From: a virus
Reading direction: 5' to 3' (one strand)
Virus record (IMG/VR): IMGVR_UViG_3300032285_004327
Coordinates: 1-43,141 of that record
Length of the DNA: 43,141 nucleotides
Below are positions 1 to 43,141 of the stretch, one piece after another; the first letter of the stretch is position 1; each line of letters begins with the position of its first letter. The notes below the pieces were generated by a model. It had not been told where the DNA came from. It saw only the letters and a list, made by a program, of their open reading frames with translations, and did no database searches. The position numbers and the translations under genes were made by a program.

Positions 1-558
1 ATCAACCGTTACCACATTATCACCATAGTAATCTGCAACTATTGTTGAATATGTACCAGGTATAACATCATTATAGAGTAAATATGTATTATTTGTTGGT
101 TCAATCGCTTGACCAATTTGAGTTTCAGTTCCCGCACTATAAAAACTATAAGGTGGGGTACCACCTGTAACAAATAAACTAACCGAACCTGTTGTTGACC
201 CGTCTAATGTCGGAAACACACTAACACACTCAGCATCAAATGGAAATATTGTTTTAATAGTACATTCATTCACCGTTGTAAAAATACCACTGTGTTGTTG
301 ACCAAAGTTGATTGTAATACCCGTAGGACAAGGATTTAATAAAATACAATTTGAACAAGATGTTTGTGCGGTCATACCAACTAAATCATAAACCAAAGGT
401 TCATAAAATAATTCAGGTAATTCAACATATGTCCCACATAAGGTGTCACCTTGTGTTGTTTCAATATAATAAATTTCATATTCTGAAACAGAACCAGGGA
501 TACCATTCACATAGAAATAGTCCTCAATATCACAACAATTTTGAAATCCAAAAGCCAT
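1..558 (-). CDS. SprB-like adhesin, 3' end cut off by the window edge
   Basis: The first 186 codons of a gene that runs off the left edge, so its C-terminus is missing. I translated it from the ATG at 558, which lies 46 bases after the stop of the preceding gene and 5 bases after a TATTTATA box. The N-terminal ~75 residues are cysteine-containing (CCDIEDY, SNCILLNPC) and not recognised. Residues ~120-175 (GSVSLFVTGGTPPYSFYSAG and onward) have the GG-T-P-P-Y core of a SprB-like immunoglobulin-type repeat, as in the adhesins encoded to the right. Known of the family: SprB repeats occur in large surface adhesins of gliding Bacteroidetes. Inference: another tail-tip adhesin or fibre component, last of the visible adhesin cassette. 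The reading frame is secure; the function is moderately so. Confidence 0.7.
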   Translation of the reverse strand, partial: MAFGFQNCCDIEDYFYVNGIPGSVSEYEIYYIETTQGDTLCGTYVELPELFYEPLVYDLVGMTAQTSCSNCILLNPCPTGITINFGQQHSGIFTTVNECTIKTIFPFDAECVSVFPTLDGSTTGSVSLFVTGGTPPYSFYSAGTETQIGQAIEPTNNTYLLYNDVIPGTYSTIVADYYGDNVVTVD

Positions 559-562
559 TACT

Positions 563-570
563 TATAAATA
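563..570 (-). promoter_or_regulatory. TATTTATA box, 5 nt before the edge adhesin start
   Basis: Coding-strand TATTTATA in the 46-base spacer between two adhesin genes. It is so close to the ATG at 558 that, if it were a -10 element, the transcript would be nearly leaderless or start inside the gene. A translational or processing signal is therefore equally possible here. Confidence 0.3.
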
Positions 571-604
571 ACAAAAAATCTGTTTTTATCTACACTTAAT
601 TTAT

Positions 605-826
605 TTAACATGAAAGTATTTGAGTTGTAGTACAAGAATTACCATCAACTACTTTACAAAACACGGTAGTTGAACCTGTAAGTGACACAGGTAAATTAAC
701 AATTACAGGCCAATAAACAGGGTCATACTGGGTTTGAACTAACGAACAATTGTTACCTGCAAAATCACATAAGTAAATTTGGAAAGGTGGTGTTCCATTA
801 ATGTTTGATATTTCAACGTAAGTCAT
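605..826 (-). CDS. Single-domain SprB-like protein, 73 aa
   Basis: A short protein that is essentially one SprB-like module. It has NGTPPFQIYLCD near the N-terminus, a beta-rich middle, and VDGNSCTTTQ near the end, where SprB repeats typically have a V-x-D-x-x-G-C strand. Its layout matches residues 1-75 of the 334-residue adhesin at 5367-6371 ([12 protein letters not shown] ... [11 protein letters not shown]), but it stops just where that protein begins its Thr/Pro stalk. The start ATG overlaps the TAA... no, it follows it in the order 660-residue fibre stop then this gene: the fibre's start at 826 shares one base with this gene's upstream boundary region only by adjacency, and coding order places this gene after the fibre. 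It could be a free-standing cap domain or the remnant of a longer stalked adhesin. The reading frame is conserved-looking and has no close-packed alternative. Confidence 0.6.
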   Translation of the reverse strand: MTYVEISNINGTPPFQIYLCDFAGNNCSLVQTQYDPVYWPVIVNLPVSLTGSTTVFCKVVDGNSCTTTQILSC

Positions 827-2808
827 TATCCTACTTTATTTTTAAGTTCTTTTATTTCTTCTTTGAGTTTCCCAATCTCTTCTAACAAATGTTTAATAAC
901 AACTCCGTGATAAGGAGTTACTTGGTCGTATCCCATTGTTAATTGGAAACCTTCGGGACTTGTAAATCCTTCATCATCAGTTGTCTCTTTTAAATCCTCA
1001 TTAGGGATGTGACTAATTAAATGATTAAATCCTGACTTAACAACTTGTTGTGCAGAATATCCAGTTTTAACACCCTCACTTTCTTTATCTTTCCAAGTAA
1101 ACTTAATTGGTTTTAGATTATTAACTAATTTAATTGCATCATCCAATTCAATTTCACCTTGAATGTTTTTCATCCTCTCATCAGATGTTGCATCAAACTC
1201 GGAAGCCTCAACACGTTGTTGAACATATAAACCAAAAGTACCTGTTGTGCCACCACCTGTTCCAGCACCACCTGTGTACAAAAATCCGTAGGTACCAATT
1301 GTATATGTTTTACCACCATAGATATTGGCGAATGCTCTAACTGTAGTTGACCCTGAACCCATAATAATTCCTGATGCCGCCCCTCCATTTAAAACAGGAC
1401 TTTGGTTACCTAAAATAATGGCTCCATTATTAGTATTAATCCACATAGAACCTCCATTACTTCTGGAATGGATGTGTGTGTTACCATCATCATAAATTGA
1501 TGTTCCGTTATTGTTAAAAGACAAATAATTTGTTCCGGGGTCATTATTAGATGTTACGGCAATATTACCACCGCCAACATATAAAATACCACCATCAGTT
1601 AAAGTTAATGTTTGAGCAAGATATGTACTATTGAGAAATTCAATACCACCCGTGATGTTAACACGAATAGTTTTGGTTGCGTTAGTGGCCCCCGCAGCAG
1701 TATTAACTACTCTAATAAAGTCAGTATATCCCGTACCACCCACAGTATTACTACCTGAGAAAGTAAGAAATGCCGTTGTAGAACTACCACTTGTAGTAAC
1801 AGTTCCTTTAGTACCTGAAATAGTATTAGAACTACCACTAAAAGATGGTGAATTAATTGACGTAGTTCCACATAAATTATTTGAGTAAAATGTACAGTTT
1901 GCTGAAGCGGTCACTCCAAAACCAACTGCCGATGAATATAAACCTGTTACAGTATTACCACTACCCCCTAAAATAGATGAATAATTACCTAACGCAGAAT
2001 TTGACCTTCCTCCCACTACGGTTGAAATAAACCCTCCTGCGTTATGACATAAACCTCCTCCAATAAATGTCGTATCACCACTTGCAACGTGACAATATCC
2101 ACCAACTATAGTAGCGTAGTTATTACTTGCAGTATTTTTAAATCCTCCACCAATAAAAGACCTAGTTCCACCTGCAATGTTTTTATATCCCCCACTTATA
2201 GTTGATGTATTACCACTTGCGATGTTATAGGAACCGCCCCCAATAAATGAAAACACCCCATTTGAGGTATTACAAAGTCCTCCTACAATTACCATATAAT
2301 CACCACATATTGAATTGGATGCTCCACCCCCGATAAAGCTAAGTCCATTCCCATAATATGCCGATAATGTTGAGTTAAGAAAACCACCCACAATAACGTC
2401 CCCCATACTTCCACCGTATCCTCCAGGAGTTGTTGTATTTTTACATCCTCCTCCAATAAATGATGCGGTAACACTAGCTGAGTTAAGAAAACCACCACCT
2501 ATAGTTGTGTAGTAAGAGCTTGCGGTGTTAGAAACCCCCCCTCCCACAAATGTTCTTCCTCCATTTGAATTATTACATATACCTCCACCTATTGTTGAAT
2601 AAGCTCCAACCGCATTATTTTTATAGCCACCACTAACTCCATTATAACCACCTCCAGCACAATTTAATTGTCCACCTCCAATAAATGAGTATGTCCCTGA
2701 ATTGGTATTTCCTGAACCTCCAGTTAATTTTCTAGCAGTTAATGTTGCACAAACATTGGAGTTTCCGCTGGTAATAAAACCATTTTTTATATTAAATTCA
2801 TTTGCCAT
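826..2808 (-). CDS. Tail fibre with YadA-head-like repeats and S74 self-cleaving chaperone
   Basis: A 660-residue fibre. Residues ~30-300 are a beta-roll of roughly 14-residue repeats of the type G-x-x-N-x-A-x-G-x-Y-S-x-I-G-G-G, like the head of trimeric autotransporter adhesins. A cap follows (ANCTFYSNNL), then a glycine-rich shaft. The last ~120 residues are an intramolecular chaperone of peptidase S74 type: S542-DERM-K547 gives the Ser/Lys pair at the same spacing as in phage endosialidase, and the end has YDQVTPYHGVVIKHLLEEI followed by a short Lys/Glu coiled coil. Known of the family: S74 domains trimerise fibres and then cut themselves off. Inference: a trimeric receptor-binding fibre. 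Its stop codon (TAA, 826-828) shares one base with the ATG of the 73-residue gene downstream. Confidence 0.88.
   Translation of the reverse strand: MANEFNIKNGFITSGNSNVCATLTARKLTGGSGNTNSGTYSFIGGGQLNCAGGGYNGVSGGYKNNAVGAYSTIGGGICNNSNGGRTFVGGGVSNTASSYYTTIGGGFLNSASVTASFIGGGCKNTTTPGGYGGSMGDVIVGGFLNSTLSAYYGNGLSFIGGGASNSICGDYMVIVGGLCNTSNGVFSFIGGGSYNIASGNTSTISGGYKNIAGGTRSFIGGGFKNTASNNYATIVGGYCHVASGDTTFIGGGLCHNAGGFISTVVGGRSNSALGNYSSILGGSGNTVTGLYSSAVGFGVTASANCTFYSNNLCGTTSINSPSFSGSSNTISGTKGTVTTSGSSTTAFLTFSGSNTVGGTGYTDFIRVVNTAAGATNATKTIRVNITGGIEFLNSTYLAQTLTLTDGGILYVGGGNIAVTSNNDPGTNYLSFNNNGTSIYDDGNTHIHSRSNGGSMWINTNNGAIILGNQSPVLNGGAASGIIMGSGSTTVRAFANIYGGKTYTIGTYGFLYTGGAGTGGGTTGTFGLYVQQRVEASEFDATSDERMKNIQGEIELDDAIKLVNNLKPIKFTWKDKESEGVKTGYSAQQVVKSGFNHLISHIPNEDLKETTDDEGFTSPEGFQLTMGYDQVTPYHGVVIKHLLEEIGKLKEEIKELKNKVG
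1905..2715 (-). repeat. YadA-head-like repeat block in the S74 fibre
   Basis: Degenerate in-frame repeats of about 42-70 bp encoding variants of NTASGxYSTIGGG. At DNA level, phrases such as ccaccaataaa and gttgatgta recur. The block closes with the TFYSNN cap. Such a block can change length by recombination with the related blocks in the neighbouring fibre gene. Confidence 0.8.
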
Positions 2809-2839
2809 AATTAAATCTTTTCCCTATCCAAGATTATTA

Positions 2840-2847
2840 TATAAATA
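2840..2847 (-). promoter_or_regulatory. TATTTATA box in the 56-nt spacer before the S74 fibre
   Basis: Coding-strand TATTTATA 31 bases upstream of the ATG at 2808. This distance would suit a -10 element with a leader of about 20 bases. The spacer is one of the longest in the structural region, which strengthens the case for a promoter here. Confidence 0.4.
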
Positions 2848-2864
2848 CAACAAGAGATTAAATA

Positions 2865-5357
2865 TTATAGTCCTCTGACTATTGATTTAACAACCCAAGT
2901 TCCCGTTGATGCCGAAGCTCGTAAAACCGCACTTGAGCCCGATATCACATACCCAAATGTTAATGCGGTGGTAACACCAATATCGTTTGTTGATGTTTCA
3001 GTGAAGTTAACGGATGTTCCACTCCATATTGCCACAATATTACCAGCTCTTAATCCCGTACCACCATATACGTTATAATCAACATATGAACTGGTATAAG
3101 CACTTGTAGGGAATGAATAAATTGTTGTTCCTGTTGATGCTGTAATTGGTGAAACAAATACAGTAGTATAAAGTGAAGGAGCTTGATTACTTCCAATTGT
3201 TAAAGTTGTTGCAGATATTGTTGTTGCAGTTAATGCTTGTAATGAAGTATTACCCGTAACCGTTAGATTACCGTTAATTGTTAAACCTGTTACACTTCCT
3301 CCACTAAATGAAGGTAAGTTGTTATATGTTGTCGCAGATATTGTACCTGTTATTATATTATTTGTATATAAAGTACAGTTAGCCGTTGCATTTAATCCAC
3401 AACCAATTGCTGAAGAAAAACTACCCGTTACAGTATTACCACTACCTCCGAGTATCATACCATTACTACCTGTAACAGTATTTCCAATACCTGTTCCAAT
3501 AAAACTATAAGAACCACCTGATGTAATAATATTTGACGCGCCACCCCCAATAAATGAACAGTTACCACCCGCAGTATTTTTACTACCACCAACAACTGAC
3601 GATGTTGTACCACTAGTAGTATTTTGAAGACCACCTCCAATAAATGTTGATGAACAACATGCAGTATTTAAACCTCCACCAACAACACTAGCAGAATATC
3701 CATACGATTTATTACCTACACCACCACCAACAAAAGAATAGGTACTATAAGTATTATTTAATGCTCCACCAACAACTACCGACGCCAATCCTGATGCGGT
3801 ATTACCTGTACCAGCCAACGATGCCGAAAAATCAGCAGTCGCGTTATTTGCAACCCCACATCTAATTGAAGATGTTGTACACGTTCCCTGAATAATAACG
3901 GAACTTACAGGTGTATAATTTGTTAATAACCCGTTAGTACCTGTGCAAACCGCTTGTCCTGATGACAACGTACTTGAATAGATTGACCCACAAGAACAAA
4001 AATTATTTGTATAAAATGTATTAGGACAAGACGCAACAATATTACATCCAAACACACCAATAAATGAATCGGACACAAAATTATTCATACCTCCAATTAT
4101 CACCGAATTAGACATTTTTGCAGTACCGGAAATAGAATTTAAACATCCGTTAAGGATTGAAGAAAACGATGGCCCAGTTGATGGGTAACTGGAAATAGTA
4201 TTTTGATTTCCCCCACCTATAAATGAATAATAACCCGATGATGTATTTGTACTTCCACCACCAATAAATGAATATGACCCACTTAAAGTATTACTATACC
4301 CTCCACTTATAGTTGATGTATAACCACTTACAATGTTACTGGCGCCACCCCCTACGGTTGAATTATCACTACTAGCAATGTTACCAACTCCCCCACCTAT
4401 AGTTGAGTAGCATCCAGTTGAGTTGTTTTTAAATCCTCCACCAACAGTTGAGTATTTACTACTTGAGGTATTACAATATCCTCCACTTACAGTTGTGTTA
4501 TAGTTACTTGATGTATTACAACGTCCACCACCTATGGTTGAATAAAATCCACTTGATGTATGAAAACCTCCTCCTCCAATTGTTGAAAAATAATTACTTG
4601 ATGTATTACCCCCACCCCCACCAACAAATGAATAATTACCTGACGAACTATTACCATACCCACCACCAATAAATGAATATTTACCCGAAGCGGTGTTATT
4701 ACATCCTCCCAATGACGCAGCGTAATTACCTGATGCAGTATTTGATACCCCACATCTAAGAGTTGAGTTAACACCTGCACCAACAATATATAAACTAGTG
4801 CCCGATGTTCCACCTGAACTTGACCCTGAAGAAAACTTTTTCCAAACTGCGGTTGAGTGGGTTGCCCCACCAACACCTTCGATTGTATTACCTGTCCAAG
4901 CGTTTATAAAATTCTGACCAGCCGCAGTTGTATTTTTTACTGTAGTCCCAAAATTTGATATTGTAACTGTATTAGTCGCAGCGGTTGCTGCATTCCAAAG
5001 AGTTTCATAATTATCAATTCTATATTGGTAAACTTGGTCAACATCATAAACATAAACTAACATACCAAGTCGTCTTCTACCTGAGGAAATGTTATCTGAG
5101 GCTAATGTTAAAACATCAGGAGACCAAACCGCTCCCGTTCCTTTTGTAAACTCAATAGGAATAGTATTTCCCGAATATTCAATACTCCCTGTAGTACCAT
5201 TAGGTATTGTATAATAAAGGTCAGATAAATTATAAACCTCCATATAACCACCAGTATTATTAACACTGAAAGTAGTACCATAAGTATTGTTTCTCGGGAC
5301 ACTCTGTGTTCCATTTACTTGGATTGACGATATTGGATTTTTATATAGAAAACTCAT
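2865..5357 (-). CDS. Tail fibre with two YadA-head-like repeat blocks
   Basis: An 830-residue protein. Residues 1-190 form a non-repetitive base that presumably attaches to the tail. Residues ~195-450 and ~500-665 are two separate YadA-head-like beta-roll blocks. Both open with a similar phrase (LRCGVSNTASG and IRCGVANNATA) and both close with a cap resembling TxYTNN. The remainder is a shaft (LTINGNLTVTGNTSLQALTATTIS) and a C-terminal domain of ~100 residues ending VVKSIVRGL, with no S74 motif. Inference: a trimeric fibre paralogous to the next gene, perhaps a longer partner. It starts 9 bases after the stop of the stalked adhesin gene, so it is probably co-transcribed with it. The fibre role is well supported; the attachment and receptor are not known. 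Confidence 0.82.
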   Translation of the reverse strand: MSFLYKNPISSIQVNGTQSVPRNNTYGTTFSVNNTGGYMEVYNLSDLYYTIPNGTTGSIEYSGNTIPIEFTKGTGAVWSPDVLTLASDNISSGRRRLGMLVYVYDVDQVYQYRIDNYETLWNAATAATNTVTISNFGTTVKNTTAAGQNFINAWTGNTIEGVGGATHSTAVWKKFSSGSSSGGTSGTSLYIVGAGVNSTLRCGVSNTASGNYAASLGGCNNTASGKYSFIGGGYGNSSSGNYSFVGGGGGNTSSNYFSTIGGGGFHTSSGFYSTIGGGRCNTSSNYNTTVSGGYCNTSSSKYSTVGGGFKNNSTGCYSTIGGGVGNIASSDNSTVGGGASNIVSGYTSTISGGYSNTLSGSYSFIGGGSTNTSSGYYSFIGGGNQNTISSYPSTGPSFSSILNGCLNSISGTAKMSNSVIIGGMNNFVSDSFIGVFGCNIVASCPNTFYTNNFCSCGSIYSSTLSSGQAVCTGTNGLLTNYTPVSSVIIQGTCTTSSIRCGVANNATADFSASLAGTGNTASGLASVVVGGALNNTYSTYSFVGGGVGNKSYGYSASVVGGGLNTACCSSTFIGGGLQNTTSGTTSSVVGGSKNTAGGNCSFIGGGASNIITSGGSYSFIGTGIGNTVTGSNGMILGGSGNTVTGSFSSAIGCGLNATANCTLYTNNIITGTISATTYNNLPSFSGGSVTGLTINGNLTVTGNTSLQALTATTISATTLTIGSNQAPSLYTTVFVSPITASTGTTIYSFPTSAYTSSYVDYNVYGGTGLRAGNIVAIWSGTSVNFTETSTNDIGVTTALTFGYVISGSSAVLRASASTGTWVVKSIVRGL
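3360..4770 (-). repeat. Two YadA-head-like repeat blocks in the 830-aa fibre
   Basis: Block one (about 4005-4770) and block two (about 3360-3865) each encode runs of xNTSSGxYSxIGGG-type beta-roll units and end in a TFYTNN or TLYTNN cap. A linker separates them. The layout looks like an internal duplication. Confidence 0.78.
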
Positions 5358-5366
5358 TTATTATAA

Positions 5367-6371
5367 TTATATATCAACCTTACTTCCTCTAAAATAAAGG
5401 TCGTAAGTATTATCCAATTCAAATGTATTTGATGGGTATGTCGTGTAAACTCTATATGTTGTTTTTGCAATTGTACTACCTGTATAAGTGAAAGTATTAG
5501 AATAAATTGTTGGTTCCATTTTAATACTTGTGAATACATTTGGATTTACAATTCCTAAATCAATTTCAACTTGGTATTGATTATTTGTTAAAATAGTAGG
5601 TATTATCCAAGTATACCAAGCCTTACATCCAACAGTATTTTCAGTCACTTTAACTGTTGGGAAATTATATCGAATATATGGATTACCATATGTGTCAAGT
5701 CCACCGCTTGTTCCTGGTACAATTTGTTTTATAATATTTGGGAACAATCCTGTAGTCCATCCTGAAAAATTAACGTACTTGTTCATATCAAAATCAAACG
5801 TACTTGCAGAACTACTTGGTTGAGTTGTATTTGTAAAACCATAAAAACTTGAACCAAGTGAATACATATATGAACCGATACTTGAAGAACCCGAATATGG
5901 TTCAATCAACAAATAAGCATAAATAGGAGTTTCAGGTGTCACAGTTGGAGTAGGGGTTCTTGTAACAGTTGGGGTAATTGTCTGAGTTGGAGTATGTGAC
6001 GGAGTAACTGTTTGTGTAGGTGTGATACTCGGTGTAATACTTGGTGTTGGGGTATGTGACGGGGTAATACTTGGTGTTGGGGTATGTGATGGTGTTAAAG
6101 AAATTGTAGGAGTAACACTTGGTGTAATACTTGGAGTCGGAGTCGGAGTAACACACATGTATTCTTGTGTGAAGACACATCCTGCTGAATCAACTATTTT
6201 AATTAAAACTTTTGGAGCCGATGAATATGGACTCGGAATATTAAAACTAACAGATGGTGGAATATAATCATATATCGTTGTCACAGTTTGACAAGAATAT
6301 TGAAATCTGTCACAAACTGAAACAACATAAGGAGGTGTTCCTCCCAAACTATCTATAGTTACTAAACTCAT
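5367..6371 (-). CDS. Stalked adhesin: SprB-like head, Thr/Pro stalk, C-terminal domain
   Basis: A 334-residue protein in three parts. Residues 1-75 are one SprB-like module ([23 protein letters not shown]). Residues ~76-145 are a low-complexity stalk of units such as [10 protein letters not shown]. Residues ~146-334 are a folded-looking aromatic-rich domain ([20 protein letters not shown]-like segments, ending [11 protein letters not shown]). Thr/Pro stalks of this sort act as extended, often glycosylated spacers in surface proteins. Inference: a tail-associated adhesin that holds the C-terminal domain away from the SprB-like head. Its leader carries a TATTTATC box inside a perfect inverted repeat. 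I do not recognise the C-terminal domain. Confidence 0.72.
5930..6155 (-). repeat. Thr/Pro stalk repeat
   Basis: Near-tandem repeats encoding variants of [10 protein letters not shown]. On the plus strand the phrase ggtgtaatacttggtgttgg recurs with small changes. Repeats of this kind are prone to slippage, so stalk length may vary between relatives. Confidence 0.8.
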
Positions 6372-6377
6372 TTAATG

Positions 6378-6399
6378 ATAAATAGTTTTTTAACTATTT
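6378..6399 (-). promoter_or_regulatory. Inverted repeat overlapping a TATTTATC box
   Basis: The 27-base spacer before the stalked adhesin contains AAATAGTT-AAAA-AACTATTT on the coding strand, an 8-bp perfect dyad with a four-base loop. Its right arm runs into TATTTATC, 6 bases before the ATG at 6371. No U-tract follows, so it is unlikely to be an intrinsic terminator. The all-A/T stem except one G/C pair makes chance possible. Confidence 0.35.
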
Positions 6400-8579
6400 T
6401 AAGTTCTACAAGATATAGAATATTGTATTCTTACAGTTATGGTTAAAACTTCATCTTTATAAACCTCAACACCACCAACAACATCAGATTCAATACTGAT
6501 TGTATTTGTCGCTAAATCAACAGTGTAAGTCTTAATATCGGGTATAGTATTAACTAACGCATCAATAACTGTCTTGAACACAGTTACTGTCGGTGAATTA
6601 GATAAAGATGTTGTTGTAAAGAAAGTACCTGAATAAACAGTTCCGGCAAGTTCTATATCACAATTAAATTTAGCGTATTTAAGTTTACAATCTTCATGTC
6701 CCGTTGTTAATGATGAATAACCTTCATTTAACATTTTTGTAAAATTAAATATAGCTGAAGGTAAATACGTTTTGGTACCAACAGTATATTTGTAAGTTGA
6801 GCTAGCAGTTTTTAACGGGTTACAAGTAATATCAATTGATTTTGTAGTTTCACAATTACTTGTACCACTCACAGTTAATACATAAGTACCAGCAGTTAAA
6901 CCTGTAATAAATGTACCACTTTGTCCATTAACGTTATCACTCCAAATAAAATTAAAAGGTCCTGTACTTTCATTTAATAAAACACTTATAGTTCCACCAC
7001 TACCATTAATACAATCAGTACCATATAATACGAATTGATAAGGTGATAAATAATCGACTGTGGTTGATTTTGTTTGTGAACATCCTGAAAGATTTTGTAC
7101 TGTTACATCGTAACCACCCGCAGGTAAGTTAGTAAACGTATATGTCGTTGAAGTTGTCGGATATGAACTAGCCCCATTTGATAGTGAATATGTATAAAAT
7201 GTTGAGGATGTATAACTTGGGTTTACTGATATATTAATCGACCCATCATTAAGACCACAATAAGTACTATTACCAGTTATTGAAAAATTAAATGAGGTGT
7301 CATTTGATACAGTTATATTGTTTGTGTAAGTACAAGCACTACTACTATCTTTAATAGTTAAAGTATAAACTCCTGACTCTAAACTGTTGAAAGTATTAGT
7401 TTGAAGTGTTGACGTATTTGTTGTTGTAACTCCACTATTATTACTCAATGAATAAATAAATGGAGATGTGCCTCCAAGTAATGTTACAGTTATTGACCCA
7501 CTATTGTATGAACATTGTGAATTTGTAACTGTTTCTGAAACCAATGAAAAACTTCTTGGTACCAAGAAATCAACTGATGTTGAAAAACTACATAATGAAA
7601 CATCTGTCACTGTAAGTGTGTAACTTCCTGACCCTATGTTATCAAATGTTGCGGATGTACTATAAGTTGTTACTGAGTCACCATTACTCAATAAGTAAAA
7701 ATATGGAGCAGTACCACCTGTAATATTAAAAGTAATACTCCCGTCCGAACTAAAACAAGTCGGTGGTGTAGTAGTATAAGAAATAAAAGATATTGGTTCA
7801 GCGTTTGTAATAGTTGTTGTTTTAGTTAAACTACAACCATTAGCATCTATCACAGTTAAACTATAAGACCCTTGAGTTAATCCTGTCACAAACGTATCCC
7901 CTGTACCACCGACAGTAGGTGACCACTCATATATAAATGGTGAAACTCCTGTAATTCCTGTAACATAAATTTTACCACTTTGTTGTGAACAAGACGGATT
8001 ATCAATAACATAAAATCCAAAATCTAAAGTATTTGGATTAGTATGTATTATAACTGATTCTGTTTCACAAGGACAATTACCATCACCTGTCACTTCAGCG
8101 TAATACATACCTTCTGATAAATTTAAAAAAGAATATGAAGTATTAACTGAAGTTGCCGAAGCATAAAATAAATAATTTTTATACAGATTAATTGTTGCTC
8201 CAACGAATGTTCCTAATGGATTTTCAATCACACCATTTGTTGTACCTGTTGTAATAACCGTTAAATAAGCACTGTCAGGTTGACAAGTTACAAAATCTGA
8301 AGTTTCAATATAAGCGGTACTCGCAGAAACAATATTAAAATATATTGGTCCAATAACCTCATTTGTTGGGAATGTTGAAGCGGTAATACTAAATCCGTAA
8401 GTTCCCGCAGATAAATTAGATACTGAATAACTACTTGTTGAAAAAGTTGCCGATGGTAATACATTATTTACCCATCCAATTGTATAAGGACTTGAACCAA
8501 CTAAACTAATAAGAGCAGCACCTGATGAGTTGTTTCTACAATCACCAGTTAATTTTATTGAATATAAAGTTTGAGCCAT
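6399..8579 (-). CDS. Multi-repeat SprB-like adhesin (seven modules)
   Basis: A 726-residue protein. I count seven tandem immunoglobulin-like modules of about 75-85 residues over residues 1-590. Typical features are a cysteine near the start of most modules (PPTCFSSDGSITFNITGGTA), a G-G-T-x-P-Y/F core, a L-x-x-G-x-Y-x-L-T-V strand and a C-terminal cysteine (DANGC). This matches the SprB repeat of Bacteroidetes gliding adhesins. The last ~135 residues form a different domain (VGTKTYLPSAIFNFTKML ... VRIQYSISCRT) that may attach to the tail or bind the receptor. No signal peptide is visible, as expected for a virion protein rather than a secreted host adhesin. Its ATG shares one base with the TAA of the 986-residue gene (TAATG), indicating translational coupling to baseplate genes. 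Confidence 0.82.
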   Translation of the reverse strand: MAQTLYSIKLTGDCRNNSSGAALISLVGSSPYTIGWVNNVLPSATFSTSSYSVSNLSAGTYGFSITASTFPTNEVIGPIYFNIVSASTAYIETSDFVTCQPDSAYLTVITTGTTNGVIENPLGTFVGATINLYKNYLFYASATSVNTSYSFLNLSEGMYYAEVTGDGNCPCETESVIIHTNPNTLDFGFYVIDNPSCSQQSGKIYVTGITGVSPFIYEWSPTVGGTGDTFVTGLTQGSYSLTVIDANGCSLTKTTTITNAEPISFISYTTTPPTCFSSDGSITFNITGGTAPYFYLLSNGDSVTTYSTSATFDNIGSGSYTLTVTDVSLCSFSTSVDFLVPRSFSLVSETVTNSQCSYNSGSITVTLLGGTSPFIYSLSNNSGVTTTNTSTLQTNTFNSLESGVYTLTIKDSSSACTYTNNITVSNDTSFNFSITGNSTYCGLNDGSINISVNPSYTSSTFYTYSLSNGASSYPTTSTTYTFTNLPAGGYDVTVQNLSGCSQTKSTTVDYLSPYQFVLYGTDCINGSGGTISVLLNESTGPFNFIWSDNVNGQSGTFITGLTAGTYVLTVSGTSNCETTKSIDITCNPLKTASSTYKYTVGTKTYLPSAIFNFTKMLNEGYSSLTTGHEDCKLKYAKFNCDIELAGTVYSGTFFTTTSLSNSPTVTVFKTVIDALVNTIPDIKTYTVDLATNTISIESDVVGGVEVYKDEVLTITVRIQYSISCRT

Positions 8580-11539
8580 TATCCTTGTATCTGTATATTA
8601 TATAATATGTTTATATCACTTATAACTACATCATTAAATCCACATATAGTTGAAATTATTTGTAATTGGTTATTATTATCGTAAACTATCTGAACACCAG
8701 CAGTATTATTAACCCCACTATTTGCAAAATATACTAATCCTTGGTTAATTGTGTTAATCCATTGTGTTTGAGTAGGTAGAATAGATGTGTAATAGTAAGT
8801 TGGTCCATTATCGTATACAAACGTATATTCTTGACCTGTATCAAGATGAGTTAAAGTGAAAGTAAATCCATAAGTCGCACTAACAATCGTATACCCTGCA
8901 GTAAATCCTTGTTCAGTAGCTAATTCTTGAGCATTGTAGCTTAATCCATCACTAATATTTTGGATTGATGGAACATCAATGTAAAAAGTATAAGAGTCAC
9001 AAGCATTTGTTTGGAAAGTACCCGTTGTGACCGGCCCAATAACTTGTTGTAATACCAACTGACAGCCTCTTTGTCTTCTATAAATAAACTTTTGTCTATG
9101 AAATATTGAGTTTTCAAACTTTGTTCCCGTATTCCAAATTGTAGTTGCCGGAACAAATTGTTCAATTAACTTAATCCAAAAATCACCTAATCCATTAATA
9201 TACTCAATCATATTTTGGTAACTAAAATTATCATTAGTTAAACCAGTATCTTGATACATTGTAAGATATCTCCAAAATAATGATTGTAATGTTGGATAAC
9301 CACTTGTCTTTCCGTCTGACGAAAATTGTCTATTTCTAACATTTATCATGTTAGTCCAAAACGTTTTATAAAACTCATAAAAAGTTTTATTTTGTGGTTG
9401 TGGATTAATGAATGTCCAATCGGTTCCACCTGTTTGTGGATATGGTGATGACAATCCTGTATAAGGTATCGGATAGTTTTTAGTTGCTGAAACATACCAA
9501 ACATCATAAGCAAGAGCTTGAGCGGGATTTAAAAATATTTCAACATTTTTAACATTAAGTAATAATCTATCTGTAGATATTGGATAATAAGCATTGAATA
9601 AATCATCAATATTTTTTCTTAATCCAATATCCTCATTAGTCCAACTTTTTTTGTTATCTTGTACTTTTTTAAGATTAAATCCCATATCCATGAATGGGAA
9701 ATTCCTAAATCTATCCAAAAACTTTTGACCATATGTAAACGGTTGTAAATTTGTTTGGATATTATAATTTTGTCCAGTGTAAACACTTGTAGAGTAGTTA
9801 ATTTCTTCGGGTGTTCTATGTTGTACTGTAGATTCAATCCATCCACCTCCTTTTTGGAAATAAAAACTTGGTCTACTTGCAGTACCTTGGGTGAACACAG
9901 GATTAACAGGATAACCTTCACTATCAACAGGATAATCAGCTAAAGTAGTATTTGTCGCAATTGTTACTCCTGATTGGGTAAATGCGGTATATGTAACACC
10001 TTGGAAATTATATGTGTTACCACTACTTAAAACAGTAAACTGAGGTGTGTACGTTCCCCCTGAAATTTGTGCGTATAATTGATTAAATCTTTCTATATTA
10101 ATGTTTGTGTCAGCCAAATAAACATTTTCATTAAATTCAAGAAGAGCATCAGGTGCCCCAATAAAATTTAATAAAAATTCAATTGCCTTTCTTGTTCCTT
10201 TTGACCTATACAAATAAGATGAGTTAAGAATTAAATTTCTAAAATATTGATTATTTAAATCTTGTTTTGTTTGACTTGTAGAGTAAGCAGGAAATGCATT
10301 ATCAGTTGTACCATAAACCGACTCTAAAAAGTCATCGTTTGCAATTGGTGACATTCTAATTGACCAACCGAGTGTTTGAGCAAGATTAGTTACCAAACCT
10401 GAAGGTATGTCATTTCCAATATTATAATTTACAGAATTAATATATTGAATTCCATCAATATATTTTTTTGTTTCATCAAAACTTCTACCATAAATTTTTA
10501 AAGTTTTATCAACTTTTTCATCTACAGTATCAAACTCTTTTAAAGCATTTGTAGTATAAAATCTAGATACTAAATTTGTTTTATTTTCATCGTAACTACT
10601 ACCTAATATTTGTAGTTCAGATATGTAATTTTCGTATCCAAAAGAACTAATATCTAAATTCCAAACACCACCTAATGGCCAAGTTATTGAACGTATAACA
10701 TTTGATATGTACCCATCATCTGATTCAGATGGAATTTGATATTGGTACGTATATATCGGATTTGAATATCTGTTTAATAACGCTTCTTCAATTTCACCTA
10801 ACTCAAGATTAAATACTTCATTTACTATTGTATCGTTTGGTCTGACAACAAAATTTTGTGAAAATGTTGTTAATCCACTAAATGGATTTCCTTTAACATA
10901 CATTGTTAGATTAGTTGAAAAGTCTGCAGTAGTATCAATATAATTTAACTCATAACTTTGACCACTAAGAAATAATGAATAACTTCTAAATTGATTTGTT
11001 AAATTTCTATACTTAGAAACAGAAAACCCTAAACTACTAATATAAACAGTTGCATTACTTCTATAATCAACATTAAAAGGATTACTTATTGTTTGCCAAG
11101 GAATAGTTAAAACAGTTTCGTCTAAGTTACCATTATAACTAATATTAATTGCGGTATTCGCGGTTGTTGCACCTGAGGTATAATTTCTTATTTCTAACGC
11201 CGCTGGAAAATAATTTAAGATATTATTAATTGCAACTTCTAATCTTTTACTCAATGAACCATAAGATACAAAATTTGTAACATCAGTTTCATCAAAATTA
11301 GGATATAATCTAAAATTGTTATTATAGATTGAAGCTGCGTACTCAGGTGTTAGATTTAAATCATTATTATTAAATAATGATGAAAATGAACCTGTTTCAA
11401 AATTTCTATTAACTTTTTCGGTAATACTAGTTGAAAACTCAAATGTACCGAGCGTAAGTCCCCCACCATCGGTTAGTTGTAAACCAACCAAGTTATCCGA
11501 AAAATTTTTAGTTTGTGGTGGACATTTATAAGTCGCCAT
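8579..11539 (-). CDS. Putative gp7-like baseplate wedge protein
   Basis: A 986-residue protein, close in length to T4 gp7 (about 1030 residues). Around residues 440-470 it has a segment reading YRSKGTRKAIEFLLNFIGAP, followed by an acidic stretch. This resembles the conserved core of the P2 gpI / phage tail protein I family (R-x-K-G-T-x-x-A-I-x-x-L-L). T4 gp7 is known to share such a domain. The N-terminal half contains beta-rich repeats of unknown type and many Asn/Tyr residues. The C-terminus has a small beta domain with QACDSYTFYIDVPS-like sequence. Position downstream of gp25 and gp6 and upstream of the adhesins fits a wedge component. The assignment is inference from one motif, length and context. 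Start and stop both use TAATG junctions. Confidence 0.55.
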   Translation of the reverse strand: MATYKCPPQTKNFSDNLVGLQLTDGGGLTLGTFEFSTSITEKVNRNFETGSFSSLFNNNDLNLTPEYAASIYNNNFRLYPNFDETDVTNFVSYGSLSKRLEVAINNILNYFPAALEIRNYTSGATTANTAINISYNGNLDETVLTIPWQTISNPFNVDYRSNATVYISSLGFSVSKYRNLTNQFRSYSLFLSGQSYELNYIDTTADFSTNLTMYVKGNPFSGLTTFSQNFVVRPNDTIVNEVFNLELGEIEEALLNRYSNPIYTYQYQIPSESDDGYISNVIRSITWPLGGVWNLDISSFGYENYISELQILGSSYDENKTNLVSRFYTTNALKEFDTVDEKVDKTLKIYGRSFDETKKYIDGIQYINSVNYNIGNDIPSGLVTNLAQTLGWSIRMSPIANDDFLESVYGTTDNAFPAYSTSQTKQDLNNQYFRNLILNSSYLYRSKGTRKAIEFLLNFIGAPDALLEFNENVYLADTNINIERFNQLYAQISGGTYTPQFTVLSSGNTYNFQGVTYTAFTQSGVTIATNTTLADYPVDSEGYPVNPVFTQGTASRPSFYFQKGGGWIESTVQHRTPEEINYSTSVYTGQNYNIQTNLQPFTYGQKFLDRFRNFPFMDMGFNLKKVQDNKKSWTNEDIGLRKNIDDLFNAYYPISTDRLLLNVKNVEIFLNPAQALAYDVWYVSATKNYPIPYTGLSSPYPQTGGTDWTFINPQPQNKTFYEFYKTFWTNMINVRNRQFSSDGKTSGYPTLQSLFWRYLTMYQDTGLTNDNFSYQNMIEYINGLGDFWIKLIEQFVPATTIWNTGTKFENSIFHRQKFIYRRQRGCQLVLQQVIGPVTTGTFQTNACDSYTFYIDVPSIQNISDGLSYNAQELATEQGFTAGYTIVSATYGFTFTLTHLDTGQEYTFVYDNGPTYYYTSILPTQTQWINTINQGLVYFANSGVNNTAGVQIVYDNNNQLQIISTICGFNDVVISDINILYNIQIQG

Positions 11540-12444
11540 TAAGCTGTGATATTATCAAAGATTTTAGTTGTATCAAGATTACTTCCTCTGTTTTGTCTAA
11601 CCTCATATAACAACTCATTAAATTGACTTCTAATTTCATACAAGTTGTATTGCTTGTAAATGTTATTATTAGAGTCATAAATGGTGTATATACCGTCTTC
11701 AAGAGATTTAGTTTGATTACCATAAAGTGCAATTGCCAATGTTGAAATATCATTTTCAACAATTTCAACCTCAATCATTATTGGGTCAAAGAAAGTATTT
11801 GTTAGAATAATGTTCTGTCCCGCAGCTCCAATATATGGTGTAGCATTTGGTTTGTTAGATGGTGATGAGCTTGGTGAAACAGTACAAAATAATAAATTAG
11901 TTTCACCATCACTATAAACCCATCTTTGAGCCTTATCTGATGTGTTATTAGTATTTGCAACTACCGCCTCACAATAAAATGAAGAAGTAATTATTCTGAA
12001 AAAATTAGTATTTTTTGTACCATCACTGTTCAAATATTCTATTCGATAACCCACCAATCCTTGTGGTACAAACCTATTTAAAAATTCTTGTGGTACATTT
12101 GTTAAATCAATAATAATACCTTTAACATTTGGGAGTGACTGTAAAACACCACAATCAAGAATTTGAGTTCTAATTTGAACTGGTCTAATTAAAAGATTAT
12201 AAATTCCAAGATTATTAAATTCCGCAGATGGTAATTTTAAATTATACATTCCACCCAAAATTTCATTTGTTTGTCCACCAATAGCTGGATTACTGAAATA
12301 AGGTTGTAACAACTCAAGAGCATCTAATTTTTTCAAGATGAAATTATTAGTAAAATCTCTTGATGGTGTATAATTCATTATTATTTCCACGTCAGCTGGA
12401 CTTACATCCGCTAACCTTACTGTTCCATAATTACCTGTTGCCAT
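11539..12444 (-). CDS. Structural protein of unknown function, 301 aa
   Basis: Not recognised. The N-terminus (ATGNYGTVRLADVSPADVEIIMNY) is soluble and mixed alpha/beta. There are no membrane segments and no obvious catalytic motif. A Ser/Pro-rich loop (SPSSSPSNKPNATPY) lies near residue 195. The C-terminal ~70 residues look helical (YEIRSQFNELLYEVRQNRG). It lies between the PKD-domain protein and the gp7-like gene and is coupled to the latter by a TAATG overlap, so a baseplate role is likely. T4 gp8 has a similar length, but I see no sequence reason to claim it. The 36-base leader holds a TATTTATA box and an AAGG sequence 6 bases before the ATG, one of the few Shine-Dalgarno-like sites in the window. 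Confidence 0.6.
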   Translation of the reverse strand: MATGNYGTVRLADVSPADVEIIMNYTPSRDFTNNFILKKLDALELLQPYFSNPAIGGQTNEILGGMYNLKLPSAEFNNLGIYNLLIRPVQIRTQILDCGVLQSLPNVKGIIIDLTNVPQEFLNRFVPQGLVGYRIEYLNSDGTKNTNFFRIITSSFYCEAVVANTNNTSDKAQRWVYSDGETNLLFCTVSPSSSPSNKPNATPYIGAAGQNIILTNTFFDPIMIEVEIVENDISTLAIALYGNQTKSLEDGIYTIYDSNNNIYKQYNLYEIRSQFNELLYEVRQNRGSNLDTTKIFDNITA

Positions 12445-12459
12445 TTCTTACCTTATTAG

Positions 12460-12467
12460 TATAAATA
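12460..12467 (-). promoter_or_regulatory. TATTTATA box before the 301-aa gene
   Basis: Coding-strand TATTTATA 15 bases upstream of the ATG at 12444, in a 36-base spacer that breaks the chain of overlapping structural genes. It could start a transcript covering the 301-residue protein, the gp7-like protein and the adhesins. Confidence 0.4.
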
Positions 12468-12480
12468 TTAATTTTTAGTT

Positions 12481-13566
12481 TTATTGACTGTTTTGGATGT
12501 TGAAAAAATTATATCCGTAATTTACCAAATTTGACATCGTTGAAACTTCACCAATTCTTCTGAAGTTTTCCAATGCAGAATTTTTACCTCGTTCAACAAA
12601 AACACTTGAAAATAATTGAGGTTGGTCAATTACATTCATAAGAACCTCATTTTTTGTAATCGCACTTTGAACTAACATACTTGAAGTTAATCCCGAAGAC
12701 GCAACGACAAATATTGAAGTTCCACCTAAAAAGTCAATGTAATCTGTATTGTTTATAGTATATCCTGTTTGTTGTGATGTTAAATAATTTACCACACCGT
12801 ATCCTCCACCAGGTAAATTAACCGTCTGACCTACTTGATACTGAGTAGGGCCATACAGTGATAAATCCTCTAATCTTGAGGTTGTAACACCCGTTATAAA
12901 ATAAGGAACCTGACTATAGTAAGACCCTATTTGATACGCAATTTCATTATATGAATCCGCAGTATAAATAAAATTATAAGTTTGAGGACTAGCACTCCAA
13001 CTACCACTTGTATTTGCAAAAGTTACAGTACCTAATGGATTTGAATTATCTACAAGTGAATAGGGTACATTAATTGTTTTTGTTGTAGTAACAGTACCCC
13101 ACATGTTTTCTTGTTTTAATGTAATGGTATAACTTGTTGTATTGGCTAAAGGTCCCACATAAGTATGATTTATAAAGTCAGGATAAAATGAGTTTATAAT
13201 TTGTGAACTACCATCACCCCAATCTATAGTATATGTTGAATCAATTAAATAAACCGCACCCTCACTTGAGTTATTGAATAAACTGAAAGTGTAAGGATTT
13301 TCTGTAGATGAGGTAAATGAAAAATTTGCGGAAATAACTTGCTGAGTAATATTCCCATCAAACCCATCATAATAACCAATGTCTTGATATTTTTGTTTTA
13401 ATAAAATAGGAAACGTAAGACCTGTCAACAAAGATGTTCCACCTGAGTTACCCTGTAATAAACTTGTCAATCCAGTATATACTCCAAAAGTATACCCGCT
13501 AGATGTTACTTCTACAATATCTGATTGTAAAAATTCAGGAGATATTTTAATTCTAATTATTTCCAT
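12481..13566 (-). CDS. PKD-domain structural protein, 361 aa
   Basis: Residues ~80-170 form a PKD-like beta-sandwich. YTIDWGDGSSQ at residues 112-122 carries the W-G-D-G-S signature, HTY at 134-136 is the usual H-x-Y, and YTITLKQENMWGTVTTTKTI gives the final strands. The N-terminal ~80 residues and the C-terminal ~190 residues are not recognised; the latter end in a segment with several Phe/Asn (NLVNYGYNFFNIQNSQ). Known of the family: PKD domains are extracellular protein- or glycan-binding spacers, common in Bacteroidetes and in phage tail proteins. It begins 2 bases after the stop of the 251-residue gene. A decorating or adaptor role on the baseplate is inferred. Confidence 0.62.
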   Translation of the reverse strand: MEIIRIKISPEFLQSDIVEVTSSGYTFGVYTGLTSLLQGNSGGTSLLTGLTFPILLKQKYQDIGYYDGFDGNITQQVISANFSFTSSTENPYTFSLFNNSSEGAVYLIDSTYTIDWGDGSSQIINSFYPDFINHTYVGPLANTTSYTITLKQENMWGTVTTTKTINVPYSLVDNSNPLGTVTFANTSGSWSASPQTYNFIYTADSYNEIAYQIGSYYSQVPYFITGVTTSRLEDLSLYGPTQYQVGQTVNLPGGGYGVVNYLTSQQTGYTINNTDYIDFLGGTSIFVVASSGLTSSMLVQSAITKNEVLMNVIDQPQLFSSVFVERGKNSALENFRRIGEVSTMSNLVNYGYNFFNIQNSQ

Positions 13567-13568
13567 GT

Positions 13569-14324
13569 TTATACTGTAGGTGGATTTTTATACTCATACC
13601 AATTATTGGTTGAAAGTGGGGATTGTGAATTAATGTTATTTATGATATAAGTGTTTTGAGTGAAATTAAAATTCACTTCCCTCATGAAATAGTCAGTAGT
13701 TAAACGATAAGGTGTTGTTGATTCAGTTTGTTTTTTAGTTGTAAATGTTGTGAATGTACCGTTATTACCATCAAAAAATTTAACAGTCATATACAATTTT
13801 GTTAAATTTAATATCTGAGGATTTTCAAACCAATAAAGATAAAAACCTTCAGGGTTTGTCAATGGATTTAAACTATAAGAAGGTATTGATAATTTACCCG
13901 TACCTTGGTTATTACCTAAATCAACATTAACAGTATCATTTTTTTTATTTAAGATAACTGTTAAATAATTTTTTCTTCTTAAAGTATTTTGACTGTCATA
14001 AAAATCAATTTTGAAAAAAGATTTCATAAACCCATTACTTTTATTTAACACTTGAGTTTGAGTAAATCTTCCTGAATCAACGTAACTATTTACCCAATCA
14101 GTATCCCCACTATTTTTAAAATTAAAAACATACTTAAAAGGATATGGATACGAAAATCTTGCGGTTTCATAATTTTCAGGTTCACCAATTATTTCAGTAA
14201 TAATTTGTTCCTCATACAAATTAAGAGCGTCTTCCCTGTCCAAAAAGTCCCAATTCATATTGATTGGGATATTAATTCCCTTATCAATATTTGTTTTTAA
14301 TATTTTAAAATTATTCACAACCAT
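13569..14324 (-). CDS. Structural protein of unknown function, 251 aa
   Basis: Not recognised. The N-terminus VVNNFKILKTNIDKGINIPI resembles the start of the preceding 600-residue protein (NDNFQILKGTARYASAPDID), which suggests a shared attachment or assembly motif. The rest is beta-rich with many aromatic residues and no membrane segment. Its ATG lies 14 bases inside the end of the 600-residue gene, so the two are likely translated together. Position between gp6 and the adhesins suggests a peripheral baseplate component. Confidence 0.6.
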   Translation of the reverse strand: MVVNNFKILKTNIDKGINIPINMNWDFLDREDALNLYEEQIITEIIGEPENYETARFSYPYPFKYVFNFKNSGDTDWVNSYVDSGRFTQTQVLNKSNGFMKSFFKIDFYDSQNTLRRKNYLTVILNKKNDTVNVDLGNNQGTGKLSIPSYSLNPLTNPEGFYLYWFENPQILNLTKLYMTVKFFDGNNGTFTTFTTKKQTESTTPYRLTTDYFMREVNFNFTQNTYIINNINSQSPLSTNNWYEYKNPPTV

Positions 14325-16113
14325 CGGTAATTGGGTCGTTAACTTGTGTAGTGTTTATATTAGTTACATTACTTCCTTCAGGTATTAATCTGAAAATGAA
14401 GTTTTCATGTACATAATGTTTGTTATTCAAAAAAGGTCTATCAACTCCTCTTCCAATATCATCGATGAAACCATAAGGATATATATCTCTCCATCTAAAA
14501 TCATTATTATAACTTGAAAAGAAAGCGTATTTTGGTAAATTAACTAAAGGGAAATTTTGAGGATTATTTTCATCACTTTGTTCAACATAATCTGAAAAAA
14601 CCCTTATCTGAAACTTATAATGTGGTTTATAATAATAACCCTCAGTATTTTGATTTGATTCACCAATTGGTGATGTCTTAAAAACTTTTTGATTAAAATT
14701 TATTTTTTGGTAATACTCCGATAAAACAGTTTCGGTTTGTATCATGTCATTCCACTCACAAATATCCCCATCAAGAGTGTCACCTACATTATATGGTAAA
14801 TTATAATAAAATCTTAAAGTTGTACCACCAGGTGACGTTTTATCATAAAAATTAGTTTGGACATTTGTTAACGCCAAAGTATTTGTATCATTCCACCAAG
14901 GATTTAAATTTGGCCCAAGATTAAATTCCCATCCTTGTTTTAATCCAACACCATTAACTATTGGTTTATTAAAAAACCCAAAATATCCTCGATTAACAAT
15001 TGTTGTATAAAATTCAGTAACAGGTCGATTTAAATTATCTAAAAGATTATTAATATCAATATCATTTTTAAAAGATAAATTGTAACTTTGGGAACCTTCT
15101 TTAACCGAAATTCTTGGATTTAAATTTGGGGTTAAAGCTTTTGTTTCGTATTTTGTTTTAGTTCTAAATGGATTATTTTCAAAACCAGTTTTTGTTAATT
15201 CTGAATCATTGTAACTTGTAATTACTTTATGTCTTCTTACATAATATTTTGATTTTGATTCAGGATTATTCTTAGTTGTAATTCTTTTCATTAATCCAAT
15301 TGCACCATCGTAAAAATTACCACAATCAGTATATCCTAAATTATATATTGTGAATATTCTGTTTTGATTATTAGCATATGAATCACCTAAAGTATAAACG
15401 TCAAAGATATTATTAGTGTTACAAGAAATTGTTAATTCAACACTATCACCCTCACTCAAGTTATGATTAAACGGACAAGTAAATTGAATTACAGGTTTAC
15501 CATTTATAAAAGTATTACTAACAACAAATGGAATTCCATTCCCAACAATCCAATCAAAAGTATTACCATCATCTAATAAAATTTGTAATTGTTTGTTATA
15601 ATCGTTTTCAAAAGGATAAGTCAGATAAAAAAACCAATTATAAAACGGAGCCTGTAAAGTATTAAAATACACATGTGGGGTTTGATTGTTTTCACTTGTA
15701 GTATAACCCGGTACGTTATAGTCAGTTCTTATAAACTCAAACTCATGATATTGTGGTAAACCTGCCCAAGCAATTTCAAAACTAGGGTCAGGGTTACTGT
15801 TTTGTAAAATTCTATATGTTTCAGGATTTGTATAATATAAATTTCTATTAATTGGTGAGTATGGATTTGTAATTGGTTGAGTTAAACCCGAATAAGCGTT
15901 TTCAAAAAGAAGAGTAAATTTACAAGTGAAATTAAAAATTGTTGATTTTTGTCTTTCAGTGTCAAATCTTAAGGCTAAATCAATACCTAAATTTCTTTCG
16001 TACTCGGTAAGTTCCTTTAATGTACTATCTAATGTAACATTAATTTTAGTATCAATGTCAGGAGCACTCGCGTATCTTGCAGTACCTTTTAATATTTGGA
16101 AATTATCATTCAA
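14311..16113 (-). CDS. Structural protein of unknown function, 600 aa, TTG start
   Basis: Not recognised. The frame is bounded by a TAA immediately before the TTG at 16113, and the next in-frame ATG is far downstream (near residue 275, in GLMKRI), so TTG is the most likely start. The TTG lies 8 bases inside the end of the 1867-residue gene, which ends in TGA, an unusual stop here as the other genes I checked use TAA. The protein is beta-rich and Asn/Tyr/Phe-rich with scattered cysteines (FTCKF, FTCPF, ISCNT). The N-terminal NFQILK motif recurs in the next gene. No enzyme motif is visible. It is probably a baseplate or fibre-attachment protein by context. Confidence 0.6.
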   Translation of the reverse strand: MNDNFQILKGTARYASAPDIDTKINVTLDSTLKELTEYERNLGIDLALRFDTERQKSTIFNFTCKFTLLFENAYSGLTQPITNPYSPINRNLYYTNPETYRILQNSNPDPSFEIAWAGLPQYHEFEFIRTDYNVPGYTTSENNQTPHVYFNTLQAPFYNWFFYLTYPFENDYNKQLQILLDDGNTFDWIVGNGIPFVVSNTFINGKPVIQFTCPFNHNLSEGDSVELTISCNTNNIFDVYTLGDSYANNQNRIFTIYNLGYTDCGNFYDGAIGLMKRITTKNNPESKSKYYVRRHKVITSYNDSELTKTGFENNPFRTKTKYETKALTPNLNPRISVKEGSQSYNLSFKNDIDINNLLDNLNRPVTEFYTTIVNRGYFGFFNKPIVNGVGLKQGWEFNLGPNLNPWWNDTNTLALTNVQTNFYDKTSPGGTTLRFYYNLPYNVGDTLDGDICEWNDMIQTETVLSEYYQKINFNQKVFKTSPIGESNQNTEGYYYKPHYKFQIRVFSDYVEQSDENNPQNFPLVNLPKYAFFSSYNNDFRWRDIYPYGFIDDIGRGVDRPFLNNKHYVHENFIFRLIPEGSNVTNINTTQVNDPITDGCE

Positions 16114-19100
16114 TTACTTCTTCTGTATTTACGTATTTTATTAAAAATCTATCTAAAGCACTTCCACCTCTTTTTAAACCAAAATAGAAGTGATTTGGAG
16201 CACCTACTAAAAATTGAGGATTAAAGTTTTGAGTTGGAATTACGTCTGTTGGTACGTTATTTGAATCAAAGTTTATTAAAGTCCCTCTATAATTAGCAGC
16301 CAAGTTTCCATCCACTTGGAAGTATCTACTAGCATTATTAAATCTATCTAATTTCTGATACTTGTATTGGAAGAATGAATTATTAAACTCACCTGTTGAG
16401 TCAGGGTAGTTTGTTACCCAGTTGTTGTTTTGTGACCCGAAAATAGTTCCGTAATCAGCTGACCATCCATATTCATTAGTTATCCTATTTAGTTTCCACA
16501 AATAAAATGGCACCTCTTGTGTTTTAACGGGGATTTCGGTAAAGTTATATTCTTGTGGGGTATCAATAGTAGCTTGCGGATTCCATATAGTTCTTCTTGG
16601 TGAAATATAATCCCTATCTTGTGTGTTACCCGTTAATAATAAACCAAAGAATGGAAAATTGTTTTCATCTCCCAAAATCACAGGTTGATAAACAGAAGTT
16701 AAAGTTTGTGCATAATTTGAAACACTAAATGGTGAAATTCCAAATTCAGAATTTATTGATATCATTTGAGCGTAATCTGCGTCAACTAATGCAGGTACTG
16801 AACTACTATTGTTGTTTTCCCATCTTTTATTTGTAAAAAAACCTCTTACAGTTGGGTCGTTAGTACCTTCATTAATACCAGGTGTTGATGGTATTAAAAA
16901 TTGTAAAAAGTTAGGATTAACTAAACGGCTTAAAATAAATAAATTAAGAATTTCAGAAACATTATTATAACTTGTAGATTTAATTTTAGAAACAATATAA
17001 CCATCATAGTCATCATTATTTACTAACTCCTGAATGAAATAAGCTTTAGGACCTAAATCTAAAATTGTTGTAGGTGACTGTAAAAATTTATAATTTCCAA
17101 AATCAATAGTGTTACCAAAAGTTGTGTTATTCTTACCAATAAACCCATCGGTTACTGACCAAGGAGAACTTCTATAATAGAAATTATTACTTGTTTCATG
17201 GAAATATATTGTATCTTTACAGAAGATACTATACGGTCTATTATTAGACCCTGCAAATACTCTTTTATTGTTAAACGGATATGCGTATAAAGTACCATTT
17301 ATCCATTGATTTGAAAATGAATGGGAAAAAACATTAAAACACACAGCGTTATTTAACTTAACTCTTTGCGACCATTCAACAATTGACCTAATATCATCAG
17401 GAATAGTCACAATTAATTCTGAAATTAAATTATAACATCCAGTACCATAGTTAAAGAATTTTTTATTACTTGATGTCGGATTCATTAATTCCCTACAATC
17501 AGGTTTTATTGTTGGTACACCATTAACTAATTCATAACATTTTAACATTACCGCTTTTTCACAATCCGCAAGTGAATCAGCAACTTCAGCGTAAGGTAAA
17601 AATTGATTAGTGCTGTCATTAATTGAAAATGCTTGTTGTGTAACATTAGTTAATTCTGATTGTTCACCAGTATCATCATATTGAAAAATTGCAAATGTTG
17701 GATTTTGGTGCATTAAATAACTATTACCCCCATTGATAGATTCAGATGTTGATGTTGGTAATCTGTCAGTTCTAACAACAATTTTACTTTTATTTACTAT
17801 GTTAATGTTTGTAAAAATTGTATACCCATCAGTATTTGAATTTGCAAATGAGTTGGTACTGTTATATGATGGTGAAATAAAACCTTTGTTAGATAAATAA
17901 AACGCTCTACTACAAGGTTCATTAGGTATTGGATTATTTATATTACTACCACATGATTCACATAAATCATCATAAAGTCCACTAACTCCAAAATTTAAAA
18001 AATAAAATGATTGCCCTTCTAAGGTTGAGTAAGGTGAGTTATAGGGTGAATTATAATCAGAAAAATTCCATCGGTTAAATGTTATCACTGTTGTAGTAGG
18101 ACTTGGTATTGGGCAGTTTCCTTGTCCACTACCAGGACAATCATGACTAACATCAAAATAACCGCCCATAAAATTAATGTTCAAATTATTTCTAACATAA
18201 CCCGCCGAAAAATCTAAATATAATGGATTGTAATCATTTGTTGAAAATTGTGGAGGTATTTGACCGGCGGATGAACTTTCTCCAAATGTTGTTCTATCAA
18301 ATGATGAATAGTAATTCATCATGTCAGTTGTATATGGTAAAAATAAATTTTGTGAATATGAAAAAGCGTAGCTATCATAAAACACAGTACCACCATATTG
18401 GTCAGCGTCATTATTGGTGCCTAACTGATTATGTCTTACACAATGATAAGTAAAATATGGATTTGCCTGTAATGGTACATTTAATTTGTAATTACCTTCA
18501 ATATAAAATGAAGGATAATCTAAAATTTGATTTATTGTTGGTAAAGAACCATTTCCATTAACATATCCAACACCACCATAAGGTTGTATTTGGAAAAATG
18601 GTTCCATATATATTCTTTGTTTGACTCTAGGTGAGTGAACGTCAACACCTCTCATTAAAATAACAATTTGATAATCATCAATATTTGATATTAAATCACT
18701 AATTCCTTCAATATTTAAAGGATTATCAAATCTTCTAACTCTTTGTCTATAACAACTAAATGATTCATTCATAGTTGCCCATTCGTAATGAGTCATGTTA
18801 TAATTCCAAAAATCTATAAATTTCGGAGCGGTACCCGATGGGAGTACGTCTGATGCAATTTGCTTATATTCCCCAATAGTCCATCCTGTAATTACTTGGA
18901 AATACTCAACATCTGATGCAAATCCTGTAGTTTTTGGTGATTGAGTAAAGCCAGTCAAGTTATAAACTGTTGCTACAGGCCCAGCAGTTTCAGGATTTGT
19001 CCATCGTACATTTACATGGGATAAATTAATTGTTGTACCAGTGGCATATACTTGTCTTTGTTCTGAAAAATAATTTGGGTCAGTAGACATATCTTTATCT

Positions 19101-21709
19101 TGGAAAGATATTATTCTACCTGTTTGTATTGGTGAAGCTGATGGGTCAATTAATAAAACTGTAAAATTATCTAAATGATATTTTGTTTGAGGGTTATTTA
19201 AACTCGGTTCAACAGAAACTACCATTCTTGTTGAACCATAAAATTGATTGTATTGACCAAAATCATTTTCAACTCCATTACCTGTAAAATATCTTCCTTT
19301 GTTATTCCAAGAATTTAACATCTCAGAAAAAGGTATGCTAGTTGAAAAATGATTATTTGTAATTTGTTTAATATCAGTTTGATTGTTATTTACATTAACT
19401 TCAACTTCAATATCTGCGGTTACAATAGGAAATCTATCATATACAAAGTATTGGTTTGGGTTTACATTTCCAGCATAAATCCCTGAAACATAATCAGATT
19501 CTGTAGTTTCACTTTGATACAAACTAAAATCTGTCGAGTCAATTAAAATACTAGTATTTAATAATGTAAATAAATTAGGTTGACCAACCGCATCAAAATT
19601 AACTCTTTGGTCATCCAATCTACAATTACATCTTTCACATCCATCCTCAGTATAAAGTAATAATGGTAACCCAAGATTTTTAAACGGATTACCTGCAAAT
19701 AAATTACTAACATCTATTGGTGTTGGACATGGTCTTGCCGGTCTATTAAATCTTCTTCTAAACCAATTTAATCCTATACATATACCACGTACAACACTTT
19801 GTACTAACACAATAATACCCGCTAAAATTGGACCAACAATTAACCACAAAAATCCTAAGACATGAGCAACAATCATTAAAATCATTGCAATATATCTAAA
19901 GATTTCAAAGAAGATATTATAAACTATATATGTAAAATTAACTCTAAAAAACGCATCATTAGTTGGGAATTTATTATATTCACCTGTACATTTATCATCT
20001 AAAATATTTTTAATACCTGTTACATTCCATGCTCTTTTTTCACTCACATATCTATCCATCAACTGACTAACAGTATAAACTTTATTATACTGAAGTTCCA
20101 TAAATGTGTCTTCACAATTTATTGCTGATGGTATATTTGCGTAATCTGTCCAATCTAAACTAAATGCATACGATTGTTCAAGTAAAAATCTATCTTCATT
20201 TATTTTTAAAAAATTAATAATAGCATCCGAACCATTATCTATCCTATCATAAACAAAATATAAAGATGGAAAATCTTGTGGGTATATATTTTGTGAAAGA
20301 TATTGAGTACCATCAGAATAAAAAATTTGGAAATTTTCAACATTTAATGTATTAGTTAATCTGTATACTTTATTAGTTTCAGATTCATTCAAATATTGTG
20401 ATAAGTAAATATAGACACCATTGTCGTTTGGGGAATTTGATGGGATATTAACCGAAACAGGTACACCAATTTGTTCATTAAAATTATAATCTAAATAAGG
20501 GTCGTTTGAATCAGTCCATCCGTATTCTTTAACATTGGGAACTAAAAAATATGCTCTTTTAGTTGCTTCAGAAAGTTCGGGCCCTTGTTGCCATTTTACT
20601 TTAAATCTATACTTGCCTTTTGTTGGAATACCAACTTCAGGATTTTGAGTAACTTGTTGATTACCTTCCTCATCAGTATAAACATAATCAAGGTTCATTG
20701 GAACCTCTAATAACCAAGTTCCATTTTCATCAATTACTTTACCACCATTTTCTAATTCAACTTTTTCTAATATCGGTAATCCATTACTATCAGTTCTATA
20801 ACTTTGTCTAATCGCCAATATTTGTCCGGGACCTGAAGTTAAATCACACAAGTCACCCATAGTTTTTGGGATTTTACATTTATCATAAACATTGTTGTAT
20901 CCCAATTTAGTTTCATCAACAGTTGAAACAAGTGAACCCATAAACACAGCAGTCGGTGAAATTGTAACTTGAGCTTCCGCAGTTAAGTCAAAGTCAGTTC
21001 TTGCGATATAATAATCACAAGTTTCTTGTTCACCATAAAATGGAGCAACTTGTACTGTTTTTGATATTGTTACAATTTGTGGTAATTCACTATAATTTTC
21101 AGAAAACTTAAACTGAGCTCCATTAACTTGTGATTCAGTTGCTCTACCAATTCTGATTAAATCCGCAGGTGTAAATGAAAACTCACCAATATCAGACAAG
21201 TCAACTTGCATGAATAAAGTGTGTTGTCCGGGTGGTACACCTAAAATCATAAAGTCACCTGAACCATTTGTGGTAACAACAAACTTAAAATACTTGTCGT
21301 AAACTTGAATTACCGACTTGTTTGTTAAAACATCATTTCTATCAGGGAATGTCCCAACAGGAACGTGTCCAGTGTAAGAGGGTGTGTAAGGTAATAAATT
21401 GTATTTGTAACCATCTTCATTAACGTCATTAATTGTTTTGTATGGGTATAATGTACTAATTACAGTATCATTGATGTCAGCATCGTCTAATGCAATAAAA
21501 ATAGATATTTTAGCGTTAGGTAAACCAAATCCATTGTTACAGAAAACTCTACCAACTACAACACCGTAATCCGCACAAGCTCTTGTGTATACGTCGTTTG
21601 GATTAATTGATAATGATAGTAACTCAAGCGTATCAAAGTTTTGTTCAAGTTTAACCTGAATAACCTTATCAATCCCTAACTCTGTTCTAATTCTATAAGA
21701 TGAAGACAT
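16106..21709 (-). CDS. Giant baseplate-associated protein with internal hydrophobic hairpin, 1867 aa
   Basis: The second-largest protein here. Residues ~49-173 look like a carboxypeptidase-regulatory-like beta-sandwich: VVVGRVFCNNGFGLPNAKIS at the start and NGSGDFMILGVPPGQHTLFM at the end. Residues ~598-646 are strongly hydrophobic (FRYIAMILMIVAHVLGFLWL, then IVGPILAGIIVLVQSVVRGI) and end at a basic RRRFNRPARP stretch, the look of a two-helix membrane hairpin. A cysteine cluster C691-x2-C694-x-C696 follows. The last ~1100 residues are Asn/Tyr/Ser-rich beta structure that I do not recognise. It directly follows gp6, so it is likely part of the baseplate or its periphery. Structural role by context is fairly safe; the function of the hairpin is unknown. 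Confidence 0.68.
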   Translation of the reverse strand: MSSSYRIRTELGIDKVIQVKLEQNFDTLELLSLSINPNDVYTRACADYGVVVGRVFCNNGFGLPNAKISIFIALDDADINDTVISTLYPYKTINDVNEDGYKYNLLPYTPSYTGHVPVGTFPDRNDVLTNKSVIQVYDKYFKFVVTTNGSGDFMILGVPPGQHTLFMQVDLSDIGEFSFTPADLIRIGRATESQVNGAQFKFSENYSELPQIVTISKTVQVAPFYGEQETCDYYIARTDFDLTAEAQVTISPTAVFMGSLVSTVDETKLGYNNVYDKCKIPKTMGDLCDLTSGPGQILAIRQSYRTDSNGLPILEKVELENGGKVIDENGTWLLEVPMNLDYVYTDEEGNQQVTQNPEVGIPTKGKYRFKVKWQQGPELSEATKRAYFLVPNVKEYGWTDSNDPYLDYNFNEQIGVPVSVNIPSNSPNDNGVYIYLSQYLNESETNKVYRLTNTLNVENFQIFYSDGTQYLSQNIYPQDFPSLYFVYDRIDNGSDAIINFLKINEDRFLLEQSYAFSLDWTDYANIPSAINCEDTFMELQYNKVYTVSQLMDRYVSEKRAWNVTGIKNILDDKCTGEYNKFPTNDAFFRVNFTYIVYNIFFEIFRYIAMILMIVAHVLGFLWLIVGPILAGIIVLVQSVVRGICIGLNWFRRRFNRPARPCPTPIDVSNLFAGNPFKNLGLPLLLYTEDGCERCNCRLDDQRVNFDAVGQPNLFTLLNTSILIDSTDFSLYQSETTESDYVSGIYAGNVNPNQYFVYDRFPIVTADIEVEVNVNNNQTDIKQITNNHFSTSIPFSEMLNSWNNKGRYFTGNGVENDFGQYNQFYGSTRMVVSVEPSLNNPQTKYHLDNFTVLLIDPSASPIQTGRIISFQDKDMSTDPNYFSEQRQVYATGTTINLSHVNVRWTNPETAGPVATVYNLTGFTQSPKTTGFASDVEYFQVITGWTIGEYKQIASDVLPSGTAPKFIDFWNYNMTHYEWATMNESFSCYRQRVRRFDNPLNIEGISDLISNIDDYQIVILMRGVDVHSPRVKQRIYMEPFFQIQPYGGVGYVNGNGSLPTINQILDYPSFYIEGNYKLNVPLQANPYFTYHCVRHNQLGTNNDADQYGGTVFYDSYAFSYSQNLFLPYTTDMMNYYSSFDRTTFGESSSAGQIPPQFSTNDYNPLYLDFSAGYVRNNLNINFMGGYFDVSHDCPGSGQGNCPIPSPTTTVITFNRWNFSDYNSPYNSPYSTLEGQSFYFLNFGVSGLYDDLCESCGSNINNPIPNEPCSRAFYLSNKGFISPSYNSTNSFANSNTDGYTIFTNINIVNKSKIVVRTDRLPTSTSESINGGNSYLMHQNPTFAIFQYDDTGEQSELTNVTQQAFSINDSTNQFLPYAEVADSLADCEKAVMLKCYELVNGVPTIKPDCRELMNPTSSNKKFFNYGTGCYNLISELIVTIPDDIRSIVEWSQRVKLNNAVCFNVFSHSFSNQWINGTLYAYPFNNKRVFAGSNNRPYSIFCKDTIYFHETSNNFYYRSSPWSVTDGFIGKNNTTFGNTIDFGNYKFLQSPTTILDLGPKAYFIQELVNNDDYDGYIVSKIKSTSYNNVSEILNLFILSRLVNPNFLQFLIPSTPGINEGTNDPTVRGFFTNKRWENNNSSSVPALVDADYAQMISINSEFGISPFSVSNYAQTLTSVYQPVILGDENNFPFFGLLLTGNTQDRDYISPRRTIWNPQATIDTPQEYNFTEIPVKTQEVPFYLWKLNRITNEYGWSADYGTIFGSQNNNWVTNYPDSTGEFNNSFFQYKYQKLDRFNNASRYFQVDGNLAANYRGTLINFDSNNVPTDVIPTQNFNPQFLVGAPNHFYFGLKRGGSALDRFLIKYVNTEEVIE

Positions 21710-21721
21710 GTGTGTTTTTTA

Positions 21722-21728
21722 ATAAATA
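21722..21728 (-). promoter_or_regulatory. TATTTAT box before the 1867-aa gene
   Basis: Coding-strand ACTATTTATTAAA, 12 bases before the ATG at 21709, in the 51-base spacer after gp6. It is flanked by GTGTG and CACAC, which could pair as a weak 5-bp stem with the box in the loop. The ACTATTTAT phrase also occurs before the stalked adhesin at 6371. Confidence 0.4.
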
Positions 21729-21760
21729 GTTTACACACGATTTTCAAAAAATAAATGATG

Positions 21761-23632
21761 TTAACTGAAATTAACCGTTGTCAGATTTTTAACAGACACT
21801 TTAATGTCCTTATCAGGAAATCTCACATTGAAGATTTGATTTGGTTCTGCGTAAATTGTGTCTTCAATTAGTTTAATTTCTTTTGTAGTTGTATTAGAAT
21901 AAGATTGTGAAACTTGTGATGATGAGTATAATCCACCAACTCTATTGTATACATTTATTGATGCTACAGTAATGACACCTTCCTCACTTTGTATTAAAGC
22001 TCTTAATTGTGATATATAAAGATTTTCACCCATTCCTCTATTACTTGGACTCATGTAGGTGTTAATCTTCGAGATTATATTTGAAATCACAACTCCTTGA
22101 TTTTGTGAACTATTAAGAACTATATAAATGTCAAATGCTAAGTCAATTACTTGAGCCGAAAGAATTTGAATATAATCATTCATCATTCTGTAATTTGACA
22201 AATAAGTTGCAACATTATTTTTAATTGTGTTAGACACTACTTCAGTCAAAGCTCCTGTGGAGTCATACGATAAAATTTGAACATTTATTTTGTTATCAAC
22301 TTCAGTAATTGCAACTTTAGCAGGTGCCCCAAATCTTGAAGGCATTTTTCGAATAATCGCTTCATAGTCATTAATTGTTACCGCTCTGTTTTGAGCTGCA
22401 AAGTTGAATGTTATTAAATTTCTAATTTCTTCAACACTCGGGTAATTTGCCCCTCCAATTGCGGGTAATGGATTATTACAAGTTAAAGAATTAATTACTG
22501 CGGTAACTTTATTTTGGTCACTACCGTAAACATTAAAATTAACAGTTCCAAGTTGTGTAATTGAACCAGGTCCAAGATTACTCACTAATCCGCCTCCAAC
22601 ACGATATTGGACAAATAATGTTGAGTTACCTTTAAGTGTTGAACCTAAAGAATAGTTATTTTGATATTTTGAAATGTCTAATGGTGTACCATTTCTTGTA
22701 AACTGTCTTAGTAAGTCATCTGATGATGTGTTTCCACCACCAAAGGTTAATTTTAAAAATCCTTGTGGGGTATACTCGGTAATAAACTTTTGATTTGTTT
22801 TATAATAACGACCAACTTTAATACCTGTTTCATCTTGTGGTTTTGTTGGGTCTTCGATAAAAATACTGTCTTGAGCTAAAGCTTCAACTTCAAACCACTT
22901 ATTAGTTAAATTTGTAGTATCCATAAACTCTTGAGCCGAAGGAATATTGTTGTAATTTGTTCCGTCTTTTAAAATTACTCCAGTCACCCCCAACACGTTT
23001 TTTTCAGGTAAGAAAAATTCAAAAAATGGTCTTGTTTCAGGAGTGTTAATTATTCTTTTGAATACTTTTGTAATACCATTAATAACAACTTCTCTTTTTG
23101 TAATCGTATAGTTAATAAGGATATTATTTGCGTCAAAGTTTGGAATTACAGTTCTATTAACAATACCTTCATTATTAAAGTCATTACCAAAATCAACATC
23201 GTACAAAGTTTCAAAAGTTTGTCCCGCCCCAATTACCTGACTACCTTTGGCCAAAATACCAAAGTAAGCAGAATCAGGTGGTTGTAATGTCCCTGTGTTT
23301 GATTGTACTGCCGGAGCGTCACCCAATGCGGGAACTTGAATTGAAAAATCAACCAACGAAATTGATGGTCGCATCCCCGGAATTTTAAGTCCGTAAGTTC
23401 TTGCAATGTTATAAAGTGAACTTGGTTGTTGAGCAAATTGTAAAACAGTTTCTTGTAAACTTCTATCAATGTGATAATTTAAGTTATCAGTAACCGCAGC
23501 ATTTAAATCAAGTAAAACAGAAAAAACAGATGCATCATTTACGTTTTGAATTAAATCAGGATAATAAGTTCTAACATAGTTTATTAACTCTAATCTAATT
23601 GCCTGAAAATCTCTTGTAGTATATGATATCAT
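21761..23632 (-). CDS. 6: Baseplate wedge protein, gp6 / baseplate J-like
   Basis: A 623-residue protein (T4 gp6 is about 660). The N-terminus SYTTRDFQAIRLELINYVRT, followed by a segment with DASVFSVLLDLNAAVTDNLN, is typical of T4 gp6-type proteins. The middle has the NYPSVEEIRNLITFNFAAQN and RAVTINDYEAIIRKM pattern found in the Baseplate_J-like region of contractile tails. Known role: dimers of gp6 form the inner ring of the wedge that holds the baseplate together and opens on contraction. It starts 4 bases after the stop of gp25, the usual neighbour. Confidence 0.88.
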   Translation of the reverse strand: MISYTTRDFQAIRLELINYVRTYYPDLIQNVNDASVFSVLLDLNAAVTDNLNYHIDRSLQETVLQFAQQPSSLYNIARTYGLKIPGMRPSISLVDFSIQVPALGDAPAVQSNTGTLQPPDSAYFGILAKGSQVIGAGQTFETLYDVDFGNDFNNEGIVNRTVIPNFDANNILINYTITKREVVINGITKVFKRIINTPETRPFFEFFLPEKNVLGVTGVILKDGTNYNNIPSAQEFMDTTNLTNKWFEVEALAQDSIFIEDPTKPQDETGIKVGRYYKTNQKFITEYTPQGFLKLTFGGGNTSSDDLLRQFTRNGTPLDISKYQNNYSLGSTLKGNSTLFVQYRVGGGLVSNLGPGSITQLGTVNFNVYGSDQNKVTAVINSLTCNNPLPAIGGANYPSVEEIRNLITFNFAAQNRAVTINDYEAIIRKMPSRFGAPAKVAITEVDNKINVQILSYDSTGALTEVVSNTIKNNVATYLSNYRMMNDYIQILSAQVIDLAFDIYIVLNSSQNQGVVISNIISKINTYMSPSNRGMGENLYISQLRALIQSEEGVITVASINVYNRVGGLYSSSQVSQSYSNTTTKEIKLIEDTIYAEPNQIFNVRFPDKDIKVSVKNLTTVNFS

Positions 23633-23636
23633 AGTT

Positions 23637-24089
23637 TTATATATTAATAATTACAAACCCCGGTGTATTAAATACATTATTTGTAATATTATAATTTATT
23701 CTTACTTTAGCAGTGTACTCAACCTCAGGAGTATTAGTAAAATTAAATTCATTTGCTGACTCGTTATTCATTTGTAAACTGTCTTGAGCAACAATTGCAG
23801 GTTCAATTTTAACTGAAGTAATTGTTAATCCCGGTATATAAGTTTCAACCGCTTCTTTTATTTCTGTTTCTATTTGGTCAAAAGTAGGACTGTCAAGTGG
23901 TTCAAAAATAAACTCATACAATCTTGTCCCAAAGTTTGGCATAAAGTATCTACTACCTTTTCTTGTAAGTAATAAATGTATTAAACTACTTCTAATTTCT
24001 TCTTCAGTCGTATCTGATAAATCCAAAAACTTACCATTCAATGAATCTTTAAAAGGAAAAGTAATACCGTATGTTACACCATTTGCCAT
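23637..24089 (-). CDS. 25: Baseplate wedge protein, gp25-like
   Basis: A 150-residue protein of the GPW/gp25 family (T4 gp25 has 132 residues). It shows the family hallmarks: GITFPF near the start, a helix with EEEIRSSLIHLLLTRKGSRY, then MPNFGTRLYEFIFEPL, and a final strand region with GLTITSVKIEP. Known role: connects the wedge to the first sheath ring and may help nucleate the sheath. It is the first gene after a terminator and carries a TATTTATT box 5 bases before its ATG, so it probably begins the structural transcription unit that continues through gp6 to the adhesins. Confidence 0.9.
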   Translation of the reverse strand: MANGVTYGITFPFKDSLNGKFLDLSDTTEEEIRSSLIHLLLTRKGSRYFMPNFGTRLYEFIFEPLDSPTFDQIETEIKEAVETYIPGLTITSVKIEPAIVAQDSLQMNNESANEFNFTNTPEVEYTAKVRINYNITNNVFNTPGFVIINI

Positions 24090-24094
24090 ATTAA

Positions 24095-24101
24095 ATAAAT
24101 A
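24095..24101 (-). promoter_or_regulatory. TATTTAT box before gp25
   Basis: Coding-strand GTATTTATTTAAT ending at the ATG of gp25, located just after the terminator at 24113-24137. A box between a terminator and the first gene of a module is where a promoter would be expected, although the 5-base distance to the ATG would leave almost no leader. Confidence 0.4.
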
Positions 24102-24112
24102 CTCTGAAATAA

Positions 24113-24137
24113 AAAATCCGAACTTAGTCCGGATTTT
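24113..24137 (-). terminator. Intrinsic terminator after the flavin reductase gene
   Basis: Coding-strand arms AAAATCCGGAC and GTTCGGATTTT flank a TAA loop, giving an 11-bp stem with one G-T pair, and the run of T continues past the stem. It lies 24 bases beyond the reductase stop and separates the replication/nucleotide region from gp25. Confidence 0.8.
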
Positions 24138-24161
24138 ATTATTAAGGTGTTAATATTAAAT

Positions 24162-24929
24162 TTACAAACCCATATCGTCAATGAATTTTTTGTGGGATTT
24201 TTTGTAAGAAGATTTGCTTTCGTCATAAACATCAGTAGTATACTGCCAATTCCAATATAGTTTCTTATTAGGTTCAAATCCATAGAACTCATGAACTTTC
24301 ATTTGAGTTTTAGTTACATCCTCACCATTCCAGTTTTGACCAACACAAATAAATCCTGTTTCAATACCTTCAACTATATTTTTTTCACCTAAAGTATTGT
24401 GTCTATTTTCAATCCAAGTTAATCTTTCAATTAAATTTTGATAGAACATATTTGCCTGTCCCCATCTTACAGAACTAAAAAATACCACAGCATCAGCTTC
24501 AAAAAGTTCCTTAGATATTTTCCAAAGTTCATCAGTTTTATTATTTAAACTAGCCCAACATCTATGATACCCTGAAGGATTTTTCTTATCATCTTTAAGT
24601 AATGCTTTTAAAAGTCCACAACTGTTACCATCCTCTCTTGACACATTTCCTTCACAAGGAAATATCTTTAACTCTGAAACATCAATGAATACTGACTTAT
24701 CACCAAGCACCTCATTTAAGTACATTGCTAATATTTTTGATTTAGGAACATCAATATTTTTGGGGTCCCAATTATGTCTATTTGAACAACTTAATAATAA
24801 AACTTTCTTTTTCTTTTTTAAGATGTCTAAAGTTTGTTTTAACTTTTTTTCACCTCCCTCTTGAACCATGTTCTCCGAGAGCATCATTTTTCTTATTTTT
24901 TCAATTTCTTCTTGTATGATATTAGACAT
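24162..24929 (-). CDS. NAD(P)H-dependent FMN reductase-like flavoprotein
   Basis: A 255-residue protein if started at the ATG at 24929. The longer version from 24983 would begin inside the nrdA terminator, so I reject it. Residues ~40-70 start a flavodoxin-like fold (KKKKVLLLSCSNRHNWDP, where family members have a phosphate-binding loop). The later segment EADAVVFFSSVRWGQANMFY with NLIERLTW matches the A-D-A-x-x-x-x-S-P-V-x-W-G signature of NADPH-dependent FMN reductases, here with S-V-R-W-G. A helical N-terminal extension of ~35 residues precedes the fold. Several cysteines (PCEG, SCGLL, HRCW) could be redox-active. Inference: an auxiliary electron-transfer flavoprotein, perhaps serving the adjacent ribonucleotide reductase. 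It is flanked by terminators on both sides and has a TATTTAT box 4 bases before the start, so it may be expressed on its own. Confidence 0.72.
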   Translation of the reverse strand: MSNIIQEEIEKIRKMMLSENMVQEGGEKKLKQTLDILKKKKKVLLLSCSNRHNWDPKNIDVPKSKILAMYLNEVLGDKSVFIDVSELKIFPCEGNVSREDGNSCGLLKALLKDDKKNPSGYHRCWASLNNKTDELWKISKELFEADAVVFFSSVRWGQANMFYQNLIERLTWIENRHNTLGEKNIVEGIETGFICVGQNWNGEDVTKTQMKVHEFYGFEPNKKLYWNWQYTTDVYDESKSSYKKSHKKFIDDMGL

Positions 24930-24933
24930 AATA

Positions 24934-24940
24934 ATAAATA
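24934..24940 (-). promoter_or_regulatory. TATTTAT box before the flavin reductase
   Basis: Coding-strand GTATTTATTATT directly ahead of the ATG at 24929, downstream of the nrdA terminator. This again places the box between a terminator and an isolated gene. Confidence 0.38.
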
Positions 24941-24952
24941 CATCTTTAAATG

Positions 24953-24976
24953 AAAAATCCCGACCTAGCTCGGGAT
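24953..24976 (-). terminator. Intrinsic terminator after nrdA
   Basis: Coding-strand ATCCCGA-GCTAGG-TCGGGAT followed by TTTT: a 7-bp stem with five G/C-containing base pairs, six-base loop and U-tract, 24 bases beyond the nrdA stop codon. Confidence 0.82.
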
Positions 24977-24999
24977 AACACATCGGATATTGTTAGTTA

Positions 25000-27432
25000 T
25001 TATGATGAACAACCAAAACAATCAAATTCACTATTTTCAGGTTTTGGTGGTAGGTTCATATAACTGTAATCTACCTTTGGTGGTTCGGGTGTTGGTTTTG
25101 GTTTGTTAATTTTTGATACGTCCATAGCCAAGTGTTTAGCTCCTGTTGAAATTGCTCTTGTTCTAACGTAGTAACAAAGTGTCTTCAACCCTTTTTCCCA
25201 TCCGTAGAAATGTGATGATGAAATCTTAGACAATGTTGGGTTTGACATATAGATATTCATTGACTGTGATTGGTCAATAAATGGTGCTCTATCTGCTGCC
25301 ATCTCAATCAATTCTCTTTGTGAAATCTCCCAAATTGTTTTGTACTTCTTAATTAAGTGTTCAGTTCTTTTAACTTTGAAGTTGTATCTCTTATCTTCTT
25401 GGTCAAGGTAGTTATTGAAATTAATGTTTTGAATTGACCCTTCATTCATAATGATTTCATTCTTTAAATCCTCAGACCAAATTCCAATCTTTTCAAAATC
25501 ACTAATTAAATACTTATTAACAATCATAATCTCACCACCAACTACTCTTCTGTTAAAGATTGCTGAGTGAGCAGGTTCCGTCATTTCATATGAACCTGTA
25601 ATTTTAGCAGAAGATGCTACAGGCATTTGAGCCGTAAACAATGAGTTACAAACTCCATACTTACTAACATTCTCTTTTAGAATTCCCCAAGGCCATCTTC
25701 CTGATAACTCATCTTCTTTTAATCCCCACATATCAAATTGGAATATCCCTTGTGACATTGGTGACCCTTCAAAGTGAGCGTATGGTTCATACTTACCATC
25801 CATACATAATCTGTTACTTTCAGTGATTGCTGCAAAATAGATTGTTTCAAAAATCTCTTTATTCAATTTACGAGCTTCTTCAGATGTGAAGATGTAATCC
25901 ATCAAATAGAATACGTCTGCAAGTCCTTGTGTTCCGATAGCAATTGCTCTTTGTTCCAATCCACCCTTACGTCCCTTTTCAGTAGAGTAATTGTTGATAT
26001 TAACAACTTTGTTCAACGCTCTTACAACTTTACGAGTTTCTTCATACAACCCATTAAAATCAAACTCACCGTCTTTAACATAGTTCTTTAACACCATAGA
26101 TGAAAGAGTACAGATTGCAGTTGTTTTCTCGTCAGTATATTGATAAATCTCATTACAAAGATTTGATTGTTTAATTACACCAATGTTCTGATGGTTTGTT
26201 TTTCTGTTGGCGCTATCTTTAGAACATAGATATGGAACACCTGTTTCAACTTGTGATTCAATAATCTTATTCCAAATTTCTTGAGCCTTAACTTTCTTAC
26301 CAAGACCTAACTCAACTGCTTTGTTATAATTCTCCTCGTACTCATCACCATAAGATTCTTGTAATGGTTTGATACCTGCCTTAATAATATCATTAGGACA
26401 GAACAAATACCAATCATCATTGTTTTTAACAGCTTTCATGAAGTTATCAGGTATCCAAAGAGCGGTAAACAAATCACGTGCTCTTAATTCCTCAGCTCCT
26501 GTGTTCTTTTTAATATCCAACAAATCAAAGATATCTTTATGCCAAGGTTCCAAGTAAATTGCTGCAGAACCTGGTCTACGTCCTTGTTGATTAAAGAAAC
26601 GAAGTGACTCGTTAACAATCTTCAAATATTTTAACAACCCACCAGCATATCCACCTGAAGATGAAATACGACTTTCCTTACTACGAATGTTAGACATTGA
26701 TAGTCCGATACCCGCAGCGTCCGATGAGTACGTTGATATATCTTTCATAGTATTCAACAATCCGTCACGAGAATCTGAATCATTATAATGAAGTACACAA
26801 GATGCCAATTGTGGAACCTTTGTACCCGCATTAATCATAATTGGGGTTGCCGGTGAAATTCTTTGGTTAGATAACGCTTGGTAATACTCAACCGCTTCTT
26901 CAAATGTATTGGTCACCCAAAGAGCAACTCTCATATACATATGTTGAGGACGTTCAACTACTTTACCTTCTGACAATTTCAAAAGATACATTTCAGAAAG
27001 TGACCTCCACGCAAAATAGTCAAAGTTATAATCATTATCGTGATTAATAATCGCATCAATATTACTTGACCCATAATCCTCAATAATTTCCATTAATTTA
27101 TCATTGATGATACCTTCACCATGTAACAAATTCATTGTGTTTGAAAAACTTGGGTCAGTTTCTTTATGATAAGATGAAATAGCTACTGAAGAAGCCAATC
27201 TTGAGTAATCGTGATGACTACCTGTAAATGCTGCCGCAATTTCATAGATTAATTTATCTAATTCTTTTGTTGTAATAATACCTTCAGTTGGTACTGAAGT
27301 GATAACCTTAATAAAGATTTCATCGGAGTTGACACTCAACCCCTTTGAAGCTCTTTTAATACGGTTATAAATTTTCTGTGGATTAAATGACGCATCATCT
27401 CCACCTCTCTTTTTAATTTTAAGTGACATCAT
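25000..27432 (-). CDS. nrdA: Ribonucleoside-diphosphate reductase, large subunit (class I)
   Basis: An 810-residue protein that reduces ribonucleoside diphosphates to deoxy forms. Residues ~3-90 are an ATP-cone (regulatory) domain. Catalytic residues are visible: N424-L-C426-N-E428 carries the thiyl-radical cysteine, C212 (LASCVLHY) and C441 (AICTLSSM) form the substrate-reducing pair, a YY pair near the C-terminus (CYYVRTR) fits radical transfer from NrdB, and the tail DCFGCSS carries the C805-x2-C808 relay. The C426-C441 spacing of 15 matches eukaryotic R1 (C429/C444 in human) rather than E. coli (439/462). Two ATGs are adjacent at 27432 and 27429; either could be used. It follows nrdB by 20 bases and is closed by a terminator. 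Confidence 0.96.
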   Translation of the reverse strand: MMSLKIKKRGGDDASFNPQKIYNRIKRASKGLSVNSDEIFIKVITSVPTEGIITTKELDKLIYEIAAAFTGSHHDYSRLASSVAISSYHKETDPSFSNTMNLLHGEGIINDKLMEIIEDYGSSNIDAIINHDNDYNFDYFAWRSLSEMYLLKLSEGKVVERPQHMYMRVALWVTNTFEEAVEYYQALSNQRISPATPIMINAGTKVPQLASCVLHYNDSDSRDGLLNTMKDISTYSSDAAGIGLSMSNIRSKESRISSSGGYAGGLLKYLKIVNESLRFFNQQGRRPGSAAIYLEPWHKDIFDLLDIKKNTGAEELRARDLFTALWIPDNFMKAVKNNDDWYLFCPNDIIKAGIKPLQESYGDEYEENYNKAVELGLGKKVKAQEIWNKIIESQVETGVPYLCSKDSANRKTNHQNIGVIKQSNLCNEIYQYTDEKTTAICTLSSMVLKNYVKDGEFDFNGLYEETRKVVRALNKVVNINNYSTEKGRKGGLEQRAIAIGTQGLADVFYLMDYIFTSEEARKLNKEIFETIYFAAITESNRLCMDGKYEPYAHFEGSPMSQGIFQFDMWGLKEDELSGRWPWGILKENVSKYGVCNSLFTAQMPVASSAKITGSYEMTEPAHSAIFNRRVVGGEIMIVNKYLISDFEKIGIWSEDLKNEIIMNEGSIQNINFNNYLDQEDKRYNFKVKRTEHLIKKYKTIWEISQRELIEMAADRAPFIDQSQSMNIYMSNPTLSKISSSHFYGWEKGLKTLCYYVRTRAISTGAKHLAMDVSKINKPKPTPEPPKVDYSYMNLPPKPENSEFDCFGCSS

Positions 27433-27452
27433 AGTTCTATAAAAATAATAAA

Positions 27453-28412
27453 TTAGAAATCGTCAGTAAAGGACAATGTTTCATTCAATTTAGCTTTTTG
27501 GTATTCAACAGTTCTTGACTCGAAGAAATTACCTTTTGTTTCAACCGCAATTTGTTCCATGAACTTAAATGGTTGTTCAACATTAAATTGTTTTTTACAT
27601 CCAAACTTTACCAATAAACCATCAACAACAAACTCAAGATATTGTTTCATTAAGTTTTGGTTCATACCAATTAAAGAAACAGGTAGTGATTCAGTGATGA
27701 ATTCTTTTTCAATTTCAAGAGCTGAAAGTAGAATTTCTTTAATTCTCTTTTCACTTGGTTTGTTTTCAACGTGATTGTTTAACAAGTGGATTGCAAAGTC
27801 ACAATGTAAGTTTTCATCTTTGAAAATCAAAGCGTTAGCATTACATAAACCTTGCATAATACCTCTTGATTTTAACCAGAAGATAGAACAGAATGAACCT
27901 GAAAAGAAGATACCTTCAACTGCCGCAAATGCCACCAATCTTTCTTGAAAAGATGCATTTTCAATCCAATCCAAAGCCCATTTAGCCTTCTTCTGAACCG
28001 CTGGTAAGTTATCTAAAGCAGTGAAACATTTGTTCTTTTCTTCTTCATTTGACACGTAAGTATCAATAAGAAGTGAATACATTAAACTGTGAATATTCTC
28101 CATGGCAAGTTGCATACCATAGAAAAACTTAGCTTCAGGATATTGTACTTCTCTGTAGAAATTTTCAGCCAAATTTTCATTTACGATACCATCTGATGCT
28201 GCGAAAAACGATAAAATATTTTTAATAAAATATTGTTCATTTTCTGATAAGTTTTCCCAGTCACGTAGGTCACCGCTTAAATCGATTTCTTCTGCGGTCC
28301 AAAATGCTGCTTGATGCATCTTATAATATTCCCAAATATCATTATATTGTATTGGGAAGATTACAAAACGATTTGGATTTTCTACTAAAATTTTTTCCAT
28401 ATTTTGTTCCAT
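27453..28412 (-). CDS. nrdB: Ribonucleoside-diphosphate reductase, small subunit (class I)
   Basis: A 319-residue diiron protein that generates the tyrosyl radical for NrdA. All six expected metal ligands are present: D44 (WTAEEID), E105 and H108 (MENIHSLMY), E166 (AVEGIFF), E200 and H203 (KDENLHCDF). The radical tyrosine is Y112. The segment [13 protein letters not shown] closely resembles eukaryotic R2 ([13 protein letters not shown]). The C-terminal tail LSFTDDF is the type of peptide that docks on NrdA. The ATG at 28412 starts 13 bases after the helicase stop; an in-frame ATG four codons later is an alternative. Confidence 0.96.
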
Positions 28413-28425
28413 ATTGTTTTAATAA

Positions 28426-29796
28426 TTATACTGTTTGTTGTTTTCTTTTCTCCATAATTTCTTTAATCCTGTTTCTATTTCTTTCTTCCTTCTGTTCTTC
28501 AAGTCCTAAGAATGTTGTAGTACTTTCTGTGTCAATTTCTAACATTTCATTATTGAACTTACAGTTTTCAAATACTACCCCGTCTTTACCAATCCTTGAC
28601 TTTGTAATCGCAATAGTTGCAAGATTTAATTCTTTTTGTTGTAATGATTTAGCAACTGTAATGATAACGTGACCTACTTGAGCTTTCTTAATAGACCCAC
28701 CCATTTGGTCAGTTGTTACCACATCAGATGAAATAGAACTTCTATTACCTTGTGTTGCCGTCCATCCAACAATATCAAGTTCACTACACATCGCCTCAAA
28801 TGCTCTCATCACCGAACCTTCAGATTTCCACTCATCATCCATCATTTTTTCAGGTGTTACACAATCAATATAATCCAAAATAATCATATCAATTCTTGTC
28901 CCATCCGCAATCATTTTTCTAATCTGATTTTTAATCTGATTCATGGTCAGAGTATCTGATGGTAATTTTTTTAAGATTAACTTGTTTTTCATAGTTGTCT
29001 TAATTTCTTCAATCTTTTTGAAGACATCTTCTTTATGTTCAGATAAATTGTCGGGAGCAATTCCTGTCCAACATGTGAAATGTTTTCGTTGAATAACTTT
29101 TGGGTTATCCTCAAAAAACACCTGTAAAACATTAAATCCTAAATTAAATGCGTGGTTAGCAATCTTTGTTGTAAGAGTTGATTTACCAACACCAGTGGGT
29201 GCTAATATAACACCAATTTCCCCTTTAGCCAAACCTCCTTTTAAAAGATTATCTATACCCGGTATTCCCATAGGTATTGGGTGTCTGTAATCTTCCGCTA
29301 ATACATCATCTAAATTTTCAAACACTTCCCCTGTTCCTCTATCCACATTTCCAACTTGTAAAGCTTCTCTAACCATTTCTTCCAAAGTATCGTAGTTTTC
29401 AAACTCACCGTGGTCAATGATTTTCTTTGCTTTATCCATCACTTTTTGAAGTTCTTGTTGTTTACAAAACTTCAATGCCTTTTCCTGAACAAATTGATTA
29501 CCATCTTCAGGTACATTCTTAATTTCAGAAATAGTATCAAGAGTTATCTTTAACAATAACTCTTGACTAATTTCACTTTTAGCTTTCTGTTGAATAGTTT
29601 CAAAACTTGGGCTGTGTTCAAATTTTACATAATACTCCTTAACCATTTGAACAAATAATTTATAGTATTTGTTCTCAAAATAATTTGGTTCAAGTACCTC
29701 AATAATTGAGTGAGCGAAATCTTTATCAACTATAATTTGATTAAGAAGTTGTAGTTGAAAATTATTTCCTAAGTATTCAAAATTTTTGTCAGCCAT
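28426..29796 (-). CDS. 41: Replicative DNA helicase, gp41/DnaB-like
   Basis: A 456-residue hexameric 5'-3' helicase. An N-terminal helical domain (residues ~1-150) precedes a RecA-like core with Walker A APTGVGKST (199-207), Walker B MIILD (D308), and a DnaB-type H4-like segment around SDVVTTDQMGGSIKKAQVGH. The GIPGIDNLLKGGLAKGEIGV lead-in to Walker A is typical of phage gp41 proteins. The Lys/Arg/Glu-rich tail (EEQKEERNRNRIKEIMEKRK) may bind partners. It would unwind the fork together with gp32 and the primase, which is not in the window. A TATTTATT box lies 18 bases before the start. Confidence 0.9.
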   Translation of the reverse strand: MADKNFEYLGNNFQLQLLNQIIVDKDFAHSIIEVLEPNYFENKYYKLFVQMVKEYYVKFEHSPSFETIQQKAKSEISQELLLKITLDTISEIKNVPEDGNQFVQEKALKFCKQQELQKVMDKAKKIIDHGEFENYDTLEEMVREALQVGNVDRGTGEVFENLDDVLAEDYRHPIPMGIPGIDNLLKGGLAKGEIGVILAPTGVGKSTLTTKIANHAFNLGFNVLQVFFEDNPKVIQRKHFTCWTGIAPDNLSEHKEDVFKKIEEIKTTMKNKLILKKLPSDTLTMNQIKNQIRKMIADGTRIDMIILDYIDCVTPEKMMDDEWKSEGSVMRAFEAMCSELDIVGWTATQGNRSSISSDVVTTDQMGGSIKKAQVGHVIITVAKSLQQKELNLATIAITKSRIGKDGVVFENCKFNNEMLEIDTESTTTFLGLEEQKEERNRNRIKEIMEKRKQQTV

Positions 29797-29814
29797 ACTG
29801 TTTTTGTTTTTTTA

Positions 29815-29821
29815 ATAAATA
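29815..29821 (-). promoter_or_regulatory. TATTTAT box before the helicase gene
   Basis: Coding-strand GATATTTATTAAAAAAAC, 18 bases before the ATG at 29796 and abutting the stop of the 150-residue gene. It could provide an internal promoter for helicase-nrdB-nrdA. Confidence 0.4.
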
Positions 29822-30274
29822 TCAACGAGCTAACTCATAACCCATGTATTCATGTGTTAAATTTCTTGATGACAAAACGTCAGTAAGGTTAGAAAGAATA
29901 CCTTTTAGGTATGGGCGTATGTCCACGGTGTATCTTACCTTTGGTGGGTAAAGTTTCGCGTCAAACGAATAATGACACATTGTCGTATCACCATTTTTGA
30001 TATAGATGTTAAACGACTCAGGTCCATCTGTGAAAGATGTGTTCAGAACTTCTGGGTCTTCAGAAATCTGATATTGATTGTCTAACATGTAGGACACTGT
30101 TTTCATTTTGAAATCGTTTTTCAAATCTGAAACAAAAATGTCCATTAGTTCCATCATATCAACAGAACAGTGAGCTTTTGGGTTATACCCTTTAACGTTA
30201 AAGAAACGTTGGACGATAAAATTGTTGTTTACCGTCATCAAGAATTCCAACTTGGTAATGTCTTGGTCTTTCAT
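29822..30274 (-). CDS. Protein of unknown function in the replication operon, 150 aa
   Basis: Not recognised. It is an acidic, soluble protein with a mixed alpha/beta look (LEFLMTVNNNFIVQRFFNVK, YTVDIRPYLKGILSNLTDVL). There are two cysteines (HCSV, MCHY), no membrane segment and no nucleotide-binding motif. It sits between the exonuclease and the helicase, 8 bases after the exonuclease stop, in a region where T4-like phages keep replication and recombination accessory genes. A role in replication is inferred only from this position. Confidence 0.65.
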   Translation of the reverse strand: MKDQDITKLEFLMTVNNNFIVQRFFNVKGYNPKAHCSVDMMELMDIFVSDLKNDFKMKTVSYMLDNQYQISEDPEVLNTSFTDGPESFNIYIKNGDTTMCHYSFDAKLYPPKVRYTVDIRPYLKGILSNLTDVLSSRNLTHEYMGYELAR

Positions 30275-30282
30275 AATTTATT

Positions 30283-31287
30283 TTATTTTTTGTTTGTTTT
30301 TGTTTTTTCTTTTCTTGTTAACTTCATGAATGGTTGAATGAAATATGTCCACGCGTCATCACCCTTTGGTAGGTATTTGAACAACCCGTCCTCAACCATA
30401 TACTTAATTAAGTTCTTGTAACTTCTACCTTCGATATCCAATTTTTCAGTAACAATTAATTGTATTTCTTCTTTGTCTTCATCCCTCAATAAAGGATTAG
30501 ATAAGTCCACAATCTGTTCATTGACTTGAAAAAATTCTTGTTCAAAGATGCCTGATTTTGTTTTACCCGTTAAAAGGTTTTTTAGAGTTTGATTGTCTTT
30601 TTGTTCTTTTAACAAATCTTCAGCTCTTGTTAAAATATCGTTATAAGAAACTTCTTTTTCAAGTATCTCAGGGAAAAATTTAACTAAAGTTTTTTCACCC
30701 AAAAGATAGATACCTTCAATGTTATCTGACTTATCCCCAGTTAATATCTTCAATGTTTTTACATTATAGTGTGGAAACTCAAAGTCGTCAAATTTAATCT
30801 TATCCCCGTGTTTAAACGTAGATTTAACCGATGGTGAGTATATGGATACATTTTCAGAAATAAGTTGTGTTAAGTCCCTGTCTGAAGAAAAAATTAATTT
30901 ATTTTCATTTTCAGATACTTGACAATAATAAGCGATTAAATCATCAGCTTCTCTACCACTAATCTCTAATTGTCTAATATATACTTCTTCCAAATATTGT
31001 TTGATACGATTTTTTTGTTTTAGGTAGGACATAAAGATTGCGTCCTCCATAACCAATCGTCGGTTTTGTTTGTATTTGGGGTAAAGAATTCCACGTAAAC
31101 TCGTGGAGTCCTCACCATCCCAAAATACTACCACTTTGTCAAAGTTATGTTCACTGATAAATTTACGAAGTGTATTCATAAAATGATACAATGCCCCGAT
31201 GTGTTCCCCATTATGAAAGTAATCCTTCACACCGTGAAAACCAATCTTCATCAGATTATTTCCGTCAACAAGTAGTGTTTTTTTCAC
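30283..31287 (-). CDS. rnh: 5'-3' exonuclease / RNase H, FEN family
   Basis: A 334-residue flap-endonuclease-type nuclease resembling T4 RNase H (305 residues). The metal-binding acidic residues are in place: D8 (LVDGNN), D57 (FWDGE), E113/D115/D116 (GREADDLI), D136/D138 (SSDRDL) and D185/D188 (GDKSDNIEGI, followed by the helix-hairpin-helix region). It would remove RNA primers and flaps during lagging-strand synthesis, aided by gp32. The start is a GTG at 31287, 9 bases after the uvsX stop; the first codon is followed directly by KKTLLVDG, which fits the family's short N-terminus. The C-terminus is highly basic (KLTRKEKTKTNKK). Confidence 0.9.
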   Translation of the reverse strand: MKKTLLVDGNNLMKIGFHGVKDYFHNGEHIGALYHFMNTLRKFISEHNFDKVVVFWDGEDSTSLRGILYPKYKQNRRLVMEDAIFMSYLKQKNRIKQYLEEVYIRQLEISGREADDLIAYYCQVSENENKLIFSSDRDLTQLISENVSIYSPSVKSTFKHGDKIKFDDFEFPHYNVKTLKILTGDKSDNIEGIYLLGEKTLVKFFPEILEKEVSYNDILTRAEDLLKEQKDNQTLKNLLTGKTKSGIFEQEFFQVNEQIVDLSNPLLRDEDKEEIQLIVTEKLDIEGRSYKNLIKYMVEDGLFKYLPKGDDAWTYFIQPFMKLTRKEKTKTNKK

Positions 31288-31296
31288 GAACTAAAA

Positions 31297-32295
31297 TTAA
31301 AATTGTTCGTTTTCGTTTGCAAAAGTTTCTTCAGTTTCATCAAGAGTTATTTCCCCTGTTCCTGAAAGAATTGCGTTCCAATACTGTGAATACTCTTTTT
31401 TGTATTTTTCAAGAGCATCTTTATCGTCAGCAATATATCCTTGTGGTGTTGCAATAATCTTTCCATCTTTATATCCCAAACCGTTAATATGGTTCTTTAG
31501 GACAGAGATTTTTGTTCTGATGGCATAAGATACCGTTCTACCATTTTTAGTTGCCGTAATGTGATTAATACCAGCATTTTTCTGATTACCAAACAAGAAT
31601 ACAAGTGCAGATGCTAACCAAAGAGCTTCACCACCTTTCGCCTTGATTGTTGGTTGTCCAAATGGATTGTCAGGTAATTCAACCCAAGGTTGATTAACTA
31701 CTACCAGTGTATTTGTATATGGATAATCCTCTTTACGAGATTTAGTAATACGAGCTTGGATACCCATACCAATCTTATCCGCCAATACAGATGCGTTATG
31801 TTGTTTACCACCCTTACCGTCAAAAGTCATCTTACAAGGAATAGAACCAACTGAGTCCCAAAGGAAACAAAGTGAATAAGGAATGTTACCTTTTTCTTGT
31901 TCGTCTAATAACTCGTTAATATAATCTGTTACTTGTTCAATGTAGTCAAAGTTATCGTTGAAAATAAATTGTCCGTCCCACTCGCCTTCGACCATTTCAG
32001 CCTGAAGACCAAGTTCTACTGCGTGGTCCCAACTCCATTTTTTTTCGGTGATAATAAAAACAGGCAAATGCCCCTTCTGCTGAGTAGACACAGCGGCTTT
32101 GACAAGCGCAGTCGTTTTTGAAGAGTTCGAATGACCCAAGAACATGTTGATGTTACCCAAAGCAGGACCAGGTAAACCGCAACTATTATGGAAAGCTTCA
32201 CCGACTTCATAAAAGTCCGTTTCCTTATATTTGGTCTTGGTGGAATATTTGTTTTTGATTGCATCAAGAGAAAATTCTTTTTTCTTTATAGCCAT
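31297..32295 (-). CDS. uvsX: Recombinase, UvsX/RecA-like
   Basis: A 332-residue strand-exchange protein of the UvsX type (T4 UvsX has about 390 residues). The Walker A loop is GHSNSSKTT at residues 54-62; serine replaces the glycine normally found before the lysine, as loosely seen in T4 UvsX where the loop also departs from the classic form. Walker B lies in CFLWDSVGS. A mobile-loop region follows (KGGKQHNASVLADKIGM), and NTLVVVNQPW resembles the RecA segment ending in glutamine that contacts ATP. The C-terminus is acidic (LDETEETFANENEQF). It would pair DNA ends for recombination-dependent replication. It follows gp32 after a strong terminator, so it may need its own promoter or readthrough. 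Confidence 0.9.
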   Translation of the reverse strand: MAIKKKEFSLDAIKNKYSTKTKYKETDFYEVGEAFHNSCGLPGPALGNINMFLGHSNSSKTTALVKAAVSTQQKGHLPVFIITEKKWSWDHAVELGLQAEMVEGEWDGQFIFNDNFDYIEQVTDYINELLDEQEKGNIPYSLCFLWDSVGSIPCKMTFDGKGGKQHNASVLADKIGMGIQARITKSRKEDYPYTNTLVVVNQPWVELPDNPFGQPTIKAKGGEALWLASALVFLFGNQKNAGINHITATKNGRTVSYAIRTKISVLKNHINGLGYKDGKIIATPQGYIADDKDALEKYKKEYSQYWNAILSGTGEITLDETEETFANENEQF

Positions 32296-32335
32296 AAATG
32301 TCTATGATTTTAAATTGTTTGTATTAAAAAATAGT

Positions 32336-32374
32336 AAAGGTTGGACACTTTGTGTATGTTAGTGTCCAACCTTT
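32336..32374 (-). terminator. Strong intrinsic terminator after gp32
   Basis: Coding-strand AAAGGTTGGACACT and AGTGTCCAACCTTT pair perfectly over 14 bp around an 11-base loop. ACTATTTTTT follows. It lies 6 bases beyond the stop of gp32 and is the strongest hairpin in the window, consistent with a heavily expressed monocistronic message with a stable 3' end. Confidence 0.9.
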
Positions 32375-32380
32375 TATAAA

Positions 32381-33223
32381 TTAGAATGGTAAATCACCAT
32401 CTGGTTCGTCGTTAGCCTGTGGGTCTACAATTGTAGATGAACCACCCATGCTCATTTCAACCGCTTCATTACCGTAAACATATTTACCTAATTCAGATGA
32501 CCATCTTGGAGTTTCACCACGAGCAATTGCTTCCAAATACTCAACAGGTTTCTTAGAGTAAACATCCGCCCAAGTAAGTGGGTCTTCAATCCATGACTTA
32601 GCCGTTTCAGCATCTGTGTGAACAGGTGATGGGTCGTCATGCATAACAGTTTGAATAACTGTATAAGTTGCTCCTTTTGGAGTTTTAGCCTTTGTTAACT
32701 CAATGATAAGGTCACGTCCGTTAACAGGGTCAGTGATATCACCTTTAGCTTTCCAAATCGGAATGATTTTATCAAGGATACCTTCGTTTTTGTAGTTGTG
32801 TTTAAAACGCCAGAACTTAACACCGTCCGCTTCATTGTCACGGTCAATAACCTTAACAATATAGAATTTACGAGGTTTGTAAGATTTTGCAAGTTCTTTA
32901 TCAGATTCTTTACCTGTTGACATTAATTCGTCATGAATTTCAGTCAAAGGTGAACGCTCGTTATCATTCTTTCCTGGGTCATAGATTTTATTCCATTTAC
33001 CTTCAACCTGAACTTCGTGGTACCATACCTCTTTAAAAGGTGAAGACCCGTCAGGTGTTGGAAGAATACGAAGACGTTTCTGTCCTGAGTTTTCGTTTTG
33101 CGTTAAGATTGCCGCAAAATACTTTTTCATTCTGTCTTCTTGAGACATTTTGTTTGAGGAGTTACCTCCACTTTTCGCTTTTTCATACTGAGCGAGTACA
33201 GCATCTAAGGAATTTGTCGCCAT
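32381..33223 (-). CDS. 32: Single-stranded DNA-binding protein, gp32-like
   Basis: A 280-residue protein (T4 gp32 has 301). After a Lys/Ser-rich N-terminal region (residues 1-30) comes the gp32-type core: RLRILPTPDGSSPFKEVWYH, then KFYIVKVIDRDNEADGVKFW and GRDLIIELTKAKTPKGATYT. The zinc-binding His/Cys motif of T4 gp32 is not visible. The C-terminus is acidic and ends DEPDGDLPF, like the tip of bacterial SSB that recruits partner proteins. It would coat single-stranded DNA at forks and recombination intermediates. It has its own leader with a host-type promoter and a strong terminator downstream, fitting the high expression usual for this protein. Confidence 0.9.
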   Translation of the reverse strand: MATNSLDAVLAQYEKAKSGGNSSNKMSQEDRMKKYFAAILTQNENSGQKRLRILPTPDGSSPFKEVWYHEVQVEGKWNKIYDPGKNDNERSPLTEIHDELMSTGKESDKELAKSYKPRKFYIVKVIDRDNEADGVKFWRFKHNYKNEGILDKIIPIWKAKGDITDPVNGRDLIIELTKAKTPKGATYTVIQTVMHDDPSPVHTDAETAKSWIEDPLTWADVYSKKPVEYLEAIARGETPRWSSELGKYVYGNEAVEMSMGGSSTIVDPQANDEPDGDLPF

Positions 33224-33252
33224 TTTGTGTGTATAATTTATTAGTTAATATT

Positions 33253-33284
33253 CAAGTATAAGTGTGTCAGCCGTGATAGTCAAA
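33253..33284 (-). promoter_or_regulatory. Bacteroidetes-type promoter for gp32
   Basis: On the coding strand, TTTG (33284-33281), a 20-base spacer and TATACTTG (33260-33253) match the Bacteroidetes promoter TTTG-N19-21-TAnnTTTG with one mismatch. The expected start of transcription lies roughly 20-25 bases before the ATG at 33223. It falls exactly in the 69-base spacer between the preceding structural gene and gp32. Confidence 0.6.
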
Positions 33285-33292
33285 TTTGAAAT

Positions 33293-33946
33293 TTAGAATT
33301 TCAAAGGTTTGTATTGTGTATCTTCTCCGTAGTCGTTAAAAGTTGTTTTAATTTCTGAAGGTGTAAAATCTTCCACTTCATCAGTTGTTAAAACATATTC
33401 ATTTTTTCCCGTTTTTTCAATATCTTCTTGTTTATCTACAAAAAAATCAGTTAGTTTTTGATTGAACGGTCCTGAATCTAAACTTCTTAATTCAAGTTTT
33501 TCTTGTGGAGTTTTTTCTCTGTATTTTTCAATTTTCGCTTCAATATCATTTAATTTAGTAAAAATACCTTCCATGTCGCTTAACTTACTTTCTAAAGCAG
33601 TTAATTGACTAAATAAGTTATTAAAATATTCGTCTTGTTTTGTTTCAATATTTTGTTGTGATTTTACTAAATCAGTAATTTCTAATTCCTCTGTTTCTGA
33701 AGACTCGCCTTTGTCGTCAAGTTTTTCAACGTCAGGGTCATTAGCAACATCAACAGGTTGTGGTGTAGTATCCGCAGCAGGAGCTCCAAGTCCTGCTTCA
33801 GGAGCTGGAGGAATATCACCTTCAGGAGCTGGAGGAATATCACCTTCAGGAGCTGGAGGAGTTAAAGTTGCATCTTGTTCAAGGATATAATTATTAATTT
33901 TGTTATATCTTTTTAATTCCTCAATAATTGTTTCAGAAATTGCCAT
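33293..33946 (-). CDS. Pro/Ala-repeat, coiled-coil protein of unknown function, 217 aa
   Basis: Residues 1-27 are helical. Residues ~29-56 are a tandem PPAPEGDI repeat (two full copies and a variant PPAPEAGL). Residues ~60-95 are acidic and disordered-looking (DVEKLDDKGESSETEE). Residues ~95-145 form a probable coiled coil (NIETKQDEYFNNLFSQLTAL, ESKLSDMEGIFTKLNDIEAK). The end is a mixed region (KQEDIEKTGKNEYVLTTDEV ... QYKPLKF). There is no enzyme motif. It lies between hub genes and gp32 and is translated 5 bases after the 74-residue gene. A structural or scaffold-like role is possible but unproven. Confidence 0.68.
   Translation of the reverse strand: MAISETIIEELKRYNKINNYILEQDATLTPPAPEGDIPPAPEGDIPPAPEAGLGAPAADTTPQPVDVANDPDVEKLDDKGESSETEELEITDLVKSQQNIETKQDEYFNNLFSQLTALESKLSDMEGIFTKLNDIEAKIEKYREKTPQEKLELRSLDSGPFNQKLTDFFVDKQEDIEKTGKNEYVLTTDEVEDFTPSEIKTTFNDYGEDTQYKPLKF
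33797..33860 (-). repeat. 24-bp tandem repeat encoding PPAPEGDI
   Basis: Two identical 24-bp units (33797-33820 and 33821-33844) and a partial third (33845-33860), in frame, with plus-strand unit ttcaggagctggagga plus aatatcacc. The identity of the copies suggests recent duplication. Confidence 0.92.
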
Positions 33947-33951
33947 TTTAA

Positions 33952-34176
33952 TTATCCGTTAAGTAGTTGTTTGAAACCTTGTTTTGTTTCAACGTTTATT
34001 TTTCTATTAGTATGAAGAGTATTGTCAACTCTTTCAATCAAACCATCTTTCATTCTGATAGTATAACAATCCCCAGTGTCTAAATCACAAACTTCTTTGA
34101 AACCATTACCTTTATCTGTTTCAGTTATTCTTGTGCTTTTTCCAAGATATCTGTCTAAAATTTCTTTAGTACTCAT
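33952..34176 (-). CDS. Small protein of unknown function, 74 aa
   Basis: Not recognised. The sequence (STKEILDRYLGKSTRITETD, VCDLDTGDCYTIRMKDGLIE) has a helical N-terminus and a small beta region with two cysteines seven residues apart. There is a 43-base leader with a TATTTATA box, so it may be the first gene of a unit with the 217-residue protein, from which it is separated by 5 bases. Confidence 0.62.
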   Translation of the reverse strand: MSTKEILDRYLGKSTRITETDKGNGFKEVCDLDTGDCYTIRMKDGLIERVDNTLHTNRKINVETKQGFKQLLNG

Positions 34177-34192
34177 ATTATTATTATTTTAT

Positions 34193-34200
34193 TATAAATA
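34193..34200 (-). promoter_or_regulatory. TATTTATA box before the 74-aa gene
   Basis: Coding-strand GAATATTTATAATAAA, 16 bases upstream of the ATG at 34176, in the spacer after the giant hub gene. Its distance to the start would suit a -10 element with a short leader. Confidence 0.4.
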
Positions 34201-34219
34201 TTCGGTAATAATGAAATTA

Positions 34220-37200
34220 TTAAGTAGTAGGAATAATACTTTGGTAAATATCAAATCCTTTTTTAATTTTACTTAACAATTTTTGATAATTTTCATTATT
34301 GGTTTGAACATAGTCATTGAAAATTGTTGGTGTGTTAGCCACTTTATTATAAGGGAAATATCCAATCCAAAATTGTGAAAACTCTGTAGCAAAAGTATCT
34401 TTGTCTGTAATATTATTTACAGTATTATTAATGTAGTCAGGATAAGCGGCAATCATGAAATCATATAAACTTCTTTCTCTATCAAAAACAGCATATGACT
34501 GAGTATATTGTGACGTATTAGTTAAACACATAAAATTAGTCTCAAAATAATTTTTGAGTTCACCTGGGTAATCATAATTTAACGTCACTCCCGCAATATT
34601 ATTACCAAAAAACTGTAAACGATTTGTAGTATCATCAATTGATAATCCTGATTCAATCCAACAACTTATAAAAATACAAAGTCGAACTTTATCTGTTGTT
34701 GGTAAAACTTTGATTGCCGAAACAATAACATCAGCCCCTTCATTTTTACTAAGACCAGAGTATTTCACATAATTAGAATATGCTTCATCTTTGTCACAAT
34801 TTGGAGTAAGTGAATTTATTTTATTACCAATAATAGAATTAGTAATACTATTTTTTATTTGTACAGAATTATTTGGAATACCCGTAGTTGAGTTACCTTG
34901 ATTTTTAAATGTACTACTTAAACTAGTTAATAATTGTTGTTTAATTGTTTGAAATAACGTATCAACTTTTGGTAATGTTGCAACTGCCTGTCTTGTACCT
35001 GTAAATGATGTAGAAAAATCATCTAATCCAATACTATGATTTACCTCAGTTATAAAATAAGAACCCGCAAATAATGGTATATTTCTTAAAACAAAATACA
35101 TTGACGGTTGAATCATCACATTACCCAATGTTTCAACTGACGCAGCATAACTTCTTGTTTTGTAAATATTATATAAACTAACACTTTGTGTTGATGTTTT
35201 AACACCTGAACTTGATTGTGCCAAATTATACTCCGCCATCAAAGATTCACTGGTTGCTTTACCTAAATCTTGACTTACGTTTATTTTTTTAAACACCCCT
35301 TGGTTTTGTAACTCAAAATCAACCGCAAATCCTACTATTCTATTTTCTAAAGAAAAGTTTCTTTTTTGCGATGCATCAACACCTACAGAATTTTCTGCAC
35401 ATATTGTGATATCTAAACCATCATCTTTATATCCATTAAGTTTGGATTTATTGTCTGTTTGTTGTGAGGGTTTATCAACATAGATATTTAACATTTTAGG
35501 TTTTGAGCTTTGGTAATCAACAGTATCAAATGTTCCAAACAAGTTATTTGCGAACTCATTTGGTCCTGTATTTTTTGAAGTTGTGTCATCACCTGTTGGG
35601 GTTTGTCTTCCGTAAAAATTAATATATGACGGCATTAAAAAACTAACAAAATTATGGTCTTTAATTATTGAACCAACAACTGTGAAAACATTTGACTTAA
35701 CATTAGCACCTTTTAAATAAGAATTAACTTTTGTGATATCAACAAATATATCACCAACATTTCTATTTGCCCTATCGATAAATAAATAATCTTTAAATAA
35801 CGGAGCATCTGAATTTTCACTAACATTTGTGTAATCATTTCCAGCAATCCATTTATCATTAATTGCTTTAAACATGTCGTATAATTCCACTTTACTTTGG
35901 AACCCGTCAATTATTGAATCAATTTTATCAGTATTTCTATCAGTACCACCTAATTTTTTTTGTAAAGATGTAATAAAATTTGTAAAAGTTTCACCTGATA
36001 AATTATTTGTACGACTTAAATAAGTGTCTAATTTATTTTTAAAAACGTCAATATTACCTGAACCACCTAAAATTGATGTTGTTCCATACATCTTAATTAA
36101 ATTTCTAAATAATTTAATATTATCAACTGTAAAACCTATATTAAAAACTCTGAAAAAATTAGTCAAATAATTTTCAGAGGCATTGTAGTTTAACCCATCA
36201 ATTGTTGAAAATCCAACATAAAGTTCCATAGCTTTCCACTCATTCGGATACGCATCTTTCGATTCACTATAGGTTATACCAAAATTAGTCGGTACTGAAT
36301 TAGGTGTTGTTGAATAAAGCTGAATGTTATATCGATTAACTATTGATGGTGATGGGTTTGATGAAAGTATATTAAACAAATTTTTATCAAATCCTGTCGG
36401 ATTTCCTCGTTTAATTAGTACGTCATATTGTAATGAATTTGTTATTGTTGTACTAACATCATAACTTTGTGAAGTAGAAATACTTTTAACAATTTCGTTA
36501 TAGTCAGCCCCAGAAAAAATAATATTTTCAGATTTTTCATTATAAAATGTTATTTTTTTAAAAATAGATTCAAATGAATACACACTTGAACTTCCTTTAC
36601 TTGCAAATTTTAAAAACTCTATTTCAAAATTATTTAGTTCTTCAGTATCAAAAACAGAAAATATTTCTTCGATATTAGAATATTTAACATCAATAGTCAA
36701 GTTATTAAATAATTCAAAACTTACCTGTTCTTTTTTATCAGAATAAACTTTTTTAAGGTATTCATTGTAACTAGGTTTTCTAATTGGTATTGTATTAAAA
36801 TACCCATAGTTAGGGGCTCCCCAAAATAATCTTACCGACCCATTGTGAATACTTGGATTGTTTGATAATGATATAATATTACTATTATTGGCAAAACATT
36901 CTTTTTGAATTTGATTAGTTGTCGTACCAAAAGAAGGACATATTGTATAAGCTTCTTCGCCTTGTGAATTACTGACTTTAATTAAAACTGTCCAAGTTAT
37001 TAAATTAATATTTGTTGATTGTATATTTGACTGATTTGTGTTAAATACAATAATTTTCTTTTCATTTAAAGCTTTCTGTAAGGCATTTTGTATATCTAAA
37101 GAATTAGTAACTGAGTTTGGATTATACAAATAGGAACCATTATGTAATAAATAAAAATCATTGATTAATTTTGGATAAAATCCAATATGATAATTTATTG

Positions 37201-40200
37201 ATGACGTTTGAGTATTTTCTATTGTGATAGATGTTGTATTAAATGTTTCAGAAGATAAAACATATGTTGTAGACGCCAAACCATTGATTGGGTCAAAATT
37301 ATTTAAATAATCAAAATCTGTCCATATTGATTCGATATAATCTGAATCGTTATTTACATAATTTTTATATCTATTCCAATTTGACCCTATTTTTAAAATC
37401 CAAAAATATGGTAACTTATGAACCGCACCAAATTTCTTTAATCCCGAAAATATAAAATCAGAATATGTATTTAAATTATTTTCAAATGACAAATATCTTT
37501 CTTTTAATGTCGATAACGGTAAACTATTCAAAAACAAAAAAGAAGCTTCTTTATATGGTGATGATTCACCATTTGAATAATCATCAATACCTTTTTGTAT
37601 TGCATTAATAAAATATGGTGTATTTAAAATTGACGTTGTTTGTTTATTTGTAAATGCGGAGTCAGTATAATTCAAATAACCTTCTGTCGGTACAAATTCT
37701 GTAGATTTTCTATTTTTATAAAAACTTTCTAAATCAACAGGTAACGATATTTCATTATTCTTCCAATTATAATCTGTATATGGTCGTAGTTTGGTTTTAT
37801 TACCATTGGTCCCTACAACTGAAGACTCATCAAAATTTGTAATTTTTTTAAAGTATTTGTTATAATAAATTGAAAGTTGTGTTGAATTAATGTTTTTAAA
37901 TTTTGAATTATCTTGCCCTGCCGCTAAATTTTTGTAACACCAATTTGAATCGGTATATGGATATGTATCAGTAAAACTAATGTCATTATGAACATTAGAA
38001 TTCAAATAATTTTCCATATTTTTTTCTTTATCATTCGTTATTTGAACAACAGGTAAATCTTCAAATAAAATTTTATTTGGGGACACATTCACATCTTTAT
38101 TCAAATAATCAGTAACAAAGTAACCCTGTGAATATATCGAGTAATCTTGTTGTAAATTAACAAGTTCGGAAAAAAAAGAATCTTTAGTAAAATTTGAATT
38201 TTTGAAAATAAAATTCAATCTTGGTGAATTTTCTTTATTACCTGAATTTAATCCATTATACGCATTTAAACTTTCAGTTTCCGATAAAAAATTTAATATG
38301 TTTTGATTAGTATCATTTGTATTATTTTTTTGAAATCCGTTATACTGAGTTATGGTTTGAATTCTTTCCCAAACTTCATATAAAAATTTACTTTCGGTTA
38401 AATTACTATACGGTTGATTACTTGGTAAAGTTTCAAATCCCGAAATTAAAATTCTATTAATACCTTCATTAGTTGGAATTGGTGCAATAGGAGGAACTTC
38501 TCTTTGTAAATAACCTTTTAAAAATTCTTCAACAAATTCAACTTCAGGCCAAATAGTATAATTATTTCCTTTAGTTATTGATATAACTGAATTGTCACCT
38601 GGATACTGTATTTCAAATTTTACTTGACCATCAATATTTTTTTCAACAACAAATTGTGGCCAAGGATAAACAGGTGATAACTGTGAAGCTGAATCATTTT
38701 TAGTTACTAATTTTTTTATTTCACTGTTTCTAACGTCAAATGCTTTTTTATGAACATCTTGCATTAATCTTAAAAACGCTTCAGCAGAAGCCATGATAAC
38801 CGCAATAATATTTCTTAGTGTTGGGGCAAACCCTAAACCACTTGTTGTTTGTATAAAACTTGATAATTCTTTAGTAAGTTTATCCTCTATTAATGATTTT
38901 TTATCATTTAGTATTTTGTCTAACTCATATGTTAAATCTAAAAATCTACTTGGTCCATCAAACTGAAATAAAAATCCAATCTCACTTTCATTAAAAAGAT
39001 TTTTTAAATTATTAACTTCATCAACAATTGATGTTACCTGTTGTTGATTTACTGTTTGTACATTATTTCTTTGTTTATATGTTTCAACATAATCAATATT
39101 AGTATCATCCGTTTTTACATTTTCAATACCTATTGGATTTTCAATTTTATATTCACCCGAACCAAAAGTTGTATTGTTTTTTAAATTTGTATTATTTTGT
39201 GTGATAATTGATTGTAATTTAGAATATTGTGAATCAATATCTTTAATTACAACAGTATTTAATTTTTGGAAATTTGATAATTTATAAGTGTAGATTTTAT
39301 ACCTTACATTATTAATTGGATTTGAAATAAAAAAATTTGTAGGGTCTAAATTTGAGTTGAACCACGAACTAGTAAAATTATATATTTCACCACGATATTG
39401 TGATAAATCTTTTGAATACGTATCAATATCATTTAAAGGAGTTAAATTTGACTGTCCAAATTTTGCTAAATTGTAATTAATGAAATTATCTAATTTTGTA
39501 GATAATTGTTGTACAGTTAATTCTGGAAAATCTTCAGGAATTAATTTTAAGTTTTTATAATCTTTATAAACCTCTTGTATTTTTTGATACCCAATTTGTG
39601 TTATTTGTTGTGTGTTAGTTTGTGTTTGATTTCCCGTGTTTTCACCTTGTGGTACATTAGTTCTTTTAAGATACATTTGAGGAACTGCAAAAAGTTCCGC
39701 CATAGTAATATCAGTTAAAACATTAAACTTATATCCAATCATTGTTAAAGTAATATCAAAATTACCTGTAGATGAATTAAATGAAGATGTGAATTTTTGT
39801 AAAATTAATGGGTATCTAACCGCCTTACCATAGTAACCTTTAATTGTTAAATAAAACGTTGGGTATGGTAAATTAAAAAATGCAGAATATGGTGAATTTT
39901 CACCACTTTCAAATAGAGCTCTACCTTTAACATCTTCTAAGTTTACTGTAATAGTTGGAATATAACTTAATCCTACTCGATATGAAATTCCTTTCATCCC
40001 AAGAAGCTGACTCCCAATTTGATTTTGATTAGCCGTTCTATCTTGTATCCCTGTCCATTCAGTAGTTAAAACTCCTGCACCTGTAGGATTTAAAAAATTC
40101 ATACTTGCTAATGATACTGTAGTCACAGTTGTTTTGTCTGCACCTGAAATTAGTCGACTTCTTGGCTCAAGGTCACATTCTAAATTAGCATAGTAAATTA

Positions 40201-40321
40201 AATTTTCTTGTTTAATATTTCTATCTTCAGCATTACCATATTCGTTAGTTACCTTATTAGGGTTAATAACAAAAATATTATCACAAGTACTTGGAAAAAC
40301 GTATATATTCTCACTGGCCAT
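34220..40321 (-). CDS. Giant baseplate hub-like protein with C-terminal lysozyme-like domain, 2033 aa
   Basis: The largest protein in the window. Residues ~50-235 form a beta-rich domain (YPTFYLTIKGYYGKAVRYPL, then FNSSTGNFDITLTMIGYKFN) of the kind found in tail-hub proteins. The long middle is Asn/Ser/Tyr-rich and not recognised. Near residues 1685-1785, the pattern PSMYFVLRNIPLFAGSYFIT-EVNHSIG ... FSTSFTGTR resembles the final beta domain of gp27/late-control-D hubs. The last ~200 residues look like a lysozyme/glucosaminidase fold: CWIESGLS places a candidate catalytic glutamate at E1890, with FFGNNIAGV and RSLYDFMIAAYPDYIN further on. Inference: a hub fused to a wall-degrading domain for cell penetration. 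Its ATG overlaps the end of the gp53-like gene by 11 bases. Confidence 0.68.
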   Translation of the reverse strand: MASENIYVFPSTCDNIFVINPNKVTNEYGNAEDRNIKQENLIYYANLECDLEPRSRLISGADKTTVTTVSLASMNFLNPTGAGVLTTEWTGIQDRTANQNQIGSQLLGMKGISYRVGLSYIPTITVNLEDVKGRALFESGENSPYSAFFNLPYPTFYLTIKGYYGKAVRYPLILQKFTSSFNSSTGNFDITLTMIGYKFNVLTDITMAELFAVPQMYLKRTNVPQGENTGNQTQTNTQQITQIGYQKIQEVYKDYKNLKLIPEDFPELTVQQLSTKLDNFINYNLAKFGQSNLTPLNDIDTYSKDLSQYRGEIYNFTSSWFNSNLDPTNFFISNPINNVRYKIYTYKLSNFQKLNTVVIKDIDSQYSKLQSIITQNNTNLKNNTTFGSGEYKIENPIGIENVKTDDTNIDYVETYKQRNNVQTVNQQQVTSIVDEVNNLKNLFNESEIGFLFQFDGPSRFLDLTYELDKILNDKKSLIEDKLTKELSSFIQTTSGLGFAPTLRNIIAVIMASAEAFLRLMQDVHKKAFDVRNSEIKKLVTKNDSASQLSPVYPWPQFVVEKNIDGQVKFEIQYPGDNSVISITKGNNYTIWPEVEFVEEFLKGYLQREVPPIAPIPTNEGINRILISGFETLPSNQPYSNLTESKFLYEVWERIQTITQYNGFQKNNTNDTNQNILNFLSETESLNAYNGLNSGNKENSPRLNFIFKNSNFTKDSFFSELVNLQQDYSIYSQGYFVTDYLNKDVNVSPNKILFEDLPVVQITNDKEKNMENYLNSNVHNDISFTDTYPYTDSNWCYKNLAAGQDNSKFKNINSTQLSIYYNKYFKKITNFDESSVVGTNGNKTKLRPYTDYNWKNNEISLPVDLESFYKNRKSTEFVPTEGYLNYTDSAFTNKQTTSILNTPYFINAIQKGIDDYSNGESSPYKEASFLFLNSLPLSTLKERYLSFENNLNTYSDFIFSGLKKFGAVHKLPYFWILKIGSNWNRYKNYVNNDSDYIESIWTDFDYLNNFDPINGLASTTYVLSSETFNTTSITIENTQTSSINYHIGFYPKLINDFYLLHNGSYLYNPNSVTNSLDIQNALQKALNEKKIIVFNTNQSNIQSTNINLITWTVLIKVSNSQGEEAYTICPSFGTTTNQIQKECFANNSNIISLSNNPSIHNGSVRLFWGAPNYGYFNTIPIRKPSYNEYLKKVYSDKKEQVSFELFNNLTIDVKYSNIEEIFSVFDTEELNNFEIEFLKFASKGSSSVYSFESIFKKITFYNEKSENIIFSGADYNEIVKSISTSQSYDVSTTITNSLQYDVLIKRGNPTGFDKNLFNILSSNPSPSIVNRYNIQLYSTTPNSVPTNFGITYSESKDAYPNEWKAMELYVGFSTIDGLNYNASENYLTNFFRVFNIGFTVDNIKLFRNLIKMYGTTSILGGSGNIDVFKNKLDTYLSRTNNLSGETFTNFITSLQKKLGGTDRNTDKIDSIIDGFQSKVELYDMFKAINDKWIAGNDYTNVSENSDAPLFKDYLFIDRANRNVGDIFVDITKVNSYLKGANVKSNVFTVVGSIIKDHNFVSFLMPSYINFYGRQTPTGDDTTSKNTGPNEFANNLFGTFDTVDYQSSKPKMLNIYVDKPSQQTDNKSKLNGYKDDGLDITICAENSVGVDASQKRNFSLENRIVGFAVDFELQNQGVFKKINVSQDLGKATSESLMAEYNLAQSSSGVKTSTQSVSLYNIYKTRSYAASVETLGNVMIQPSMYFVLRNIPLFAGSYFITEVNHSIGLDDFSTSFTGTRQAVATLPKVDTLFQTIKQQLLTSLSSTFKNQGNSTTGIPNNSVQIKNSITNSIIGNKINSLTPNCDKDEAYSNYVKYSGLSKNEGADVIVSAIKVLPTTDKVRLCIFISCWIESGLSIDDTTNRLQFFGNNIAGVTLNYDYPGELKNYFETNFMCLTNTSQYTQSYAVFDRERSLYDFMIAAYPDYINNTVNNITDKDTFATEFSQFWIGYFPYNKVANTPTIFNDYVQTNNENYQKLLSKIKKGFDIYQSIIPTT

Positions 40322-40634
40322 AATAATAGAAATATTCTTTTACTGCTGTTTTATAATCTAACAAAGAACTCAATAAAGGGAATGGTATATTCAATACGGC
40401 ATTATCGGGAATATTTAATTCAGAACCACTATATTGTGGATTTGATTGTAATATTAACCAACCATAAAATGGTGAGTTATAATATAACTGAGAAACTTTA
40501 TCTAATCTAGACACACCCAATTTATAGATGTATTTCTTATCAGTAGTTTTTAATGGAATATTAACAAAAGGAATGTATGTAGTTGTTCCATCAACAGTAA
40601 AATTTTGGTATCTATTGTAATATTCGTTTGCCAT
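40311..40634 (-). CDS. gp53 / LysM-like baseplate protein
   Basis: A 107-residue protein. The pattern SRLDKVSQLYYNSPFYGWLI-LQSNPQ ... LNIPDNAVLNIPFPL follows the LysM-like fold shared by P2 gpX and T4 gp53 (x-x-D-x-x-x-x-x-Y-x-x-x-x-x-W-x-I-x-x-x-N-P, then I-P). The N-terminus YYNRYQNFTVDGTTTYIPFV is not recognised. Known of the family: gp53 locks adjacent wedges together when the baseplate assembles around the hub. Here it is coupled to the upstream gene by a TAATG overlap and to the hub gene by an 11-base overlap. T4 gp53 is longer (about 196 residues), so this could equally be a gpX-like hub adaptor. Confidence 0.58.
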   Translation of the reverse strand: MANEYYNRYQNFTVDGTTTYIPFVNIPLKTTDKKYIYKLGVSRLDKVSQLYYNSPFYGWLILQSNPQYSGSELNIPDNAVLNIPFPLLSSLLDYKTAVKEYFYYYGQ

Positions 40635-43141
40635 TAGTCAAAAATTATTTTGCCGTTATATGTAGTTTTATCTAAATTAACATTCACATTTGAATACAAA
40701 TTTTTCAAATTTTGATTTTGTGTAGAAGTTGCTCCCGCAGTTGTAAATGAAAAATTTCTTGTCTTTCCAACAATACTCTGGTTTGAAACTTGTGGATTGT
40801 AATTTTTATAAGTCAAATAATCAGGTGAATTAAAAAACGTATCTACTTTATTTGTTTGAGCATTTTTTTCACTTGTAAAACTTGGAACTAGTCCATTAAT
40901 TGTATTTGTAACAATACTTTTTGTTAATTGGGTAGTATCTGAAACTAAATTTAAAGTTAGATTATTAATTAAACTTTGTCTTGAGTTATTATCAATTATT
41001 TCATTACAGAAAATAGTAAAAAATCTATTTAAGTTACCTGTAATATTTTGACTTGATACAGGTGTAAATGTTGTACTTGGAGTTGTAACGTCAATAATAA
41101 TATTATTAGAGTTTAATAATGTGTAGTATGATTGAACATCAGATGCCATTTTAACATAATCTGTTCTTATTGATGTTAACGTATCGCTTGACCCATCAGG
41201 TAATCCTGTAAGAGTATAAACATAAGGACTTCCAACTGATGTAATTTTACCGTCAGTAGCCGAACAAATTAAATCAAGTTTTCTATAACTTTGGTATATA
41301 TTAACTTGTGTATTAGAAACACTTTGTATTTGACTTGATATTTTAGAAATTATATTATTTACCTGATTTGACACTTGTAAAGTGTAATTTGCTCTTACAG
41401 CTCTAATGTCTGAAGTAGAAACATTATTAGAAATTAACGCAGAAATTAAAAAATCGGTTCCGTTAGTAATTTCAGTACTTAATTCATTTGCCAAATCTAA
41501 AATATACTTGTTATAGTTAACCATTTTACCAAGTATCTTAACATTTGCAACGGGAGTGTTTAAACTATTTAATGAACCAGTTATAAATTGTTTTTCAGAA
41601 CTTACTTGTTTGTAAACTCCATAATTTGTGGTTTGAATAATTTTTGTTACAAAACTTTCAATATTGTTAAAATAGTTTTGAGTGTTTGCAACTGTATTGT
41701 CAAACAAATTACCATATAATAATGTACCTGTTTCAACACCTCCTGAAGTTTGTGAATTAGTAATATTACCAGCTTGAGTACCTCCATTATTTGTTATTAC
41801 AGTATTAAGTTGGTTAGTCATAGATGGTGTTGAGTTGGCCAACGCAGCATTTGACTGACTATTATTACTTGATTGTTGGTTACTTAAAATAAAACTTTCA
41901 ACATTTGTATCGTCAGTTGCGTCAGCTCTTTCATCATACATTTCGGTATTTGCATAGAAGTTAAAACTTAAAGCGTTTTGAAGTTTTTCAATTGGTTCTT
42001 TTAGTCCATGCCCACCAATCATTTTAAAACCAAGTTTAACAGTAACAATTGAAGGTTGTACACCAATTCCTTCAGGGTTAAAATCTAATTGTTCATAAGA
42101 AAAAGATAGGGTATCAGGTACAATTTTACAGTTGTAAAAATCACCAACTCTTAAAATTAAAATTGGTGGTCTACCAAAATTGGTATTAAACGCATCTTTG
42201 TTTTTAACACCCCCTTGACTATTTGTTGTTGTTGGTATAGTTTTTCCAGGCCTTACACATTGATTTAAAAATGTAATTCTTGAGTTAAAACCTTCAGGTG
42301 TTATAGAGTGAAACAAAGGATTGAAAAATTTAATTCTTTGTTTAATACCATCATATAAAAATGGGTCAGAACTTTTTATTGTTTCAAAATAATTTTGTTC
42401 GTTTAATAATTCTCTAATTAATTTTTTAGTAACATTTTTTAACTTACTCTGGAAATCAATAACAGGTACCTGTTTTAATCCAACCGTATTATTATATCCC
42501 TCACTTACCGATTGTGCAACTTTTGAACCAAATGGTGAATATGGTTGTACTGTAATTTTTTTAATAACTAAAGTACTACAAGCAACACGGGTTACTTCGT
42601 ACTCTTCAGCAATATTATTACCATTACAATTATAAGTTTGACTGCTATCCTGAGGAGTGTAGTTATCAATTGTACCAGAATTAACATCAATTTTTAATTT
42701 TCTTTCATCAATAAATTTTGAAATATTTGTTCCCTGATATACCATTTCATAAAAATATGCAATGATACTTTGTTTTCTTTGTTCCCCTAAATTTTGTGAT
42801 TCAGGTCCTGCGAAACTGCCAACACCAAAATTAGTTGCTTTTAAATCTATTTTAACTTCATTACCATTAACTAACGCATCTGCGACTTCTTGAGCTAAAT
42901 CAAGAAAGTTATTATAATTTGGTGTTATTGTATTATTTAAAAAACTTGTAGAAGTGTTTATTCCGTCAAAAAACTGTGAGTTTATATTTGTAACAAGTTG
43001 AGTGTAAATATTAGGATATGGTTGGGTATAGTCACTATTAACATCCGTTTTAGGATTAAAATAAAATGCGTTACCAATATATGAACTTAAATTAGGTAGT
43101 TCTTTCGGACCTGAATTATCCTGTTGTGGTATTTGTGTTAA
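40634..43141 (-). CDS. Tail/baseplate protein with possible OmpA-like domain, 5' end cut off
   Basis: The frame is open from the right edge to the stop at 40634, giving 835 residues without the true start. An ATG at 42745 is internal (YEMVYQGTN), since the 132 codons before it are open and protein-like. Residues ~80-195 resemble an OmpA-like peptidoglycan-binding domain: KIDLKATNFGVGSFAGPESQ aligns with the G-x-T-D-x-x-G-s...N pattern, NLGEQRKQSIIAYF with L-S-x-R-A-x-x-V-x-x-Y-L. Later, YEQLDFNPEGIGVQPSIVTV and FKMIGGHGLKEPIEKLQNAL mark a conserved-looking structural core. The C-terminal half is Asn/Thr/Ser-rich with coiled-coil-like stretches. Context with gp53-like and hub genes indicates a baseplate or tail protein; the OmpA-like call is inference. 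Confidence 0.62.
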   Translation of the reverse strand, partial: LTQIPQQDNSGPKELPNLSSYIGNAFYFNPKTDVNSDYTQPYPNIYTQLVTNINSQFFDGINTSTSFLNNTITPNYNNFLDLAQEVADALVNGNEVKIDLKATNFGVGSFAGPESQNLGEQRKQSIIAYFYEMVYQGTNISKFIDERKLKIDVNSGTIDNYTPQDSSQTYNCNGNNIAEEYEVTRVACSTLVIKKITVQPYSPFGSKVAQSVSEGYNNTVGLKQVPVIDFQSKLKNVTKKLIRELLNEQNYFETIKSSDPFLYDGIKQRIKFFNPLFHSITPEGFNSRITFLNQCVRPGKTIPTTTNSQGGVKNKDAFNTNFGRPPILILRVGDFYNCKIVPDTLSFSYEQLDFNPEGIGVQPSIVTVKLGFKMIGGHGLKEPIEKLQNALSFNFYANTEMYDERADATDDTNVESFILSNQQSSNNSQSNAALANSTPSMTNQLNTVITNNGGTQAGNITNSQTSGGVETGTLLYGNLFDNTVANTQNYFNNIESFVTKIIQTTNYGVYKQVSSEKQFITGSLNSLNTPVANVKILGKMVNYNKYILDLANELSTEITNGTDFLISALISNNVSTSDIRAVRANYTLQVSNQVNNIISKISSQIQSVSNTQVNIYQSYRKLDLICSATDGKITSVGSPYVYTLTGLPDGSSDTLTSIRTDYVKMASDVQSYYTLLNSNNIIIDVTTPSTTFTPVSSQNITGNLNRFFTIFCNEIIDNNSRQSLINNLTLNLVSDTTQLTKSIVTNTINGLVPSFTSEKNAQTNKVDTFFNSPDYLTYKNYNPQVSNQSIVGKTRNFSFTTAGATSTQNQNLKNLYSNVNVNLDKTTYNGKIIFD

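What the first reader, a model, noticed from the sequence alone, without database searches (positions are those of the whole stretch)
1..8579. A phage adhesin kit built from SprB-like domains
Four separate genes carry the same immunoglobulin-type module with a GGTPPY-like core: seven copies in the 726-residue protein, one on a Thr/Pro stalk, one as a free 73-residue protein and one at the left edge. SprB repeats are known from the motility adhesin of gliding Bacteroidetes. A phage using several formats of this domain suggests mimicry of, or docking to, host surface adhesins, or a modular receptor-binding set exchanged by recombination.
Basis: partly seen in the sequence, partly recalled or inferred. 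Interest (0 to 1): 0.7.

Follow-up and report, generated by a model that had tools for sequence, protein, structure and literature searches.

The report
Phage tail proteins with immunoglobulin modules
A group of large uncultured phages carries a fixed set of immunoglobulin-like proteins beside its tail genes: an unvarying seven-domain rod, and a small module that always sits at the front of a protein; both look like parts that hold the exchangeable tail fibres rather than copies of a host motility adhesin.

Summary
p726 (6399-8579) has seven SprB-type Ig modules (Pfam PF13573, E 9e-15), and the left-edge protein has one. p73 and the front of p334 carry a different six-stranded beta-sandwich module that matches no Pfam or PHROG family.

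Across about 310 viral loci three regularities appear. (1) All 88 complete phage proteins of the p726 type have exactly seven modules (43 clusters at 70% identity). (2) The small module is at the N-terminus of 212 of 212 distinct proteins, one per protein, with never more than three copies per genome and exactly three in 13 of 18 records over 100 kb. (3) Its gene lies within 2.6 kb of the seven-module gene in 87 of 87 cases, and usually touches it. What is exchanged is the neighbouring fibre p830: 38 of 62 fibre pairs with near-identical N-termini have unrelated bodies.

I read p726 as a fixed baseplate rod, the small module as a virion-docking domain, and p830 as the variable receptor binder. 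Mimicry of, or docking to, host SprB is not supported. Virion location and function are inferred. Relatives encode one PF11397 GlcNAc-transferase each, which may glycosylate the Thr/Pro stalks.

The parts
6399..8579 (-). p726: chain of seven SprB-type Ig modules plus C-terminal alpha/beta domain; proposed fixed rod of the baseplate/tail appendage
   Evidence: Pfam PF13573 E 9.1e-15; seven HMM matches; AF2 model with repeated beta-sandwiches, mean pLDDT 68; 88 of 88 phage homologues have 7 modules
6822..8549 (-). seven SprB-type modules of p726: 8358-8549, 8046-8243, 7803-8012, 7572-7778, 7302-7532, 7053-7277, 6822-7028
   Evidence: profile matches at residues 11-74, 113-178, 190-259, 268-336, 350-426, 435-509, 518-586
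6402..6812 (-). C-terminal domain of p726 (residues 590-726), no match to the modules
   Evidence: hhalign to the modules below about 1%; helices and strands in model; conserved in relatives
5367..6371 (-). p334: N-terminal module, Thr/Pro stalk, C-terminal domain; proposed adaptor between rod and fibre
   Evidence: ORF; homologues in all close relatives, between p726 and fibre
6153..6371 (-). N-terminal module (N-module) of p334, residues 1-73
   Evidence: HMM family
5925..6152 (-). Thr/Pro-rich stalk of p334, residues 74-149
   Evidence: sequence
5370..5924 (-). C-terminal domain of p334, residues 150-334; 81-85% identical in relatives whose baseplate proteins are 53-67% identical
   Evidence: L030, L031, L035, L064
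2865..5357 (-). p830: tail fibre with conserved N-terminus (4833-5357) and exchangeable body (2868-4832; here YadA-like beta-roll repeats)
   Evidence: N-terminal 175 aa conserved, bodies replaced
826..2808 (-). p660: beta-roll repeat fibre with C-terminal Peptidase_S74 intramolecular chaperone; overlaps p73 start by 1 base
   Evidence: PF13884 E 3.8e-7, PHROG tail fiber protein E 7.7e-6
605..826 (-). p73: free N-module, predicted six-stranded beta-sandwich
   Evidence: AF2 mean pLDDT 89, pTM 0.74 with a 52-sequence alignment
1..558 (-). p186: 5' part of a large protein (676-694 aa in relatives); N-terminal Cys-rich 'CC' domain 325-558, SprB-type module 10-222; cut by the window edge
   Evidence: 52.7% identical to the 679-aa L030 protein; 676-aa relative in L093; CC HMM 94.7 bits; SprB-like module 32.4 bits

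Best explanation
This is the tail-appendage cassette of a clade of large T4-like phages, probably of Bacteroidota. Shown: p726 is a chain of exactly seven SprB-type Ig modules, inherited with the baseplate genes; p73 and the front of p334 are one family of single-domain Ig-like modules that is always N-terminal, occurs once per protein, at most three times per genome, and lies in genes beside the rod gene or beside long stalk/Cys-rich proteins; the downstream fibre p830 keeps its N-terminus and swaps its body. Inferred: p726 is a rod of fixed length on the baseplate; the N-module is a docking domain that fixes each bearer (p334, p73 and a third protein outside the window) to a common kind of virion site; p334 is the adaptor whose stalk and C-domain hold fibre p830; the distal part of p830 (and p660) recognises the host and is exchanged when host range shifts. 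The Thr/Pro stalks may be O-GlcNAc-modified by a phage PF11397 transferase found in the large relatives.
For: Operon order gp25-gp6-...-p986-p726-p334-p830. Seven modules in 88/88 complete phage homologues, 43 clusters at 70% identity. N-module at residue <=15 in 209/212 distinct proteins, and the three exceptions have a Met directly before the module; none with two modules. Rod gene followed by an N-module gene: 81/87 within about 0.7 kb, the other six after one inserted gene at 2.2-2.6 kb. At most three copies per record; exactly three in 13 of 18 records >100 kb, the other five with a match within about 6 kb of a contig end. Free N-modules adjoin CC-domain genes, 21 of 75 distinct modules. 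Fibre pairs with N-terminus >=80% identical: 38 of 62 have no body similarity. p726 identity follows p986 (rho 0.85), fibre N-terminus less (0.58; 0.10 against p301).
Against: No proteomics or structure places any of these proteins in the virion. The p726 model is only of moderate confidence (pLDDT 68) and the order of domains in space is unknown. N-terminal position fits docking but also a signal or chaperone role. Only 41 of 61 fibre N-termini directly follow an N-module gene. The PF11397 enzyme is not in the window.
Confidence: 0.55

Rival explanations
1. The Ig-like proteins are themselves adhesins: SprB-type modules bind host-surface or environmental glycans and bring the phage to its host, as proposed for Hoc and BACON/PKD proteins.
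For: SprB family named after an adhesin; PDB neighbours of the p726 model are the Aureispira grappling-hook protein GhpA (E 6e-19); Ig-like phage proteins gave epithelial binding in PMC13370021; LamG-like lectin genes lie next to the fibres in relatives.
Against: Module number never changes, and p726 evolves with baseplate genes rather than with the exchangeable fibre. Foldseek hits to GhpA reflect strings of Ig domains (TM <=0.28).
Confidence: 0.2
2. The small N-module proteins are assembly chaperones or caps for the long protein encoded next to them, not permanent virion parts.
For: Small free ORFs (128 of 204 complete distinct proteins <=110 aa) adjoin long stalk or fibre genes within a few bases, as fibre chaperones often do.
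Against: In 76 complete proteins the module is the front of a longer protein, and 62 of the 81 distinct proteins over 110 aa carry a Thr/Pro stalk, which suits a displayed structure.
Confidence: 0.15
3. One reading: mimicry of, or docking to, host SprB motility adhesin.
For: Sequence family shared with Bacteroidota surface proteins (L157).
Against: No T9SS sorting domain above cut-off, no evident signal peptide, fixed module number, no close host copy found (43% best, one locus; the patterns used were narrow).
Confidence: 0.05
4. p726 and p334 decorate the capsid (Hoc-like).
For: Weak PHROG match 'Hoc-like head decoration' E 0.003 for p726.
Against: Gene position downstream of baseplate genes and upstream of fibres; head genes are not in the window.
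Confidence: 0.05

Closest known systems
SprB repeat, Pfam PF13573 (F. johnsoniae SprB and other Bacteroidota surface proteins)
   Same: Same repeat family in p726 (above curated cut-off), GGTxPY and V.D..GC motifs, tandem Ig-like chain
   Different: Seven modules fixed, phage baseplate locus, no secretion signals; SprB is a 6497-aa host surface adhesin (PMC9870892)
GhpA grappling hook of Aureispira (PDB 9flp, 9flw, 9fly)
   Same: Best structural neighbours of the p726 model: long strings of Ig-like domains from a Bacteroidota surface rod
   Different: Much longer; 16-20% identity in structure alignment; no sequence-profile hit
Ig-like domains of phage virion proteins (Hoc; BACON/PKD proteins of crAss-like and Flandersviridae-like phages, PMC13370021, PMC6949934)
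   Same: Ig-like modules on phage proteins linked to adhesion; Bacteroidota-associated phages
   Different: PMC13370021 names BACON, PKD, Big-2 and unspecified Ig-like types and does not mention SprB; no fixed seven-module rod or N-module is described in the passages I read
Modular tail fibres/tailspikes with conserved N-terminal anchor and swapped C-terminus (e.g. PMC10408124)
   Same: p830: conserved 175-aa N-terminus, replaced bodies and tips
   Different: Here the anchor region lies behind an Ig rod and a Thr/Pro-stalk adaptor
Flavobacterium phage vB_FspM_immuto (Immutovirus)
   Same: Nearest cultured relative found: UvsX 42%, gp6 26%, and gp162 weakly like p986
   Different: No N-module, seven-module rod, CC domain or p830 N-terminus in the 150 kb of its 160-kb genome that was scanned

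Membership tests
SprB repeat family PF13573 | score above Pfam gathering cut-off (28 bits) | tested here: met
   p726: 54.5 bits, E 9.1e-15; p975 and p537 of L139 also above cut-off
SprB repeat family PF13573 | same, for p73 and p334 N-module | tested here: not met
   no hit for p73 or p334; 0 of 52 family members at E<=0.01
SprB repeat family PF13573 | same, for p186 module | tested here: inconclusive
   20.2 bits, below cut-off; clear with clade profile
SprB motility adhesin | T9SS C-terminal sorting domain | tested here: not met
   PF18962 only 16.7 bits (cut-off 27), at residues 383-415 inside the repeats
SprB motility adhesin | very large secreted cell-surface protein encoded by the host | tested here: not met
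   726 aa, phage contig, no hydrophobic N-terminal signal by reading
SprB motility adhesin | function in gliding or surface adhesion | not testable with these tools
   needs experiment
Hoc-like head decoration | Hoc profile match and capsid-gene context | tested here: inconclusive
   PHROG 2973 E 0.0032, context is baseplate/fibre
T4-like baseplate/fibre cluster | gp25 and gp6 wedge genes upstream on the same strand | tested here: met
   PHROG 261 E 9e-20 and 219 E 1e-18
modular tail fibre | conserved N-terminus with replaced distal body among relatives | tested here: met
   38 of 62 pairs for p830
virion protein | presence in purified particles | not testable with these tools
   no proteomics at hand

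The most novel reading that the evidence does not exclude
The N-module is an SprB-type Ig fold that lacks its first strand (six predicted strands against about seven per p726 module) and docks by strand complementation onto Ig rods, so that three different N-module proteins assemble three kinds of mucin-like, phage-glycosylated (PF11397) appendage on one virion: an unrecognised docking system for exchangeable fibres, conserved across a wide clade of uncultured jumbo phages.
Probability: 0.12. Interest if true: 0.75.

Novelty: new variant of a known kind. Interest (0 to 1): 0.5.

Why it matters
Ig-like domains on phages are usually read as adhesins. Here a large comparative set shows a seven-module chain that never changes its module number, and a module family confined to N-termini, both tied to the tail-gene neighbourhood, while the fibre next door is the part that is swapped. 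If docking is right, this gives an unrecognised attachment system for phage fibres, a marker family (the N-module, absent from Pfam and PHROGs) for a widespread group of uncultured large phages, and a testable link between Thr/Pro stalks and a phage-encoded polypeptide GlcNAc-transferase.

Tried and rejected
Phage-record tblastn with p334, p73, p186, p986 and a divergent N-module found nothing; p726 matched only the 642-kb uncultured LR756502. Sequence profiles of p726 and of the N-module gave no credible PDB relative; the CTCF hits rest on 15 columns. Foldseek of p73 against the PDB gave only generic Ig-like folds with E>=0.1; the RemZ/T9SS complex hits (8gl8, 8gl6) are not significant and were not used. 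A genome-contig scan for the N-module found no bacterial relative; the scan with p726 module 3 found one Bacteroidota surface protein, 43%, but its patterns were phage-specific, so it does not measure host similarity in general. A first profile link between N-module and SprB modules (84-88%) was discarded because N-modules had entered the profile; the clean value is 62-70%. One search used a wrong family accession and is uninformative. Two alignments were too diverse for a collection scan, and one alignment call had wrong coordinates.
Full report
What the window is. The window is a 43-kb linear virus record. Its minus-strand genes include a UvsX-like recombinase, DnaB-like helicase, ssDNA-binding protein, ribonucleotide reductase, and the baseplate wedge proteins gp25 and gp6. 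The nearest cultured phage by UvsX is Flavobacterium phage immuto (42%); gp6 also matches an uncultured 484-kb phage and a Microcystis phage at 27%. A Bacteroidota host is therefore likely but not shown. Near relatives occur on contigs of up to 242 kb, so this is a fragment of a large phage.

Check of the observation. The four ORFs are real. Downstream of gp25 and gp6 the order is p1867, p600, p251, p361, p301, p986, p726, p334, p830, p660, p73, p186. p726 has seven SprB-type modules; p186 has one, behind a Cys-rich N-terminal domain, and its complete relatives have 676-694 aa with two or three such modules. p73 and p334-N are a separate family.

The N-module. An HMM of p73/p334-N, run over all ORFs of about 310 loci, found 445 ORFs or 212 distinct proteins. 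The module starts at residue 15 or earlier in 209; in the other three, a Met directly before the module shows that the ORF start was called too early. No protein has two. Because the HMM was run on whole ORFs, internal copies would have been seen. Complete proteins are free modules (128 of 204 are at most 110 aa) or longer proteins; 62 of the 81 distinct proteins over 110 aa carry a Thr/Pro stalk. Eighteen records over 100 kb hold one to three copies, exactly three in 13; the five with fewer have a match within about 6 kb of a contig end, so truncation is likely. AlphaFold2 gives a confident six-stranded beta-sandwich (pLDDT 89). Among predicted viral proteins only three match at E<=0.001, all from uncultured Caudovirales, of 92, 334 and 73 aa: the same three formats. 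No Pfam or PHROG family covers the module, and no bacterial genome showed a relative under the patterns scanned.

The seven-module rod. With a clean profile, every complete phage protein of the p726 type (at least four modules) has seven modules: 88 of 88, in 43 clusters at 70% identity, with total lengths from 606 to more than 1,100 aa. The single other multi-module protein, in the 642-kb phage LR756502, has 14 and is a distant relative by repeats only. Repeat arrays that serve as adhesins would be expected to gain and lose units (inference). A constant number points to a structural constraint such as rod length. An N-module gene follows the rod gene in 81 of 87 cases, mostly within 30 bases; in the other six a gene of about 750 aa is inserted first. 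The p726 model (pLDDT 68) shows a string of beta-sandwiches and a C-terminal alpha/beta domain. Its best structural neighbours are fragments of GhpA, the grappling hook of the Bacteroidota bacterium Aureispira, which shows fold type, not function.

What is exchanged. Close relatives (p986 91-92% identical) keep the first 175 residues of p830 (82%), but the body shows only 22-25% identity and is collagen-like instead of a beta-roll; conversely L031, with baseplate proteins at 53-67%, keeps the beta-roll body at 79%. Over 25 complete fibres, 38 of 62 pairs with N-termini at least 80% identical have no detectable body similarity, and there are nine tip clusters. Pairwise identity of p726 follows p986 (rho 0.85) more than that of p830-N does (0.58); p830-N shows 0.10 against p301. 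At p986 identity 60-70%, p830-N has a median of 94% (81-99). Exchange therefore sits in the fibre, and p334's C-domain tends to go with it (81-85% in L030, L031, L035 and L064, where its own N-module is 67-70%).

Mechanism. I propose: rod p726 on the baseplate; N-module of p334 docks on the virion side; stalk and C-domain hold fibre p830; p73 and a third N-module protein do the same for the long CC-domain proteins encoded beside them (21 of 75 distinct modules adjoin a CC gene; in L093, p73 precedes the 676-aa protein, and the third module precedes an 818-aa CC, Thr/Pro and beta-propeller protein). Gene order, N-terminal position, copy numbers and exchange pattern are shown; docking, virion location and receptor binding are inferred.

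A further lead. Twelve of twelve relatives over 100 kb encode one protein of Pfam PF11397 (GlcNAc glycosyltransferase, E about 1e-60), absent from the window. It lies within 600 bases downstream of an N-module gene in 45 of 152 cases (these are locus counts, not independent genomes). PF11397 is, from my own knowledge, the Skp1 GlcNAc-transferase family; that enzyme and the Trypanosoma cruzi transferase that puts alpha-GlcNAc on Thr of mucins belong to CAZy GT60 (PMC6939170, PMC3769586). The Thr/Pro stalks are a natural candidate substrate. This is a hypothesis.

Limits. Most sequences are uncultured freshwater contigs, many near-duplicates; I therefore give distinct proteins or 70% clusters. 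None of the records is known to be closed. Host, virion composition and binding are untested. The interest lies in the regularities; the idea of Ig-like virion proteins and swapped fibres is known.

Noticed in passing
relatives: G001:C1:90093-90962, L007:20018-21262, L139:8968-10218: One PF11397 GlcNAc glycosyltransferase per large relative (12 of 12 over 100 kb), often just downstream of an N-module/Thr-Pro stalk gene; none in the window. Possible O-GlcNAc modification of phage stalks.
   Followed up: partly
window 325-558; L093:13194-15650; L139:11065-12690: A second recurrent N-terminal domain (Cys-rich, 'CC...C..C..NPC', about 77 aa), sometimes present again inside the same protein, adjoining N-module genes; no Pfam name in the proteins tested.
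   Followed up: partly
L093:13194-15650: 818-aa protein with CC domain, Thr/Pro stalk and a lactonase-type beta-propeller (PF10282 E 3e-15), next to the third N-module gene.
   Followed up: no
window 826-2808 and 2865-5357: Two fibre genes with YadA-like 'GGG..NTASG' beta-roll repeats, one with a Peptidase_S74 chaperone; relatives replace this with long 'SSGTSG' collagen-like repeats, over 1,500 residues in L093.
   Followed up: partly
L012:17259-18510, L031:15534-17661: Tandem LamG-like lectin genes (PF13385 in L012) directly after the fibre in some relatives, replaced by other genes in others.
   Followed up: no
window 24162-24983: 273-aa protein between gp25 and the ribonucleotide reductase gene; no Pfam or PHROG match.
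   Followed up: no
L015:10001-12102: The p726 homologue is split by a frame change in this contig (606 + 82 aa); could be an assembly error.
   Followed up: no
L042 (LR756502) 13192-18204: A 642-kb uncultured phage encodes a 1670-aa protein with at least 14 SprB-type modules, without N-module genes in the 31 kb read.
   Followed up: partly
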